From the NCBI RefSeq assembly GCF_014596745.1, contig NZ_JABTCF010000002.1, positions 423,212 through 487,211 on the forward strand: DNA of 64,000 bases. The letters run 5' to 3'. Source of the DNA: Maribacter aquimaris. Its GTDB lineage: Bacteria; Bacteroidota; Bacteroidia; Flavobacteriales; Flavobacteriaceae. Position numbers and translations under genes: made by a program. Below are positions 1-64,000 of the stretch, in pieces. The notes below the pieces were generated by a model. That model did no database searches. It saw nothing but the letters and a program-made list of their open reading frames with translations, and was not told where the DNA came from. How positions within the stretch are numbered: position 1 is the stretch's first letter; every line of letters begins with the position of its first letter.

Positions 1-34
1 ATTATTGATTAATATTTATGTTAACTTTCACTAA

Positions 35-184
35 AGTTCTTTTGTTCAAGAGTACATTTTTACGACACTTGACAAGTATCTGGCCATCCAAGGGAGAAGG
101 ACCTGCAAGGAATGCGGGGTCGTGTTTTGGGATAAACAACAAGATGTAGAGGTAGCTATCTACAAAAAGCATTACAAAGCATAA
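35..184 (+). pseudogene. Possible C-terminal gene fragment with a zinc-knuckle-like CxxC
   Basis: An open frame of about 49 codons ends at a TAA at 182-184 and has no credible start codon. Its last residues include CKECG and a basic, aromatic tail (YKKHYKA). It looks like the tail of a longer protein left behind in a decayed island, but I cannot name the family. It precedes another broken gene (hsdM remnant), which fits a degenerate stretch. It may equally be a chance open frame. Confidence 0.2.
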
Positions 185-345
185 ATTTCTTAATGCCATT
201 ACGCTTTTCCGTAAGGGTATTTCTTTTAAATTCATTTATTTTGATTTAAATATTTGGAGTTTGATTTAGTACCGTTTTCAAATTTGGTTTGTTAAATTTG
301 GTTGTAATTATTTACTCCTCTTAAAAATTATAGTACGTATTTCCT
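185..345. other. AT-rich non-coding stretch before the hsdM remnant
   Basis: I see no gene here. The stretch just ahead of 346 has TTTG-containing AT-rich sequence that could once have held the promoter of the restriction gene, but there is no clear TAnnTTTG box. Confidence 0.3.
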
Positions 346-719
346 ATGGCAAAAGCAGATATTGATTTTGAAAAAGAATTGTGGGACGCTGCTAACGAGC
401 TTCGTGGTGCGGTTTCAGAGAATAACTATAAGAATTATATATTACCCTGGTCTTTTTAAAACACCTCAGTGAACGATTTGATATCGTTAAAGAGGAACTT
501 GAAAACACCCTTAACGAACCAAGTTCCGAATATTATACCACGGATCAAGCGGAAAAAGATTATGTATTGGCCGATCATGTTGAATATCGTTCTCGTAATA
601 CGTTCATGATACCGAAAACTGCCTCATGGCAATATTTAAAGGACAATGCGGAACAAGACGATATTAAAGTAAAGGTTGATGATAGGAATATACAGGTTTC
701 TCAAATTTTAACATTTTAA
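346..719 (+). pseudogene. hsdM: Type I restriction-modification methylase (HsdM) N-terminal remnant, frameshifted and truncated
   Basis: The frame starting at ATG 346 reads like the HsdM N-terminal helical domain (DFEKELWDAANELRG, then NNYKNYILP) and stops after 37 codons. A one-base shift near 448-452 restores the family sequence: LVFLKHLSERFD, then NTFMIPKTASWQYLKDNA. The reading then ends at 719 after roughly 125 residues in total. Intact HsdM proteins are around 500 residues or more, so the Rossmann methylase domain with its NPPF/NPPY motif is missing. No hsdS or hsdR follows. This is a dead gene, consistent with a decaying accessory island. Confidence 0.75.
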
Positions 720-852
720 ATTATAAACGTCAAGGGTTCGAATGTTTTATTTTAGGTTAAGGAGTAAAGCATTTGAACAGATATTTTGTTATTGGAAATT
801 GATGTTAGCATAAACAATACGTTAAAAAGCGTCCAAGTATTTAAATATTTAA

Positions 853-860
853 TATTTTTG
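853..860 (+). promoter_or_regulatory. Bacteroidota -7 box (TATTTTTG) ahead of the metal-resistance genes
   Basis: TATTTTTG matches the TAnnTTTG consensus of Bacteroidota housekeeping promoters. It ends only 5 nt before the ATG at 866, so the transcript would start at or very near the start codon. I do not see a good TTG at -33, so the match is partial. Confidence 0.4.
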
Positions 861-865
861 CATTA

Positions 866-1282
866 ATGAAAAGAATTTTTCACAAAATATCATCCTTTTT
901 AATGGCAATTGTAGTGCTATTCTCTACAATGTCATTTACTGTTGATATGCATTATTGTGGAGATACATTAATGGATTCAGCTATTTTCTATAAAGCGGAA
1001 AATTGTGGAATGGTGATGGAAAAATCTACATCAAATTCCGACTGTAACATAACAATTAATGATTGCTGTTCAGGCGAACAAATAGTTATTGACGGTCAAG
1101 ATGAATTAAAAATATCTTTTGACACACTTACTTTCGACCAACAATTGTTTGTTGCATCATTTGTTTACACTTACATAAACCTATTTGAAGGTTTAGAAGA
1201 AAATGTAACTTCATATAGAGATTACGCCCCCCCACTCGTCTTCAGGCAAATCTACAAGCTTGACGAGACTTATTTAATTTGA
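866..1282 (+). CDS. HYC_CC_PP family protein
   Basis: 138-aa protein with an N-terminal signal peptide/membrane segment (about residues 5-27). It carries the motifs that name the family: HYC (MHYCGDTL, residue about 30), a CC pair (NDCCSG, about 67) and a PP pair near the end (YAPPLVF). The conserved His/Cys residues suggest metal binding, but the biochemical role is not established. Such proteins are typically found beside CusA/CzcA efflux genes in Flavobacteriia, as here, where a CusA-type pump gene starts about 100 bp downstream. It is probably the first gene of the copper/silver operon. Confidence 0.75.
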   Translation: MKRIFHKISSFLMAIVVLFSTMSFTVDMHYCGDTLMDSAIFYKAENCGMVMEKSTSNSDCNITINDCCSGEQIVIDGQDELKISFDTLTFDQQLFVASFVYTYINLFEGLEENVTSYRDYAPPLVFRQIYKLDETYLI

Positions 1283-1389
1283 TTTTTAAACAATAGACTT
1301 TTTTATCCGGTGGATGTTATCCATTAGGATAATTCCTTGTATTCTGTGTTTTCTTAACGCCATTGTCTAATTGTTTAATTATCAAGCTA

Positions 1390-4300
1390 ATGCTAAATAA
1401 AAGCATAAAATTTCTAATAGAAAACAAACTTGTTGCAGTACTAATGCTCGTGCTATTTATAGGATGGGGAACGGTCAACGCACCCTTTAATTGGGAAACA
1501 GGTTTTTTACCAAGTAACCCCGTAGCCGTTGATGCCATACCAGATATCGGCGAAAATCAGCAGATAGTATTTACCAAATGGGATGGTCGTTCCCCACAAG
1601 ATATAGAAGACCAAATTACATATCCATTAACCACATCCCTTCTCGGAATTCCAGGCGTTAAAACAATTCGTAGTTCGTCTATGTTCGGGTTTTCGAGCAT
1701 CTATATCATTTTTGAAGAGGATATAGAATTTTATTGGAGTCGAAGTCGTATTCTCGAAAAACTAAACTCATTGCCAAGTGGATTGCTTCCAGAAGGTGTG
1801 AATCCTGCTTTGGGCCCTGATGCAACAGGCTTGGGGCAAATATTTTGGTACACGTTGGAAGGACGTGATGAAAAAGGCAACGTTACTGGAGGATGGGATT
1901 TGCACGAATTGCGGAGCATTCAGGATTACTACGTAAAATATGCTTTGTCATCTGCAAGCGGTGTTTCAGAGGTTGCTTCGATCGGTGGTTATGTTCAGGA
2001 ATATCAAATTGATGTAAATCCCGAGTTGATGCGGCAATACAATATTGGATTGAACCAAGTTGTAAAAGCGGTTAAGGAGAGCAATAAAGATATTGGTGCA
2101 CAGACCTTGGAAATAAATAAAGCTGAATATTTGGTACGTGGTTTGGGCTATGTTAAGTCTATTTCCGATATAGAAAATGCCGTAGTCACATCCGAAGATT
2201 ATACAGCAATTAAAATCAAGGATATTGGCAAAGTGTCCATAGGCCCAGCAACTCGCAGGGGAATTTTGGACAAAGAAGGTGCAGAAGTTGTAGGAGCGGT
2301 TGTAGTTGCACGATATGGTGCGAACCCAATGGAGGTAATCAACAATGTAAAGGAAAAAATAAATGAATTAAGTACGGGATTGCCATCAAAAGTATTAAGT
2401 GATGGAAGAACGTCGCAAGTATCCATTGTGCCTTTTTACGACCGAACGGAACTCATTCAAGAAACTTTAGGAACACTTAACGAAGCATTGACCTTGGAAA
2501 TACTAATTACCATTTTGGTCATCATCATTATGGTATTTAATCTTCGAGCTTCGGTACTCATATCAGGACTTTTACCCGTTGCCGTTTTAATGGTTTTTAT
2601 TGCGATGAAACTCTTTGGTGTGGATGCTAATATTGTGGCGTTGTCAGGTATCGCTATTGCGATTGGTACAATGGTAGATGTGGGTGTTATACTCTCGGAA
2701 AATATTATCAGGCATCTTGATGAAGATGATGGAACATTACCCATAAACACGGTCGTTTATAACGCTACTGCGGAAGTTTCTGGAGCAATTGTTACGGCAG
2801 TAATGACCACCATTATTAGTTTCATTCCTGTATTTACAATGATTGGTGCGGAAGGTAAATTGTTCAGACCATTGGCGTTTACAAAAACATTTGCGTTAAC
2901 GGCTTCCATAATTGTTGCCTTATTCTTAATCCCACCATTTGCAGCATTTTTGTTCAGAAAGAAAAGCATTAAAAAAACTTCTGGATATGTAATCAATGGC
3001 ATTTTAATAGCACTTGGTATTATAGCTATCGTCTTTGGTTATTGGTTAGGGCTAATCCTTATTGCGTTTGGAGTTATTACGCTATTAAAACTACAAGATA
3101 AAGTAACAGAAAAGCGTTCCAATCTCTTAAACATTGGTGTTTCAGCTTTCGCCATCGTAATCCTTTTAGCCGAATACTGGCGACCTTTAGGTGTAGATAG
3201 AAGCATACTTTGGAATCTTATTTTTGTTGGACTTATCTGCTTTGGACTATTAGGTTTCTTTACCTTATTCAGACAATACTATACACGTATTTTAAGATGG
3301 GCTTTGGCCAATAAAATACTGTTTCTATCCATTCCAACCCTAATTGTCATTGCTGGTTTTTTTATTATGAAAAATACCGGAAAGGAATTTATGCCATCAT
3401 TAAACGAGGGTTCATTCCTATTGATGCCAACGTCTATGCCACACGCAGGAGTGGAAGAAAACAAGCGGATTTTACAACAGTTGGATATGGCCGTGGCCAG
3501 TATTCCCGAAATCAAAACGGTTGTGGGGAAATCAGGTAGAACAGAATCTGCTTTAGACCCAGCACCATTGTCGATGTACGAAAATGTAATTCAGTATAAA
3601 TCTGAATACATATTGAATGAGAAAGGAATTCGACAACGCTATAAAGTTAACGATGATGGTTTTTTTATACGAAGTGATGGTAGTTTGATTGAAAATCCAA
3701 ATTTTCCACTTGGTTCTGAAAAAATTGAAAATGCCCGAAAAAATGGCAAAAAAGTTTTGATAACCGTTGATGAATCTTCCAACAATCTAATTCCCGATGA
3801 TGATGGCGGATTTTTCAGAAACTGGCGACCAGAAATAAATTCCCCAGACGATATATGGAAGGAAATAGTAAAAGTAACCAAACTACCAGGAGTTACTTCC
3901 GCACCTAAATTGCAACCCATTGAAACCCGATTGGTAATGCTTCAAACAGGAATGCGTGCACCAATGGGAATTAAAGTAAAAGGACAGGATTTAAAAGAAA
4001 TTGAAGCTTTTGGTATTCAATTGGAAAATATCTTGAAACAAGCGGAAGGTGTTAAAACCGAAGCTGTTTTTGCAGATAGAATAGTAGGAAAACCGTATTT
4101 ATTAATTGATATAGATAGGGAAAAACTGGCACGATATGGCGTAACAATTGAAGAAGTACAAAATGTTCTCAAAGTAGCCGTAGGCGGAATGTCGTTGACC
4201 CAAACCGTCGAAGGTCGTGAACGTTATGGGGTTCGTGTTCGTTATCCAAGAGAGTTGCGAGAAAATCCAAACGATTTAAAACAGATATATGTGCCTGTGG

Positions 4301-5139
4301 AGAAAGGTAGCCCTGTACCATTGGGTGAATTGGCAACCATACGTTATGAACAAGGTCCACAAGTCATTAAAAGTGAAGATACTTTTTTAGTGGGTTATGT
4401 CTTATTCGATAAACTGGATGGTTTTGCAGAAGTTAATGTGGTTGAAAATGCCCAAGGGCTTATTCAGCAGAAAATCGATTCGGGGGAATTGATTGTGCCT
4501 AAAGGTATCAACTATCAATTCACGGGAACGTATGAAAATCAATTGCGAGCCGAAGAAACTTTATCGGTAGTAGTGCCATTAGCATTAGCAATTATCTTCT
4601 TGATTTTATATTTCCAATTTAGGTCGATAGCCACATCATTAATGGTTTTTACAGGAATTGCCGTAGCATTCGCAGGTGGTTTTTTAATGATTTGGCTGTA
4701 TGGACAAGGTTGGTTCTTAAACTTCAATTTTTTTGGAGAAAATTTACGGGACTTGTTCCAAATGCACACCATTAATTTGAGCGTTGCCGTATGGGTCGGT
4801 TTTATCGCCTTGTTTGGTATTGCAACAGATGATGGCGTAGTAATGGCAACCTATCTGACCCAAACCTTTGATAGAAATACACCTGAAACAAAACAGGAAA
4901 TAAGAGCATCCGTAGTTGAAGCTGGAGAAAAACGTATTCGTCCTTGTTTGATGACCACGGCAACCACCATTTTGGCATTATTACCAGTTTTAACTTCCAC
5001 AGGTCGAGGAAGCGATATTATGATTCCTATGGCAATACCGAGTTTTGGAGGTATGGTCATCGCCTTAATCACATTGTTCGTTGTTCCTGTTTTATATAGT
5101 TGGAAACAAGAGGTACAACTTAAAAACGTAGCGAAATGA
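1390..5139 (+). CDS. cusA: CusA/CzcA-type heavy-metal efflux RND transporter, inner-membrane pump
   Basis: A 1249-aa proton-driven RND pump that should export Cu(I)/Ag(I) or divalent metals from the periplasm through a tripartite channel. The protein begins with a cytosolic helix and TM1 (LVAVLMLVLFIGW). It carries the paired TM4 acidic region (GTMVDVGVIL, about residue 428) and a second TM cluster with GIATDDGVVMATYL near residue 1145. An extra acidic periplasmic insert lies at about residues 737-817, common in Bacteroidota CusA. I chose ATG 1390 because the alternative upstream start at 1363 is a TTG and adds an unnatural tail. The stop overlaps the start of the TolC-like gene (ATGA), so the two are translationally coupled. 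Exact metal specificity is inferred from the neighbours (CopA, multicopper oxidase). Confidence 0.93.
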   Translation: MLNKSIKFLIENKLVAVLMLVLFIGWGTVNAPFNWETGFLPSNPVAVDAIPDIGENQQIVFTKWDGRSPQDIEDQITYPLTTSLLGIPGVKTIRSSSMFGFSSIYIIFEEDIEFYWSRSRILEKLNSLPSGLLPEGVNPALGPDATGLGQIFWYTLEGRDEKGNVTGGWDLHELRSIQDYYVKYALSSASGVSEVASIGGYVQEYQIDVNPELMRQYNIGLNQVVKAVKESNKDIGAQTLEINKAEYLVRGLGYVKSISDIENAVVTSEDYTAIKIKDIGKVSIGPATRRGILDKEGAEVVGAVVVARYGANPMEVINNVKEKINELSTGLPSKVLSDGRTSQVSIVPFYDRTELIQETLGTLNEALTLEILITILVIIIMVFNLRASVLISGLLPVAVLMVFIAMKLFGVDANIVALSGIAIAIGTMVDVGVILSENIIRHLDEDDGTLPINTVVYNATAEVSGAIVTAVMTTIISFIPVFTMIGAEGKLFRPLAFTKTFALTASIIVALFLIPPFAAFLFRKKSIKKTSGYVINGILIALGIIAIVFGYWLGLILIAFGVITLLKLQDKVTEKRSNLLNIGVSAFAIVILLAEYWRPLGVDRSILWNLIFVGLICFGLLGFFTLFRQYYTRILRWALANKILFLSIPTLIVIAGFFIMKNTGKEFMPSLNEGSFLLMPTSMPHAGVEENKRILQQLDMAVASIPEIKTVVGKSGRTESALDPAPLSMYENVIQYKSEYILNEKGIRQRYKVNDDGFFIRSDGSLIENPNFPLGSEKIENARKNGKKVLITVDESSNNLIPDDDGGFFRNWRPEINSPDDIWKEIVKVTKLPGVTSAPKLQPIETRLVMLQTGMRAPMGIKVKGQDLKEIEAFGIQLENILKQAEGVKTEAVFADRIVGKPYLLIDIDREKLARYGVTIEEVQNVLKVAVGGMSLTQTVEGRERYGVRVRYPRELRENPNDLKQIYVPVEKGSPVPLGELATIRYEQGPQVIKSEDTFLVGYVLFDKLDGFAEVNVVENAQGLIQQKIDSGELIVPKGINYQFTGTYENQLRAEETLSVVVPLALAIIFLILYFQFRSIATSLMVFTGIAVAFAGGFLMIWLYGQGWFLNFNFFGENLRDLFQMHTINLSVAVWVGFIALFGIATDDGVVMATYLTQTFDRNTPETKQEIRASVVEAGEKRIRPCLMTTATTILALLPVLTSTGRGSDIMIPMAIPSFGGMVIALITLFVVPVLYSWKQEVQLKNVAK

Positions 5140-6353
5140 AAAGAATAATTTTAATAGTGATTGGACTTTTAACCTTTGGTTTTTCTAATGCTCAACAATT
5201 GGAAACCCTTATTGATGAAGCATTGAAAAATAGTCCAGAAATCCAAAAATTTGAATTGCAATATAGCATTGCTTCTGAAAAAGTAAATGAAGTAAACACG
5301 ATTCCAAATACTGAATTAGGCGTTGGCTATTTTGTGAGCGAACCGGAAACGAGAACAGGAGCTCAACGCTTTAAGGTGTCAGCTAAACAAATGATGCCTT
5401 GGTTTGGCTCTATCACGGCAAGGGAAAATTATGTAAGCTCATTAGCCGATGCAAAATATGAGGACATTGTTATTGCCAAAAGGAAATTATTGACCTCTGT
5501 ATCGCAATCCTATTACAATCTCTATGCAAATAAGGCAAAACAAAAAGTACTGGTTGAAAATATTGAATTGCTCGAAACCTACGAAACATTGGCTTTGACT
5601 TCTCTTGAAGTTGGTAAAGCTTCAGCAGTAGATGTATTGCGATTACAAATGCGTCAAAACGAGTTGGAACAACTAAAAGAAGTGTTGGCTCAACAATATT
5701 TGGCGGAACAAACGCTACTCAATAAATTGTTGAACCGTGATAAAGATATTGTAGTGAATGTGGTTGAAGAACTAACTATTCCATCTGAAACCGACTTAAT
5801 CAATACAGAAAATTTATCCCTACATCCCGAATTGATTAAATATGACAAACTCTACCAATCGGTTGAGCAGTCCGAGCTATTAAATCAGAAGGAAAGCCTT
5901 CCCATGATTGGTTTTGGACTGGATTACGTGAATGTGGACAAAAGACCAAATATGGACTTTAGCGATAACGGAAAAGATATAGTAATGCCAATGGTATCAT
6001 TATCAATTCCAATATTCAACAATAAGTACAAATCGCAAACCAAACAGAATGAGTTGCAACAGGAGGAAATAACTTTACAAAAACAGGAACGATTGAACAA
6101 ATTGGAAACGGTTTTAGATAAAGCCGTGAACGATAGAATTTCTGCAAGAATCAGCTACAAAACACAAACGAAGAATTTGAAACAGGCAAATGATGCCGAA
6201 GAAATTTTAATCAAAAGCTATGAAACTGGAACAATAGATTTTAACGATGTATTGGACATTCAGGAATTGCAGTTGAAGTTTCAAATGAACCAGATAGAAT
6301 CCGTTAAGACCTACTATTTGCAATCAACGATAATAAACTATCTCATAAGTTAA
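5136..6353 (+). CDS. TolC/CusC-like outer-membrane efflux protein
   Basis: 405-aa protein with a signal peptide (MKRIILIVIGLLTFGFSNAQ). Two long alpha-helical coiled-coil halves are typical of outer-membrane efflux proteins (OEP repeat, residues about 25-200 and 220-400). It should form the trimeric outer-membrane channel for the CusA pump. Its start overlaps the cusA stop by 4 bp, strongly supporting co-translation. The adaptor subunit is not adjacent; the only candidate is the CusB-like gene at 12836. Confidence 0.88.
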   Translation: MKRIILIVIGLLTFGFSNAQQLETLIDEALKNSPEIQKFELQYSIASEKVNEVNTIPNTELGVGYFVSEPETRTGAQRFKVSAKQMMPWFGSITARENYVSSLADAKYEDIVIAKRKLLTSVSQSYYNLYANKAKQKVLVENIELLETYETLALTSLEVGKASAVDVLRLQMRQNELEQLKEVLAQQYLAEQTLLNKLLNRDKDIVVNVVEELTIPSETDLINTENLSLHPELIKYDKLYQSVEQSELLNQKESLPMIGFGLDYVNVDKRPNMDFSDNGKDIVMPMVSLSIPIFNNKYKSQTKQNELQQEEITLQKQERLNKLETVLDKAVNDRISARISYKTQTKNLKQANDAEEILIKSYETGTIDFNDVLDIQELQLKFQMNQIESVKTYYLQSTIINYLIS

Positions 6354-6430
6354 CAATTACATCAAAAGAGGTAATCGGTTACACCGCAATCCTTTTATTT
6401 AATAAAATTTTAATTATAAAAACATATAAA

Positions 6431-8758
6431 ATGAAGAATTTAAAATACCTAACACTACTTATTTTAATGGGATGCCAAACCATTTTTGGCCAAAGCATTT
6501 ATGAGCAGTCCCAAGAAGGAAATAAAGAAAATCTACCAGTTCACGAATACACTTTGACAATCAAAGAAGAAATGGTAAACAAAGCAGGAAAAGAAGTAAA
6601 GGGAATGACCGTAAACGGTACAATCCCTGGTCCCACTTTGGAATTTACCGAAGGTGAATATGCAGTCATTTATGTGAAAAACGAAATGAGCGAGGAAACA
6701 TCCGTTCATTGGCACGGACTTATTTTACCAAATTTTTATGATGGTGTTCCTTATTTGACAACCCCGCCCATTGCACCCGGAACTACTTTCAAATATGAAT
6801 TTCCTATAAAACAAAACGGCACATATTGGTATCATTCACATACAATGTTACAGGAACAAAGCGGTGTATTTGGTTCTATTATCATAAAACCAAAAGAAAA
6901 AACCTTGGATTACGATAAGGATTTAGTATTGATGCTTTCCGATTGGACAAATGAAAAACCAATGAATGTTCTACGAAACTTAAAGCGTGGCAATGAATGG
7001 TATCAAATGAAAAAAGGAACGTCCACACCTCTAAACCAAGTCATTGCAAGAGGTGCATTTGGTGCACAGCTTGATTTTTGGAGACAGCGAATGGAGGGTG
7101 CGGATATAGCGGATATTTACTACCCTGCCTTTTTGGTCAATGGCAAAGAGGTTATAGAGTATCCTGAATTTCAACCTGGAGAAAAAATCCGTTTACGAAT
7201 CATCAATGGGTCGGCATCATCACAATTTTGGATGACATTTGGTGGCGACACCCCAACCTTGATTGCGGCAGATGGTAAGGACGATGTACCTATAAAACGG
7301 AACAAGACATTTATTGCCATAGCGGAAACCTATGATTTTATTGTCACCGTTCCAGATGAAGGGAAAATTGAGTTTCGGGCAATGGCACAGGACGGTTCGG
7401 GTAGTGCCTTGGCATATATAGGAAACGGCAAAGTTTTACCTGCTGAAATATTGCCAAGACCTGATAAAATCGAAATGATGAAAAAAATGGCAAAAATGGA
7501 TATGAAGATGGGTGCACACGCCCTAAAATTCCAGCCTAAAAAAGATGAACGGTTTGAAATGAAGGAAGAATATGGGATGCAAATGGATGGAATGAATATG
7601 GATACTACAGGCGAAAAGAAAATGAATAAGCCTAAAGATTCAATGAAGAATGAAAAAATAGACCATTCCAAAATGGACCACTCAAAGATTAATATGGAAA
7701 TGTCCAAGGATTCAAAAATGGAGAAAGATGATATGGAAGGAATGGATATGTTTTCAGAATATAATTACGACTATTTGAAGTCGCCCGAAAAAACAGCCTA
7801 TGTCAAGGATGTTCCCGTTAAGAAAATCTTACTGAATCTTACTGGAAATATGAACCGTTATATCTGGAGTATGAATGGTGTACCACTTTCCGAAACCGAC
7901 AAAATCAAAATTAATCATAAGGAAGTAACGAGAATAACCCTAAACAATCTCACAATGATGCACCACCCAATGCATTTGCACGGTCATTATTTTAGGGTCA
8001 TCAACAAAAACGGCGAGTATTCACCTTTAAAACATACCGTGAATGTACCGCCAATGCAAGAGGTTACAATCGAATTCTATGGTAACGAGTACGGCGATTG
8101 GTTCTTTCATTGCCACATACTCTATCATATGATGAGCGGAATGGCACGGGTAATTAGTTATGACACACCTCGTGATGAACGATTAAAAGAACATCCTATA
8201 AGTGGTCTCATTAACGAAGCCGATATGTATTATACGTGGGCGATGCTCGATGCAGCATCACATATGACCGAGTTTAATTTTACAACTTCCAATATTCGTA
8301 ACCAATTTAATGTAATGGGGGAATACGGTTGGAATAAAAACCTTGAAGCAGAAGTAACCTACGAACGCTATCTGCACGATTATTTAAGGGTGTTTGGTGG
8401 TGTTAACATAGAAAATGAACTGGAAGATAGTTTAGATGAACTTTCAACCACAGCAGTTGTTGGAGTTAGATATTTAACCCCTTTTCTCTTTAATCTCGAT
8501 GTGCGTATCGATAACAAATTAAGACCACAAATTGGTTTGAGCCGTGAAATACTCATTTTTCCGAGAACAGCAATTTTTGGCACTTATGAATACCAAGCAG
8601 ATTTTGGATGGGTAAATGACCTTCCAGTAAAAGACAATTTCGCAAAGGAAGTTGTTTGGAATGCAGGTATCGAATATTTTATATCACGAAACTTTTCATT
8701 TATGGCAAGCTACGATAACCGTTTTGGTGCAGGTGGTGGGTTCTCAGTAAGATTTTAA
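6431..8758 (+). CDS. Multicopper oxidase (CopA/PcoA-like) fused to a CopB/PcoB-like outer-membrane barrel
   Basis: 775-aa exported protein with a lipoprotein-like leader (LILMGCQTIFG). The N-terminal two-thirds is a three-cupredoxin oxidase with all four copper motifs: HWH at 93-95, HSH at 135-137, HPMHLHGH from 512 and HCHILYHMMSGM from 560. The T1 Cys is 561. A Met/His-rich segment (about residues 350-435, many MxxM and DHSKM motifs) probably collects Cu(I) for oxidation to Cu(II). From about residue 615 the sequence changes to alternating beta strands and ends in ...GGFSVRF with a terminal Phe, the outer-membrane barrel signature, resembling CopB/PcoB. Separate copA and copB genes are more usual in Proteobacteria. 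It is co-oriented with the efflux genes. Confidence 0.85.
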   Translation: MKNLKYLTLLILMGCQTIFGQSIYEQSQEGNKENLPVHEYTLTIKEEMVNKAGKEVKGMTVNGTIPGPTLEFTEGEYAVIYVKNEMSEETSVHWHGLILPNFYDGVPYLTTPPIAPGTTFKYEFPIKQNGTYWYHSHTMLQEQSGVFGSIIIKPKEKTLDYDKDLVLMLSDWTNEKPMNVLRNLKRGNEWYQMKKGTSTPLNQVIARGAFGAQLDFWRQRMEGADIADIYYPAFLVNGKEVIEYPEFQPGEKIRLRIINGSASSQFWMTFGGDTPTLIAADGKDDVPIKRNKTFIAIAETYDFIVTVPDEGKIEFRAMAQDGSGSALAYIGNGKVLPAEILPRPDKIEMMKKMAKMDMKMGAHALKFQPKKDERFEMKEEYGMQMDGMNMDTTGEKKMNKPKDSMKNEKIDHSKMDHSKINMEMSKDSKMEKDDMEGMDMFSEYNYDYLKSPEKTAYVKDVPVKKILLNLTGNMNRYIWSMNGVPLSETDKIKINHKEVTRITLNNLTMMHHPMHLHGHYFRVINKNGEYSPLKHTVNVPPMQEVTIEFYGNEYGDWFFHCHILYHMMSGMARVISYDTPRDERLKEHPISGLINEADMYYTWAMLDAASHMTEFNFTTSNIRNQFNVMGEYGWNKNLEAEVTYERYLHDYLRVFGGVNIENELEDSLDELSTTAVVGVRYLTPFLFNLDVRIDNKLRPQIGLSREILIFPRTAIFGTYEYQADFGWVNDLPVKDNFAKEVVWNAGIEYFISRNFSFMASYDNRFGAGGGFSVRF

Positions 8759-8801
8759 ATAAAAAATGAATCAGATTATTAATTCCAAAAATTAAAAAAT
8801 T

Positions 8802-9184
8802 ATGAACTATTATTTTAACAAAACAATCGAAGGCACTTTTGAAGATGTAATCGATAAAGTTACACAAGGGTTAAAACATGAAGGTTTTGGCATACTTACA
8901 GAAATTGACGTCAAAGAAATCTTAAAGAAAAAACTTGATGTAACCTTTAAAAAATATAGAATTCTTGGGGCTTGTAACCCGCCGTTTGCACACAAAGCGT
9001 TGCAAGCAGAAGATAAAATCGGAACAATGTTGCCCTGCACATAGTACAGGAAATAGAAGAAGGTGTTATTGAGGTAGCTGCGGTTAACCCAATGGCATCA
9101 ATGCAGGCTGTAGAAAACGAAAAATTGAACGCTATTGCCAATGAAATAACGTCAATGTTGGAAAATGTGATTGAAAAATTATAA
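8802..9184 (+). pseudogene. DUF302 family gene broken by a frameshift
   Basis: The first 80 codons (to 9044) encode the DUF302 fold start (NKTIEGTFEDVIDKV, LGACNPPFAHKAL, GTMLPC) and stop early. The remainder continues in another frame from about 9036, reading IVQEIEEGVIEVAAVNP and ending at TAA 9182-9184. The break falls where intact homologs read LPCNV(I/V)VQE, so a few bases appear lost near 9033-9038. DUF302 proteins are small, soluble and often linked to metal or redox stress loci, with unknown biochemistry. Either a true pseudogene or an assembly error. Confidence 0.75.
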
Positions 9185-9243
9185 GACATTATTCACAAAT
9201 ATTAAACAACAAAAAAACAATTATAAACTTAAAACAAAACAAA

Positions 9244-9783
9244 ATGAAAAAAGTAAAATTAACAATACCCATTATTGTAATGGCTTTTGTGAGCCTAACT
9301 GCAATGTCTTGTAAAGACAGTAAAAAGGAAAAATTAACTGATACGATGCACTCTGAAATGAACCATGACACAGAGCAAAGTGCGAAAGCAAACTTTAACG
9401 ATGAAAAGACAGCAGAAGTATATCAGCATTATATTCATATTAAAACTGCCTTGGTAAATTCAAATGCAACTGAAGCACAATCTGGTGCGAAGATGTTAAT
9501 TGAAAATACAGATGATGATGCATTTAAAACTGCTGTTTCGATGATTGCGGATTCTGATGATATCGAAACCCAGCGAAAAGCATTTTCCGATGTAACTGCT
9601 CAATTAGAACCATTACTTAAAAAAGCATTGTCATCAGGGGAAATCTATAAACAATTTTGCCCAATGGCATTTAACAATACTGGAGGATACTGGCTTTCCA
9701 ATGATAAGGAAATACGAAATCCATATTATGGCGATAAGATGTTAAAATGTGGTAAGGTTACAGAAACCATAGAGAAGCTGTAA
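9244..9783 (+). CDS. DUF3347 lipoprotein
   Basis: 179-aa exported protein with a lipobox-like leader (SLTAMSCKDSK, Cys about 22). The DUF3347 domain spans about residues 55-175 with the conserved end FCPMAFNNTGGYWLS...NPYYGDKMLKCG. Cys, Met and His residues in this motif suggest metal binding, but function is not proven. The same domain recurs as the C-terminal tail of the CusB-like adaptor at 12836, so a periplasmic metallochaperone role for the efflux system is a reasonable inference. Confidence 0.82.
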   Translation: MKKVKLTIPIIVMAFVSLTAMSCKDSKKEKLTDTMHSEMNHDTEQSAKANFNDEKTAEVYQHYIHIKTALVNSNATEAQSGAKMLIENTDDDAFKTAVSMIADSDDIETQRKAFSDVTAQLEPLLKKALSSGEIYKQFCPMAFNNTGGYWLSNDKEIRNPYYGDKMLKCGKVTETIEKL

Positions 9784-9828
9784 TGTAGTTTTCAGAACTT
9801 TTGTTGACTCTTAACTAATATGAACTAA

Positions 9829-12336
9829 ATGAAAATGAAACATACTTACCACATACACGGAATGACTTGCAACGGATGTCGCAGTCACGTAGAAGAGACA
9901 CTTTCAAAAGTGAAAGGTGTTTCAAAAGTATCAGTCGATTTAAAAAAGGCGGAAGCTACTATCGAAATGGAATACCATATCTCGTTAGATACATTTAAAG
10001 AAGCATTAAAAAGTGATGGTGGAAGGTATAGCATCCATAAAAATGGAGAGTATCATCATCATTCCGAAACTAAAAAAGAAAAGAAACCTAAAGGTAAAGG
10101 CACAGGAACATTTTATTGCCCAATGCATTGCGAAGGCGATAAAACTTACGATAAAGCTGGAGATTGCCCTGTTTGTGGTATGGATTTAGTCGAAGAACAA
10201 AATCTGTCATCTACAACAAAAGAACAATGGACGTGTCCAATGCACCCAGAAATAGTAAAAGATGAATCGGGTTCGTGTCCTATCTGTGGAATGGATTTAG
10301 TACCAATGCAACCAGACCTTTCCGCTGAAGTAAAAACCTATAAAACGCTGTTGAAGAAATTTTGGGTAGCGACCGCATTCACATTGCCAATTTTCTTAAT
10401 AGCAATGAGCGAAATGCTTGCCAACAATCCCTTATACGACCTAATGGAGCAAAAATATTGGAATTGGATTCAGTTTGCATTGTCCATTCCCGTGGTGTTT
10501 TACGCAACGTGGATGTTTTTTGAACGTGCCTATAAAAGTATAAAAACGTGGAATCTCAATATGTTCACACTCATTGGTATTGGTGCGGGAGTAGCTTGGC
10601 TGTTTAGCGTGGTCGGTATGCTTTTTCCAGATGTTTTTCCAAGTCAGTTCAAAACAGAATCTGGTGCAGTCCACGTTTATTTTGAAGCAGCAACCGTAAT
10701 TCTAACACTTGTATTGTTGGGTCAACTTTTAGAAGCTCGTGCACACAGCAAAACCAATTCCGCAGTAAAAGAATTATTGAAGTTAGCACCCAACAAGGCA
10801 ATAAAGGTTGTTAATGGAGAGGAAATTGAAGTAAGTATAGACAAAATTGAACTAAATGATATTCTAAAAGTAAAGCCTGGCGATAAAATTCCCGTGGACG
10901 GTGCTGTTACCGAAGGAGAAACAAGCATAGATGAATCTATGATTACCGGAGAACCTATTCCCGTCAATAAAACTGTAGATGATAAAGTGAGTAGCGGTAC
11001 TATCAATGGCAATCAATCCTTTTTAATGAAAGCCGAAAAAGTGGGTAGCGATACATTACTTTCCCAAATTATACATATGGTCAATGATGCCAGTCGTAGC
11101 CGAGCACCCATTCAAAACTTGGCAGATAAAGTTTCGGGTTATTTTGTACCAGTAGTGGTTATTATCTCACTCATTACGTTTGCAATTTGGGCGATTTGGG
11201 GCCCAGAACCAGCTTATGTTTATGCTTTGGTCAATGCCATTGCCGTTTTAATTATTGCTTGCCCTTGTGCATTAGGATTGGCAACACCAATGTCTGTGAT
11301 GGTAGGTGTTGGCAAAGGTGCTCAAAATGGTGTGTTGATTAAAAATGCCGAAGCTCTCGAAAAAATGGACAAGGTAGATACTTTAATCATTGATAAAACA
11401 GGAACGATTACCGAAGGAAAACCAACCGTAGAAACGGTAGGTTCTTTTAATAAAAATTACAACGAGAGTGAAATTCTTCAGTACATCGTTTCATTGAATA
11501 CTAATAGTGAACATCCACTTGCCGAAGCAACCGTGAAACATGGCAAAGAGCAAAATACCAAAGTTTTAAAATCAGATGGATTTAGTGCAGTTACTGGAAA
11601 GGGCGTAGAAGGATTTATAAATGATAAAAAAGTAAGTTTAGGAAACCCTAAAATGATGGAATATGCTAATGCAGAAATTTCAGAGGATATGCAGAAAAAA
11701 GCAGAATCGTTTCAAAAACAGGGTAAAACAGTTTCTTATTTATCGATGGATAAAGCGGTTGTTGGTTACGTTGTTATAGGCGATAAAATAAAGAAAACGA
11801 GTGCCAAAGCTATAAAAGAACTTCAAGACACAGGTATTGATGTTATAATGCTTACAGGAGACAATCACAATACCGCACAAGCCGTGGCTTCTGAACTTAA
11901 TTTGGCAGATTTTAAAGCAAGTATGCTACCCGAAGACAAACTCAAAGAAGTAGAGAAATTACAGACACATGGTAAAATAGTCGCAATGGCAGGCGATGGC
12001 ATTAATGATGCCCCAGCTTTAGCGAAAAGTGATGTAGGAGTGGCAATGGGAACAGGAACTGACGTTGCCATAGAAAGTGCAATGATAACCTTGGTTAAAG
12101 GCGATTTACACGGTATAGTTAAGGCTAAAAATTTAAGTCATTCTGTAATGCGAAACATAAAGCAAAATCTCTTTTTTGCACTTGTCTATAATACATTGGG
12201 CGTACCTATTGCAGCAGGTGTTCTATTTCCATTTTTTGGAATTTTATTATCGCCTATGATTGCTGCTTTAGCAATGAGTTTTAGTTCGGTATCGGTAATT
12301 GCAAATGCATTAAGATTAAGAACAATCAAAGTTTAA
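9829..12336 (+). CDS. copA: Copper-translocating P1B-type ATPase CopA
   Basis: 835-aa ATPase that exports Cu(I)/Ag(I) from the cytosol. Domain order: HMA domain (GMTCNGC, Cys14 and Cys17), then two short heavy-metal-binding YHS-like modules (YCPMH...CPVCGMDL and CPMHPE...CPICGMDL). The membrane region follows, with the actuator domain (MITGEP), the CPC ion-binding site at 478-480, the phosphorylated Asp522 in DKTGT, HP in EHPLAEA and the hinge GDGINDAPAL. All catalytic elements are present. Two start codons (9829, 9835) are close; I use the first. It lies between DUF3347 and DUF305 genes on the same strand. Confidence 0.96.
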   Translation: MKMKHTYHIHGMTCNGCRSHVEETLSKVKGVSKVSVDLKKAEATIEMEYHISLDTFKEALKSDGGRYSIHKNGEYHHHSETKKEKKPKGKGTGTFYCPMHCEGDKTYDKAGDCPVCGMDLVEEQNLSSTTKEQWTCPMHPEIVKDESGSCPICGMDLVPMQPDLSAEVKTYKTLLKKFWVATAFTLPIFLIAMSEMLANNPLYDLMEQKYWNWIQFALSIPVVFYATWMFFERAYKSIKTWNLNMFTLIGIGAGVAWLFSVVGMLFPDVFPSQFKTESGAVHVYFEAATVILTLVLLGQLLEARAHSKTNSAVKELLKLAPNKAIKVVNGEEIEVSIDKIELNDILKVKPGDKIPVDGAVTEGETSIDESMITGEPIPVNKTVDDKVSSGTINGNQSFLMKAEKVGSDTLLSQIIHMVNDASRSRAPIQNLADKVSGYFVPVVVIISLITFAIWAIWGPEPAYVYALVNAIAVLIIACPCALGLATPMSVMVGVGKGAQNGVLIKNAEALEKMDKVDTLIIDKTGTITEGKPTVETVGSFNKNYNESEILQYIVSLNTNSEHPLAEATVKHGKEQNTKVLKSDGFSAVTGKGVEGFINDKKVSLGNPKMMEYANAEISEDMQKKAESFQKQGKTVSYLSMDKAVVGYVVIGDKIKKTSAKAIKELQDTGIDVIMLTGDNHNTAQAVASELNLADFKASMLPEDKLKEVEKLQTHGKIVAMAGDGINDAPALAKSDVGVAMGTGTDVAIESAMITLVKGDLHGIVKAKNLSHSVMRNIKQNLFFALVYNTLGVPIAAGVLFPFFGILLSPMIAALAMSFSSVSVIANALRLRTIKV

Positions 12337-12354
12337 CTATAAAATCATATTAGT

Positions 12355-12834
12355 ATGGAAAATTCAAAACAAAAATCAAATAATAATTACTCGACATTCT
12401 TTTTAATGTTAGGTGGCTCGTTCGTAGCAATGTACATCACGATGTACTTGAACACTTATGCGATTGACCACGTTTATTTTAGCTTAACACGGTTTTATAT
12501 GACCTGTTTGGGAATTTCGGCAATGGCAGTCATAATGTTGCTTTTTATGTTGAAAATGTATAAAAACAAAAAGAAGAATATCGCAATTCTTATGGGAAGC
12601 CTTGTACTTTTTATTGGTGCATTGGTTCTCGTTAGGACACAAAAACCAATCATTGGAGACGTGCTATGGATGAAGGCAATGATTCCCCATCATTCAATTG
12701 CCATTTTGACAAGTGAAAGAGCAGATATAAAAGACCCAGAAGTAAAACAATTGGCAGAAGATATCATTAAGGCTCAACGAAAAGAAATTGAAGAAATGAA
12801 AGCAATGATAAAACGATTAGAAAACAATAAATAG
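12355..12834 (+). CDS. DUF305 family membrane protein
   Basis: 159-aa protein with three predicted membrane helices in the first 100 residues. A C-terminal helical domain carries the DUF305 signature MKAMIPHHS...A followed by a charged helix (KAQRKEIEEMKAMIKRLE). DUF305 proteins commonly accompany copper resistance genes; the conserved Met/His residues are thought to bind metal. Spacing is 18 bp after copA and 1 bp before the CusB-like gene, so it sits inside the operon. Confidence 0.8.
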   Translation: MENSKQKSNNNYSTFFLMLGGSFVAMYITMYLNTYAIDHVYFSLTRFYMTCLGISAMAVIMLLFMLKMYKNKKKNIAILMGSLVLFIGALVLVRTQKPIIGDVLWMKAMIPHHSIAILTSERADIKDPEVKQLAEDIIKAQRKEIEEMKAMIKRLENNK

Positions 12835-12835
12835 T

Positions 12836-14608
12836 ATGAAAAAATACGCAATATATATAGGAATATTGGTCATAGGGCTACTAATGGGATGGGTTATTTT
12901 TGGTAATTCATCCGATATGAAAACGGAACACAATCATAACGAAGTAGCAGAAACCAATCAAATGTGGACCTGCTCTATGCATCCACAGATTATGAAATCA
13001 GAACCAGGGAATTGTCCGATTTGTGGCATGGAATTAATTCCTGCCGAAAGTGGTGCGGATGGTCTGCTGGCAGATCAATTTAAGCTAACTGAAAACGCAA
13101 TGGCTTTGGCCAATGTTCAAACATCATTAGTTGGTAATGGAAAAATAAATGATAATACTATTAAATTATCAGGAAAAATTGTTGAAAATGAAGAATCGAA
13201 TGCTGTTCAGGTAAGCTATTTTTCTGGAAGGATAGAAAGGTTGAATGTGAGTTTTACAGGAGAAGAAATTCGTAAAGGGCAATTATTGGCCACCATTTAT
13301 TCTCCTGAATTATATGCCGCTCAACAAGAGTTGATTACTGCGGTTTCCTTAAAAGAATCACAACCTGCATTATACAAAGCGGTAAGAAACAAATTGAAAC
13401 TTTGGAAATTATCAGAAAGTCAAATCAACAACATTGAAACATCAGTAAAAGTTTTAGAAAACTTTCCTGTATATGCTACGGTTTCAGGTACAGTCTCAGA
13501 AAAATTAGTTGAACAGGGCGATTATATCAAACAAGGACAGCCATTATTGAAAATCGCAAAATTAAACACGGTATGGGCAAATTTCGATGTCTATGAAAAT
13601 CAGATTGATTTATTCAAAAAAGGACAAGAAGTGGCAATCACAACCAATGCATATCCCGATAAGGAATTCAAAGGTAAAGTTTCGTTTATTGACCCTGTGT
13701 TAGATACACGAACCAGAACCGTAAAATTAAGAGTGGTGTTAAATAACAAGAACAACGGTTTTAAGCCGGGTATGTTTGTTGAAGGTAAAGTTGAAGGTAC
13801 TACTTCCACCAAAGAACAAGTGTTAAGTATTCCGTCGACAGCAATTTTATGGACAGGAGAGCGTTCGGTTGTTTATATTAAAAGTAACCCGAATGAGCCA
13901 GTTTTTGAAATGAGAGAAGTAGAATTAGGTAATTCAATAGGCGAAAATTACGAAGTGCTAAACGGATTGGAAAATGGCGATGAAATAGTTACCAATGGAA
14001 CTTTTACTATAGATGCAGCTGCACAATTAAAGGGTAAAAAGTCAATGATGAACAAGGAAGGTGGAAAAACAATGACTGGACACGAAGGACATCTTGGAAT
14101 GGGTAATAATGTATCAATAAAAGAAAGTGACCATACCAATATGTTTGAACGATTGGATGTATCAGGGAAACTTCGGGAACAATTAAATGTTGTTTTCAAT
14201 GATTATATCAATTTAAAAGATGCTTTGGTAAAAGAAGATGCAAAAAGTACTTCAGTCAATGCATCAAGTTTACTAAACAATATGAGTAATGTAGATATGA
14301 AATTATTGCTAGACAATAAGGCTCATAATCATTGGATGTCATTAGAAGAAGATATAAAATCTTCTGCAACTTCTATTTCTAAAGCATCAGATATAAAAAC
14401 ACAACGGGATCATTTCAAACATCTGTCATCACATTTAATCAAAATGGTTCAATTATTCGGAGTGAACGAAAAAGTCTATGTAGAATTTTGTCCAATGGCG
14501 GACAACAACCATGGTGCATACTGGTTGAGTAAAGAAAAAACAGTAATCAATCCATATTTTGGTAAAGCAATGGTATCCTGTGGTGAAGTACAACAAGTAT
14601 TAGAATAA
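12836..14608 (+). CDS. cusB: CusB-like RND periplasmic adaptor fused to a C-terminal DUF3347 domain
   Basis: 590-aa membrane-fusion protein that should link the CusA pump to the TolC-like channel. It has an N-terminal membrane anchor (residues about 4-22), a heavy-metal-binding module (MWTCSMHPQ...CPICGMELIP, about 42-70) and the HlyD/CusB barrel, hairpin and beta domains (about 90-400). After a His/Met-rich linker (about 405-430) comes a full DUF3347 domain ending FCPMADNNHGAYWLS...NPYFGKAMVSCGE. It is separated from cusA by about 7.7 kb, so the pump's adaptor is distal in the cluster. Confidence 0.9.
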   Translation: MKKYAIYIGILVIGLLMGWVIFGNSSDMKTEHNHNEVAETNQMWTCSMHPQIMKSEPGNCPICGMELIPAESGADGLLADQFKLTENAMALANVQTSLVGNGKINDNTIKLSGKIVENEESNAVQVSYFSGRIERLNVSFTGEEIRKGQLLATIYSPELYAAQQELITAVSLKESQPALYKAVRNKLKLWKLSESQINNIETSVKVLENFPVYATVSGTVSEKLVEQGDYIKQGQPLLKIAKLNTVWANFDVYENQIDLFKKGQEVAITTNAYPDKEFKGKVSFIDPVLDTRTRTVKLRVVLNNKNNGFKPGMFVEGKVEGTTSTKEQVLSIPSTAILWTGERSVVYIKSNPNEPVFEMREVELGNSIGENYEVLNGLENGDEIVTNGTFTIDAAAQLKGKKSMMNKEGGKTMTGHEGHLGMGNNVSIKESDHTNMFERLDVSGKLREQLNVVFNDYINLKDALVKEDAKSTSVNASSLLNNMSNVDMKLLLDNKAHNHWMSLEEDIKSSATSISKASDIKTQRDHFKHLSSHLIKMVQLFGVNEKVYVEFCPMADNNHGAYWLSKEKTVINPYFGKAMVSCGEVQQVLE

Positions 14609-14626
14609 TAATTAAATTTTTATACA

Positions 14627-15042
14627 ATAAAGAAAGTAATTAGAAGTGTAGTTATATTAGTGGTATTAGGTATAATATGTTGTAAAAACAAAATAAAAAA
14701 GAAACAGTATGGAAAACCAAAACTACTGTAATATCCAAAGAAATGGCTATGACAGATTTATCTTTTGGCGTAAGGGGTAATTGTGGGATGTGTAAAAATG
14801 CCATTGAAAAAGCTGCAAATAGTGTTGATGGCTTAGCAAGAGCCAATTGGAATGTTGATAAAAAGAAAATTGATGTTTCTTTTGATGGTACCAAAACAGA
14901 TGCAATGTCAATCCATAAGGCAATACCAGCTTCAGGATACGATACCGAAAATGTTGAGGGAAACGAAGCTTACAGTAGTTTGCCAGGTTGTTGTCAATAT
15001 GAGCACGAAATGATGCAGAATCAGTCTGGTGAAACGAATTGA
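14627..15042 (+). pseudogene. HMA-domain lipoprotein gene with a decayed 5' end
   Basis: From ATG 14743 a 99-aa frame encodes a heavy-metal-associated domain (RGNCGMCKNAIEKA) and a C-terminal LPGCCQYEHEM motif, as in short Bacteroidota metallochaperone-like lipoproteins. The expected leader is present just upstream but in another frame: codons from 14627 read KKVIRSVVILVVLGIICCKNK, a lipoprotein signal, with ATA where ATG is expected. The two frames join in an A-rich tract near 14685-14700. So the start codon and one base appear lost. Alternatively only the cytosolic 99-aa protein from 14743 is made. Confidence 0.65.
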
Positions 15043-15082
15043 GAAGACCATTCAACTCATAACCATTAGAACCCACATAAGT

Positions 15083-15109
15083 AGAGTCCGTTTTAGGGCT
15101 CTTTTATTC
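15083..15109 (+). terminator. Rho-independent terminator after the HMA gene
   Basis: A 7-bp stem AGAGTCC/GGGCTCT (one G-T pair) with a 6-nt loop is followed by a T-rich run. It lies about 40 bp after the HMA frame and probably ends the main copper operon transcript. Confidence 0.65.
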
Positions 15110-15379
15110 TATAACGTACTAGAATTTTAGAGTAGATTTTTATAATAAATATATTAGTTTTCACTTAAGTGGATGATGAGAAAATTTTTGGTGGTTCATT
15201 GAATTTCATGAAAAAATTCAAAGGGATTTTCATAGTTAGAGTCCTTGGAGTAAGATGGACTTTCCAAAGCACCTAAAGTAAAGTTCAAATAAAGGATTAT
15301 TAACTTAGACACATAAGTGGGACATCATCAATGATGCTGTCCAATTGTTGTAGGTAATGCTGAAAAACCAACAAACCAA
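15110..15379. other. Non-coding stretch before the CDF gene
   Basis: No gene seen. It contains the first copy (15280-15297) of an 18-bp sequence repeated at 16286-16303 on the other side of the CDF gene. The last part reads in frame into the CDF gene without an ATG. Confidence 0.4.
15280..15297 (+). repeat. 18-bp direct repeat, left copy
   Basis: AAAGTTCAAATAAAGGAT is identical at 16286-16303. The two copies bracket the CDF transporter gene at about 1 kb spacing. They could be remnants of a duplication or boundary repeats of an inserted cassette. Confidence 0.6.
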
Positions 15380-16174
15380 TTGAAAAAGACCATATTTGAA
15401 ATTACCAAAATGGACTGTCCATCGGAGGAAAACCTAATCCGAATGAAATTGGACGGAATACCGGGTATTGCGAATTTGGACTTTGATATTCCGAATCGAA
15501 AATTGACCGTTTTTTACAGCGGAGAAATTGCCCAAATAGAAAAGTCAGTTATCGAACTGAATTTAGGAGGGAAAAAAATCTCGACTGAACAAACCGACCA
15601 AACGGAATTTAAAGAAAACGCAAACCAGAAAAAGCTACTTTGGTCTGTACTGGCAATTAATTTTGTTTTTTTTATTATAGAAATGACAACAGGAATTATC
15701 TCAAAATCTATGGGGCTTGTTGCCGACAGTTTAGATATGCTTGCAGACAGTTTCGTTTACGGAATTAGTTTGTTTGCGGTTGGTGGAACAGCTATAAAGA
15801 AAAAGCGGATTGCCAAACTTGCTGGATATTTTCAAATAACACTTGCGATTATTGGATTTGTAGAAGTTTTAAGGAGATTTTTCGGAGACGAGAAACTTCC
15901 CGATTTTTCGACAATGATTATCGTTTCGATTTTTGCACTTATCGCAAACGGAATTTGTCTTTACATTTTGCAAAAGTCCAAGAGTAAAGAAGAGGCACAT
16001 ATGAAAGCTAGTATGATTTTCACCTCGAATGACGTGATTATCAATTTGGGAGTAATAATTGCTGGAATTTTAGTAAATTATTTGAGTTCCAATAAACCCG
16101 ATTTGATTATCGGAACAATCGTTTTTGTGTTGGTAATTCAAGGAGCGTTTAGAATATTGAAATTGAGCAAGTGA
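15380..16174 (+). CDS. CDF-like cation transporter with N-terminal HMA-like domain
   Basis: 264-aa membrane protein. Residues 1-75 form a ferredoxin-like HMA-type domain (KMDCPSEENLIRMKL) that keeps only one Cys of the CxxC. From about residue 88 there are six predicted helices. The first two carry the cation diffusion facilitator metal site ADSLDMLADS, and helix 5 carries TSNDVIINLG. It should move a divalent metal ion out of the cytosol. The only start near the family N-terminus is TTG 15380, since no in-frame ATG exists upstream; a lost ATG is possible. It is a separate unit from the copper operon, bracketed by 18-bp direct repeats. Confidence 0.75.
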   Translation: MKKTIFEITKMDCPSEENLIRMKLDGIPGIANLDFDIPNRKLTVFYSGEIAQIEKSVIELNLGGKKISTEQTDQTEFKENANQKKLLWSVLAINFVFFIIEMTTGIISKSMGLVADSLDMLADSFVYGISLFAVGGTAIKKKRIAKLAGYFQITLAIIGFVEVLRRFFGDEKLPDFSTMIIVSIFALIANGICLYILQKSKSKEEAHMKASMIFTSNDVIINLGVIIAGILVNYLSSNKPDLIIGTIVFVLVIQGAFRILKLSK

Positions 16175-16285
16175 GTGGAAATACTATTTAATTCAAAATG
16201 TTCAATGAAAAGCCTTGGTCCAGTTCTCTAAAGTCCAAATATGGGTTTAGAAAGGACACTTTCTCGGCAAACCAGAATAGAATTA

Positions 16286-16303
16286 AAAGTTCAAATAAAG
16301 GAT
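16286..16303 (+). repeat. 18-bp direct repeat, right copy
   Basis: Exact second copy of the 18-mer at 15280-15297, about 110 bp after the CDF stop codon. Confidence 0.6.
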
Positions 16304-16544
16304 AGCAACAATTTGGAAATACTCCATATTCATGGATACGCCCTTGAATTGTGGGAATTATTATCCCGGATCATACCAGCTTCCTTTCGTAATTCATCTT
16401 CTTTTTTTGATGACATAGTTATGCCTTAAAATGCAAAAGGTTTTTGGTGGATAATTTAAATCAATTATTCATAACCCATTTTGTTCAATCAATCAAATAA
16501 AATCAATTAGGAATAAATAAAATATTTTTACACAAAAAGTAGCA

Positions 16545-16565
16545 ATTCTGTACTTATTCTGTACT
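16545..16565 (+). repeat. Tandem ATTCTGTACT pair with 11-bp period
   Basis: Two exact copies of ATTCTGTACT are spaced one helical turn apart, close to the 3' end of the tRNA gene. That arrangement would suit a recombinase or regulator binding site at an island boundary, but no protein partner is visible here. Confidence 0.35.
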
Positions 16566-16574
16566 AGGTGAAAT

Positions 16575-16603
16575 AAAAAAAGGCTCCCAATTTTTCGGAA
16601 GCC
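16575..16603 (-). terminator. Terminator of the initiator tRNA transcript
   Basis: On the minus strand GGCTTCC and GGGAGCC pair (one T-G) around an 8-nt loop and are followed by seven T residues. It lies 14 bp beyond the tRNA 3' end. Confidence 0.65.
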
Positions 16604-16616
16604 CTTTGTTCTCTAG

Positions 16617-16689
<73 letters not shown>

Positions 16690-16747
16690 ATGTATATCAA
16701 ACGCCAATTAAAGGCATCTGGTTTCCCAAAATTCCCAGGTCAAGTAG

Positions 16748-16778
16748 GTACCCTGTCCTGAGCGTAGTCGAAGGGTAC
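16748..16778. repeat. Palindromic interspersed repeat (REP-like)
   Basis: GTACCCT at 16748-16754 and AGGGTAC at 16772-16778 form an inverted repeat around a core reading GTCCTGAGCGTAGTCGA. This resembles the widespread CCTGAGC..GTCGAAGGG family of small intergenic bacterial repeats. It abuts a broken copy of the tRNA 5' end. Confidence 0.55.
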
Positions 16779-16794
16779 TGCTCTACCCCGCGAT
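16776..16794 (-). pseudogene. Partial duplicate of the initiator tRNA 5' end (19 bp)
   Basis: The 19 bases at 16776-16794 are identical to 16673-16691, which cover the acceptor 5' strand and start of the D arm of the tRNA plus its flank. The rest of the second tRNA is absent, replaced by the palindromic repeat. It is either the remnant of a tandem tRNA pair or a duplication made by insertion. Confidence 0.7.
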
Positions 16795-16950
16795 ATGGGT
16801 TTCTCCTTTCTTGTTTTGCAACTTCGGCTCATTACACCGACAAGAAGAGCGCTACTATTTGTAACGGGCGACAAATATACAACGGTTTCTTGGTATAATC
16901 AAAACTTGTTGCGATAATCTTTTTAAGACGGCCCTTCGGTGAAACCTCTT

Positions 16951-16974
16951 AAAAATCCATATCTTCGGATTTTT
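16951..16974 (+). promoter_or_regulatory. Hairpin immediately upstream of the AGCS symporter gene
   Basis: AAAAATCC and GGATTTTT form a perfect 8-bp stem with an 8-nt loop, ending 7 nt before the ATG at 16982. The position could affect translation or act as an attenuator, but no ligand-binding fold is visible upstream. Confidence 0.35.
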
Positions 16975-16981
16975 ATAGCCC

Positions 16982-18346
16982 ATGGACCTTATCAATGATT
17001 TTATAGCAAAGATGTTGCCCTATACAGAATGGCCTATGTTCATTCTTCTTATACTTGGCGGACTCTTTCTTGTTTTTTATTCTAAATTATTGCCTTATCG
17101 GTATTTTGGACATGCTATAGCCATTACCATGGGTAAATATGATGGTAAGAATGCTAAAGGTGATGTCAGTTCCTTTCAGGCACTTTCGGCAGCGGTTGCT
17201 GCCACAGTAGGGTTGGGTAATATTTCAGGGGTTGCCATTGCCATTCATGATGGTGGTCCCGGAGTGGTTTTTTGGATTTGGATGACCGCCTTGATCGGTA
17301 TGTGCATTAAATTCTATTCCTGTAGTTTATCAATAATGTTTAGAAAGACCGATGCCCAAGGTAATCTGCAGGGAGGTCCCATGTACTATATAACCCAAGG
17401 TTTAGGGGAAAAAGCAAGACCCTTGGCCGTTTTCTTTGCGATTTGCGGATTATTTGGTTTTTTAGGGGTGTTTACAGCCAATCAATTTACAGAGACTTTT
17501 ATGAGTGTGGTAGAACCGTCACGAACCATATATGGGATGAGTGATGTTAATTGGAAATGGACCATAGGTTTGGTTTTGGCCCTGGTTACCTCTTTGGTTA
17601 TTTTTGGTGGTTTGACAAAAATTGCCAAAGTAGCCTCAGCCATTGTACCTTTTATGGTCGCCGTCTATTTGATTGCTGTAATCGTGGTTATGGTGATGAA
17701 TGCTTCCCAAATAATCCCATCACTCCAAATGATCATTACAGAAGCCTGGAATTTCGATACTATGGTTACTGGGGGATTTTGGGGCTTGGTGATTATTGGT
17801 GTTCGCAGGGCCATGTTCTCCAATGAGGCTGGTCTGGGGAGTGCGCCAATGTACCATGGCCAATCCAAAACGGATAATCCTATAAAGGAAGGTTTGGTCG
17901 CAATGTTGGGACCTTTTATAGATACCATAATGGTTTGTACCTTTACGGCGGTGGTTATCATCCTTAGTGGTGCTTATCTGGAAGACCAAAGTGGTATTGT
18001 AATGACCCTTTCGGCTTTTGAAAAGACACTTTTTGGTTATGGTGATGGCCTCTTGATGTTGATTGTGACCGCCTTTGCATTATCAACGTTATTTACCTAT
18101 TCGTATTACGGTGTAAAGTGTTTATCGTTTCTTACGAATGCAAAAATTGGTAGATTCTATAATTGGTACTTTGTGATCATGATTGTTTTTGCGGCCGTTG
18201 CGTCGTTGGAATTGGTCAAAAACCTGATCGATCTATCCTATGCGCTAATGGTAATACCGAATATGATCGCAGTACTATTATTAGCACCCAAAGTGAATAA
18301 GGCAGCAAATGAGTATTTTAAAAATTTGAAGAATGGCAGAGCATAA
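16982..18346 (+). CDS. Sodium:alanine/glycine symporter (AGCS family)
   Basis: 454-aa inner-membrane transporter that takes up alanine or glycine with Na+. About ten hydrophobic segments span the length. The family signature is clear around residues 63-95 (AATVGLGNISGVAIAIHDGG) and in RRAMFSNEAGLGSAPMYHG near residue 275. Length matches the family (450-490). The gene ends 14 bp inside the era gene, so the two are likely co-transcribed. Confidence 0.92.
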   Translation: MDLINDFIAKMLPYTEWPMFILLILGGLFLVFYSKLLPYRYFGHAIAITMGKYDGKNAKGDVSSFQALSAAVAATVGLGNISGVAIAIHDGGPGVVFWIWMTALIGMCIKFYSCSLSIMFRKTDAQGNLQGGPMYYITQGLGEKARPLAVFFAICGLFGFLGVFTANQFTETFMSVVEPSRTIYGMSDVNWKWTIGLVLALVTSLVIFGGLTKIAKVASAIVPFMVAVYLIAVIVVMVMNASQIIPSLQMIITEAWNFDTMVTGGFWGLVIIGVRRAMFSNEAGLGSAPMYHGQSKTDNPIKEGLVAMLGPFIDTIMVCTFTAVVIILSGAYLEDQSGIVMTLSAFEKTLFGYGDGLLMLIVTAFALSTLFTYSYYGVKCLSFLTNAKIGRFYNWYFVIMIVFAAVASLELVKNLIDLSYALMVIPNMIAVLLLAPKVNKAANEYFKNLKNGRA

Positions 18347-19223
18347 AGCAGGATTCGTAAATATTATCGGAAACCCGAATGTGGGCAAGTCCACCTTGAT
18401 GAATGCCTTTGTGGGCGAGAAACTCTCTATAATAACCTCAAAGGCGCAGACGACCCGGCACCGGATTTTGGGGATAGTGAATGGGGATGATTTTCAAATG
18501 ATACTCTCAGATACCCCAGGCATAATCAAACCAGCCTATGAGTTGCAGTCTTCTATGATGGATTTTGTAAAATCTGCCTTTGAAGATGCCGATGTGTTAT
18601 TGTATATGGTTGAGATTGGTGAGCAGGCATTAAAGGATGAGCAGTTTTTTGAAAAAATAAAGAACAGTAAAATACCGGTACTCCTATTATTGAATAAGAT
18701 AGATGCTTCCACGCAGGAAGAATTGGAAAAGCAGGTACAGTATTGGCAAGAACAATTGCCAACGGTTGAGATCCATCCAATTTCTGCATTGAATAACTTC
18801 AACGTTAAAGGAGTGTTTGAGCGAATTTTGGAATTGCTTCCAGAATCACCGGCATTTTATCCTAAAGATCAACTTACCGATAAACCCGAACGGTTTTTTG
18901 TAAATGAGACCATTCGTGAAAAAATATTGCTTTTTTACAAGAAAGAAATTCCATATTCCGTTGAGATTGAAACCGAGGAATTTTTTGAAGAGCCCGAAAT
19001 CATTCGAATGAGATCGGTAATCATGGTTGAGCGCGATTCCCAAAAAGGTATTATCATTGGCCATAAAGGGAGTGCCCTAAAGCGGGTAGGTGTTCAGGCA
19101 CGTAAGGACCTGGAAAAGTTTTTCGGGAAACAAATCCATCTTGAGTTGTATGTGAAGGTCAACAAAAACTGGAGAAGCGACGCCCGACAATTAAAACGTT
19201 TTGGTTATAATCAAAAAAAATAA
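18333..19223 (+). CDS. era: GTPase Era
   Basis: 296-aa ribosome-assembly GTPase that binds the 3' end of 16S rRNA. The G domain has G1 GNPNVGKS (about residue 10), G3 DTPG and G4 NKID. The C-terminal KH domain follows with GSALKRVGVQARKDLEKFFG near residue 245. Length is normal. It overlaps the end of the AGCS gene by 14 bp. Confidence 0.97.
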   Translation: MAEHKAGFVNIIGNPNVGKSTLMNAFVGEKLSIITSKAQTTRHRILGIVNGDDFQMILSDTPGIIKPAYELQSSMMDFVKSAFEDADVLLYMVEIGEQALKDEQFFEKIKNSKIPVLLLLNKIDASTQEELEKQVQYWQEQLPTVEIHPISALNNFNVKGVFERILELLPESPAFYPKDQLTDKPERFFVNETIREKILLFYKKEIPYSVEIETEEFFEEPEIIRMRSVIMVERDSQKGIIIGHKGSALKRVGVQARKDLEKFFGKQIHLELYVKVNKNWRSDARQLKRFGYNQKK

Positions 19224-19224
19224 G

Positions 19225-19716
19225 CTACAGCCCAAGTCTCTCGTTCATGAAATTATGAAGCTCTTGCATTTGAGGCTTTCCCTTGCTTCTTCCTGTCCTA
19301 CCAAAAGCATAGAGTACAAACCACAAGAGTACCATAAAAACCATAAGGCCAATTTGTAGACGAATTGGCCTACCCAGAGAAGCACTTGAATAGGCCCAAA
19401 TGCCCAATCCGGTAAAGATAGTGGCTACCCCAAAATGTAAGAACATGAAAAAGGTCCATAGGGTAGGGTTGGGGCCGAACAAACCATAAAGCCTGCTGCC
19501 ACCTTCTTCAGTAGTATTGATTTCCAAATGTAACTGTGGTGACCAAAAATGGACTTTTTCTTTATTGAATTTTATAAAGACATGGTCATCCATTCGTTTT
19601 ACCACAAAAGGAGGTTGGTTTATGTTTTCAAAGGCATCTAAAACCGATTCTTTGGGTTGCGGCAACTGAAGTTGAAACCTTGGACGTAATACTATTTCAT
19701 TGGGTAGGATGGTCAT
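19225..19716 (-). CDS. Hypothetical two-helix membrane protein
   Basis: 163-aa protein of unknown function. Residues 1-85 are soluble. Two predicted helices follow (about 88-110 and 120-140), and a short basic tail (GRTGRSKGKPQMQ) ends it. The sequence has no motif I recognise. It converges with era with one base between stop codons and starts 106 bp from the divergent acyltransferase gene. Confidence 0.65.
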   Translation of the reverse strand: MTILPNEIVLRPRFQLQLPQPKESVLDAFENINQPPFVVKRMDDHVFIKFNKEKVHFWSPQLHLEINTTEEGGSRLYGLFGPNPTLWTFFMFLHFGVATIFTGLGIWAYSSASLGRPIRLQIGLMVFMVLLWFVLYAFGRTGRSKGKPQMQELHNFMNERLGL

Positions 19717-19761
19717 AACTATTCGTATCGATGTTGAAATGTAACTAAAAATAGAAAAACA

Positions 19762-19793
19762 TTGCGGTGGTGTACAATGTTTTTCTATATTTG
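19762..19793 (+). promoter_or_regulatory. Bacteroidota promoter for the acyltransferase gene
   Basis: TTG at 19762-19764 and TATATTTG at 19786-19793 are 21 bp apart, matching the TTTG/TAnnTTTG consensus. Transcription would begin near 19800, giving a leader of about 20 nt to ATG 19822. Confidence 0.6.
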
Positions 19794-19821
19794 AATTTCG
19801 GTAAAGTGTTTTATTTTATCG

Positions 19822-20739
19822 ATGAAATACCAAAATCCCCTATTTGGCATGAAAAATATTGTAATAATTGGAGCATCGGAACATCACAGTGTAGTGTTGG
19901 ATGATGTTGAGGATAAGGGTGTTTACGATCTTATCGGATATGTTGATCCTTTTCAAAAGAAAGGTAGGAAGCATAATGGTTATCCTATACTGGGAAGTGA
20001 ACATGACTTGCCTTTTTTGATCGATAAGCATAATATTTATGGCGGAATAGTAGCTACAAAGGATGCTAATACTAAGAAATTCCTTGTAGATAGGGTCTTG
20101 AAGATTATTCCTGATTTCAATTTTATAGCTTCCGATTTACCTTCCGTGGAATTAGGAAGAAATCATTCGGTAAGTAATGGCAGAATGTTTGCGCAAGAAG
20201 ATCTTGAAATTCAAAAGGGTGGGGAAGAAGCTTTTATCCACCCCCTTGCCGATGTTCAGTCCGAGTGTATTGGTAATGAAACCAAAGTTTGGCAATTCAG
20301 TGTTATTTTGAAAAATGCTAGGGTTGGCAGCAACTGCAATATTAACAGCCATACATTTATTGAAAATAACGTTGTCGTTGGTAACAATGTAACGGTTAAA
20401 TGTGGTGTGTATCTTTGGGACGGGATGCGAATAGAGGATGATGTCTTTATTGGTCCAAATGTAACATTCACCAATGATAAATACCCTCGATCTAAAAATT
20501 ACCCAGTAGAATATCAACGCATTATCATAAAAAAAGGAGCTTCTATTGGGGCCAATTCTACAATTTTAGGGGGAGTTTGTATCGGTAAAAACGCAATGAT
20601 CGGAGCAGGAAGTGTCGTTTCTAAAAATGTTCCTGAAGGGGAACTTTGGGTAGGAAATCCTGCAAGGTTTGTCAGGGAAATTGAATCTGTTGAGGAGCTC
20701 TCAATCGTTGAGGGTAAATTCAACAAGGTTGAATTCTAG
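19822..20739 (+). CDS. Sugar O/N-acetyltransferase: PglD-type nucleotide-fold domain plus left-handed beta-helix
   Basis: 305 aa. The N-terminal part from the internal Met (ATG 19849, [14 protein letters not shown]) resembles the UDP-sugar-binding domain of PglD-like acetyltransferases. From about residue 130 a WbpD/WlbB-like hexapeptide-repeat region runs to the end ([47 protein letters not shown]). It probably acetylates an amino sugar for surface polysaccharide. ATG 19822 fits the promoter; 19849 is an alternative start closer to the family N-terminus. It stands alone, not in a polysaccharide cluster. Confidence 0.8.
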
Positions 20740-20981
20740 TATTATTCTTTCTCTAGAACCTTGGTGGGCATCTTGAAATTGTTGTTTAGGGCAGCAGATT
20801 CTTTATGTGGCCCTTGTGTACACCGAGCACTGATACCAATATCAGCATATATATAGAAAGCGTTCCGAAAATCGTAAAATTGGAGGGCAACGACGGGTTT
20901 TTATGTCAAAATATTCGGGTTGCTACGGATGATGTCTTCTTATTTGGTATTCTTTATGAATTTTTGAAGATTAAATAATAC

Positions 20982-20989
20982 TACCTTTG
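20982..20989 (+). promoter_or_regulatory. -7 box (TACCTTTG) for der
   Basis: TACCTTTG matches TAnnTTTG and sits 17 nt before the der start codon. A TTG lies at 20964-20966, with a rather short 15-bp spacer. Confidence 0.5.
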
Positions 20990-21006
20990 CACAAAATTAA
21001 AGTTGT

Positions 21007-22311
21007 ATGGGTGCTATTGTCGCTATTGTTGGAAGACCTAATGTTGGGAAATCGACCTTTTTTAATCGATTGATCCAGAGGAGGGAAGCAATTGTTGATG
21101 CCGTTAGTGGGGTAACCCGTGATAGGCATTATGGTAAGAGTGATTGGAACGGAAAGGAATTTTCCTTGATCGATACCGGAGGATATGTACTGGGAAGTGA
21201 TGATGTCTTTGAGAAACAAATCGATAAACAGGTAGAATTGGCCATTGAAGAGGCAGATGCCTTGGTCTTTATGGTTGATGTCGAAAGTGGAGTCACGGGA
21301 ATGGATGAGGATGTGGCCATTTTATTACGACGGTCGAATAAACCCGTATTTTTAGCGGTAAATAAGGTAGATAATGCTAAACGTGCCGAGGATGCAGTGG
21401 AATTTTACGGACTCGGATTAGGGGAGTATTATCCGCTATCAAGTATAAATGGTAGTGGTACCGGGGAACTGCTTGACGCTTTGGTTGAGGTATTACCCGA
21501 TAATGAAGAGGAGGAAAATGAGTTGCCACGGTTTGCCGTTGTGGGTAGGCCCAATGCTGGAAAATCATCCTTTATCAATGCTTTGATAGGGGAAGAAAGG
21601 TATATCGTTACCGATATTGCCGGTACTACACGGGATAGTATTGATACCAAATACAATCGTTTTGGATTCGAGTTTAATTTGGTAGATACGGCGGGAATAC
21701 GCCGAAAATCAAAGGTTAAGGAGGATCTGGAGTTTTATTCGGTCATGCGGTCGGTACGTGCCATTGAACATAGTGATGTCTGTCTTTTGATATTGGATGC
21801 CTCTAGGGGTTTTGATGGTCAGGTGGCCAATATATTTTGGCTGGCTCATAGAAATAATAAGGGAATTGTGATTTTGGTGAATAAATGGGATTTGGTGGAA
21901 GACAAGGAAACCAACACCATGAAACAATATACCGAAAAGATAAAAAAGGCTATTGAACCATTTACCGATGTACCTATTCTTTTTATTTCCGCACTGACCA
22001 AACAGCGTATCTACAAGGCGATAGAAACTGCGGTACAGGTGTATAATAACCGAAGTGCCAAAATACCGACACGTAAATTCAATGACATTATGTTGCCTAT
22101 CATTGAAAATTATCCACCGCCTGCCTATAAGGGTAAGTTTGTGAAAATCAAGTTCTGTACCCAATTACCAACGCCTTATCCGCAATTTGCATTTTTTTGT
22201 AACCTACCACAGTACGTGCGTGAACCTTACAAAAGATATTTGGAGAATAAACTAAGGGAGAATTTTGATTTCACTGGGGTGCCGATTATGATCTTTATGC
22301 GTAAGAAGTAG
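21007..22311 (+). CDS. der: Ribosome-associated GTPase Der (EngA)
   Basis: 434-aa double GTPase required for 50S assembly. The first G domain has GRPNVGKS at residues 8-15 and NKVD. The second begins near residue 178 with [12 protein letters not shown] and NKWD. The C-terminal KH-like domain ends at IMIFMRKK. Length is typical. No partner gene is directly attached. Confidence 0.97.
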
Positions 22312-22322
22312 TTGAGTCAGTT

Positions 22323-22787
22323 TTAGTCAAGTGAAATAATAAAGATACCGTTGCCCATTTGGGCTGGAGTGCCGTCAATTTCCAGATTTTGTAGAAAAGC
22401 AACATTTCCACAACAGGAACTGTTCACAGCCTCCAATTCAATAAAAGTTGCCTTCAATTCAAATCGCGTATCATTGCCAATCAGCAATGTGTATGAATAG
22501 TTGCCTTCGGCCCATTCAGGATTTTGAAGGAAAAGAATGGGGTTTTGGGCGGAATCCAAATCAGATACAAGGTGAAGATTCGTTTCCAAGGCCGTTTCAC
22601 CTTCCATGGTAATATCTTCCAAGGAATAGTTTCCATCGGAAAACACATTGGATCCATCAGCGATAATTTCCATACCTATCGAAGGGGAGCCCAAACATAA
22701 AACCGCGGAACAATCGTTTTTATCATCCTCACAACTTAATAGTAAAAATATAAATATGGCGTAGATGCGGAATTTCTTTAAAAGCAT
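22323..22787 (-). CDS. Hypothetical lipoprotein
   Basis: 154-aa protein with a lipoprotein leader (IFIFLLLSCEDDKND, Cys about 19). The mature part is beta-rich and has extra Cys residues (CSAVLC, SSCCGN). No domain is recognised. It converges with der and lies upstream of the TPM/LemA set on the same strand. Confidence 0.65.
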   Translation of the reverse strand: MLLKKFRIYAIFIFLLLSCEDDKNDCSAVLCLGSPSIGMEIIADGSNVFSDGNYSLEDITMEGETALETNLHLVSDLDSAQNPILFLQNPEWAEGNYSYTLLIGNDTRFELKATFIELEAVNSSCCGNVAFLQNLEIDGTPAQMGNGIFIISLD

Positions 22788-22852
22788 ATGTCTTTTTACT
22801 TTTTAAGATGGGGGTAATTGCAACAGGTTGCGTGTAATTTCAGACAATTAAA

Positions 22853-23665
22853 TCACCAGCCACCGGAAGCGCCACCTCCGCCACCCATGCCACCTCCAAA
22901 GCCCCCTCCGAAGCCACCTCCGCCTCCGAAGCCACCTCCGCCTCCGAAACCACCACCGGAACCGAAGCCACCACCGGAACTGCCTCCACGACCCATATTA
23001 CTTAGGATGATTACATCCCATAGGTCAAGTCCGGATTTTCTCCCACCACCTTTGCCACCACCATTTCTTCGGTTGCGACTGGAAAGTATGATCATGATGA
23101 CAATAAAAATGATGATGGGTAGAAAGGCATCAAATGGAATACCGGTATTGTCGTTTAAGGAACGTTCCTCATTAAATTCCCCATTTAAAACTTGAAAAAT
23201 AGCATCACTACCACTATTCAGACCTTCATAATAATCGTCTTGTTTAAAATGGGGTATGATAACATTTTCGATAATCCTTCTGGACATCGCATCGGTCAAG
23301 GAACCTTCAACACCATAACCCGTATTGATACCGATTTTTCGGTCGTCTTTGGCTAAAATAATTAATACTCCATTGTCTTTGCCCTTTTGTCCAATGCCCC
23401 AATCGGTGAGCCAATTTGCCCCTAGATAATTAATCTCTTCACCTTCAGTAGAACTTATTATGGCTACGACTATTTGTGTAGAGGTGCTGTCTGAATAACG
23501 GATAAGCTTTTGTTCCAGACTATTTTTCTGGCCTTCGCTTAAGAGATTAATATAGTCGTAAACACTGGTTTCCTCTTTTGGTTTATCAGGAATCTGGAAC
23601 TGGGCGAAAGAACCCAAACCCCAGAAAAGAAACAATACAAGTATACTAGTTTTTAGATATTTCAT
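22853..23665 (-). CDS. TPM domain protein (YgcG-like) with glycine-rich tail
   Basis: 270 aa. A signal peptide (about 1-22) is followed by a TPM domain (about 28-170, DWGIGQKGKDNGVLIILAK, GYGVEGSLTDAMS). A membrane helix lies near 175-195 (FLPIIIFIVIMIILSS). A Gly/Ser-rich tail ends GGGGGASGGW. Such proteins sit in the membrane facing the periplasm; a photosystem-II-repair-like or protease/phosphatase-linked role is suggested for the fold, but the bacterial role is unclear. It overlaps the preceding TPM gene by 20 bp and is linked to lemA, a recurrent trio. Confidence 0.85.
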   Translation of the reverse strand: MKYLKTSILVLFLFWGLGSFAQFQIPDKPKEETSVYDYINLLSEGQKNSLEQKLIRYSDSTSTQIVVAIISSTEGEEINYLGANWLTDWGIGQKGKDNGVLIILAKDDRKIGINTGYGVEGSLTDAMSRRIIENVIIPHFKQDDYYEGLNSGSDAIFQVLNGEFNEERSLNDNTGIPFDAFLPIIIFIVIMIILSSRNRRNGGGKGGGRKSGLDLWDVIILSNMGRGGSSGGGFGSGGGFGGGGGFGGGGGFGGGFGGGMGGGGGASGGW

Positions 23666-24083
23666 TGCTCAGTTCATTTACATCGCCATGTTGCCATGGA
23701 AAATGTCTTTCCAACTCCTTTCCGGCGTTCAATATACCCTCAATGAGGCCTTGTTTGAACCTTCCGTCCTTAAAATGCGATGCAATAGTGTCCCTAGTGG
23801 TGTCCCAGAAATTTTCAGGCACAACCTTGTCAATGCCCCGATCACCGTAAATAGCAAATTTATTATCGTTTACAGCAACATAGATCAGTACTCCGTTTTC
23901 TTCTTTGGTGTTGTCCATTTTCAGTGAATGGAATACTTCCTTGGCCCTATCAAGTAGGTCCTTTTTTGCATGGGACTCTATATGTACCCGTATTTCCCCG
24001 GAAGTATTTTTTTCAGCATCGACAATGGCCTGAACAATTTCCTGCTCTTCCTCCGCCGTTAAAAAGTTTTCTACTCGAGACAT
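23646..24083 (-). CDS. TPM domain protein, soluble
   Basis: 145-aa protein consisting almost only of a TPM domain (GEIRVHIESHAKKDLLDRA, NGVLIYVAVNDNKFAIYGD, FKDGRFKQGLIEGI). It has no signal peptide. Second gene of the lemA-TPM-TPM operon, 9 bp from lemA and overlapping the larger TPM gene. Confidence 0.85.
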   Translation of the reverse strand: MSRVENFLTAEEEQEIVQAIVDAEKNTSGEIRVHIESHAKKDLLDRAKEVFHSLKMDNTKEENGVLIYVAVNDNKFAIYGDRGIDKVVPENFWDTTRDTIASHFKDGRFKQGLIEGILNAGKELERHFPWQHGDVNELSNEISKN

Positions 24084-24092
24084 GATCTGGGC

Positions 24093-24692
24093 CTATTTAA
24101 AATCGAAATTTACATCGGGCGCCTGTTCTGCCCCCGCCTCTGATTTGAAGTACGAAAGCTCTTCAAAATTGAACAAACCTGCCAAAAGGGAATTTGGGAA
24201 GGTCTTTATGTGTTTGTTATAGGGTTCTACCGTGGCATTAAAGCGATCTCGGGCTACATTGATCCGATTTTCTGTACCCTCCAACTGCGATTGTAGTTCC
24301 AGAAAGTTTTGGTTGGCCTTCAAGTCAGGATACCGTTCTACCGTTACCAAAAGGCTTTTTAGTGCGCCACTTAATCCGCCTTGAACTTCATTGAATTTGG
24401 CCAATTGTTCAGGGGTAATATTTGTTGGGTCTATAGATACTGAAGTGGCTTTTGCCCGGGCTTCGATAACATCTGTTAAGGTACCCCTTTCAAAATCTGC
24501 AGCGCCCTGAACGGTTTTTACCAGGTTGTCTATAAGGTCATTTCTACGTTGGTAAGAACTTTCTACATTAGCCCAGGTCTTGGTCGAAGTTTCTTTGAGT
24601 TCAATAGCCGTATTGTTGAAGCCTACTCCCCATTGGTAAAGTCCAAAAGCTATTACAGCGAGTATTATTAAAGGTATTAACCATTTTTTCAT
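24093..24692 (-). CDS. lemA: LemA family protein
   Basis: 199 aa. The N-terminal membrane helix (about 4-22) is followed by the LemA helical bundle, with the signature NDLIDNLVKTVQGAA and RFNATVEPYNKHIKTFPNS...FNFEELSYF. LemA proteins are anchored in the membrane; function is unknown. First gene of the set with two TPM proteins. Confidence 0.92.
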   Translation of the reverse strand: MKKWLIPLIILAVIAFGLYQWGVGFNNTAIELKETSTKTWANVESSYQRRNDLIDNLVKTVQGAADFERGTLTDVIEARAKATSVSIDPTNITPEQLAKFNEVQGGLSGALKSLLVTVERYPDLKANQNFLELQSQLEGTENRINVARDRFNATVEPYNKHIKTFPNSLLAGLFNFEELSYFKSEAGAEQAPDVNFDFK

Positions 24693-24714
24693 GATAGTCT
24701 GTGTTAGAAGTTAT

Positions 24715-25044
24715 TTATAGTTGATCTTTTATCTTAACAAGTTCACTTTTGACATATTCCAATTTCTGGATAATATCAAAATTTGATAGGGTTTTTTGTT
24801 TTTCTTCCTTTAAATGGGTTTTGGCACCTTCGAGGGTAAAGCCCCGTTCTTTGACCAAATGATAGATCAATTGAAGGTTTTTTATATCCTGTGGGGTAAA
24901 TTTGCGATTGCCTTTTGCATTTTTTTTAGGCTTTAGTGCATCAAATTCTTTTTCCCAGAAACGTATTAATGAGGTGTTCACCCCAAATGCCTTGGCTACT
25001 TCACCAATGCCATAATATCGTTTTTCGGGTAAGTCTATATGCAT
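24715..25044 (-). CDS. MerR family transcriptional regulator
   Basis: 109 aa. The N-terminal winged-helix of MerR is visible (YYGIGEVAKAFGVNTSLIRF, residues 9-28), followed by a basic stretch and a predicted coiled coil. There is no metal-binding Cys, so it is not a metal sensor. It overlaps the M23 peptidase stop by one base (TAATG), implying co-translation. Its target is unknown. Confidence 0.88.
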   Translation of the reverse strand: MHIDLPEKRYYGIGEVAKAFGVNTSLIRFWEKEFDALKPKKNAKGNRKFTPQDIKNLQLIYHLVKERGFTLEGAKTHLKEEKQKTLSNFDIIQKLEYVKSELVKIKDQL

Positions 25045-26021
25045 TAATCCAAGGATTGGTTTTCTTGATTGGCAAATTTCAACATGTTCGTGAATTCCTC
25101 GGGTGTCAAACTGCCGTAATAGAAGTTTATGGGATTGATCCTTTCATTGTCTTTCCAAACCTCGTAATGTACATGTGGTCCTTCGGATCGGCCAGTGTTG
25201 CCCACGAATCCGATTAAGTCACCTCGTTTGACTTTCTGTCCTTTCTTTACGTTGTATTTGCTCATATGGGCATACAGACTTATATATCCATATCCATGAT
25301 CGATACGGATATGCTTGCCGTAGCCTGAGGAATTGTTGTCTGCCCTAATGATCGTGCCATCTCCCGAAGCATAAATGGGTGTGCCTTTAGGGGCGGTGAA
25401 ATCCATTCCCCAATGTTTCTTCCGTGCCTTTGTAAAAGGATCGGTTCGCCAACCATAACCGGAAGCCATTCGGGTAAGGTCTTCGTTGTTTACAGGTTGA
25501 ATCGCCGGTATGGCTGCCAAAAGTTTTTCTTTTTCCTCGGCCAATTTGGTGATTTCGTCCAAAGATTTGGATTGTATGGCGAGTTGTTTTTTGATAATGT
25601 CCAGTCTTTTTGTTGTGGCGATTACCATTTCCGAGTTATTGAAACCCTCGAGGGACTTATATCTATTTATACCACCAAAGCCGGCACGGCGCTGTTCCTC
25701 GGGAATGGGGTTTGCCTCAAAATACAATCTGTAGATGTTGTTGTCACGCTCTTCCACATTGGCCAGAACTTCTTCAATCTGTTCCATCTTTTTATTGAGA
25801 AGTTCAAATTGGAGTTCGTAATTCTTGACCTCACGCTGCAAGGAAAGCTCTTTTGGGGTGTTTATTAAGTTGGTGTTCAACAAAAGAATCAATGAAAGAA
25901 ACCCAAAGAGGAATGACCCTAGCAAAAACAATGCAATGTTCCGGTATCGCCTAGATTTTTTAGGCTCTATCTTTCGGTATGAAAGTGTATCCGGATCGTA
26001 ATAGTACTTTACTTTAGACAT
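25044..26021 (-). CDS. M23 family metallopeptidase (peptidoglycan endopeptidase)
   Basis: 325 aa with one membrane helix (about 30-52), a coiled coil (about 62-105) and a LytM/M23 domain at the C-terminus. Zinc-site motifs are intact: HWGMDF, HGYGYISLYAH and HVHYEV. It should cleave peptide cross-links in periplasmic peptidoglycan. First gene of an operon with the MerR regulator, divergent from alaS. Confidence 0.92.
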   Translation of the reverse strand: MSKVKYYYDPDTLSYRKIEPKKSRRYRNIALFLLGSFLFGFLSLILLLNTNLINTPKELSLQREVKNYELQFELLNKKMEQIEEVLANVEERDNNIYRLYFEANPIPEEQRRAGFGGINRYKSLEGFNNSEMVIATTKRLDIIKKQLAIQSKSLDEITKLAEEKEKLLAAIPAIQPVNNEDLTRMASGYGWRTDPFTKARKKHWGMDFTAPKGTPIYASGDGTIIRADNNSSGYGKHIRIDHGYGYISLYAHMSKYNVKKGQKVKRGDLIGFVGNTGRSEGPHVHYEVWKDNERINPINFYYGSLTPEEFTNMLKFANQENQSLD

Positions 26022-26125
26022 GAATGGATTTTATCCTATTTTTGTGCTTTCGTTTAACGCGAACAAACAAATATAAAAATTGTTTGGCACAATTTGTTGA
26101 AATTATTAAAACCTTACCATTTTAG

Positions 26126-28741
26126 ATGAATTCCAAGGAAATTAGGGCCCATTTTTTAAACTTTTTCAAGGAACGGAACCATAAAATCGTATCCTCTGCA
26201 CCAATGGTCATAAAAGATGACCCGACTTTGATGTTCACGAATGCTGGTATGAACCAGTTTAAGGAGTTCTTTTTGGGCAATAGCGCAGTGAAAAATAGCC
26301 GTGTTGCAGATACCCAAAAGTGTCTTAGGGTGAGTGGTAAACACAATGATCTTGAAGAAGTAGGGAAAGACACCTATCACCATACCATGTTTGAGATGTT
26401 GGGGAATTGGAGTTTTGGTGATTATTTTAAGAAAGAGGCTATTGAATGGGCATGGGAATTGTTGACCGATACCTTGAAAATTGATAAGGATAGTCTCTAT
26501 GTTTCGGTCTTTGAAGGGAGTAATGATGCCGATCATCTCGAAATGGATAATGAGGCCTATGGTTTATGGAGTGCCATTGTACCCAAAGACCGGATCATTA
26601 TGGGGAATAAGAAGGATAATTTTTGGGAAATGGGCGACCAAGGCCCTTGTGGTCCGTGCTCGGAAATTCACGTGGATATTCGCCCAGCTGAGGAAAAAGC
26701 CAAAATTTCCGGTGCTTCATTGGTCAATAAAGACCATCCTTTGGTGGTTGAGATATGGAACCTGGTTTTTATGCAATACAACCGTAAGGCCGATGGAAGT
26801 CTGGAGTCCTTGCCAGAGAAACATGTCGATACCGGAATGGGTTTTGAGCGTTTATGCATGGTCTTGCAAGGCGTAAAATCAAACTATGACACTGATGTTT
26901 TTACCCCGATAATCCGGGAGATTGAAGCGATAACCGGTAAGGATTATGGTAAAAATGAGGAAACTGATATTGCCGTTCGTGTTATCGCCGACCATATACG
27001 GGCCGTGGCTTTTTCAATAGCTGATGGGCAATTACCGAGTAATACGGGAGCGGGTTATGTCATACGCAGGATCCTCAGAAGGGCCATTCGTTATGGGTTT
27101 ACGTTCCTTGGTACTAAGGAGCCATTCATGTACCGGTTGGTCAATGTCCTTACCGAAAGTATGGGAAATGCGTTTCCAGAGTTGAAGGAGCAGCGTCAAT
27201 TAATAGAAAATGTGGTCAAGGAGGAAGAAAATTCCTTTTTGCATACCTTGGAGCAAGGTTTGGTTTTGTTGGACAATATCGTAAAACAAGCCGATAAAAA
27301 GGAGATTTCCGGTAGAAAAGCCTTTGAATTATATGATACTTATGGTTTCCCTATAGATCTTACTGCCTTGATATTGGAGGAGAAAGGCTATATGCTTGAT
27401 GAAAAAGGTTTTCATAAAGCTATGCAAGAACAGAAAAACCGGTCTAGATCGGCTTCTGAAGTGGCCAAAGAAGATTGGGTGGTCTTAATGGATGACTCAG
27501 AACAGGAATTTGTAGGTTATGATGTTTTAGAGACTAAGGTAAAGTTGGTTAAATATCGAAAGGTTACCTCAAAAAAGGAAGGGGAACAATATCAATTGGT
27601 GTTTAATCTTACCCCTTTTTATCCTGAAGGAGGAGGGCAAGTAGGTGATAAAGGATATTTGGTGGCATCCAACGGTGATGTTTTCTATATTCTGGACACC
27701 AAAAAGGAGAACAATGAAATTGTGCATTTTGCCAAGCACTTGCCAAAGAACACTTCTGAAACGTTTAAGGCAGTGGTTGATAAGAAACAGCGTCAGCGAA
27801 CGGCAGCCAACCATACGGCAACGCATTTATTACACCAAGCACTTCGGGAAATTTTGGGTGAACATGTAGAGCAAAAAGGATCTGCGGTACATTCTAAATA
27901 TCTGCGTTTCGATTTTTCCCACTTCGCCAAATTAACTATTGAGGAACTTAGGGATGTTGAAAACTTTGTAAATGCTAGGATAGATGGGCAATTGCCATTA
28001 CAGGAAAACCGCAATGTGCCCATGGAGGATGCAGTAAAAGAAGGGGCCATGGCCTTATTTGGGGAAAAATATGGTGATACCGTACGAACCATCCGTTTTG
28101 GACAATCCATAGAACTTTGTGGGGGGACCCATGTGAAGAATACAGGTGATATTTGGCATTTTAAAATAAAGTCTGAGGGAGCGGTTGCAGCAGGGATCCG
28201 TAGAATAGAGGCTATTACCTTGGATGCGGTCAAGGATTATTACCATCAGAACAATCGAAGCCTTTACGAAATCAAGGATTTGCTCAACAATGCCCAAGAC
28301 CCGGTAAAAGCTGTGGAATCCTTACAGAAAGAGAATATTAAATTAAAGAAGGAGGTTGAAATCCTATTGAAGGATAAGGCCAAAAATCTTAAGGGGGAAT
28401 TGCTTGCTGAATTGGAAGACATCAATGGGGTACATTTCTTGGCCAAAAAGCTTGATTTGGATGCCGCAGGTATAAAAGATCTTTCCTTTGAAATGGGCAA
28501 TAACAAAGACAACCTGTTTATGCTTTTCGGTACGGAGCAAAATGGAAAGGCACTCCTTTCCTGTTATATTTCCAAGGAATTGGTCGCGAAAAAGAATCTG
28601 AATGCCGGGACTATTGTTAGGGAACTGGGCAAGTTTATACAAGGTGGCGGTGGAGGCCAGCCTTTCTTTGCTACAGCAGGAGGAAAGAATCCGGAGGGCA
28701 TCGATAAAGCCTTGGCACAGGTAAAGGAATATCTTAGCTAA
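26126..28741 (+). CDS. alaS: Alanyl-tRNA synthetase
   Basis: 871-aa class II synthetase. The catalytic core is N-terminal ([25 protein letters not shown]). The editing domain has [13 protein letters not shown] and the distal CGGTH zinc motif. The C-terminal DHHA1 domain ends [19 protein letters not shown]. Length is typical. It is divergent from the M23 peptidase gene and followed 4 bp later by the GSCFA gene. Confidence 0.98.
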
Positions 28742-28745
28742 AACC

Positions 28746-29708
28746 ATGAAACTACAAACCCAGGTACCCTTACAACAGGTCAGTGATCAAATTGATTACC
28801 ATAGTCGTTTGTTGCTGATGGGGTCTTGTTTTGTAGAGAATATGGGTGCTAAATTGGATTATTTCAAGTTTAGGATACTTCAGAATCCGTTTGGAATCTT
28901 GTTTCACCCTAAGGCGATTGAAAAATTGATCTCGAAGTCCATTCAAGAGGAAGAATATACGGAAAGCGATATATTTTATCATAATGAACAATGGCATTGT
29001 TTTGATGCCCATTCTGATTTAAGTGATGCATCCAAAGAGAACTTGCTCTTGGAATTGAATAAAGGCTTATCCCAAACAAAGAAAGAGCTCTCAGTAACTT
29101 CCCACGTGTTGATTACCTTGGGTACCGCATGGGTTTATCGCCATATTGAAACCAATTCGGTCGTGGCCAATTGCCATAAAGTGCCCCAAAAAGCTTTTAC
29201 CAAGGAATTACTTTCCATTGAAGATATTAGTGAAAGCCTTGAACATACAATTGATGCATTGCTATCTGTTAATCCCAAGGTCAAGATTGTAATGACCATT
29301 TCGCCGGTAAGGCATCTCAAGGATGGATTTGTTGAAAACCAACGGAGCAAGGCACATTTGTTATCGGCCCTGCATCAGGTACTTCAATCGCGCAAATATG
29401 GGGAAGCCTTGAGTTATTTTGCTTCCTATGAGATTATGATGGACGAACTTAGGGACTACCGGTTTTACAAGTCCGACATGGTACATCCGAATGAATTGGC
29501 GGTGGATTATATCTGGGAGAAATTCAGCAATATTTGGATTTCTGGGAATGCCAGGCAAACCATGGCAGCTGTCGATGAAATACAAAAAGGCCTAAAGCAT
29601 CGAGCGTTTAATCCGGAATCGGAACAGCATCGGAAGTTTTTGGGAAAGTTGCATGAAAAAATCACAAGGCTGCAAAACTTACATCCATTCATGACGTTCA
29701 ACAATTGA
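28746..29708 (+). CDS. GSCFA domain protein
   Basis: 320-aa protein of the GSCFA family, an SGNH/GDSL-hydrolase-like fold. The family motif GSCFVENMG lies at about residues 26-34, and the C-terminal HPNELAVDYIWEKF supplies the Asp/His-like block. Substrate is unknown; many members are linked to surface or capsule carbohydrate. It is directly behind alaS. Confidence 0.85.
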   Translation: MKLQTQVPLQQVSDQIDYHSRLLLMGSCFVENMGAKLDYFKFRILQNPFGILFHPKAIEKLISKSIQEEEYTESDIFYHNEQWHCFDAHSDLSDASKENLLLELNKGLSQTKKELSVTSHVLITLGTAWVYRHIETNSVVANCHKVPQKAFTKELLSIEDISESLEHTIDALLSVNPKVKIVMTISPVRHLKDGFVENQRSKAHLLSALHQVLQSRKYGEALSYFASYEIMMDELRDYRFYKSDMVHPNELAVDYIWEKFSNIWISGNARQTMAAVDEIQKGLKHRAFNPESEQHRKFLGKLHEKITRLQNLHPFMTFNN

Positions 29709-29793
29709 ATTGGTCAGGTGGTCCAAATTCAGGGGCATCTATATGGAAGATTTGGGTTTTTTAGGAAATCAACGACTACTTTGAATTTAAGTT

Positions 29794-30420
29794 ATGAAAA
29801 GAATCTTAATCGGTGCATTAGTTACTTTGTCTTTGGTCTTGGTTGTACGATCTTGTTGGGATGACAGGGAAGAGAAGTCCATATTGAAGGAAAACTCCAT
29901 GCTCATCCAACAACAAATCAATAACGTGTCCAAATTGATTGTTACCGAAGGTCATTTTGCCGAGGTATATACCTATAAGGATTCCCAGGAATTATTTGGC
30001 GCTTTAATCACGGCCGATAAAAAAGCCTTGGTTGTTGTCAATGCTGAGGTTTTGGTGACCTATGATTTGGGTAGAATTGATTTTGAGGTCGATGAATTGA
30101 CCAAAACCTTGCGCATCAAAAGTATTCCCGAACCGGAAATTAAAATCAACCCTGACTTTGAGTATTACGATGTATCAGCGGATTATCTGAATCCCTTCAA
30201 TGCCTCGGATTACAATACGATCAAGAGGAATGTGCAAGCATCACTTATGAAAAAGATTGAGGCTTCCTCCTTAAGGTCGAATGCCGAAAATAGGTTGATC
30301 AGCGAGCTTTCCAAATTTTATATTCTAACCAACTCCATGGGTTGGACGCTGGTTTATGGCGATAGGAATATCGAAAATATCGATGGCTTAAGGGGGCTGG
30401 ACATAATTTCTACGGACTAG
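29794..30420 (+). CDS. DUF4230 membrane-anchored protein
   Basis: 208 aa with one N-terminal membrane helix (about 4-22). The DUF4230 domain covers most of the rest (QQINNVSKLIVTEGHFAEVY, KALVVVNAEVLVTYDLG). Function is unknown. It is 85 bp after the GSCFA gene; TACTTTG about 20 bp before the ATG may be part of its own promoter. Confidence 0.8.
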   Translation: MKRILIGALVTLSLVLVVRSCWDDREEKSILKENSMLIQQQINNVSKLIVTEGHFAEVYTYKDSQELFGALITADKKALVVVNAEVLVTYDLGRIDFEVDELTKTLRIKSIPEPEIKINPDFEYYDVSADYLNPFNASDYNTIKRNVQASLMKKIEASSLRSNAENRLISELSKFYILTNSMGWTLVYGDRNIENIDGLRGLDIISTD

Positions 30421-30433
30421 GGTTGGTTACCTG

Positions 30434-31690
30434 CTATTTTACGAAGGTATTTGCCCACTTTATATAGTTTTCCCAATCGTAATCCGTGACATCATGCTTG
30501 CCCGTGCGAATATGATACGCTACCGTATTTTGGATGGGGGCATTGGTCATGGGCATTTCCTTGGTGTCTATTCCTTTCTTGCCATATAATCCATAAACGG
30601 AGGACGCATAATAGGTAGAAAGGAACTCACCCCTTGGGTCGGCCCATTTGTCATCAAGTGCACTGGCCACGTATAAAGGTCTTGGTGCTACCAAAGCCAA
30701 TAATTGATGTTGGTCGACAGGAAGCGTTCTTTCATTGTTGTTGTATTTTAAAAAGCTATCTGCAAACCAATGCGGAAAAGAAGTGTTGATTTGCTCGATG
30801 GTTTCTCCGAATTTACGCCTGCTCAAGGCAGCACCGCCACAACCGGAATTATTGCTTATGACTCCTGCAAACCTTTTATCGGTAGCTCCGGCCCATAGGG
30901 CTGCTTTGCCCAATCGCGAATGTCCAAAAACAAATACTTTGGAGATATTGACGTCGCTTTCGAGGTAGTTCATCGCTTTGCTCAAACCAAAGGCCCAAGC
31001 CGAAATACTGCCCCACTCATTCGTTTTGGGCTTAGATTGTCCGTCTCTGTAAAATAGCGGATGTACGCCATCTGAGAAATCGTTTTTATCCGGGTCAATT
31101 TCACCATAGTATATCGTAGCAAGACCAAATCCATTGTCCAACATTTTTTCTATGGCCCATCGGTGTGTTCTTACCCCTCTGCTACTCTCAGACGCTTTGT
31201 TGTCCGTTATGCCCAAAGCATCATTGTTCTTTACCCAAGCTTTTGTGATTTGCACCTTCGGATCGTTGGTCACCGTATGATTGCCATAAAAATTATAACC
31301 AAGGAAAACAGGTGCTGTCGGATTTCCCTTTGGAAGATAAATAAGCATATAATAAGTAATGCTTTTTTTGTTCTTCTTTAAGGTAATGGCAATCTGTTTG
31401 CGCCTTGCTTTTCCGCCGTAGGCGTCATTGCTTTCTTCCAAAAGTTTAAATCCAAACTCATCCAGCCTATCGGGAACCTTTCCATAAACTTGCTTTTCAA
31501 AGAATTGCAAAATCTCACGGCGCCTGTTTTCTTCCCATTCCGTTTGATTGGTTATAAGGTTGCCACTAAAGGAAGTTAATACATCTGGCAGTGCAAATTT
31601 GGGAACCTTTGTTTCATCATAATTGGCCTGTGATTGGGCTTGGCATAGGGAGCCAAAAAAGAATAAAACGATTATAGTGTAGGTTTTCAT
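30434..31690 (-). CDS. Exported alpha/beta-hydrolase, CE15 glucuronoyl esterase-like
   Basis: 418 aa with a signal peptide (1-18). The nucleophile elbow GHSRLGK (Ser258) and the following AALWAGATDKRFAGVISNNSGCGG match CE15 glucuronoyl methylesterases and related acetylxylan-esterase-like enzymes. The C-terminal HDVTDYDW supplies the His. It would cleave ester links to glucuronic acid in plant or algal polysaccharides. No polysaccharide utilisation locus surrounds it. It may be co-transcribed with the hydroxylase gene upstream (32 bp gap). Confidence 0.8.
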   Translation of the reverse strand: MKTYTIIVLFFFGSLCQAQSQANYDETKVPKFALPDVLTSFSGNLITNQTEWEENRRREILQFFEKQVYGKVPDRLDEFGFKLLEESNDAYGGKARRKQIAITLKKNKKSITYYMLIYLPKGNPTAPVFLGYNFYGNHTVTNDPKVQITKAWVKNNDALGITDNKASESSRGVRTHRWAIEKMLDNGFGLATIYYGEIDPDKNDFSDGVHPLFYRDGQSKPKTNEWGSISAWAFGLSKAMNYLESDVNISKVFVFGHSRLGKAALWAGATDKRFAGVISNNSGCGGAALSRRKFGETIEQINTSFPHWFADSFLKYNNNERTLPVDQHQLLALVAPRPLYVASALDDKWADPRGEFLSTYYASSVYGLYGKKGIDTKEMPMTNAPIQNTVAYHIRTGKHDVTDYDWENYIKWANTFVK

Positions 31691-31722
31691 GGTATCGGGT
31701 TATTTAGGTTGGTTTATTATTT

Positions 31723-33486
31723 TCATTTGGTCGGATGGGTTTGTAAATTTTTGTGGACCAGTTTGATCCCGTCATCTATCAAATACCCTAATTTTGGCTG
31801 GCCTTGTTTTACTTTTTCCAAGTGTTCACGAATGGTAGCTGCAAAAACAATATCGCCATTTGATTTGGCTAGTTCATAGAGTTCTATGGGTAACAACCAG
31901 TCTTCAGGGTAATTCCCCTTAACTTCATTAAAGACTTTATTTCGTGAAATTGTAGTGTTCTTTCTTTCCCTAAAATCCCGCACTTGTTGGTAGAGTTGCT
32001 CCAACAGTATTCGTTTGTGGTCTTTCTTGGGTTTTTGTGTGAGTGTTTTTAAATTGTGCTGTATCAAGTTAAAGCTGTTTAGGTCGGCAGGGCCGTTAAA
32101 GGCCGATACAATGCGTTCCCCTATGGCCATATGATAAAGCTCGTCTTGGGATTGAAAAAGCAATTCGCCCTTGTGCCCAACAGCACAGTTTCTTAGGGTT
32201 ATTAGGATAATTTCCCCCCTCAAATTCCGGGTTCCTGTAATTATTTGACCGGTAACGTTTATCCCTCCCTCAAATTCAAGGGTAACTTGTTCACCTTCAT
32301 AAATATTATAGGCTTTAAGGTCTCGGGGACTCATATCTTCAATGGCCAGGTTAATGCCTTTCAGTTTTCCTAGTGGACTTCCAAAACCCGCGGGGTGTTT
32401 TTCGATCCCATGGCCCACGAGTTCCTTTTCTCGGTATGATAATGCCGTTGGTCCCTTGGTAAGAAAGAACACCGGTTTGCCCTCATGGGTGATTACCTTT
32501 TCAAAATTGCCCGAAATTTGAAGTCCGGTACTCAATTCTACAGTGCCGAGTTCCTTGGAGTGGATTAACTTATTGATACCCTTCAATCCGCCTTGTCGCA
32601 GTGCCATGGTGTTGGCAAACTCTTCCAAAACCTGGCTTAAAAAAGCAAAATCGGGGGTAATGAACAATTGAGGCTGTGGTTTTGTAATATCAAAGGCCGT
32701 ATGCGCGGCTTCCATGGAGTATGGTATTTTTTTAACGTTGTCCGTCATGCACCATGCGCTTTCACCTATGGAAGACAATAGGCCCGCACCATAGATTTTG
32801 GGGTTGTCCAAAGTACCGATAAGACCATATTCCACAGTCCACCAATGCAGATTGCGAATGAGGGCCATTTCACTGGGTTGCCCCATGTTCTGTTGTAGTT
32901 CCCCAATGTGTCTTTCCGCTGCGGTGACCTCACTGTTCGGAGTACCCGAAGCTTCTTTGATAATGGAGAGGTGGCGTACTGCCTCATACAATTCAAAATC
33001 CTTGGCACTCGAAATGGCTTTGCAACCGATTTCCCCAAAGCGCCTTAAATATTCGGCATATTCCGGATTGGCGATTATCGGGGCATGCCCGGCACCTTCA
33101 TGTATAATGTCCGGGGCAGGGGTATATTCAATGTGTTCCAATTGACGTATGTCCGAGGCAATGACCAACACATTATAAGCCTGGAATTCCATAAAGGCTG
33201 AAGGGGGAATGAATCCATCAACGGCAACGGCGGCCCAACCGATATCCTTAAGAATCCGGTTCATACCATACATGTTCGGAATTTGGTCAATTGAAATACC
33301 GGTTTTTTTTAATCCCTCCAAATAAGACGAATGTGCCACGCTACTCAGGTAATCCACATTTTTCCGCATTACATATCGCCATACAGCCTGGTCTATGGCC
33401 GTATAATCGGTATAATCCTGGGGCTTTATATATTGCCTCAAATGTTTTGGGAGCTTGTCTAGTATTGGATTACTCTCGTATGACAC
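31723..33486 (-). CDS. Pterin-dependent aromatic amino acid hydroxylase (phenylalanine 4-monooxygenase-like)
   Basis: 587 aa, far longer than the bacterial PhhA (about 260-300). The iron site is readable: HEGAGH with His129 and His134, and Glu219 in TVEYGL, followed by YGAGLLSSIGE. About 45 extra residues lie between the His pair and the Glu compared with animal phenylalanine hydroxylase. A C-terminal region of about 250 residues has no domain I recognise. The start is GTG 33486; an in-frame TGA two codons upstream excludes a longer form. It converts Phe to Tyr using tetrahydrobiopterin and O2. Confidence 0.85.
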   Translation of the reverse strand: MSYESNPILDKLPKHLRQYIKPQDYTDYTAIDQAVWRYVMRKNVDYLSSVAHSSYLEGLKKTGISIDQIPNMYGMNRILKDIGWAAVAVDGFIPPSAFMEFQAYNVLVIASDIRQLEHIEYTPAPDIIHEGAGHAPIIANPEYAEYLRRFGEIGCKAISSAKDFELYEAVRHLSIIKEASGTPNSEVTAAERHIGELQQNMGQPSEMALIRNLHWWTVEYGLIGTLDNPKIYGAGLLSSIGESAWCMTDNVKKIPYSMEAAHTAFDITKPQPQLFITPDFAFLSQVLEEFANTMALRQGGLKGINKLIHSKELGTVELSTGLQISGNFEKVITHEGKPVFFLTKGPTALSYREKELVGHGIEKHPAGFGSPLGKLKGINLAIEDMSPRDLKAYNIYEGEQVTLEFEGGINVTGQIITGTRNLRGEIILITLRNCAVGHKGELLFQSQDELYHMAIGERIVSAFNGPADLNSFNLIQHNLKTLTQKPKKDHKRILLEQLYQQVRDFRERKNTTISRNKVFNEVKGNYPEDWLLPIELYELAKSNGDIVFAATIREHLEKVKQGQPKLGYLIDDGIKLVHKNLQTHPTK

Positions 33487-33555
33487 CTTGATTCAGTTTA
33501 TAATTACTTTAAAGTTACGAAATTGAAATTATGTCTAGAAAAGAGAACATGGCAC

Positions 33556-33582
33556 AAAAAACCGCCCATTGAAGGCGGTTTG
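33556..33582 (-). terminator. Terminator of the DUF4136 gene
   Basis: AAACCGCC/GGCGGTTT stem with a 7-nt loop; on the minus strand it is followed by a T run. It lies just after the DUF4136 stop codon. Confidence 0.75.
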
Positions 33583-33588
33583 ATCTAT

Positions 33589-34158
33589 TTATTTTGAGGT
33601 ATTTCCTGGAGGGTATTGTTGCAGTATTTCCGTAACGAACTCCCTAATACGTTCTTCTTTCTTTTCAATATTATTGGAAGAGCTCAAGGATCCAACACCT
33701 TTGCCTTGCCATACGAGCTCTTTGTTTTTGGCATCGATCAAATCAATGTAGAGCGAACCTTGTGTTCGAGTACTTACGGCCGGGTTATCCCATCCCCATC
33801 CTGGACCATAACCGCCCCAGTAATAAGGACTCCATCCCCAACCAAAGCGACCGCCCCAGTAGTTATTGTAAACATCCACTTGTTCCCGTTCTTTAGTGAA
33901 TATACTGATCAGGACATCGGGGTCTTCAGATTTAACCAGGCCCCTTGAACTCAATTCCGAATCAATGGCCTTTAATATCCTCTTTTTATCCAAGTCCGAA
34001 ATATGGGCCTTGTCAATACCTGTCTTGTAAAAAGCATAGGTTTTGTAACTGTTGAAATTAGCGTCCTTATCATAATCGGATAAAACACGGACCGAAACAC
34101 AGGAACTCAAAAAAAGCAGTGCCACGATCGGTAGTGCGAGAATTTTCATTGTTTTCAT
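33589..34158 (-). CDS. DUF4136 lipoprotein
   Basis: 189-aa lipoprotein (LLFLSSCVSVRVLSDYDKD, Cys about 20). The DUF4136 domain covers the rest: NFNSYKTYAFY near the start, a Gly/Trp/Tyr-rich loop (WGGRFGWGWSPYYWGG), then SLYIDLIDAKNKELVWQG. Function unknown; outer-membrane lipoprotein likely. A clear terminator follows. Confidence 0.85.
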   Translation of the reverse strand: MKTMKILALPIVALLFLSSCVSVRVLSDYDKDANFNSYKTYAFYKTGIDKAHISDLDKKRILKAIDSELSSRGLVKSEDPDVLISIFTKEREQVDVYNNYWGGRFGWGWSPYYWGGYGPGWGWDNPAVSTRTQGSLYIDLIDAKNKELVWQGKGVGSLSSSNNIEKKEERIREFVTEILQQYPPGNTSK

Positions 34159-34233
34159 AACTTTTATTTCTTTTTGAATTAATGCTACCTAACATGTTTT
34201 TATGCTCAAAAATCGTGCCGAAAGTCTTGATTA

Positions 34234-34392
34234 TCACTGCGAATTCGTCTTGGGATCATATCCATATGGGCAGTGTCTACAGCCACTCTCACAACAATAG
34301 CCGCGTTTTAGGTGGTACTGTTCCGTAAAAACCCTAAAACCGGATTCTGAGAGGTAAAAATCGCCTTCTTCGGGTGGAATGTTTATTTTCAT
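34234..34392 (-). CDS. DUF5522 small protein
   Basis: 52 aa from ATG 34392, chosen because the family block FYLSESGFRVFTEQYHLKRG is directly preceded by this start; the longer open frame to 34542 has no family similarity. The conserved RGYCCESGCRHCPYG contains four Cys and one His and probably binds zinc or a cluster. Function unknown, cytosolic. Confidence 0.75.
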   Translation of the reverse strand: MKINIPPEEGDFYLSESGFRVFTEQYHLKRGYCCESGCRHCPYGYDPKTNSQ

Positions 34393-34596
34393 TTGGGGTG
34401 GAATGGTTTTTGTCCTGTTTTGTAAAATTAATGGTTTCTGTTGAAAAGTATACTTTAAAATAGCGAAAGCCTTGGTTTTAAAGGAACTTTGGCCAAAAAG
34501 TATCGTTGAACGAATTTGTTGGTAACAAGTCAGGATACACAAGGGAAGTCAAATTTTAACAATTATCTTTGAATAGAGACGTTATTATTACAGAAT

Positions 34597-34926
34597 ATGA
34601 TTCTAGTATTTAAACATTTTTTCTACAAAAATTATGTGGGCCTTTCCCTTTGGCCTTTCATATTTTTGAAAAATGATGCCTTAAAAGAGGATGTTTATCT
34701 TATTAATCATGAGAAAATCCATTTGAGGCAGCAAAAGGAATTGTTGATTGTCCCTTTTTACATTCTTTATATCTCTGAATGGATTATAAGATCACTGTAT
34801 TACTATGACAGTTATAAGGCTTATCAGAATTTAAGTTTTGAACGGGAGGCCTATCACAATGAAAAAAACTTGGATTATATTGCCAATCGTCCATCTTTCA
34901 GCTTTATTAAATATCTTTGGCGCTGA
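34597..34926 (+). CDS. Small membrane protein with HExxH motif
   Basis: 109 aa. A hydrophobic N-terminal portion, then HEKIHLRQQ (about residue 39, an HExxH-type zinc site) and another membrane segment (about 52-70). It resembles the short membrane-metalloprotease-like proteins found in Flavobacteriia (M56-like), but lacks a full peptidase domain. It overlaps the PLP-enzyme gene by 10 bp. Confidence 0.65.
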   Translation: MILVFKHFFYKNYVGLSLWPFIFLKNDALKEDVYLINHEKIHLRQQKELLIVPFYILYISEWIIRSLYYYDSYKAYQNLSFEREAYHNEKNLDYIANRPSFSFIKYLWR

Positions 34927-35843
34927 ATTTCATTCATGTGCAAACAGAGAATCAAAAAATAAATCTCCCAATACTGGAATCCAAAAGGATATCGCTCTTT
35001 ATAAAAAGGGAAGATCGTATCCATCCTTTTATTTCAGGGAATAAATATCGGAAGTTAAAGTACAATACCCGGAAGGCCATATCTGAAAAGTTCGATACCC
35101 TTCTGACTTTCGGGGGGGCATATTCCAATCATATAGCCGCTACCGCTTGTGCCGCCCAAGAAAATGGTCTTCAGAGTGTAGGTGTTATCCGTGGTGAGGA
35201 ATTGGCTTTTAAATGGCGTGACAATCCAACTTTGGCTACAGCGGCCGAAATGGGAATGCAATTGAAGTTTGTGCCAAGAAGTATTTATAAAAATAAGCAC
35301 ACGTCGGAATTTTCAGCTTATTTGAAATCAGAATACAATGATTTTTATCTATTGCCCGAAGGAGGCACCAATGATTTGGCCGTTAAAGGTTGTGAAGAGA
35401 TATTGACAGAGGGGGATAAGGATTTTGATATCATCTGCAGTAGTGTGGGTACAGGAGGTACCATTGCGGGAATTATCAATGCAACCGAACCGGAACAAAA
35501 GGTCTTTGGATTCCCTGCGTTAAAAGGGGATTTTTTAAAGGAAGATATTCGTAAATTTGTCAATAAGGATAATTGGGCATTACAAACTGATTATCATTTT
35601 GGGGGGTATGCGAAGGTATCCGTTGAGCTTATCGATTTTATTAATGATTTTAAACGTTCGACCCAAGTACCATTGGATCCGGTTTATACCGCTAAAATGT
35701 TGTTTGGGATAATGGATATGGTCAACAAGGATAGTTTTGAGCCCGGGACTAAAATATTAGCCATACATACCGGAGGTTTACAGGGAATTACAGGAATGAA
35801 CTCCAAATTGAAAAAGAAGAACTCACCATTGATTAACCTATGA
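34917..35843 (+). CDS. PLP-dependent D-cysteine desulfhydrase / ACC deaminase family enzyme
   Basis: 308 aa, fold-type II PLP enzyme. The PLP lysine lies in SGNKYRKLKY (about residue 43). TFGGAYSNHIAATA binds the cofactor phosphate side and SSVGTGGTIAG is the phosphate loop. It probably releases ammonia from D-cysteine or a similar amino acid; true ACC deaminase activity cannot be told from the sequence by eye. Overlaps both neighbours, indicating one operon with the glucosaminidase and hemL. Confidence 0.85.
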   Translation: MALNFIHVQTENQKINLPILESKRISLFIKREDRIHPFISGNKYRKLKYNTRKAISEKFDTLLTFGGAYSNHIAATACAAQENGLQSVGVIRGEELAFKWRDNPTLATAAEMGMQLKFVPRSIYKNKHTSEFSAYLKSEYNDFYLLPEGGTNDLAVKGCEEILTEGDKDFDIICSSVGTGGTIAGIINATEPEQKVFGFPALKGDFLKEDIRKFVNKDNWALQTDYHFGGYAKVSVELIDFINDFKRSTQVPLDPVYTAKMLFGIMDMVNKDSFEPGTKILAIHTGGLQGITGMNSKLKKKNSPLINL

Positions 35844-36682
35844 TGAAAAGACTGGTATTATTCACGATCTTAGGAATTATGCTGATTGGTTGCAAAGCCA
35901 AAAAGCGAACCACCCATTCCGATAGGTCAAATCACAAAACGGTAACAGTTGTAAAGGAAGAAGCCAATGAAGGCTATGATTCCAAGGGATTGTATCCATT
36001 ACCAAAGGATACAGGGAGGTTTCAAAGATTCTCTATAGGCTCTGTAGAGGAATATATTGAAACGTTTTCGGAAATCGCACAATATGAAATGAAGGCTTAT
36101 GGTATTCCAGCGAGTATCACCTTGGCCCAGGGTTTGTTGGAAAGTGGTTTGGGTAAAGGGGAGTTGGCCGTTAAGACCAACAATCATTTCGGTATTAAAT
36201 GCCATAAAGGCTGGCAGGGTGATTATGACTTTCATGACGATGATGAAAAAGGGGAGTGTTTTCGAAAATATAACCACCCCATGTATTCCTATCGAGATCA
36301 TAGCGAGTTTTTATCCAGCCGGGCCCGATATGCCTTTTTATTCGACTATGGCACTACCGACTATAAACGTTGGGCCAAAGGACTTCGCCAGGCAGGTTAT
36401 GCCACAGATCACAGATATCCACAAAAACTGATATACCTAATAGAGAAGCACAAGCTATACAGATTCGATAAAGGGGTACAATTGAACTATGCAGTTGCCA
36501 GCAGGGAACCAAAATCTTTTAAAAACAAGATACATGTGGTTCAAAAGGGGGATACCCTGTATTCATTATCAAGAAGATATTTTATTTCTGTCGACGAGAT
36601 AAAAAGAATGAACAATATGAATTCCAATAATTTGGCCATTGGACAGGAAATTACTGTCAAGACCGAATCGGGTAAAAAATAA
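35840..36682 (+). CDS. LysM-tailed N-acetylglucosaminidase (peptidoglycan hydrolase)
   Basis: 280 aa lipoprotein ([10 protein letters not shown], Cys about 16). The glucosaminidase domain (about 70-200) has [18 protein letters not shown] with the catalytic Glu and [11 protein letters not shown]-terminal LysM domain (about 232-275, [18 protein letters not shown]) anchors it to peptidoglycan. It overlaps the upstream PLP gene by 4 bp and hemL by 1 bp. Confidence 0.92.
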
Positions 36683-37974
36683 TGATGATTTATAAAAGAA
36701 GTAGTGCCTTGTTTGCAGAGGCCAAGAAGTATATTCCAGGCGGTGTTAATTCACCCGTTCGTGCATTTAATGCTGTTGGGGGTGATCCTGTTTTTGTAAA
36801 AAGTGCCAAAGGGGCCTATTTGTATGATGAGGATGGGAATAAGCTAATCGATTATATCGCATCATGGGGTCCACTTATTTTAGGGCACGCCTATGAACCG
36901 ATTATCGAAGCGGTTATAGAAAAGGCTCGGAAAGGTACCTCATTTGGTATGCCGACCGAAATTGAAACGGCTTTGGCGAAGCTTGCCGTTACCATGGTTC
37001 CCAATATAGATAAAATAAGGTTTGTCAATAGTGGTACCGAAGCCTGTATGAGTGCCGTGCGTTTGGCACGGGGTTATACCGGTAAGGATAAGATCATAAA
37101 ATTCGCAGGGTGTTATCACGGACATTCCGATTCTTTTTTGATACAGGCAGGTAGTGGGGCAATGACCTTTGGTAGCCCCAATAGTCCGGGGGTGACCCAA
37201 GGGACGGCCAAGGATACCTTGTTGGCAACCTATAATGACTTGGAAAGTGTAAAGGAATTGACTAAGGCCAATAAAGGGACTATTGCCGCTGTTATCATTG
37301 AGCCTATTGCGGGGAATATGGGATGTATCGTTCCATCCGATGGATTTATCAAGGGACTTAGGGAACTTTGTACACAAGAAGGTATCTTGTTGATTTTTGA
37401 TGAGGTAATGACCGGTTTCCGATTGGGAAAAGGCGGTGCCCAAGAAGCTTTGGGTGTCAATGCCGATATTGTAACCTTTGGTAAGGTTATCGGTGGGGGA
37501 ATGCCTGTAGGTGCCTTTGCGGCAAAAGAAAAAATCATGAATCATTTGGCGCCGGACGGACCTGTTTACCAGGCAGGGACCTTAAGCGGGAATCCTTTAG
37601 CGATGAGTGCCGGATTGGCCATGCTCACCGAATTGGAAGCGAATCCGAATGTATTTAAAAGCTTGGCGGATAAAACAGCCTACCTACACAAAGGGATGGA
37701 GGAAGTTTTGGTAAAAAATGGTATTCCACATCAAATCAATCGATTTGGAAGTATGATGTCGGTACATTTTACGGATGAACCTGTTGTAGATTTCAAATCA
37801 TCGGCCAAAGGGAACAATGATACGTTTAAAAAATATTTTCATGGCATGTTGCAACAAGGAATTTACTTGCCGCCCAGTGCCTTTGAAAGCTACTTCCTGA
37901 ATGACGCCCTTTCGTATAGTGATTTGGATTTTACGATAAAGGCTTTGGAGAAAATAGTGGATGGACTAAAATAA
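36682..37974 (+). CDS. hemL: Glutamate-1-semialdehyde 2,1-aminomutase
   Basis: 430-aa PLP aminotransferase of the C5 pathway that makes 5-aminolevulinate for heme. Signature [11 protein letters not shown] at the start, [15 protein letters not shown], and the PLP lysine in [12 protein letters not shown] (Lys268). The length is standard. Two adjacent ATGs (36682, 36685) are possible starts. A strong terminator follows. Confidence 0.97.
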
Positions 37975-37999
37975 AAAAAGGCGCTACTAGCGCCTTTTT
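37975..37999 (+). terminator. Terminator after hemL (bidirectional)
   Basis: GGCGCT/AGCGCC stem flanked by A5 and T5, loop of 3. It lies a few bases after the hemL stop and can also serve the convergent gene at 38016. Confidence 0.85.
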
Positions 38000-38015
38000 C
38001 ATTTTGTGTACAATC

Positions 38016-38456
38016 TTATTTTTTTCTTTTGGATTGCTTTCCTTTCTTTTGGTCACGATCACCTCTTTTTTTACGGGTCATTTCCCATTTGGCATATTGA
38101 TCGTCATTTAGAATATTTTTAAGGGCCGCTTTGTGGGCTATAGCGGCATCAAGTCGTTCTGACTGCATTGCATACTTTTCCTCGGAAGTTAGTTTGTTGC
38201 GTTCTCCCGAATCCCTTAACGCCCTACGCTCATCCATTTTTGCTTTTCTTTTTTTGGCGTTTTCCAAGTTCAAAGCTAGGATTTTAGTTTGCTGGGCATC
38301 GGTAAGATCTAAATCCAATGTCATTTTTTTGGTCTGAAGGGTGGCCATCTGTTCGGCGGTCATATCCTTCATCGAATTTCTTTTCCCGTCTTTTCTTTGT
38401 TGTGCCATAGCGGTAGTACCTACTATCAAGGCAATCAATACTATTACTTTTTTCAT
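38016..38456 (-). CDS. DUF4890/Spy-like small exported protein
   Basis: 146 aa from ATG 38456, where a good signal peptide begins (MKKVIVLIALIVGTTAMAQ); the longer frame upstream lacks one. The mature protein is highly basic and helical, with the LTDAQQTKILAL repeat of Spy/DUF4890 proteins and a Lys/Arg-rich tail. Probably a periplasmic helper or stress protein; function not proven. Confidence 0.75.
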   Translation of the reverse strand: MKKVIVLIALIVGTTAMAQQRKDGKRNSMKDMTAEQMATLQTKKMTLDLDLTDAQQTKILALNLENAKKRKAKMDERRALRDSGERNKLTSEEKYAMQSERLDAAIAHKAALKNILNDDQYAKWEMTRKKRGDRDQKKGKQSKRKK

Positions 38457-38559
38457 GTGTTTTGTTTTTAATGAATTTTGATAGTAGGACAGCACAATAC
38501 CCCGAAGGTTTAATAACAGTATTTGATTTGTGTTTAGTTTAACAAAATTAGGCAAGCAA

Positions 38560-38589
38560 AAAGGGCAAGAAGATGTCTCCTTGCCCTTT
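38560..38589 (-). terminator. Terminator of the 25-aa peptide gene
   Basis: AAAGGGCAAG/CTTGCCCTTT, a perfect 10-bp stem, followed on the minus strand by a T run. It lies about 65 bp after the stop codon of the small reading frame at 38655-38732. Confidence 0.7.
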
Positions 38590-38654
38590 GTGAAAATCCT
38601 TGAAAAATTTAAAGTAGGTATGTAGGGCTACTTTAATTTTTTTTATTGGAGTTA

Positions 38655-38732
38655 TTAATGGTTGTAATGAAAATATACTTTAAAGAGTAGCATTAAAACC
38701 ATGTAAGTTCCTAAAGCTATAAAATAGGTCAT
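38655..38732 (-). CDS. Small membrane peptide, 25 aa
   Basis: A short reading frame with ATG at 38732 and tandem stop codons encodes MTYFIALGTYMVLMLLFKVY, then FHYNH. It is a single membrane helix with a His/Asn-containing end. Three signals support it: TATCTTTG at 38760-38767 (minus strand) ends 27 nt before the start codon, the stop is doubled, and a perfect 10-bp terminator lies downstream. I do not know the function. It could be an accessory subunit-type peptide of a membrane complex. Confidence 0.5.
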   Translation of the reverse strand: MTYFIALGTYMVLMLLFKVYFHYNH

Positions 38733-38759
38733 AATATGTGGGGGTTTTGATTATACCAT

Positions 38760-38767
38760 CAAAGATA
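38760..38767 (-). promoter_or_regulatory. -7 box (TATCTTTG) for the 25-aa peptide gene
   Basis: TATCTTTG on the minus strand matches TAnnTTTG exactly and leaves a leader of about 20 nt. The -33 element is not clear. Confidence 0.5.
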
Positions 38768-39287
38768 AGTAGAGATTCAAAGTGAAATTTCGAATTGTTG
38801 CCAATGGAGGAATTTTTATGGTGAAACTTTTGAATTATGTGGTTTAGTATGTTTGCTATTTCGAAAAAAATGTGTTTTTATTCGGAAAATACGGAATGAT
38901 CATTGAATATGTGTAACATTCAAAAGGTTTCGTCGTCTATTATGTAGAGAATCTTCATTTTTTCTTCACCGATGGTAATCGGAATTTGAATTAGTCAATA
39001 AATAAAGCTGTTGCATCGCAATGGCTTTATTTTATTTGGGGCAGAACAGGGATTTTCATCGATAAATGGTTGAAATTTGGGTAATTAACAAAGAAATAAC
39101 ACCTTTAAGTCGATTTATTCCCTTCATAATATTCCAATTGAAAACCTGCGACCCAGGCAAACCTGATCTTATGGAATTGCCATTTTGGCAATGCGGTATG
39201 ATGTTAATTGCGAAAGTGGTTTTATACGACTGCCGTTTTCCCCATGTACACAACATCAGAAACAATAATAGTTGCTCTAGTCTGTTA
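38768..39287. other. Intergenic stretch with no gene seen
   Basis: About 520 bp of AT-rich DNA. Overlapping open frames of 70-80 codons on both strands (39056-39302) mirror each other and have no signal peptide, domain or promoter, so I read them as chance. The right edge carries the promoter of the next gene. Confidence 0.4.
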
Positions 39288-39295
39288 TATATTTG
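39288..39295 (+). promoter_or_regulatory. -7 box (TATATTTG) for the repeat protein gene
   Basis: TATATTTG, matching TAnnTTTG, ends 23 nt before ATG 39319. Confidence 0.5.
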
Positions 39296-39318
39296 CATTT
39301 AATTTAACCTCGAATGTT

Positions 39319-39726
39319 ATGAATAAGAAAGTAATTTTACTAAGCTTTACAACAGGATTACTGTTTGTAAGTGGGATATTTGCGAATGACTCGAAAAGGG
39401 ATGAAGATAATTTAGATATCAGTTCTATTGTCTATATCGAAGACGATATGGAAGTTGAACTAGGTTTTGATACCTCCGACTATTTACCGGAAGGTTTTAA
39501 TGCCCATGAATTTTATTTTGATTTCGCTGGCGTTTCATATTTGGAAGATGATGTCATCATTGATTTGGATACCAAACAATATCTACCTAAAGGATTTGAT
39601 GCATACGCTTATCCTTCTGACGTACAGAGTATAAACTATATTGATGTTGTTGAGGATGCTCCCATTGAGCTAGGTTTTGATACCTCCGACTATTTGCCGT
39701 CAGGTTTTAATGCCTTTTCAAAATAG
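39319..39726 (+). CDS. Small secreted protein with three YLPxGF(N/D)A repeats
   Basis: 135 aa from ATG 39319, where a signal peptide begins (MNKKVILLSFTTGLLFVSG); earlier in-frame codons lack one. The mature, acidic protein has three spaced copies of a motif of the form (F/L)DT..YLP.GF(N/D)A: FDTSDYLPEGFNA, LDTKQYLPKGFDA and FDTSDYLPSGFNA. The first and third copies share 26 identical bases 210 bp apart. Function unknown; exported. Confidence 0.7.
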   Translation: MNKKVILLSFTTGLLFVSGIFANDSKRDEDNLDISSIVYIEDDMEVELGFDTSDYLPEGFNAHEFYFDFAGVSYLEDDVIIDLDTKQYLPKGFDAYAYPSDVQSINYIDVVEDAPIELGFDTSDYLPSGFNAFSK

Positions 39727-39752
39727 GAATACCCAACAAAAATTTAAGTGTA

Positions 39753-39778
39753 AACCCTCGTAACTACGGGGGTTTTTT
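39753..39778 (+). terminator. Bidirectional terminator between convergent genes
   Basis: AACCCTCGT pairs with ACGGGGGTT around a 4-nt loop (one G-T pair), followed by T6. It separates the repeat protein gene from the convergent DASS gene. Confidence 0.75.
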
Positions 39779-39780
39779 CG

Positions 39781-41253
39781 TTAAAATAACAGGGGTATCA
39801 CAAATTGGAACATAAGTGACAATAGGGCTACCGCTACTAAATTCAGTATGACCCCTATCCGGGCCATTTCATGGATCTTAATATAACCACTTGCGAATAC
39901 GATGGCATTGGGAGGAGTAGCCATTGGAAGCATAAAGGCACAGCTACTTGCCATGGTAACGGGAATCAATAAATAAAGGATAGGAATATCCAAGCCTATG
40001 GCAATTCCCGCAACGACTGGGGCCAAAACGGCAATCAATGCAACGTTGCTCATTAATTCGGTCATGAACAACATTAGGAATATAAGTAGGATGGCAGTAA
40101 ATAGTATACTGATTTCACTAGCGGCTATCGCATTGGCAACCAAATCAACGATGCCACTGACCGACATGCCCTTGGCCAAAGCCAACCCCCCTCCAAACAG
40201 GATCAATATTCCCCAAGCCAATCTTTGGGTGTCTCCCCATTCAATGATGAAATCACCTTTTTTGATATTATAAGGAACAGCAAATAACAATACAGCTGCA
40301 ACCATACTTATTATGGTATCGGAAAGCCCAAGTTCGGGAAATATCGAATTGATCAATGTTCTGAAAACCCATAGAAATACGGTAATTGCAAAAATGGTCA
40401 AGACCATCTTTTCTTTTCCGCCCAATGGACCCAGTTTTTCCAGTTCGGTTTGTATTACTTCTTTTGATGCGGTAAATTTCAATTCCTTATTGGGGAACAT
40501 CAATTTTACGAGGACAAAATATATGATGGTGATCATTACCGCTGAAAAAGGAACACCGATTACCATCCATTTTAAAAATGAGATTTCGATGTTATACTCA
40601 TTTTCCAGAAGGCCGATCATTACGGAATTGGGAGGGGTGCCAATGACCGTTGCAATTCCTCCGGCATTGGCCGAGAAGGCGATGCCCAGCATGACACTTA
40701 AAGCAAAATTCTTGTCATTCTTTGTGAATCCGTCCTTATCATTGATCAATAAGTCAATGACCGACATGGCGATGGGCAACATCACCACGGTACTCGCCGT
40801 ATTACTGATCCACATACTCAAGGTCGCTGTGGCAATCATAAAGCCAAGAACGACTTTGTTCGGGGTGGTTCCCGTCAATTTGATGATGTTCAAGGCAATT
40901 CTTCGATGAAGGTTTACCTTCTCCAAAGCCAATGCCATGACAAAACCACCAAAAAAAAGAAAGACAATAGGGCTCCCGTAATTAGCCCCAACTTCACCTA
41001 TGGGCATAATATCCAAAATAGGGAAAAGAATGAGCGGTAATAGGGCCGTTACCGATATGGATACGGTTTCGGTAATCCACCAAATAACCATCCATAGGGC
41101 GATGGCAATTACCAAATCCCCCTTTTCAGAGATAAGGGCTACAGGGAAATTCAGTATAATAAAAAATAAGATTGGCCCAAGAAAGAGCCCTAGTTTTCTG
41201 CCTAACGTCATAGGAATAATTATATCCCCTAAACTAGGATTTTTTTTAAACAT
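39781..41253 (-). CDS. DASS/SLC13 family sodium:dicarboxylate (or sulfate) symporter
   Basis: 490-aa membrane protein with 11-13 predicted helices. It has the DASS hairpin motifs SNTAST (ISNTASTVVMLPI) and a second repeat near SNVALIAVLAPV, plus MPMATPPNAIVFASG near the C-terminus. Likely takes up C4-dicarboxylates with Na+. I start at ATG 41253 (MFKKNPSLGD); a longer form to 41268 is possible. Confidence 0.88.
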   Translation of the reverse strand: MFKKNPSLGDIIIPMTLGRKLGLFLGPILFFIILNFPVALISEKGDLVIAIALWMVIWWITETVSISVTALLPLILFPILDIMPIGEVGANYGSPIVFLFFGGFVMALALEKVNLHRRIALNIIKLTGTTPNKVVLGFMIATATLSMWISNTASTVVMLPIAMSVIDLLINDKDGFTKNDKNFALSVMLGIAFSANAGGIATVIGTPPNSVMIGLLENEYNIEISFLKWMVIGVPFSAVMITIIYFVLVKLMFPNKELKFTASKEVIQTELEKLGPLGGKEKMVLTIFAITVFLWVFRTLINSIFPELGLSDTIISMVAAVLLFAVPYNIKKGDFIIEWGDTQRLAWGILILFGGGLALAKGMSVSGIVDLVANAIAASEISILFTAILLIFLMLFMTELMSNVALIAVLAPVVAGIAIGLDIPILYLLIPVTMASSCAFMLPMATPPNAIVFASGYIKIHEMARIGVILNLVAVALLSLMFQFVIPLLF

Positions 41254-41288
41254 AAAACAAGGCCCCAATAAAATACACGTTTAAACAG

Positions 41289-41326
41289 AAAACCCTAACT
41301 GGGTTATTTTACCAAGTTAGGGTTTT
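41289..41326 (-). terminator. Terminator of lysS
   Basis: AAAACCCTAAC/GTTAGGGTTTT, 11-bp stem with a 16-nt loop, 70 bp after the lysS stop on the minus strand. Confidence 0.7.
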
Positions 41327-41395
41327 GTTTTACTTTATAATTTTAATCGGTAGTGCTATTTCCTTCTTAAAATCGGCACTGTTATGTGAGCGGAT

Positions 41396-43087
41396 TTAGG
41401 ATTTAAGTTGAACGGTTTTTGAGTCACCTTCAACAACAACCTTAATTAAATCATGTTTGGAAAGGGCTTTCATGGATTTATCCCATTTCTTACCACTTAA
41501 ACCGGCTGCGCCTTTTAGGACTACCAAATCCATTTGACCTTCGGGTTTTAGTAAATCCAATATGGCTTTCTCCTCTTCCGATAATTCAACCTGTTTTTTC
41601 TCAGGTCTCATTTGAGGGAAGAACAATACTTCCTGTATCGATGAATTATTGGTCAAAAGCATCACCAAACGATCGATGCCGATACCGATTCCTGATGTTG
41701 GGGGCATTCCGTATTCCAAGGCACGCAAGAAATCCTGATCAATGAACATAGCTTCGTCATCCCCTTTTTCAGATAATTTCAACTGATCTTCAAAACGTTC
41801 CCTTTGGTCAATGGGATCATTCAATTCCGAATAGGCATTCGCCAATTCCTTACCGTTGACCATCAACTCAAAACGCTCTGTCAAGGCAGGGTTGGTCCTG
41901 TGCTCTTTGGTCAATGGACTCATTTCTTTTGGGTAATCGATGATGAATGTAGGTTGAATATAAAAGTGCTCACATTTCTCGCCAAAAATCTCATCGATCA
42001 ATTTGCCCACACCCATGGTATCATCGACCTCTATGCCCAATCCCTTTGCGGCTTCCCGTAGTTCAACCTCGTCCATACCGGCCACATCAATACCGGTATG
42101 TATTTTTATGGCTTCTAAAATAGGGACCCTTGCATAAGGGGCCTTGAATTCAATTTCATGTTCACCAACGGTTACCTTGGATGTGCCATTCGCATCAATG
42201 GCCACTTTTTCCAATAACTGTTCGGTGGTATCCATCATCCAATTGTAATCCTTGTAGGCCACATAGAGTTCCATTACGGTGAATTCAGGATTGTGCGTAC
42301 GGTCCATTCCTTCATTCCTGAAATCCTTGGAGAACTCATAGACGCCATCAAAACCACCAACGATCAATCTTTTCAAATACAGTTCATTGGCAATCCTCAA
42401 ATACAAAGGAATGTTCAAGGCATTGTGGTGCGTTAGGAAGGGCCTTGCGGCAGCACCCCCTGGGATAGGTTGTAATATCGGGGTCTCAACTTCCAGATAC
42501 CCCTGATTGTTATAAAATTCCCTAATACTATTGGTGATTTTGGTGCGCTTTACGAAGGTTTCCTTTACGGATGGATTTACGATCAGGTCGACATAGCGTT
42601 GTCGGTACCGTAGTTCCGGGTCGTTGAATTCGTCAAAAACATGTCCATCAGCATCTTTTTTGGGTAAGGGTAAAGGACGTAAAGCCTTACTTAACATTGT
42701 GAAGGTTTTTACCATCACCGTTATTTCACCTACCTGGGTCGTGAACAATTCACCCTCGACACCGATGATATCACCTATGTCGAGCAGTTTTTTGTAGACA
42801 TCATTGTACATGGTTTTATCATCGCCCGTACATATTTCGTCCCGGTTAAAATATACCTGTATTCGACCTTCACTGTCTTGTAACTCCGCAAAGGAAGCCT
42901 TGCCCTGGATTCGTCGGGACATTAATCTTCCCGAAATAATAACTTTCTTACCCTCCTCATAATTCGATTTTATGCCCTTTGACTTGGCATCTACGGGATA
43001 TAAGGCTGCAGGGTATGGGTTGATGCCCAACTCCCGCAATTTGGTCAATTTTTCTCTTCGGATTACTTCTTGTTCTGAAAGCTGCAT
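41396..43087 (-). CDS. lysS: Lysyl-tRNA synthetase, class II
   Basis: 563 aa from ATG 43087 (MQLSEQEVIRREKL); the frame extends 13 codons further up, but that lies across the promoter. OB-fold anticodon domain N-terminal (GRLMSRRIQGKASFAEL), then class II motif 2 (FRNEGMDRTHNPEFT) and motif 3 (GIGIGIDRLVMLL). A C-terminal extension of about 65 residues past the normal end is seen in many Bacteroidota. Confidence 0.97.
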   Translation of the reverse strand: MQLSEQEVIRREKLTKLRELGINPYPAALYPVDAKSKGIKSNYEEGKKVIISGRLMSRRIQGKASFAELQDSEGRIQVYFNRDEICTGDDKTMYNDVYKKLLDIGDIIGVEGELFTTQVGEITVMVKTFTMLSKALRPLPLPKKDADGHVFDEFNDPELRYRQRYVDLIVNPSVKETFVKRTKITNSIREFYNNQGYLEVETPILQPIPGGAAARPFLTHHNALNIPLYLRIANELYLKRLIVGGFDGVYEFSKDFRNEGMDRTHNPEFTVMELYVAYKDYNWMMDTTEQLLEKVAIDANGTSKVTVGEHEIEFKAPYARVPILEAIKIHTGIDVAGMDEVELREAAKGLGIEVDDTMGVGKLIDEIFGEKCEHFYIQPTFIIDYPKEMSPLTKEHRTNPALTERFELMVNGKELANAYSELNDPIDQRERFEDQLKLSEKGDDEAMFIDQDFLRALEYGMPPTSGIGIGIDRLVMLLTNNSSIQEVLFFPQMRPEKKQVELSEEEKAILDLLKPEGQMDLVVLKGAAGLSGKKWDKSMKALSKHDLIKVVVEGDSKTVQLKS

Positions 43088-43106
43088 AAAATCGTTATTA
43101 AGGCTG

Positions 43107-43137
43107 CAAATATAGGTAGTCTGCACAAATCTATCAA
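43107..43137 (-). promoter_or_regulatory. Bacteroidota promoter for lysS
   Basis: On the minus strand TTG (43137-43135) and TATATTTG (43114-43107) are 20 bp apart. The leader to ATG 43087 would be about 10-15 nt. Confidence 0.65.
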
Positions 43138-43243
43138 TCCATTGGTTAGGAATGTTGATTTTGGACCATTACACCGGTTTTAAGTGTAACAAAATGGATA
43201 ATTTTACGTCATATTGGTACATCAATCATAAAATCGTACATCT

Positions 43244-43399
43244 ATGAGTTTAATTCGTGTGCTTCTGGCCATATTGTTTCCCCCACTGTCCGTTATCGGA
43301 AAAGGTTGTGGTTCGTTTCTAATTGTTTTACTTTTGACTTTTTGCGGATGGGTCCCCGGGGTTATAGCGGCTTTGGTCATCCTCAATAATCCAAATTGA
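43244..43399 (+). CDS. YqaE/Pmp3 family small membrane protein
   Basis: 51 aa: two membrane helices with the family pattern LLAILFPPLSV near the start and WVPGVIAALVIL at the end. Pmp3/YqaE proteins are induced by stress and influence membrane potential and cation permeability in other organisms. It ends 6 bp before the following lipoprotein gene, so the two may be co-transcribed. Confidence 0.9.
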   Translation: MSLIRVLLAILFPPLSVIGKGCGSFLIVLLLTFCGWVPGVIAALVILNNPN

Positions 43400-43405
43400 A
43401 AAACT

Positions 43406-44143
43406 ATGTTCAGATTACGTTATTGGTCGTTACTTCTGGTTTTGGCCCTGGTTTCCGCATGCAATTTTACGGAGGAAATTTATCTTAAGGAGAATGGTAC
43501 GGGGAAGATCTCGATCAATTTCGATGGTTCTGAAATGATGGGTATGATGGGGGAGGAAATGATGAAAAGCGAGGAAAAAGCGATTGATTCCACGATTTCA
43601 TTTAGGACTTTCCTGGAAGAAAAGAAAGACAGCATCGCTACCTTATCGCAAGAGAATCAGGCAAATTTAAAAAAGTTGGAACCTTTTGAACTGCATATGG
43701 TCATGAATCCCGATACCCAGGAAATGAAATTTGATTTGTATCGCGACTTTCAAAGCATTAATGAAATCACCGATGTATTCAAAGCCTTTCAGGATGCGAG
43801 TAGTATAGGGCCCGGTGCGAAAAAGCAAAGTGCCCCTTCCAAAATCAACAATCAGGCGACTGAGATAGATTATTCGTTCAAAGCGAATACTTTTAAACGT
43901 ACGGCACGGATTGTCGATAGTGTTTTACAACAACAAAGCATCGATAGTTTGGCCGGGGCGGAAATGTTTCTTTCGGGTTCGACCTATAAATTGAAATATC
44001 ATTTTCCCAGAAGGGTCAAATCTTCTTCCGCTGATGCAGCGACCTTTAGTGCGGATGGTAAAACCTTGTATTACGAAGTTGACTTTCTTTCGTATATGAA
44101 AAATCCGGATACCTTGAATATAGAAGTTGAATTAGAGGATTGA
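43406..44143 (+). CDS. Hypothetical lipoprotein
   Basis: 245 aa with a lipoprotein leader (LVLALVSACNFTEEIY, Cys about 19). The mature part begins with a beta-rich segment (EEIYLKENGTGKISINFDG) followed by a Met-rich acidic stretch (MMGMMGEEMMKSEEKA), then helical and beta regions. No domain is recognised with confidence. Confidence 0.7.
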   Translation: MFRLRYWSLLLVLALVSACNFTEEIYLKENGTGKISINFDGSEMMGMMGEEMMKSEEKAIDSTISFRTFLEEKKDSIATLSQENQANLKKLEPFELHMVMNPDTQEMKFDLYRDFQSINEITDVFKAFQDASSIGPGAKKQSAPSKINNQATEIDYSFKANTFKRTARIVDSVLQQQSIDSLAGAEMFLSGSTYKLKYHFPRRVKSSSADAATFSADGKTLYYEVDFLSYMKNPDTLNIEVELED

Positions 44144-44169
44144 TCTAGCGGGTAGACTTTGTATCTTTG
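44140..44169 (+). promoter_or_regulatory. Near-consensus promoter giving a leaderless lipB transcript
   Basis: TTG at 44140-44142, 19-bp spacer, TATCTTTG at 44162-44169, then only 5 nt to ATG 44175. Transcription should begin at or next to the start codon. Confidence 0.65.
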
Positions 44170-44174
44170 TGTTG

Positions 44175-44891
44175 ATGAACAAGAACGTAATACTTCAGGA
44201 TTTAGGTCTAAAGGATTATAAGGAGACTTGGGATTACCAAGAGCTCTTATTTCAGAAGACCCTCGACATTAAAATCAGGAATAGGAAAGAGGCTACCCTT
44301 ATGCCAACACCCAACCATTTTCTTTTCGTGGAACATCCCCATGTATATACACTGGGGAAAAGTGGGGATATAGCCAATCTCTTGGTCGATGAATCGGTCT
44401 TGGCCGAAAAAGGGGCAAAATTCTATAAGATCAATAGGGGTGGCGATATTACCTATCACGGACCGGGACAAATCGTAGGATATCCTATTTTGGATCTAGA
44501 CAATTTTTTCACCGACATTCATAAGTATCTTCGATTCCTTGAGGAAATGGTCATTCGCACTTTGGCGGAATATGGATTGAAAGCCGAGCGTTCCAAAGGG
44601 GAAACCGGTGTTTGGCTCGATGTTGGTACGCCATTTGCCAGAAAAATATGTGCCATGGGGGTTCGCGCCAGCCGTTGGGTGACGATGCACGGTTTTGCCT
44701 TGAACGTGAATGCCGATTTGGGTTATTTTGATTTGATGATCCCATGTGGGATTAAAGGTAAGGCTGTAACTTCCTTGAATGTGGAATTAGGTAGAAAGGA
44801 AGTCTCAATGGATGAGGTGAAAGAAAAATTGCTCAAACATTTTTTGGATTTATTTGAGGTGGAAACCATAAAAGAAAAAACCGAGGTATAG
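44175..44891 (+). CDS. lipB: Octanoyltransferase LipB
   Basis: 238 aa from ATG 44175 (in-frame GTG 44169 and TTG 44172 overlap or abut the promoter). Transfers octanoate from acyl carrier protein to lipoyl domains. Signatures: RGGDITYHGPGQIVGYPI, RKICAMGVR with the active Lys, and the catalytic Cys191 in IPCGI. Length is typical. Confidence 0.96.
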   Translation: MNKNVILQDLGLKDYKETWDYQELLFQKTLDIKIRNRKEATLMPTPNHFLFVEHPHVYTLGKSGDIANLLVDESVLAEKGAKFYKINRGGDITYHGPGQIVGYPILDLDNFFTDIHKYLRFLEEMVIRTLAEYGLKAERSKGETGVWLDVGTPFARKICAMGVRASRWVTMHGFALNVNADLGYFDLMIPCGIKGKAVTSLNVELGRKEVSMDEVKEKLLKHFLDLFEVETIKEKTEV

Positions 44892-44904
44892 GCCCCGGTT
44901 TTTT
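44874..44904 (+). terminator. Terminator overlapping the lipB stop codon
   Basis: A6CCG...CGGT6 hairpin spans the end of the gene; TAG lies in the loop region. Confidence 0.7.
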
Positions 44905-44990
44905 GTAAAATAGAATATACCTGAATGTAATATACCTAAAAGAGTTTTGTTCGTATAGAAAACTCTTTATTTCAAATAAAATCCTGAGCC

Positions 44991-45629
44991 TTACTCATTA
45001 AGATTATAATATTGCATTACCGCATGATAATCGGTCAAATCTATATTACCATTAATCGATTGTTTTCCAGTAGTATTGGAATTCGATGGAATAGAAACCA
45101 AGCGAAGTTCATCCAGGTCTCCAGCACTAATTGAATATGAAAGACCATCTCTTGAGAATGCTAAGTTTAAGCGGTAGGAGCTGCCGATTGGGCTAAAATA
45201 ACTTGAGATATCTATAAGGGAAAAACCGTTGGTTAAGATTTGTTGATTGGGAATTTGATACCATTCATTATTTATTCGCAAATAGGCTAAAATGACTCCA
45301 TTTTCAACATTATCCGCTGTTAACATAGTTGTTGCCAATTGATAAGTGGTTCCACTGTGACCACTAATATCAAAATTTTGTGAGGTTACATTCGCATTGC
45401 CGTCAGCTCCGTCTTCACCATCCACTCCGTCAGTTCCATCGGCACCATTTGCTCCGTCAGCTCCGTCAGCGCCGTCTTCACCATCTGTGCCATCAACACC
45501 ATCGATGCCGTTAGTACCCACGGGGCCCATGGCACCATCCATGCCATCTTCGCCATCTTTTGCGCAAGATGTAAACATTAGGGCCAATAGTACTAACCCC
45601 ATACCTAATAATTTCACTGTAAATTTCAT
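44991..45629 (-). CDS. Collagen-like lipoprotein
   Basis: 212 aa with a lipoprotein leader (LALMFTSCAKDGEDG, Cys about 22). Residues about 24-75 are Gly-X-Y repeats rich in Asp (DGTDGEDGADGADGANG), typical of collagen triple-helix regions. The C-terminal globular part is beta-rich and unrecognised. The start codon is 27 nt after the local ECF-type promoter element (45657-45685), so it is a predicted member of the sigma regulon at 48726. Confidence 0.8.
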   Translation of the reverse strand: MKFTVKLLGMGLVLLALMFTSCAKDGEDGMDGAMGPVGTNGIDGVDGTDGEDGADGADGANGADGTDGVDGEDGADGNANVTSQNFDISGHSGTTYQLATTMLTADNVENGVILAYLRINNEWYQIPNQQILTNGFSLIDISSYFSPIGSSYRLNLAFSRDGLSYSISAGDLDELRLVSIPSNSNTTGKQSINGNIDLTDYHAVMQYYNLNE

Positions 45630-45656
45630 AATTTCTTGTTTTAAGATTATAGTACC

Positions 45657-45685
45657 TTAATGGAGGCGATTATTAAAGGTTAACA
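45657..45685 (-). promoter_or_regulatory. ECF-type promoter element, copy F (collagen-like lipoprotein)
   Basis: Minus strand: TGTTAACCTT (45685-45676), 13-bp spacer, CATTAA (45662-45657). Same layout as five other copies in this window. Confidence 0.8.
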
Positions 45686-45738
45686 TTTAAGATGAAATTC
45701 AATATTAAAACCTTGATATCAATTGAATGGCCAATTGA

Positions 45739-46926
45739 CTATTGGTAAAAACCTGTTGGAGTGATTATTAAATGGGGATAAGCTATTTGTTCCAATTCCC
45801 GTTCCCATAGCAGGATTTTATCTGAAATATTTATCAAGGCGATATTCGCTTTGTTGTCATCAGGTACTATGTTGAAGAGTAATAGGTGATTGTCAAAGAA
45901 GTAATATTTTGTCGCAGAGGAATTCCATTCTTCAGCAGTCATGTATGAATAGGAATCCAGTTCCTCACCGCTAATAATATCAAGGGTTTTGGTTACAATG
46001 CTTGATTCCCCTTCCTCTTTAAGGCTAATGAAAACCGTATCATTGGATATGCCAATAGCCAATGGGAACATTCCAATATAGGTGTGTTTCCAAATGAGGT
46101 TCCCTTCACTTTTGTCAATGCTATAAACGGTCTGGTCCCGGGAGTAAAAAATAAACTGGTTATCAATTTCATAACCTCCCAAAATATTGGGACTCTCCGT
46201 ATTAAAGGTCCAATTCACATTCAATTCAGCATCCATGGAAACTATACTATTGCTCCAAGTCATTATCAATACCGAGGAGGAGCCGCCAATTAATTTTGAG
46301 ATTCTATCAGTGAAAGGTGTTCTGTTATCAATATGGCCGGTATCCGCATTTACACTCAATAGTTCCATGGTACTTGAGCCTACACTCAATTCAACGATTA
46401 TCTTGTTTTGGTAGGGTGTGATCTTCTTTATCTCATTACCGAGTTCAATGCTCCAAATAACGTTTCCGGTGTCAAGGTCTAAAGCTTCAAGATGATTGGT
46501 GGAATTGTAGGTTGTTGAATTGACTATCCTATAACTAAGTAGAATCGAATTTTGATGTACTGTTGTCGCATTGATCTGGAAATACCTTTCACTATCTTTT
46601 ACATAATCTTTGGACCACATGAGTTCTCCGTTGAAAGAACCTTTTCGCTGTACTGTTTTTGTTCCAGTATATTCCCCTTGGGTGCATATGAATGTGCCTT
46701 CAAATTCATTACAATGGAATGAAGACAAAGTAGTGAAAGTGTTGATTTGCTGATTGTCCTTTAAATCCAATTCCGTAAAGACATTACTGTTATTTATCCA
46801 AAGACTTCCTACGATGTTGTTGATAGGCTCCACTATTTCATCAAAACTATTATCATCGTCTTTTTTACAGCTTATCGAAACAATAAGCACTATAAGTATT
46901 CCCAAAAGTGATTTATTGGTTTTCAT
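45739..46926 (-). CDS. PQQ-like beta-propeller lipoprotein
   Basis: 395 aa from ATG 46926, where the lipoprotein leader begins (ILIVLIVSISCKKDDDN); the longer frame to 46995 overlaps the upstream gene and lacks a leader. The mature part repeats the PQQ-enzyme blade pattern (ALDLDTGNVIWSIEL, YSIDKSEGNLIWKHTY). It is probably a surface or periplasmic binding/scaffold protein rather than an enzyme. It follows the 121-aa gene by 31 bp and should share its promoter (copy C). Confidence 0.8.
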   Translation of the reverse strand: MKTNKSLLGILIVLIVSISCKKDDDNSFDEIVEPINNIVGSLWINNSNVFTELDLKDNQQINTFTTLSSFHCNEFEGTFICTQGEYTGTKTVQRKGSFNGELMWSKDYVKDSERYFQINATTVHQNSILLSYRIVNSTTYNSTNHLEALDLDTGNVIWSIELGNEIKKITPYQNKIIVELSVGSSTMELLSVNADTGHIDNRTPFTDRISKLIGGSSSVLIMTWSNSIVSMDAELNVNWTFNTESPNILGGYEIDNQFIFYSRDQTVYSIDKSEGNLIWKHTYIGMFPLAIGISNDTVFISLKEEGESSIVTKTLDIISGEELDSYSYMTAEEWNSSATKYYFFDNHLLLFNIVPDDNKANIALINISDKILLWERELEQIAYPHLIITPTGFYQ

Positions 46927-46957
46927 TATTTGAAATATTTTAAGTTTATAATGATTT

Positions 46958-47323
46958 CTAATGTTCAGGATCGTTTTTGGTTTTCTCCATGGCATTGTTC
47001 AGCATTTTACCAACTGCCAATTTTAAAGAGTCTTTCTTTTTTGGGTCAAGACTCTTATCATAGACGTTGTACATTTCCCTAAGTTGTTGCTTGAGTTCTT
47101 CTGGAGCATCCATTTTTTCAATGAGTTCAGTATAGTTTTCGGCTCCGGCCATTGGGTTTTCGGCTCCGGCCCCTGCTAGGTCGAATATCCCGCTGAACAT
47201 TTTCGTTTGTTCGTCTAGGAGGTTTATTTGGGTACTGGAATCCTGCTTTGTTTTCGATTGTCCATGACATGTTGTGAAAAAGCCGAATGCACATATGATC
47301 AATAAGCTTGCTTTTGTTTTCAT
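46958..47323 (-). CDS. Small exported protein of unknown function
   Basis: 121 aa with a signal peptide (about 1-21, FFTTCHGQSK) that may be a lipobox. It contains a short near-repeat (GAGAENPMAGAEN) and a helical, charged C-terminal half. No domain recognised. First gene of a two-gene unit with the propeller lipoprotein, led by promoter element copy C. Confidence 0.7.
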   Translation of the reverse strand: MKTKASLLIICAFGFFTTCHGQSKTKQDSSTQINLLDEQTKMFSGIFDLAGAGAENPMAGAENYTELIEKMDAPEELKQQLREMYNVYDKSLDPKKKDSLKLAVGKMLNNAMEKTKNDPEH

Positions 47324-47351
47324 GATTATAATTTTATGGGATTGTTTTCCT

Positions 47352-47380
47352 TTTATGTTCCATTGGTTAAAAGGTTAACA
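47352..47380 (-). promoter_or_regulatory. ECF-type promoter element, copy C (121-aa protein/propeller operon)
   Basis: Minus strand: TGTTAACCTT (47380-47371), 13-bp spacer, CATAAA (47357-47352). The start codon at 47323 follows after 28 nt. Confidence 0.8.
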
Positions 47381-47405
47381 CGTAGTTGGGAATTATGCAA
47401 AAGAA

Positions 47406-47441
47406 AAACCTGTTCGACTTTTAAAAGTGGAACAGGTTAAA
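47406..47441 (-). terminator. Terminator of the lipocalin/propeller lipoprotein gene
   Basis: AACCTGTTC/GAACAGGTT stem with an inner ACTTTTAAAAGT extension; T-rich after it on the minus strand. Confidence 0.75.
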
Positions 47442-47459
47442 AAAGGATAATGGTTTATA

Positions 47460-48521
47460 CTATACCCCTAAATCTACTTTAATGAGTTTGTATCCCTCTT
47501 CTTCATAGGATTCGGCATTTAACCAAAAATTTGTGCCGTCAAAAGTAATTCCGTCTATTTCATGATAGTCCAAAGAATAGGTTTCTACTGCCCTAAGGCC
47601 TGAAGATGTGGTGCACTTAAAAATTTTATTATCCTTTACCATATATAAATACCCATCCCTATAGTCCATTCCGTTTGGTTGAAAACCCAGATCTATTGTC
47701 TCTAATATTTCACCAGGGGATAAAGCGCCATTGGATTTGTATTTGTACAGTTTTTCTTCGTTATGACTATTTAACCATAACTGTCCGGGCTCAATCGAAG
47801 CGATACCTCTTATATAGGCTCCGACAGGGATAGAGGTATAGTATAAGGAGTTACTCGAATAGAGGAAAGAATCAAACGTGCCACTGCCACTCCCTCCTAA
47901 AAATAGTTGTCTATAGGATGAGTCTGATTTTTCAATTTCTACCGCACTTAACCTTGTTGTACTGGGGATGGTTCCCGCTATTGAGAAATCGTTGGGATTT
48001 ATTTGGAGTATATTACCATCTTCTCCATGGTAGCCTAAAAGAAATTCACCATCAAAGGTAATATCCATATCCCTACCCCATGGGACATTCCCTTGATCTA
48101 AAATAGATAATCGTTCAATCCAATTATCAGCCTCATTATCATTAGCTATCCTTCGTAGTAAAATAGGAGGGGAGTCATAAGGGGGAATTAGGGTTAGTTC
48201 ATTCCCTTCAAGGGTGTAATTATAAATACTGGTTCCCCAAGCACTGATGGTAATCTGAATGTCCGTTACGGTTATGTTGGTTTTATAGTCATCCCTAAAA
48301 CCGCGATTGTCTTCACTTTGAACAATAAAGGTGTCATCGGTATTTATATAAATATATTTAGCGTCATTTATTAAAATTTCGCCACTGACAACCTCCCATT
48401 TACCATAAATACCATCCGTTTGCTCTGGTTCCGCAGAAGCTTCATCTTTGTTACAACTTGTTAGTACCACAACCCATGCAAATAATAATAGGTTTTTTAA
48501 AAATTTGGTCGATGTTTTCAT
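47460..48521 (-). CDS. Lipoprotein with lipocalin-like and propeller-like parts
   Basis: 353 aa with a lipoprotein leader (FAWVVVLTSCNKDEAS, Cys about 23). Residues about 35-125 look like a lipocalin-type beta barrel (GIYGKWEVVSGEI ... LEGNELTLIPP). The C-terminal two-thirds resembles a beta-propeller (LWLNSHNEEKLYKYKSNG, DGITFDGTNFWLNAES). Function unknown; probably at the cell surface. Promoter element copy D lies 23 nt upstream, and the divergent sigma gene carries copy A. Confidence 0.7.
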   Translation of the reverse strand: MKTSTKFLKNLLLFAWVVVLTSCNKDEASAEPEQTDGIYGKWEVVSGEILINDAKYIYINTDDTFIVQSEDNRGFRDDYKTNITVTDIQITISAWGTSIYNYTLEGNELTLIPPYDSPPILLRRIANDNEADNWIERLSILDQGNVPWGRDMDITFDGEFLLGYHGEDGNILQINPNDFSIAGTIPSTTRLSAVEIEKSDSSYRQLFLGGSGSGTFDSFLYSSNSLYYTSIPVGAYIRGIASIEPGQLWLNSHNEEKLYKYKSNGALSPGEILETIDLGFQPNGMDYRDGYLYMVKDNKIFKCTTSSGLRAVETYSLDYHEIDGITFDGTNFWLNAESYEEEGYKLIKVDLGV

Positions 48522-48544
48522 ATTGTAATTTTTAAATTTCTTTT

Positions 48545-48573
48545 TTTATGTAGAAAAAACCATAAGGTTAACA
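48545..48573 (-). promoter_or_regulatory. ECF-type promoter element, copy D (lipocalin/propeller lipoprotein)
   Basis: Minus strand: TGTTAACCTT (48573-48564), 13-bp spacer, CATAAA (48550-48545). Confidence 0.8.
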
Positions 48574-48594
48574 GAACGATCTTTTTTTAGTTTG

Positions 48595-48624
48595 AGTGAT
48601 TGTAGCTCAAATACTACAATCACT
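48595..48624. promoter_or_regulatory. 11-bp perfect inverted repeat between the divergent sigma and lipoprotein genes
   Basis: AGTGATTGTAG (48595-48605) and CTACAATCACT (48614-48624) flank an 8-nt spacer. It lies between the two divergent promoter elements D and A and could be an operator or a transcription-stopping hairpin. Confidence 0.45.
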
Positions 48625-48695
48625 GTCTTTTAAGTAGTTTTTTAGGATTGGTGGTTTCTAAAAAAATGAAAAAGACTAAATTTAGCCTTCAAGAG

Positions 48696-48724
48696 TGTTA
48701 ACCTTAATTTTCCCATTACATTAA
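48696..48724 (+). promoter_or_regulatory. ECF-type promoter element, copy A (at the sigma factor gene)
   Basis: TGTTAACCTT (48696-48705), 13-bp spacer, CATTAA (48719-48724). It ends one base before the annotated GTG start at 48726. This suggests autoregulation, but the start codon conflict is unresolved. Confidence 0.75.
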
Positions 48725-48725
48725 A

Positions 48726-49298
48726 GTGAAAGAAGCAAAAACCGAAATTACGCTCGAGGATCTTAGAAAGGGCTCGGACTTGGCGTTGAAACGGGTTTAC
48801 GAAGAGAACCGTGACAAATTCCTGAATTTTGCACGGAGGTACCACTTGTCGGATGAGGAAAATATAGATGTTTATCAAGATGCCTATGTCATTTTCTACG
48901 ATAATGTGATGAACGGAAAAGTAGAAAGTTTTACCAGTAGTATTGCGACCTATCTTTTCGGTATTGGCAAATACTTGATTTTTGAACGCATGAAAAAGAA
49001 TAAAAAAAAGGTAAGCTCAAAATATGACCTTTCAATAGTAGGGCAGGAAGATGAATTGGTGAATAGTTTTGAAATGGAAGAACAGGAGTTGACTCCTGAG
49101 CAGGTATTATTAAAAAGACACTTCGGGGGATTAGGGGAACAATGTCAGGAGTTATTGACCCTTTTTTACTATCGCGGCTATACGATTCAGGAAATCATGG
49201 AGGCTCGAAATTACAATACCGAGAACGTTGTAAAAGCGGCAAAATCCCGTTGTATGAAAACATTGCGGGAACGTATACAGGCTAATAAAGCCCACTGA
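48726..49298 (+). CDS. ECF-type sigma-70 family RNA polymerase sigma factor
   Basis: 190 aa. Region 2 (about 18-92) contains FLNFARRYHLSDEENIDVYQ and the DNA-melting helix block; region 4 (about 128-185) has the helix-turn-helix YRGYTIQEIMEARNYNTENV. No sigma 1 or 3 domain, as in ECF factors. No ATG is available; GTG 48726 is the family-length start, but it abuts the sigma's own promoter element (copy A), so translation may begin elsewhere. It is followed 2 bp later by the TPR membrane protein, its likely anti-sigma partner. I infer it reads the TGTTAACCTT-N13-CATWAA elements. Confidence 0.85.
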   Translation: MKEAKTEITLEDLRKGSDLALKRVYEENRDKFLNFARRYHLSDEENIDVYQDAYVIFYDNVMNGKVESFTSSIATYLFGIGKYLIFERMKKNKKKVSSKYDLSIVGQEDELVNSFEMEEQELTPEQVLLKRHFGGLGEQCQELLTLFYYRGYTIQEIMEARNYNTENVVKAAKSRCMKTLRERIQANKAH

Positions 49299-49300
49299 TT

Positions 49301-50035
49301 ATGGATAAGGAACAATTATTATATCAATATTTTGCGAACCAGCTCACAGAGGACCGGCAAAAGCTTTTTAATGAATTGTTGGAAAATGATCCGGATTTCA
49401 AAACACAATTTGAATTTGAAAAGAATCTGAAGCGCGTTATCAAAAAGAACCAGAAAGAAAACCTAAAGCAAAAACTGGTCGGTTTTGAGAAGGAAATCAA
49501 AAGTAGTGACCAAAATTCCAATTCTAAAAGTAGTTTCAAGTTTTGGTCGATGGCAGCCTCCTTCGCTCTATTGGTCGCCTTGGGTTGGATGGCCTATAGC
49601 ACTTTTTCCGGGCCAGATTATGATGAATTGTATGCATCGAATTTTGAAACGTATCCCAATACCGTGTATACGATTACTAGAAGTGATGGCGGCCAATCCT
49701 TGACCAGGGATGCTTTTGCAGCCTATGAGGCCAATGACCATGCAAGGGCGGTCACTGCATTCCTGGATTTGAAAAAAGAGGGGGAAACCGGGCAGGTGGA
49801 CTTTTATTTGGCGCAATCTTATCTGAATTTGGGAAAGGACAAAGAGGCCATTGCGGCTTTGAAAAGTGTTATTGTTGGCAGTAAGGAATTTAAGGCGGAA
49901 GCCCATTGGTATCTTGCCCTGGCCTACCTTAAAAGTAAGGATGAGGTAAACGCTGTAGCAACCTTAAAGAGTCTTGTTGAAAATTTTGACTACAAAAAGG
50001 AAAAGGCCCAAACGTTGCTTAAAGCATTGGATTAA
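49301..50035 (+). CDS. Membrane TPR protein, candidate anti-sigma factor
   Basis: 244 aa. Residues 1-78 form a soluble helical domain (YQYFANQLTEDRQKLFNELL, NDPDFKTQFEFEK) like the cytoplasmic part of many transmembrane anti-sigma proteins. One membrane helix follows at about 81-102. Residues 120-244 are TPR-like repeats (DFYLAQSYLNLGKDKEAI, HWYLALAYLKSKDEVNAV) predicted to be periplasmic. A zinc-finger anti-sigma motif is absent. Its position directly after the sigma gene supports the anti-sigma reading. It converges with the CHAT gene, the ends overlapping by 4 bp. Confidence 0.7.
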   Translation: MDKEQLLYQYFANQLTEDRQKLFNELLENDPDFKTQFEFEKNLKRVIKKNQKENLKQKLVGFEKEIKSSDQNSNSKSSFKFWSMAASFALLVALGWMAYSTFSGPDYDELYASNFETYPNTVYTITRSDGGQSLTRDAFAAYEANDHARAVTAFLDLKKEGETGQVDFYLAQSYLNLGKDKEAIAALKSVIVGSKEFKAEAHWYLALAYLKSKDEVNAVATLKSLVENFDYKKEKAQTLLKALD

Positions 50036-52794
50036 GTCCTTCTTCTTCTGAAGTAGAATAACCCACCTACAAGTATTACGATGGCACCTATTGATGTCCA
50101 TACCCAATTGAAGGACTGTGATAGCGGTAAAGTATTTCCTGAAATCACAAAACCTGACCAATAATAGGGATGCGATAAACCGTTATCCCGATTAGTGTTC
50201 AAAAATTCTAGCTGTGCTTTCTGCAGAGCTATATCCTTAGCATCCCCTTTGGAAAGATTTTTGTAAAAACTGCCCATTAAAGTAGCGGAACTGGCATCGT
50301 TGATCTTCCATAAGGTGCTGGCAATACTCGCCGCCCCGCTATAAAAGAATCCTCTTGCCAAACTCATAAAACCTTCCCCTCGCTTTAAATCGCCCAAACC
50401 ACTCTCACAGGCACTCAAAGTAACCAGATCTGCGTCAATTTTTAAGTTATATAGGTCGGCTACATATAGTAAATCTTCTGTTGGGTTGCCATTTTGGGAA
50501 AAGGCCAAATAGGAATATTCAGGGGCGGTATCGTCAAAAATAGCGTGTGTGGCCAAATGTACCATCCCAAAAGAGGATAATTGCGATTTGAAATTTAAAA
50601 GGGAGGCATCTTCATCAATATAGGAACGGCCGTCGAAAGAAGACAAAATCTGTTCCACCTCTTTTTTATTGCTGGGTAAAGGCAGTAATTTTCCGCGGTC
50701 GGCATTGTTCACATTTACAGTGCCATCAAAACTGGGGGCAAAGGCCAAAACGGTATGCTCTTTTGGTTGCCGTTGCCGCAATTCAGAAAGTAGCGTGGCC
50801 GAATTCACATAACTAATGGCATGGTTCTCGGCTAGATAGTTTATACCTTCGGGGTTTGTGTTCAAGGCTGCGAAGGGGATGTAGTTCAAAAGGCCATCGG
50901 CCATGATGATCACTTTTTTCTGGTTGGTAGATTTTAAGAAGGGTGCCAGCAGCTGTTCATATATGGCATAGGTGGTCCTACCCAAAGTCATTGCATCCGA
51001 TTTTGGATCGGAAAGCATTCGATAAATCCTAGTGATACTTGTCTCGAATTCCGAATCAATCGGTATCCGTATTATTTTCTTTGTATTGTTCTCTAGACTG
51101 ATGGCGTAAATGGCATTATTTCCATAGAAAAAGGAAATCAATAGTTCATCCTTTTCCAATAGTTCCTGGGTCTTTGTCAGTGATATGACCTTAGTTCCGT
51201 ATTTTAAATTGTAATAGGCGGGGTAATTGGACTCAATTTTTTGGATAAGGTTGAGGTGGTCGTTCTTCAATTCGAGCAGTTGTCCTTCTAATTCACTATT
51301 TTCGGTTTTTGAAGTATTAAGTTTTTTTTCAATAAATGTGATTTTGGATTTCAATTGGCTTTCACGTTCTAAAACTTCATGTGGAATGTTTGCAAATTCA
51401 GTCGCTTTAGCATTAAGTAAAGCTTCCAATAATAGAACCGATTTACTTTTTTCCAAGTAATAAAAAGCTTTGTCGATTATAGAATCACCTGCGTTTTTCC
51501 CATTTAGGTTGTAAACAGCCTCTAACCCTGATTCGAAGAGCGGGAAGGCGTCTTCTATTAAAAGTAATTTGTCATTATGGTTTTTGAACGAAGGTTTTAG
51601 ACTATCAAGTATATTAATGGCAAGAGCGGTTGTTTCAATTGTTTTCAAATAAGAGTTAATGGAAATTAAAGCTGAATTTTTGTTTTTTAGGGTTTTGAGA
51701 ATTGAAGTCTTATTGGCATTTCGTTGGGATAATTGTTGAATAGCAAAATCATACATTTCCAAGGCTTCTTTGGGCTTGTTTGCAGCCATATATGCTATTC
51801 CTATTTTATTATAGACCGTGGCAAATTCGTCATGTTTTCTTTTCCCCCATTTATGCTCAAGTTCCGAAACGGCGTTTTTATATTCGGCAATAGCTAAATC
51901 AAACTCCGCATTTTTTTGGTGTATCCCTGCTTTTGCCTCATGATATTTATGCCTAAAAGGATGTTTTGGGGGAAGTTTATTTTCTATAAGTTTTAAATAG
52001 TATTTGGCACTATCCAATTTTGAAAGTTGAACATAATTTTCAACAAGATGGAAACCATCTGTAATTAAACTATTTAAACTGCCATTTTCATCAATATCCA
52101 ATTTTAATGATTTCAAAAGAAAACCATTGGATACTTTGAAGTTTTTTTCCCTTTTATGAACTTCTGCCAATAAACTGTAATTTCTGTGTAATGTACGTTC
52201 GTCCTCAGGGATGCTTGACTTTAAAAATCTTATATTCCTGAGATAAAATTGCTTGGCCAATTCATATTTACCCTCATTACTGAACATTTTTGCCAGAAAA
52301 CTATAAGAGGTTGAAAGTAAATATTTATCGTTTATGCTGCTAACGGAATCCGGTAGTTTTTCTGTTGAGTCAACAATTTGTTTAAATGCTTTTCGGGCGT
52401 TTAGGAATTCGTCGAGTTTAAAATAATAATTGCCTTTGTCGTATAGTAACGAATTTTCAAAAAGGCGTTTTTGCGGGGAATCTTCAATCTTTTTTTTGTT
52501 TTTAACCCATAAAGAATCCAACAGTAAAAGATTGTTGTTCATTTTTTCTAAATCATAAAAATAACCAGCTTGCCTATTCCAGTTTATTAAAGTAAAGAAT
52601 TCATCCTCCCATTGGTTTTGTACTTTAGTAAATTGATAAATTTTATGTAAATAGAAATAAACGGAATCTTTGTTGGTATAATAAAACTCCCTTGATTTTT
52701 GAGATAATTTGTCTATTTCCAAATCATAGTCATCTTCAACTTGGGCATTAAGTTGAAAAAATGATATTAAGAATAAGAACACAAAATATTTCAT
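50032..52794 (-). CDS. Exported TPR-CHAT protease with C-terminal membrane anchor
   Basis: 920 aa. A signal peptide (MKYFVFLFLISFFQLNAQ) is followed by many TPR-type helical repeats (about 40-430) and a coiled coil (about 470-520). The CHAT caspase-like domain spans about residues 600-880. The dyad is intact: His750 in HLATHAIFDD and Cys796 in TLSACESGLGDL. A membrane helix and Arg-rich stop (FNWVWTSIGAIVILVGG...RRRR) close it, so the protease domain should face the periplasm. Most known CHAT proteases are cytosolic. Second gene after the lipoprotein at 52874, sharing promoter copy E. Substrate unknown; the neighbouring TPR membrane protein is a candidate. Confidence 0.88.
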   Translation of the reverse strand: MKYFVFLFLISFFQLNAQVEDDYDLEIDKLSQKSREFYYTNKDSVYFYLHKIYQFTKVQNQWEDEFFTLINWNRQAGYFYDLEKMNNNLLLLDSLWVKNKKKIEDSPQKRLFENSLLYDKGNYYFKLDEFLNARKAFKQIVDSTEKLPDSVSSINDKYLLSTSYSFLAKMFSNEGKYELAKQFYLRNIRFLKSSIPEDERTLHRNYSLLAEVHKREKNFKVSNGFLLKSLKLDIDENGSLNSLITDGFHLVENYVQLSKLDSAKYYLKLIENKLPPKHPFRHKYHEAKAGIHQKNAEFDLAIAEYKNAVSELEHKWGKRKHDEFATVYNKIGIAYMAANKPKEALEMYDFAIQQLSQRNANKTSILKTLKNKNSALISINSYLKTIETTALAINILDSLKPSFKNHNDKLLLIEDAFPLFESGLEAVYNLNGKNAGDSIIDKAFYYLEKSKSVLLLEALLNAKATEFANIPHEVLERESQLKSKITFIEKKLNTSKTENSELEGQLLELKNDHLNLIQKIESNYPAYYNLKYGTKVISLTKTQELLEKDELLISFFYGNNAIYAISLENNTKKIIRIPIDSEFETSITRIYRMLSDPKSDAMTLGRTTYAIYEQLLAPFLKSTNQKKVIIMADGLLNYIPFAALNTNPEGINYLAENHAISYVNSATLLSELRQRQPKEHTVLAFAPSFDGTVNVNNADRGKLLPLPSNKKEVEQILSSFDGRSYIDEDASLLNFKSQLSSFGMVHLATHAIFDDTAPEYSYLAFSQNGNPTEDLLYVADLYNLKIDADLVTLSACESGLGDLKRGEGFMSLARGFFYSGAASIASTLWKINDASSATLMGSFYKNLSKGDAKDIALQKAQLEFLNTNRDNGLSHPYYWSGFVISGNTLPLSQSFNWVWTSIGAIVILVGGLFYFRRRRT

Positions 52795-52873
52795 AGTAAA
52801 AGTTGGCCCCCATTAGGATGGAAACCAACATTGCAATTAGTTTTAAAGCCTGCCTTATATCCTAAAAATAGGA

Positions 52874-53494
52874 TTAAAACACATACCCTTTAAAACTATA
52901 ATCTAATAAATTACCTTGGTCATCTAATTTACTGATATTTATAAGTACTTCACCCTTAATCTTCTGAAAGACTATAAATTGAGTGTAAAGTAATTGGTCA
53001 TTATACTCAGGGAAGGGAGTGAATTTTGGAGCAGTTGAACTTAATACCTTCCCGTTTGTATCTAAGAGGCTTATGTTTTTAATGTTTTCTCCTTCTAAAA
53101 TCAACATGTATTCAAGAGAATTACGTAGACCCAAACAATTACAAGGTGGCCGTGGAATATCTGGCCCTATTTTTAAACCGACTTCACTCAAATCTATGAT
53201 GCCTGCGATTTGTTTTTTGAATTTATCTTGTTGTATCTCTGCTTCGATTATATCTTTTTGTGCCTGATTATAACCTGGGTCTTTGGGAGAGATTTTTTTT
53301 AGTTTGGAAATATCTTCATTTAAGTTTTCGATTTCTGAATTCAAATAGAATTTGAACATATCACCCTCATAACTGAAATTCGTTTCCGTTAATACCACGT
53401 CTTCTGAATCGCCGGCGTTACCGGTATAATCCTTTACACATGAGGTCGTAAGAAGCGATAAGAAGATGACGATAATTAATAGTTTTGTTTTCAT
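52874..53494 (-). CDS. Lipoprotein preceding the CHAT protease
   Basis: 206 aa with a lipoprotein leader (FLSLLTTSCVKDYTG, Cys about 19). A predicted coiled coil (about 50-100, ENLNEDISKLKKISP, EIQQDKFKKQI) is followed by a Pro/Cys-rich turn (RPPCNCLGL) and a beta-rich C-terminus. No domain recognised. Its operon position with the CHAT gene (79-bp gap) and promoter copy E 33 nt upstream make it a likely partner or substrate of the protease. Confidence 0.72.
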   Translation of the reverse strand: MKTKLLIIVIFLSLLTTSCVKDYTGNAGDSEDVVLTETNFSYEGDMFKFYLNSEIENLNEDISKLKKISPKDPGYNQAQKDIIEAEIQQDKFKKQIAGIIDLSEVGLKIGPDIPRPPCNCLGLRNSLEYMLILEGENIKNISLLDTNGKVLSSTAPKFTPFPEYNDQLLYTQFIVFQKIKGEVLINISKLDDQGNLLDYSFKGYVF

Positions 53495-53527
53495 AGTTTG
53501 TTGATAAAAGGTTTATTTTGTTTCCAT

Positions 53528-53556
53528 TTAATGGACATAAAAAGTCAAGGTTAACA
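53528..53556 (-). promoter_or_regulatory. ECF-type promoter element, copy E (lipoprotein-CHAT operon)
   Basis: Minus strand: TGTTAACCTT (53556-53547), 13-bp spacer, CATTAA (53533-53528). Confidence 0.8.
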
Positions 53557-53716
53557 TAGTTACTCAACTATTTAGCCTGTTTAATTCGTGGGGGAACAAA
53601 ATTCTGGGGGAATTTTAAAGGAAAAAAGATACGAAATGATCGGATATAAAATTGTAAAAACCCGTCCTATTTGTTAAAAGGGACAAAAAACAGGCATTTA
53701 AATAAATGTAGGTGAA

Positions 53717-54550
53717 CTATTTAAGGAATATTGGATTCTTGACAAAGGCCTCTTTTACAAATTTGAACTTATCCAAATGAAACTTTTTTGGTGACTCCCC
53801 GCAATATTTTTTAAAATCCTTACTGAAATGGGCTAGGTCATAGTAGTTGAACAGTGCTACTAGGGTTTTATAGTTGTTTTGGTCCTCAGCATCGATTTGG
53901 GAGAATAAATTGTTGAAGCGAACCATGCGATTGTAAACCGAAGGTGCAATACCTACCACTTCTTTAAACTTCTTTTGAAAATAGCGTTCACTGACATTCA
54001 ATTTTTTGGTAACCTTGGTAATCGGTTCACACCCCAAAGAGCGATCCATCATATCGATGGCAATGTCGATAAAATTGGGAACGTATTTTTTATCTTCCAA
54101 TAGGTCTAAAAGTAATTGTTCCACCAGTTCCACTTTCTTTCCGGCCCGTAATTCCTTTTCATAGGAGGTTTCAAAATGGGTTAGATCAGAACCAAGAACA
54201 GTTTTTGAATCGGCAGGGGTATTGGTAAGTAATGACATGTTCTGCCCGAAAAAATGGTAAAGACCTGTGGGTTTAAAAGCGACTCCGGTCAATGCATTGG
54301 TTTCATGATCGGAGAAAAGCGTATAGGTTTTAGTCTGTTGGCCAATGGTATAGTATTTCGGTACAGATTGTTCTTTAGTATCCATCATGCCCCTAAACCT
54401 TCCCTGGTGTTGAAAGACCATAAAACCTTTGCCACTTGGTAAAACGGTCTCACGTATATCATTTTCATAGTCTTTACGCTCCCAGATTATGTCATAATAG
54501 AACGATACATAAGGTTGTAGTTTCTTTGTGACGGGATAGGTGGTGAACAT
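53717..54550 (-). CDS. AraC family transcriptional regulator
   Basis: 277 aa. An N-terminal effector-like domain (KLQPYVSFYYDIIWER, GVAFKPTGLYHFFGQ) precedes an AraC helix-turn-helix pair at the C-terminus (TKKLNVSERYFQKKFKEVVG, ALFNYYDLAHFSKDFKKYCG). Ligand and targets unknown. No ECF-type promoter element precedes it; it lies inside the regulon cluster but need not belong to it. Confidence 0.88.
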   Translation of the reverse strand: MFTTYPVTKKLQPYVSFYYDIIWERKDYENDIRETVLPSGKGFMVFQHQGRFRGMMDTKEQSVPKYYTIGQQTKTYTLFSDHETNALTGVAFKPTGLYHFFGQNMSLLTNTPADSKTVLGSDLTHFETSYEKELRAGKKVELVEQLLLDLLEDKKYVPNFIDIAIDMMDRSLGCEPITKVTKKLNVSERYFQKKFKEVVGIAPSVYNRMVRFNNLFSQIDAEDQNNYKTLVALFNYYDLAHFSKDFKKYCGESPKKFHLDKFKFVKEAFVKNPIFLK

Positions 54551-54637
54551 GTGAGGTTAATTGATTAGGTTTTGATTTTGGAATGACCATGGTTTATAAA
54601 TTTAGATTAAAAATGGATATGATTGAAAATTGATATA

Positions 54638-56131
54638 TTATATTTTTACAAATTCCACACGCCTGTTATTGGTTTTGCCTTCGGTTGTAGTGTTGTTATC
54701 AACAGGTTCCGATTCCCCTTTTCCATCGGTTTGTAATCTATTACTTCCAATATTGAATTGGGCAATTAGGGTATTTTTGACAGCTGAGGCCCGTTTTTCC
54801 GATAAGGTCATATTTTGCCCATCGTTGCCATCGGCATCGGTATGGCCGATAATCTTCAGGTTTAAGGTTGGTTCCTGTTGCATGGTTTCTGCTACTTGTT
54901 TCAGGACACCGAAAGATTCAGGCTTTATTTGATCCGAGCCAGAGTTGAACAGAATGCCTGTAGTGGAAAACCTACCATTTTCCAATAATTGTCCACGCAA
55001 GTCCAGACCACCTTGGGCAATTTTTATATTGTTGATGAAAACATTGTCAATGCCATCGCGAATATCCCTTGGGTGCAATTTGAATGACACGATGTTGTCA
55101 GGAACCAATCTGGGTACGTCTACCACCTTGTTTTCATTGATCCACATTCTAAACCTTTTGCCGTTAACGGCGATGGAAACATGGTTTTTTTGTAAAAGTA
55201 TGTCCCTTATGTCTTTTTCTACCGTATTTCTGATGACACGGTTGCCTGCAATTCTATTCTCGATTATAAAGCCTACACCAATAAATAAACATAGGGGTAT
55301 TTCTACCATAGCCATATTTTTTGAGGTGTTGAACATATTGTTGTCTTCAAGCCATATTTCCAATTTTGCCTGTGAACTTGTTTTTTTGTCAACTACGGTA
55401 AGCATGTCAAACTCTACGGTATAGTCTTCGGGCAAATTGGAAGGCAAATCGGGGATGTAAATGGATTTCCCGGCCAGTTTAAACCATTTTTCTTCATTGA
55501 TCATAGTCAGCTCACCGGTGCCATTGGTATTCCATTTGGATGGAAAATCGCCCATATTGTCCAAAGAAAAATCATCTGTCATTAGTATTTTGTCACCAGG
55601 GACAAAATCGAACTTACTATAGACCTCTAATTCTTGGGTCGTATTGGTTTCTTGGCCTGAAGAGCCATGGTCATTGTCCGGACCGTTGTTGGCAATGTCA
55701 TCGTCAGATGTTGTTTTATCATTTTTTTTCTTTTTTTCCGATAACAGTTTTTTGGCTGTTTTCAAGCTGTATTTCAAGGCTTTTTTTGCCCGGTTCATTT
55801 GTAATGTCGCTTTGCCTTGTTTAAGAATACCGGCACCATTAATATCCGCTATCGCATCTGGGGCACTCGATAGAACACGTTCTGAGTCTTCAACCGTATC
55901 GATTAAAGTTTCATAATCATCTTCATCCAATGGTTTCCCTTCTTGGGCATAGTTATCGTATAGGTACACTTTATCGTATAGGTCAAATGATTCCCTGACG
56001 AATGTATCCACACTATGGATTCCTACACGGCCAGAAGGCCGTTTTAATCTTTTTTCTTGTGACTGTATGGAATTGAGGAAGAGAAACCCAAACAGTATTA
56101 AAGCTAATATTGATTTATGTGAATGCTTCAT
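54638..56131 (-). CDS. OmpA family outer-membrane-associated protein
   Basis: 497 aa with a signal peptide (about 1-24). Residues about 25-150 are helical and Lys-rich; a linker (DDDIANNGPDNDHGSS) follows. The middle (about 175-370) is a beta-sandwich-like module (DDFSLDNMGDFPSKWN, EDYTVEFDMLTV). The C-terminal OmpA peptidoglycan-binding domain (about 385-497) has NLKIIGHTDADG and KGESEPVDNNTTTEGKTNNRRVEF. It likely tethers the envelope to peptidoglycan. Second gene after 56164-56880, so predicted to be under promoter copy B. Confidence 0.88.
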   Translation of the reverse strand: MKHSHKSILALILFGFLFLNSIQSQEKRLKRPSGRVGIHSVDTFVRESFDLYDKVYLYDNYAQEGKPLDEDDYETLIDTVEDSERVLSSAPDAIADINGAGILKQGKATLQMNRAKKALKYSLKTAKKLLSEKKKKNDKTTSDDDIANNGPDNDHGSSGQETNTTQELEVYSKFDFVPGDKILMTDDFSLDNMGDFPSKWNTNGTGELTMINEEKWFKLAGKSIYIPDLPSNLPEDYTVEFDMLTVVDKKTSSQAKLEIWLEDNNMFNTSKNMAMVEIPLCLFIGVGFIIENRIAGNRVIRNTVEKDIRDILLQKNHVSIAVNGKRFRMWINENKVVDVPRLVPDNIVSFKLHPRDIRDGIDNVFINNIKIAQGGLDLRGQLLENGRFSTTGILFNSGSDQIKPESFGVLKQVAETMQQEPTLNLKIIGHTDADGNDGQNMTLSEKRASAVKNTLIAQFNIGSNRLQTDGKGESEPVDNNTTTEGKTNNRRVEFVKI

Positions 56132-56163
56132 TATTTGAAATTTTTAAATTAAAAGGGTATAGC

Positions 56164-56880
56164 TTAAAGGCGTTCGTATTCCGATGTAATAATTTGAAAA
56201 TTTTCCCGCTCAAATTTTGTACATGTCATGGTTGTGATTTTTTCTTTTCTACCTCTTTTTTTATTGGTTACGATTTTTAAGGGTAAACCCGAATAGATGG
56301 CTTTAAGGGAATCGTCATCAAGGGTTAGGCTTCTTGCCAAGATGTATCCGAAAAGTTGTGGGGTCGTTGAATTTTCGCCAAAAGACCCATCGATTACCCC
56401 TTCGGCCACCCAAACTTCGCTTGTTAGGTTGTCACTGGTCATTCTGAACAATGTGCAGTCGTGGCCTAGTAAATTCCCATAGCCCGCAGCTTCATAGACC
56501 TCTGGATTTTCGGCATCGTTGTATTCTTTTAACAAGCCTTTGAAGTTAAAAGGCATGGTCATTACTATTTTTTTATCATCCTTACCCATATAGCTATACA
56601 TCTTGTTACTTGCATTATCAAAAACGACGACCATATCACCTTCGGTCCTGGAGCAGAAATAGCCTCCATTGGTAGGTAAATAATAATCTATAACCGTTTT
56701 ATTACCCCTAGGGTTTTCAATCTCTAATTGATATATATAGTCAAAAGTGTATACATCACTTTGGGCATTTAAATTTGTGCCTAATAGTAGGGCTAACAGT
56801 ACAAGCGACAGTGTTGAAATTGTAGTATGTTTGAGGTTGGTTCTCTCTGTGATCGTTAAAGTGCTATTTAAAAAGTCCAT
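56164..56880 (-). CDS. Exported DUF4412-like protein
   Basis: 238 aa with a signal peptide (to about residue 39, LLGTNLNAQS). The mature part resembles DUF4412/GLPGLI-type proteins: VIDYYLPTNGGYFCSR, DNASNKMYSYMGKDDKKIV, GYGNLLGHDCTLFRM, EVWVAEGV. Function unknown. First gene of a two-gene unit with the OmpA protein (32-bp gap), under promoter copy B. Confidence 0.7.
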   Translation of the reverse strand: MDFLNSTLTITERTNLKHTTISTLSLVLLALLLGTNLNAQSDVYTFDYIYQLEIENPRGNKTVIDYYLPTNGGYFCSRTEGDMVVVFDNASNKMYSYMGKDDKKIVMTMPFNFKGLLKEYNDAENPEVYEAAGYGNLLGHDCTLFRMTSDNLTSEVWVAEGVIDGSFGENSTTPQLFGYILARSLTLDDDSLKAIYSGLPLKIVTNKKRGRKEKITTMTCTKFERENFQIITSEYERL

Positions 56881-56906
56881 ATGTTTGATTTTCTTTGTTT
56901 CCCTTT

Positions 56907-56935
56907 TTTATGTTCTATGGATAAAAAGGTTAACA
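56907..56935 (-). promoter_or_regulatory. ECF-type promoter element, copy B (DUF4412-like/OmpA operon)
   Basis: Minus strand: TGTTAACCTT (56935-56926), 13-bp spacer, CATAAA (56912-56907). The start codon at 56880 follows after 26 nt. Confidence 0.8.
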
Positions 56936-57361
56936 TCATGAAGATTTTTAGAAAGGAATTTAATTTTGGTCATAAGAGGCCTGGACCAAGATTGCTGTTG
57001 CAATTGACTTTTGGGAATTTGACCTGATGTTGGGAGTAATGAACTAAAAAACGGGAATATTAAGGAAAATGTAGATTATAGGAAGGCCTTTCCTTTTTTA
57101 CAAAGGAGGGTGGTTTTTTAAAACTTATGGGTTGTTTTCGGAGTAATATAGCCTTCCGTCCAGTAAATGACGGAACATGATAAGGTTATTGTTGGTTGAG
57201 GCGGATATCCCTAATTTTCTAAGGCATTTTTTTATCGGTGTATCAATTAAATTGGTGATAAGGGAATTACGATATAACGCAAATCCTCATTCAATTAATA
57301 ACATCATTTGAATCGTGACTAGTTTGGTTTGTTGTATTTAAGTAATATTGGATAGCGAATA
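56936..57361. other. Intergenic stretch, possible old gene fragment on the minus strand
   Basis: No intact gene. A minus-strand frame without a good start (about 57122-57258) reads IKKCLRKLGISASTNN and then IMFRHLLDGRLYYSENN. It faintly resembles a regulator C-terminus. I do not annotate it as a gene. Confidence 0.3.
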
Positions 57362-57391
57362 AAAAAACCGAAGCGTAGACTTCGGTTTTTT
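57362..57391 (-). terminator. Terminator of the secreted protein gene at 57411
   Basis: A 12-bp stem (AAAAAACCGAAG/CTTCGGTTTTTT) with a 6-nt loop, 20 bp past the stop codon; works in both directions. Confidence 0.85.
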
Positions 57392-57410
57392 GTTTTTTCA
57401 TGAAGGATTC

Positions 57411-58100
57411 TTACTTATTGTATTTGGTAAGTAACGTTGTCCCCATCGATTTTCCGTTCTGATTAAAACTCTCTTGCTTGATCATGCCTATACCTTCGGC
57501 AAACCAAACCCTTGAAGGGAACGTCTGGTTTACCATCATGGCTTTCATTTTATTTTCGCTATAAATTACATAGCAATCAAAACTACCGGCTGGAGTGGTG
57601 ACACTTTCCTTTTTTTCAACCTTTCTGTTGATCAAGTCGATCGTGGTGTTCATGTTCATGCCGCCTATACTGACTTTCACACTAACATTCGCATCTGCCA
57701 ACTGCTGACCAACACTGAGGTCATTGGGTAACTCAAGATCGGTCCCAGAGATATCCATCTCCATACCTTCATACTGTGTGAACATGCTACTTGGCACAAG
57801 GGATTTATAATCTATAGTGACCATATTTCCCGTGCATGTGAAGTTGTAGTCGGTTTTATACATTTCCTTCCCTTTTTCATCACTGAGTTCTATAGCCATA
57901 GTGGCGGTGGTTGCATCCCCGGAAGTTTCTACTTGGGTCACTTGGTATTTGGAAATACCTTGGGACTTTCCTTTTTTATTGTAATTGGTATACTCGAAAC
58001 TGGCACCCTCGATCATTGGATAATACTTACTGCATTCCTGTGCAGTGACGAAAGAGGACATTATTAGGATGATGCCGAATAGGGTTAGATGTTTTTTCAT
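57411..58100 (-). CDS. Exported protein, TapB/DUF3108-like
   Basis: 229 aa from ATG 58100, where the signal peptide begins (MKKHLTLFGIILIMSSFVTA); the longer frame has no leader. The mature protein resembles the group with YYPMIEGASFEYTNYNKKGK near the start and VTTPAGSFDCYVI then RVWFAEGIGMIKQES near the end. Beta-rich, periplasmic or surface; function unknown. Confidence 0.65.
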   Translation of the reverse strand: MKKHLTLFGIILIMSSFVTAQECSKYYPMIEGASFEYTNYNKKGKSQGISKYQVTQVETSGDATTATMAIELSDEKGKEMYKTDYNFTCTGNMVTIDYKSLVPSSMFTQYEGMEMDISGTDLELPNDLSVGQQLADANVSVKVSIGGMNMNTTIDLINRKVEKKESVTTPAGSFDCYVIYSENKMKAMMVNQTFPSRVWFAEGIGMIKQESFNQNGKSMGTTLLTKYNK

Positions 58101-58296
58101 GGACGAATAAGTGTTGGTTTTTTTATAAGTTACGTATAATGTGTTGAATACCAAAGAAAGCTGATTTTATTTGAAAAGCAAGCAGCATACCTTAGGTAGC
58201 TGCAATTTAAAAATAAAAAACCTTTGTCTATTTAGGTTGATATTCTTGCAGGAAATCAATGTATAATTAAGGATATGCGTATGGATGTTAAATGGT

Positions 58297-60759
58297 TTAG
58301 TTAAGTTGATATACGATAATTGAATTCTTTGCATCTTGGGTGACCACTTCCAACTTTCTGTCATTTTCCATATCGGTCAAATCTATAGGGGAGGAACCAA
58401 AGACGGGAAATCCGGTTATGGGTTTAGCCTGGCTGTCGTACAGATAGACCTTTTGATTTTGAATATCGGTGACTCCAACATATATCTTGTCATAGATATA
58501 GAATATCCTAGGTTTTGAATATACGCCGAAATCGAGTTCCACTTTTTTCCCCTTAATGCTCAACACATTGTCATTCATATAAACAAAAGTATTGCTGGTG
58601 GCGTCAATACCATGGTCATCGTTTAATCGTAAATTGGTTGTACTTAGCTTCCCGTTTGGTGCAATTTGATGTAATACCCCCTTGGTATCGGTCAATATGA
58701 ACTTGTTCTTGTATAAATAAACCTCATTTTGTGAGAACTTTATTTTTCCGTTTACCTTGGTCCTTGTAGTACCTACACGGTTAAGGATTTTCAATTCCCC
58801 ATTGTCCAACATAAAGACCAAATAATCCCTGTTGGATACCCTTATGTGTTTTGGCGCTTTTATAATTGCACTTTCCGCTTTGGTGAACTTAAAGCCTTTA
58901 ACGATATTCCCTTGGTTGTTGTACATGAAAATCTTATCCCCTTGGGTTACCACAAAGCGATAGTCTTTTCTGTTCTCATAATCAAAAACAGCCAGTTCAT
59001 TAAGATTACCCCCTTTGAATTTTTTTGTAAAAGGTTTTACTTCTTTCCCGTTTCGGTCTAATATCAAGAATTGGTTATTCGTGGTGAATGCAAGTTGTAA
59101 TCGACGGTTTTTATAAATATCGACTTGATGGATCTTTCCTTGTATTTGCCCTTCCAATTGCTTTTTCCATAGCAATTTGCCACTGGTGGAAATCAAGTAT
59201 AGATTGTTTTCCTGGTCCTGTACCACAATTTCTTTTTTATTGGTATTGTGGTTGGTGACAAATTGGGGAACGGTTGCCAAATCAGCATCGAATTGTATAG
59301 AGAATAAGGGGGATACCTTATTGATCTTTGATTTTCTTGCGGTCTGTAGAATCGCAATATTGGTATGAAAGAATCCTTGATCGGCTACTATTTGGGCAGC
59401 AAAGGTGTTCTTGTCAAAGGAAGCCTTCCCAAAATCATTCAATAATTCCTTTGAAAATTCCTCCTTTAAAATTTCTTGCACTCCTTTTGAATTCGAAATA
59501 AAAAGTACCGAGGATTCACTGGCCAGCGCATCATGGGCAGAGGCATAACCATCTGTTTTTTCAAAGGTAGATCCGTTTTTATGGTTTAGGATAATCTCCT
59601 GTATCATGGATTTGCTTTCCGCAAAAACAAAAGTGTTCTCAATAATGGTACAGTAATTCGCGGAATAGGTTTCAATTAAAGGGGCTAGGTAATCGCCTAA
59701 AAAATCAGGTTTGCCCAATTGCATAATTTGATTGCCTTGATATTCGGTCTCTGATTTTTTGATGCCCGCAATATAATCGGATAACCTTTCCGAGCCATAG
59801 GTGTTCAAAAGGATGGCCTTGTCATTGTTTTTATAGATGATGCCGATTTCCTCAACGGTGTTGAGCAGGGAATCTTTGGGGGATTCTAGATGAAGGTATT
59901 GTTTTTGGTTTTCGGCAAAAACGCTATAATCATCAAAGGAAAACGATAGAATGGCATCGGCCGAGCCCGGTGTGATTGATGCCGTCCTGTCAGCCAACGG
60001 ATGGGTGTTCTTGAATAAATTCAATAACTTCTTGGTAGAATCGGCAACAACCGTAATACCGTTCAAGTGTAAATGGTTTTGGTCTGCGTTGATATCGATA
60101 AGTGCCCAGTCCGAGTAATCGGAAAGTCTTATATCGGCATTTTCGATGGTCAGGTGATTGAACAAGGGATCGCTATTTTCAAGATTGATGAATATGGAGG
60201 CATTTTTGGTAGCACTTGAAACCTCGTATAGTTTGTTTAACCCCTTCGAGGTTTTTGATGTACCGGAATATTTCAGGAGATTTTCAAGAATTACCCTAGA
60301 AGAGCTAATGGTGTTCTGTCCTTTGAAGCTCATTCCATATAACACATCGCCCTCTATCTCGTATTTGTACATATTTTGGCCTTCTATGGCAAAGGATTCT
60401 TTTTTGATATTTTGAACACTGTCCAACACAAAAGTGTTGGTTGAATCACGGGTAACGAAGGTGAATTCATAATTTTCAGCGCCCAATGCAGAAAAAGCCA
60501 ACAACGATTCGTTATTGGTCTTCACGTAATCCAGATATTTAATTTGGTCCAATAGGGCCCGATAGCTCCCGAACGATTCTGTTTTGGTGATGAAATCATT
60601 GTTTTTCAAATCGCTTTTAAAACCATCTAGATGGTTTATTTTTATGACTACAGCTGCATTTTGAGGAATGAATTCCAATAAGGAGGTAGTGGTCGATTGA
60701 TGTTTGGAACAACCTATAGCCAAAAGAAATACTAGGCCGAAAAAAAATCTGGATTTCAT
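58297..60759 (-). CDS. Large lipoprotein: DUF3352-like N-terminus and beta-propeller C-terminus
   Basis: 820 aa with a lipoprotein leader (VFLLAIGCSKHQS, Cys about 17). Residues about 25-500 (LLEFIPQNAAVVIKINHLDG) look like a long mixed fold seen in DUF3352-type proteins. From about 505 PQQ-like blades recur (EIVVQDQENNLYLISTSGKL, QLAFTTNNQFLILDRNGKEV). Ends in a repeat blade (YLYDSQAKPITGFPVFG). Function unknown. Gene is 29 bp after rnhB on the same strand. Confidence 0.7.
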   Translation of the reverse strand: MKSRFFFGLVFLLAIGCSKHQSTTTSLLEFIPQNAAVVIKINHLDGFKSDLKNNDFITKTESFGSYRALLDQIKYLDYVKTNNESLLAFSALGAENYEFTFVTRDSTNTFVLDSVQNIKKESFAIEGQNMYKYEIEGDVLYGMSFKGQNTISSSRVILENLLKYSGTSKTSKGLNKLYEVSSATKNASIFINLENSDPLFNHLTIENADIRLSDYSDWALIDINADQNHLHLNGITVVADSTKKLLNLFKNTHPLADRTASITPGSADAILSFSFDDYSVFAENQKQYLHLESPKDSLLNTVEEIGIIYKNNDKAILLNTYGSERLSDYIAGIKKSETEYQGNQIMQLGKPDFLGDYLAPLIETYSANYCTIIENTFVFAESKSMIQEIILNHKNGSTFEKTDGYASAHDALASESSVLFISNSKGVQEILKEEFSKELLNDFGKASFDKNTFAAQIVADQGFFHTNIAILQTARKSKINKVSPLFSIQFDADLATVPQFVTNHNTNKKEIVVQDQENNLYLISTSGKLLWKKQLEGQIQGKIHQVDIYKNRRLQLAFTTNNQFLILDRNGKEVKPFTKKFKGGNLNELAVFDYENRKDYRFVVTQGDKIFMYNNQGNIVKGFKFTKAESAIIKAPKHIRVSNRDYLVFMLDNGELKILNRVGTTRTKVNGKIKFSQNEVYLYKNKFILTDTKGVLHQIAPNGKLSTTNLRLNDDHGIDATSNTFVYMNDNVLSIKGKKVELDFGVYSKPRIFYIYDKIYVGVTDIQNQKVYLYDSQAKPITGFPVFGSSPIDLTDMENDRKLEVVTQDAKNSIIVYQLN

Positions 60760-60788
60760 TTCATGGAGTTTATTGCGAAGTTACTTTA

Positions 60789-61385
60789 TTAAAGTTTTAG
60801 TGTCAACTCTTCTGGCAATTGCCTAAAGCTTTTCCTGTGGTAAGGTGTAATGCCATATTTTCGAATGGCTTCCCGATGTTCCTTGGTAGGGTATCCTTTA
60901 TTTTGTTTCCAATTGTACATGGGGAATTCTTCATGTAATCGGGCCATGTAGGCATCGCGGTAGGTTTTAGCCAAAACGGATGCAGCAGCAATACTCATAT
61001 ACTTACTGTCGCCCTTGATGATGCATTCGTAGGGAACATCGTTATAAGGTTTGAACCTATTGCCGTCAACGATGATGAATTTCAGGTCATTGGTAAGTTG
61101 GTCAATGGCTTTGTGCATCGCCAATATGGAGGCGTTGAGAATATTGATCTTGTCAATTTCAGTGGGTTGTATATGTGCAACCCCAAAACAAATGGCATTT
61201 TCCTCTAGAAAAGGTCTTAGGGTGTCCCGTTTTTTTTCCGAAAGCTGTTTGGAGTCATTCAGTACGGTGTTCTTAAAGCCCTTTGGTAAAATAATTGCGG
61301 CAGCGGTGACTGGTCCGGCAAGGCAGCCTCGACCGGCTTCATCGGTGCCCACTTCATCAAAGGCATGGTGAAATCTTTTTAACAT
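60789..61385 (-). CDS. rnhB: Ribonuclease HII
   Basis: 198 aa from ATG 61385 ([20 protein letters not shown]); an upstream extension is unlikely. Removes RNA from RNA-DNA hybrids. Catalytic Asp/Glu are in GTDEAGRG, and the later Asp block in [11 protein letters not shown] and [10 protein letters not shown]. Length is typical. Confidence 0.95.
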
Positions 61386-61511
61386 AATTAGACAATCTGA
61401 TGGTAAGCGAAGATAATTTTTTTGATCCAATCAAAGGTACTTGTGTCATAATCTGTGACAGATTAACCATTTGTTGTAAAAACTTTCACATTTTATTCGA
61501 AACAAAAAAAT

Positions 61512-61519
61512 TAACTTTG
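61512..61519 (+). promoter_or_regulatory. -7 box (TAACTTTG) for the porin gene
   Basis: TAACTTTG matches TAnnTTTG; the leader to ATG 61536 would be about 10 nt. Confidence 0.5.
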
Positions 61520-61535
61520 TCGCGTAAGCGATTTT

Positions 61536-63524
61536 ATGAAATACTTCTTCCTACTGCTATTTGTATTTAGTTTCCCTATGCTTCAAGCACAGGTAGGCCC
61601 TGTTCCTCCGGGCAAGAAAAACGATTCCGTAAGGTTTAAGAAGATGGGTGGAAAAAAACCGCCTCCTTCCGAAAGCCAAGAAATCACCATTAAGGACTAT
61701 AAGATCATTTCTTACCAAAGGGACACCACCTATTTAGATACGACCCTTACGATACAAAAAGAATACAAATACAATTATCTGAGAAAGGATGATTTTGAAT
61801 TGATGCCTTTTGCAAATGTTGGGCAGCCCTATAATAAGCTAGGTGTTGATTTTGAAAGAAAACAACTATATCCCCGAATGGGTGCTAAGGCAAAGCATTA
61901 TAATTATTTTGAAATTGAGGATATTGATTATTATAATGTAGCTACCCCAATGACCGATTTGTTCTTTAAGACCACTTTTGAACAAGGTCAATTGTTGGAT
62001 GCTCTGCTAACCTTCAACACTTCAAGACGTTTTAATGTGTCACTGGGTTTTAAAGGGTTTCGGTCTTTAGGTAAATATCAACTTAATCAAGCGCAATCCG
62101 GTAATTTTAGATCTACTGCCAATTATATTACCGAAAATGGGCGGTATAGTTTCCGAGCCCATATCGCGGCCCAGGATGTGGAAACGGAAGAGAACGGTGG
62201 ACTCGTTAGTGCAGCGGAGCAGTTTGAATCGGGAGACCCGGAATATACCGATAGATCACGTGTTGATACCCGGTTCACGTCTTCGGATATGGGGGAGAAT
62301 AAGATCTTGGGAAAACGATATTATTTAGAACATCAATATAAGTTGTTGCGAAAAAGTAAAGATTCGAGTTCGGTGGATAAAACCTCATTGGCCATTGGGC
62401 ATACCTTTAATTATGAAACCAAGTACTATCAATTTCAACAGAGTAGTTCCAATGAATATTTTGGTGATGTTTTTGATTCGTCCATAAAGGACAAGGCAAA
62501 TCTTAAAACCATGAGTAATGAATTCAATGCGGAATTTTACAATGCCACTTTAGGTAGATTGCAAGGTAATATAAGCCTATATCATTACAATTATTATTTC
62601 AATAGTCTGTTGGTTACTGAGGATGGAGGGAAAATCCAAAGCCAATTAAGAGGGGATGAGGTAAGTCTCGGCGCCAAATATGAAAAGCAAATAGGTGGTT
62701 TCCTGATTAAGGGGGATGCCAAATACAATCTTTCGGGAGAGCTTACCACGAGTATTTTGGATGCGTCGGCGAGTTATCGATTCAATGAAAACAATAAGAT
62801 TCGGGTTTCATTGCATTCATCGTCAAGAATGCCAGACTATAATTTCTTGTTGTACCAAAGCGATTATCAGAATTATAACTGGCAGAACAACTCAAGCTTT
62901 GAGGATCAAAACGTGAATAGTCTCCAGGTTCATTTTAACGCTAAGAAATGGGGCGACTTTTCCGCAAAGTATACCAATATCGATAACTATACTTATTTTG
63001 GAACAGACCCGACACTGGAACTGGTAGAAAATCAGGAACAGGCAAGCATAAAGCCATTTCAGGAAACGAATAGTGTCGGTCATTTGAAAGTTAAGTATAG
63101 TAAGGAGTTACGATTGGGTAGTTTTGCTTTGAACAACACCGTAATGTACCAGAACGTTTCCCAGAGCAATGATGTGCTCAACGTGCCCCAATTGGTGACC
63201 AGGAATACCCTTTACTTTTCTTCCGAAGTGTTTCAAAAGGCAATGTACCTTCAAACTGGTATTACGTTCAAGTATTACACTTCCTATATGATGGATGCCT
63301 ATAATCCTCTTTTAGGGGAGTTCTATACCCAGAACAATGAAGAGTTGGGAGGTTATCCCATGTTGGACTTTTTTATTAATGCCAGGGTACAGCAAACACG
63401 TATTTATTTAAAAGCGGAGCATTTCAATTCATCTTTTTCTGGATATAAGTTTTTTTCCGCGCCCAACTATCCCTATCGTGACTTCGTAATACGGTTTGGT
63501 TTGGTCTGGAATTTCTTTTCTTAA
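61536..63524 (+). CDS. Putative outer-membrane porin
   Basis: 662 aa with a signal peptide (MKYFFLLLFVFSFPMLQAQ). A Pro/Lys-rich stretch follows (about 22-45), then many amphipathic beta strands through to a terminal aromatic (VIRFGLVWNFFS), as expected for an outer-membrane barrel of the Bacteroidota putative-porin family. Substrate unknown. Divergent from rnhB. Confidence 0.82.
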   Translation: MKYFFLLLFVFSFPMLQAQVGPVPPGKKNDSVRFKKMGGKKPPPSESQEITIKDYKIISYQRDTTYLDTTLTIQKEYKYNYLRKDDFELMPFANVGQPYNKLGVDFERKQLYPRMGAKAKHYNYFEIEDIDYYNVATPMTDLFFKTTFEQGQLLDALLTFNTSRRFNVSLGFKGFRSLGKYQLNQAQSGNFRSTANYITENGRYSFRAHIAAQDVETEENGGLVSAAEQFESGDPEYTDRSRVDTRFTSSDMGENKILGKRYYLEHQYKLLRKSKDSSSVDKTSLAIGHTFNYETKYYQFQQSSSNEYFGDVFDSSIKDKANLKTMSNEFNAEFYNATLGRLQGNISLYHYNYYFNSLLVTEDGGKIQSQLRGDEVSLGAKYEKQIGGFLIKGDAKYNLSGELTTSILDASASYRFNENNKIRVSLHSSSRMPDYNFLLYQSDYQNYNWQNNSSFEDQNVNSLQVHFNAKKWGDFSAKYTNIDNYTYFGTDPTLELVENQEQASIKPFQETNSVGHLKVKYSKELRLGSFALNNTVMYQNVSQSNDVLNVPQLVTRNTLYFSSEVFQKAMYLQTGITFKYYTSYMMDAYNPLLGEFYTQNNEELGGYPMLDFFINARVQQTRIYLKAEHFNSSFSGYKFFSAPNYPYRDFVIRFGLVWNFFS

Positions 63525-63533
63525 TATACCCGT

Positions 63534-63592
63534 TCAGGTTTTTTATGATATAACCTGAGTAGGCTATAGCCCCCTACATATCAATAAGGGGC
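63534..63592 (+). terminator. Two weak hairpins after the porin gene
   Basis: TCAGGTT/AACCTGA (63534-63558) and GCCCC/GGGGC (63569-63592) can form stems; the second is followed by T-rich sequence. Probable transcript end, but weak. Confidence 0.4.
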
Positions 63593-64000
63593 AGGTTTGT
63601 TTGTTTACTGGATTCCATTTCAGGATAATGCCGTTTTTTTTCGTTTAAATAGTAGGGTAGTACATTTTTTTGTTTACATCTTGATGTATGTTTCTGTAAT
63701 TCAGAAACTTATTTATTCTTTGGATTTTTCGGAAGGATTAAAGGGGGCTGTCATTCAAAGATCCTTGTTTTTTTTTCCTTTATAGGGAGGGTCTTCTTAA
63801 GCTACAATTTTTTTGATTTTTTTTCTTGTAAGGATTGTTGATTTTCAGTATTTTAGATGGCTCCTTTGAAAAAAGGCAAAAAAACCTTCAAAAAAAGTAT
63901 TGTTGAAAGGGAAAATGGTTGTAGGTTTGCAGCCCGAAACGATTAAGGTCGTTGGGAAAGAAAGGTCTTCGGGCCACGTTCATTGAGATACTTTTAAGGG
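63593..64000. other. Right-edge stretch without a convincing gene
   Basis: No gene supported. Short open frames (a 62-codon one at 63597-63785 and smaller ones near 63858) lack domains, leaders or promoters. Confidence 0.4.

What the first reader, a model, noticed from the sequence alone, without database searches (positions are those of the whole stretch)
45657..56935. Six exact copies of a novel ECF-type promoter, TGTTAACCTT-N13-CATWAA, beside a local sigma factor gene
The same 10-mer (TGTTAACCTT), the same 13-bp spacer and the same CAT(T/A)AA occur six times: 45657-45685, 47352-47380, 48545-48573, 53528-53556, 56907-56935 (minus strand) and 48696-48724 (plus strand). Spacers differ in sequence but never in length. 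Five copies end 23-33 nt before start codons of exported proteins: collagen-like lipoprotein, 121-aa protein/propeller, lipocalin-like lipoprotein, lipoprotein/CHAT, DUF4412-like/OmpA. The sixth lies at the sigma gene at 48726. I found no other copy in the window. Neither box resembles the housekeeping TAnnTTTG promoter. The simplest reading is one regulon read by the local ECF-type sigma factor.
Basis: partly seen in the sequence, partly recalled or inferred. Interest (0 to 1): 0.95.

Follow-up and report, generated by a model that had tools for sequence, protein, structure and literature searches.

The report
Sigma-factor site abutting its own start
A Maribacter-like flavobacterium carries six copies of one promoter-like sequence, all within 11 kb around a sigma-factor gene; five precede genes for exported proteins and are predicted to be switched on by that sigma factor, while the sixth ends right at the sigma gene's own start codon, a placement found in 79 of 81 compared genes that would likely make the switch turn itself down.

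Summary
The regulon reading holds up: hits cluster in genomes with the sigma gene and fall to background elsewhere, box and spacer are conserved, and in distant relatives the box variant matches between sigma gene and neighbour. The module is an ECF-type sigma, a TPR protein (predicted membrane anti-sigma) and a usually convergent TPR-CHAT protease, whose model resembles Craspase Csx29 and separase, and to a lesser degree the anti-sigma factor DdvA. New here: the sixth site is not an ordinary promoter. In 79 of 81 sigma genes it ends -1, 0 or +1 nt from the start codon, against 3 of 1213 other ORF starts; target starts lie a median 27 nt downstream. Transcription from it would begin at or after the start codon, and a housekeeping-like box lies just upstream in 57 of 79. 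My reading, untested: active sigma obstructs its own basal mRNA and makes anti-sigma-only mRNA. Main rival: leaderless positive autoregulation. No expression data were available.

The parts
48696..48724 (+). Sixth site, ends 1 nt before the sigma GTG; predicted negative-feedback element
   Evidence: a start at box+4 would be 48728, the last base of GTG (inference)
48677..48685 (+). TAAATTTAG, imperfect match to the housekeeping-like TAnnTT[ACT]G box that stands here in 57 of 79 sigma genes
   Evidence: the window itself is among the 22 without a strict match
48726..49298 (+). ECF-type sigma factor gene, 190 aa, GTG start
   Evidence: NCBIfam TIGR02937 47.6 bits, cut-off 42.9; no Pfam hit at 1e-3
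49301..50035 (+). Predicted anti-sigma protein, 244 aa: three N-terminal helices, hydrophobic helix 79-102, C-terminal TPR domain
   Evidence: a simple hydropathy scan did not flag the window copy, but flagged 54 of 79 relatives
50032..52794 (-). TPR-CHAT protease, 920 aa, His750/Cys796, C-terminal hydrophobic segment 895-913
   Evidence: Pfam CHAT 217.9 bits
52874..53494 (-). 206-aa lipoprotein, first gene before CHAT
53528..53556 (-). Site 33 nt before the 206-aa lipoprotein gene
48545..48573 (-). Site 23 nt before the 353-aa lipoprotein gene, divergent from sigma
47460..48521 (-). 353-aa lipoprotein, target
   Evidence: no Pfam hit; 18 related targets in 18 loci
47352..47380 (-). Site 28 nt before the 121-aa protein gene
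46958..47323 (-). 121-aa exported protein, target; a PQQ-type propeller gene follows (45739-46995 as the longest ORF)
   Evidence: 14 related targets in 14 loci
45657..45685 (-). Site 27 nt before the collagen-like lipoprotein gene
44991..45629 (-). Collagen-like lipoprotein, target
   Evidence: Pfam Collagen 39.2 bits; largest target family, 49 genes in 38 loci
56907..56935 (-). Site 26 nt before the DUF4412 gene
56164..56880 (-). DUF4412 protein, target
   Evidence: Pfam 35.1 bits
54638..56131 (-). OmpA-family protein, downstream of the DUF4412 gene
   Evidence: Pfam OmpA 74.1 bits

Best explanation
The six sites are the only copies in the genome of a box that the adjacent ECF-type sigma factor is predicted to read, five likely as promoters of genes for exported proteins and one, ending 1 nt before the sigma gene's own GTG, that would likely act as negative feedback. 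Inferred steps: a TPR-CHAT protease facing the periplasm cleaves or releases the membrane TPR anti-sigma protein after an envelope signal; freed sigma turns on the targets from boxes about 27 nt ahead of their start codons. At its own gene, sigma-bound RNA polymerase would cover the leader of the basal transcript, which the housekeeping sigma likely makes from the TAnnTT[ACT]G-type box just upstream. A transcript that it starts there would begin at or after the start codon and so would encode the anti-sigma protein but no sigma. Shown directly: the sites, their restriction to this stretch of the genome, the conserved geometry, the gene order, the catalytic dyad and the fold matches. Not shown: transcript starts, binding, cleavage, membrane topology or the sign of the feedback.
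For: Six sites and no others in 4.86 Mb. Hits follow the sigma gene. Of 297 intergenic TGTTAACC outside sigma genes, CATWAA follows at a spacer of 15 in 185 and 16 in 43. Box variants match between sigma gene and divergent neighbour in 5 of 21 distant loci (L025, L138, L141, L160, L165). Abutting geometry in 79 of 81 sigma genes against 3 of 1213 other ORF starts. G stands 4 nt past the box in 103 of 192 targets, a likely transcript start. No second plus-strand site within 300 nt upstream in the 79. TAA in frame directly before the start in 42 of 79; no downstream in-frame ATG within 14 codons in any. TAnnTT[ACT]G upstream in 57 of 79 sigma genes but 6 of 191 targets. CHAT convergent in 75 of 80 loci, dyad in 78 of 79, Csx29-like fold.
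Confidence: 0.55

Rival explanations
1. Positive autoregulation through a leaderless sigma mRNA: polymerase starts at the start codon itself, 0-1 nt past the box.
For: ECF sigma genes are often self-activated (recalled; also said in PMC10028731, passages). The site keeps its promoter form: CATTAA or CATAAA in 55 of 79. Some distant homologues have the box 9-12 nt before the start, so a short leader could be ancestral.
Against: Active-site geometry should not allow a start so close to the -10 element (recalled). Targets show G at box+4. In 11 genes the ATG overlaps the box, and 27 use GTG. Leaderless mRNAs were only 5.5% in F. psychrophilum (PMC9723704, passages).
Confidence: 0.25
2. The sixth site is bound but not fired: a decoy or roadblock that limits sigma supply, without anti-sigma-only mRNA.
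For: TATTAA replaces CATTAA in 17 of 79 sigma-gene sites, which may weaken firing.
Against: TATTAA also occurs at some other intergenic TGTTAAC sites, and most sigma-gene sites keep the full box.
Confidence: 0.13
3. The box is an operator for a DNA-binding regulator other than the sigma factor.
For: GTTAAC is palindromic; an AraC-type gene lies nearby (53717-54550).
Against: A second box at fixed spacing, orientation towards genes and a median distance of 27 nt are promoter-like; hits follow the sigma gene and its variants.
Confidence: 0.05

Closest known systems
CRISPR type III-E CASP/Craspase: Csx29 (TPR-CHAT), Csx30, CASP-sigma (PMC10028731, passages read)
   Different: No Cas gene was seen among the 6 proteins scanned; here the protease has a C-terminal hydrophobic segment and the inhibitor carries a TPR domain; cleavage is untested.
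DdvS/DdvA of Myxococcus xanthus (PMC4374960, passages; structures 8rot, 8rw5)
   Different: There one protein, here two genes; the match is no stronger than TPR-only rows, and whether DdvA is a protease was not checked.
F. psychrophilum SM6 promoters (PMC9723704, passages)
   Same: Flavobacterial ECF-type promoters with a conserved triplet in the -10 region; one sigma/anti-sigma pair among the listed genes.
   Different: CGT there, CAT here; the listed genes are largely T9SS parts.
Sigma-W/RsiW and sigma-E/RseA envelope-stress circuits (recalled; SigW 5wuq is the only solved match to the sigma profile, E=0.00036)
   Same: Two boxes in similar geometry (TGAAAC-N16-CGTA, recalled) and a membrane anti-sigma released by proteolysis.
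   Different: Those sigma genes are activated from promoters upstream of the start codon (recalled); here the site abuts it.

Membership tests
ECF (group 4) sigma factors | Match to the sigma-70 ECF superfamily model above its cut-off | tested here: met
   TIGR02937 47.6 bits against 42.9, residues 20-183
ECF (group 4) sigma factors | Directs transcription from its own -35/-10 boxes | not testable with these tools
   Only sequence association:
CHAT-domain proteases | CHAT domain with His-Cys dyad | tested here: met
   PF12770 217.9 bits against 24; His750 and Cys796 in 78 of 79
CRISPR type III-E CASP/Craspase | Cas7-11/gRAMP effector and Csx30-type inhibitor beside the protease | tested here: inconclusive
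   None of 6 module and target proteins matched a PADLOC model at 1e-3; the other window genes were not scanned. Not filed as a member
Transmembrane anti-sigma factors | Cytoplasmic sigma-binding domain, one membrane helix, outer sensor domain | tested here: inconclusive
   Model has three N-terminal helices, hydrophobic helix 79-102 and TPR; hydropathy scan flags 54 of 79 relatives, not the window copy; sigma binding untested

The most novel reading that the evidence does not exclude
A sigma factor that polices itself by promoter placement: its own promoter is laid across its start codon, so each round of self-transcription yields mRNA for the inhibitor alone while blocking the basal sigma mRNA, a one-site homeostat kept across a bacterial family and wired to a caspase-like envelope protease akin to the CRISPR Craspase protease.
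Probability: 0.4. Interest if true: 0.85.

Novelty: new variant of a known kind. Interest (0 to 1): 0.72.

Why it matters
If right, one conserved arrangement of nucleotides would let a sigma factor activate its regulon and brake itself without any extra protein, the reverse of the usual self-amplifying ECF circuit. It would also put a chromosomal, envelope-facing sigma/inhibitor/TPR-CHAT module beside the CRISPR Craspase pathway and make the origin of caspase-controlled sigma factors testable in culturable bacteria. The exactness of the regulon (six sites in one genome) makes it a clean model for ECF promoter recognition in this phylum.

Tried and rejected
Chance or mobile repeat: rejected, because spacers differ while boxes stay. 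Genome-wide scatter: rejected. A conventional self-promoter further upstream: none within 300 nt in the 79 genes. Another sigma start that would rescue ordinary autoregulation: an upstream in-frame start exists in 8 of 79, a downstream one within 14 codons in 16 of 79, never ATG. General positive feedback on CHAT: a site lies within 1.3 kb upstream of CHAT in 30 of 73 testable loci of 80. The sigma paralogue module of the own genome (L046) gave no site. One search used a fixed 16-nt spacer and missed genes with 17; one search allows both and breaks ties towards abutting sites. Of the distant loci I dropped L032, L146, L148, L163 and the own paralogue. The cut at ten genomes in the reading was drawn after I had seen the loci: they are the ten with the best sigma E-values (4.4e-45 or lower); the next ten hold 4 hits. 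By sequence, the CHAT profile found only TPR proteins in the PDB (48 rows), the anti-sigma profile only repeat proteins or designs; Csx29 appears by fold alone. The N-terminal part of the anti-sigma model was not searched alone. The ECF classification paper PMC7826278 was not held, so no ECF group number is given. Ten literature searches listed no paper on this motif, the abutting geometry or a periplasmic TPR-CHAT/sigma module; I read passages of five papers, titles and abstract starts of the rest, and the library lacks most subscription papers.

Full report
Observation. All six sites exist as described, and the own genome (4.86 Mb) has no others. A looser pattern adds four hits that lack C at position 8 and are within the control level. 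The six lie within 11.3 kb around one sigma gene.

Who reads it. The gene at 48726-49298 is an ECF-type sigma factor by NCBIfam, with no Pfam hit at 1e-3. Three lines tie the box to it. First, distribution. In 149 genomes of the family, the ten with the best sigma matches (E 4.4e-45 or lower) hold 46 hits of TGTTAACC-N15-CATWAA (reversed control 4), the other 139 hold 19 (control 31), which is background; these are my tallies from the table, and the cut was drawn after seeing the loci. In 40 genomes reached through 40 of the 80 sigma loci, 38 have a hit, 162 hits against 14 in the control (recounted). Second, form. In the 80 named loci plus the window, 297 intergenic TGTTAACC outside sigma genes have CATWAA at a spacer of 15 in 185 cases and of 16 in 43, at any other offset 8 or fewer; of 32 intragenic copies 3 show the spacing of 15. 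Between the window and Maribacter polysiphoniae (L058), six paired sites differ at 1 of 96 box positions and 14 of 78 spacer positions. Third, co-variation. Among 21 distant loci scanned, 5 show a site at both the sigma gene and the divergent neighbour (L025, L138, L141, L160, L165), with the same first heptamer at both: TGTTTAC in L165 and L141, GGTTACC in L160, TGTTAAC in the other two. In L139 the neighbour has TGTTAAC while the sigma gene has TGCTTAC. This is association, not proof of binding.

Targets. For 192 intergenic sites with CAT upstream of an ORF, in 67 of the 81 sequences, the start codon lies 21-37 nt past the box in 161, median 27; G stands 4 nt past the box in 103 of 192, followed by A-rich sequence, which suggests the transcript start. 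Of 178 target proteins at distances of 10-60 nt, a crude rule lipoprotein-like, 78 otherwise signal- or membrane-like and 4 neither; for 1192 control ORFs it gives 246, 629 and 317. The largest family is the collagen-like lipoprotein, 49 genes in 38 loci.

The sixth site. The plus-strand copy ends 1 nt before the sigma GTG. Across 81 sigma genes (80 loci plus window), a site with spacer 16 or 17 ends -1, 0 or +1 nt from the start codon in 79 (11, 45 and 23 genes); L127 and L131 are the exceptions. The genes are related and were not weighted. The same kind of scan on 1213 other ATG-started ORFs of the 80 loci found 3 at that distance; most others lay at 22-37 nt. Among 44 more distant sigma homologues, 13 show it, 1 is at -2, 7 have a box 5-22 nt away and 23 have none by this scan; many of these are only loosely related. 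If transcription starts near box+4, a sigma-dependent transcript would begin at or just after the start codon. Moving the start seldom rescues this: TAA stands in frame directly before the start in 42 of 79, an upstream in-frame start exists in 8, and a GTG or TTG within the next 14 codons in 16. No other plus-strand site lies within 300 nt upstream. Instead a TAnnTT[ACT]G box stands in the 30 nt upstream of 57 of 79 sigma-gene sites, mostly 8-11 nt before them, but of only 6 of 191 target sites. It resembles the flavobacterial housekeeping TAnnTTTG element, placed at -12 to -5 (PMC9723704, passages); the full TAnnTTTG is present in 11 of 79 and no clear -33 TTG shows. In the window it is TAAATTTAG, an imperfect match. 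Translation may be damped too: 27 genes start with GTG, and 48 of the 52 ATG genes have T at -3, against 20% of 885 other ATG ORFs; A at -3 favours initiation in F. johnsoniae (PMC6847099, passages). Part of this context is dictated by the box itself.

Mechanism. I take the sixth site to be a negative-feedback element: sigma-polymerase there would obstruct basal sigma mRNA and make only anti-sigma mRNA. The main rival is leaderless positive autoregulation; it needs a start 0-1 nt past the box, which I consider physically unlikely (recalled), and leaderless mRNAs were 5.5% in F. psychrophilum. I hold the regulon reading at about 0.9, the abutting geometry as established for these sequences, and the full mechanism at 0.55.

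Novelty. The parts are of known kinds; the conserved start-codon-abutting self-site and the separate-gene sigma/TPR/CHAT module did not turn up in the ten literature searches listed under Tried and rejected.

Noticed in passing
L046:5590-9759 (own genome, contig C3): A second sigma/TPR/CHAT module in the same genome (sigma 41%, TPR 33%, CHAT 34% identity) shows no box of this type; its own promoter motif is unknown.
   Followed up: partly
window 48595-48624: An 11-bp inverted repeat (arms 48595-48605 and 48614-48624) lies between the divergent sigma and lipoprotein sites; in M. polysiphoniae one arm position is changed (read by eye).
   Followed up: no
L127 and L131 (Aquimarina): These two orthologues lack the abutting site at the sigma gene; the genome of L127 still has 2 boxes. 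They are natural test cases.
   Followed up: partly
window 53717-54550: An AraC-type regulator gene sits between two target operons and has none of the six sites directly before it.
   Followed up: no
L038, L044 and the window's 44991-45629: Collagen-like lipoprotein genes are repeated in tandem in some relatives, several copies each with its own box (for L038, for L044).
   Followed up: partly
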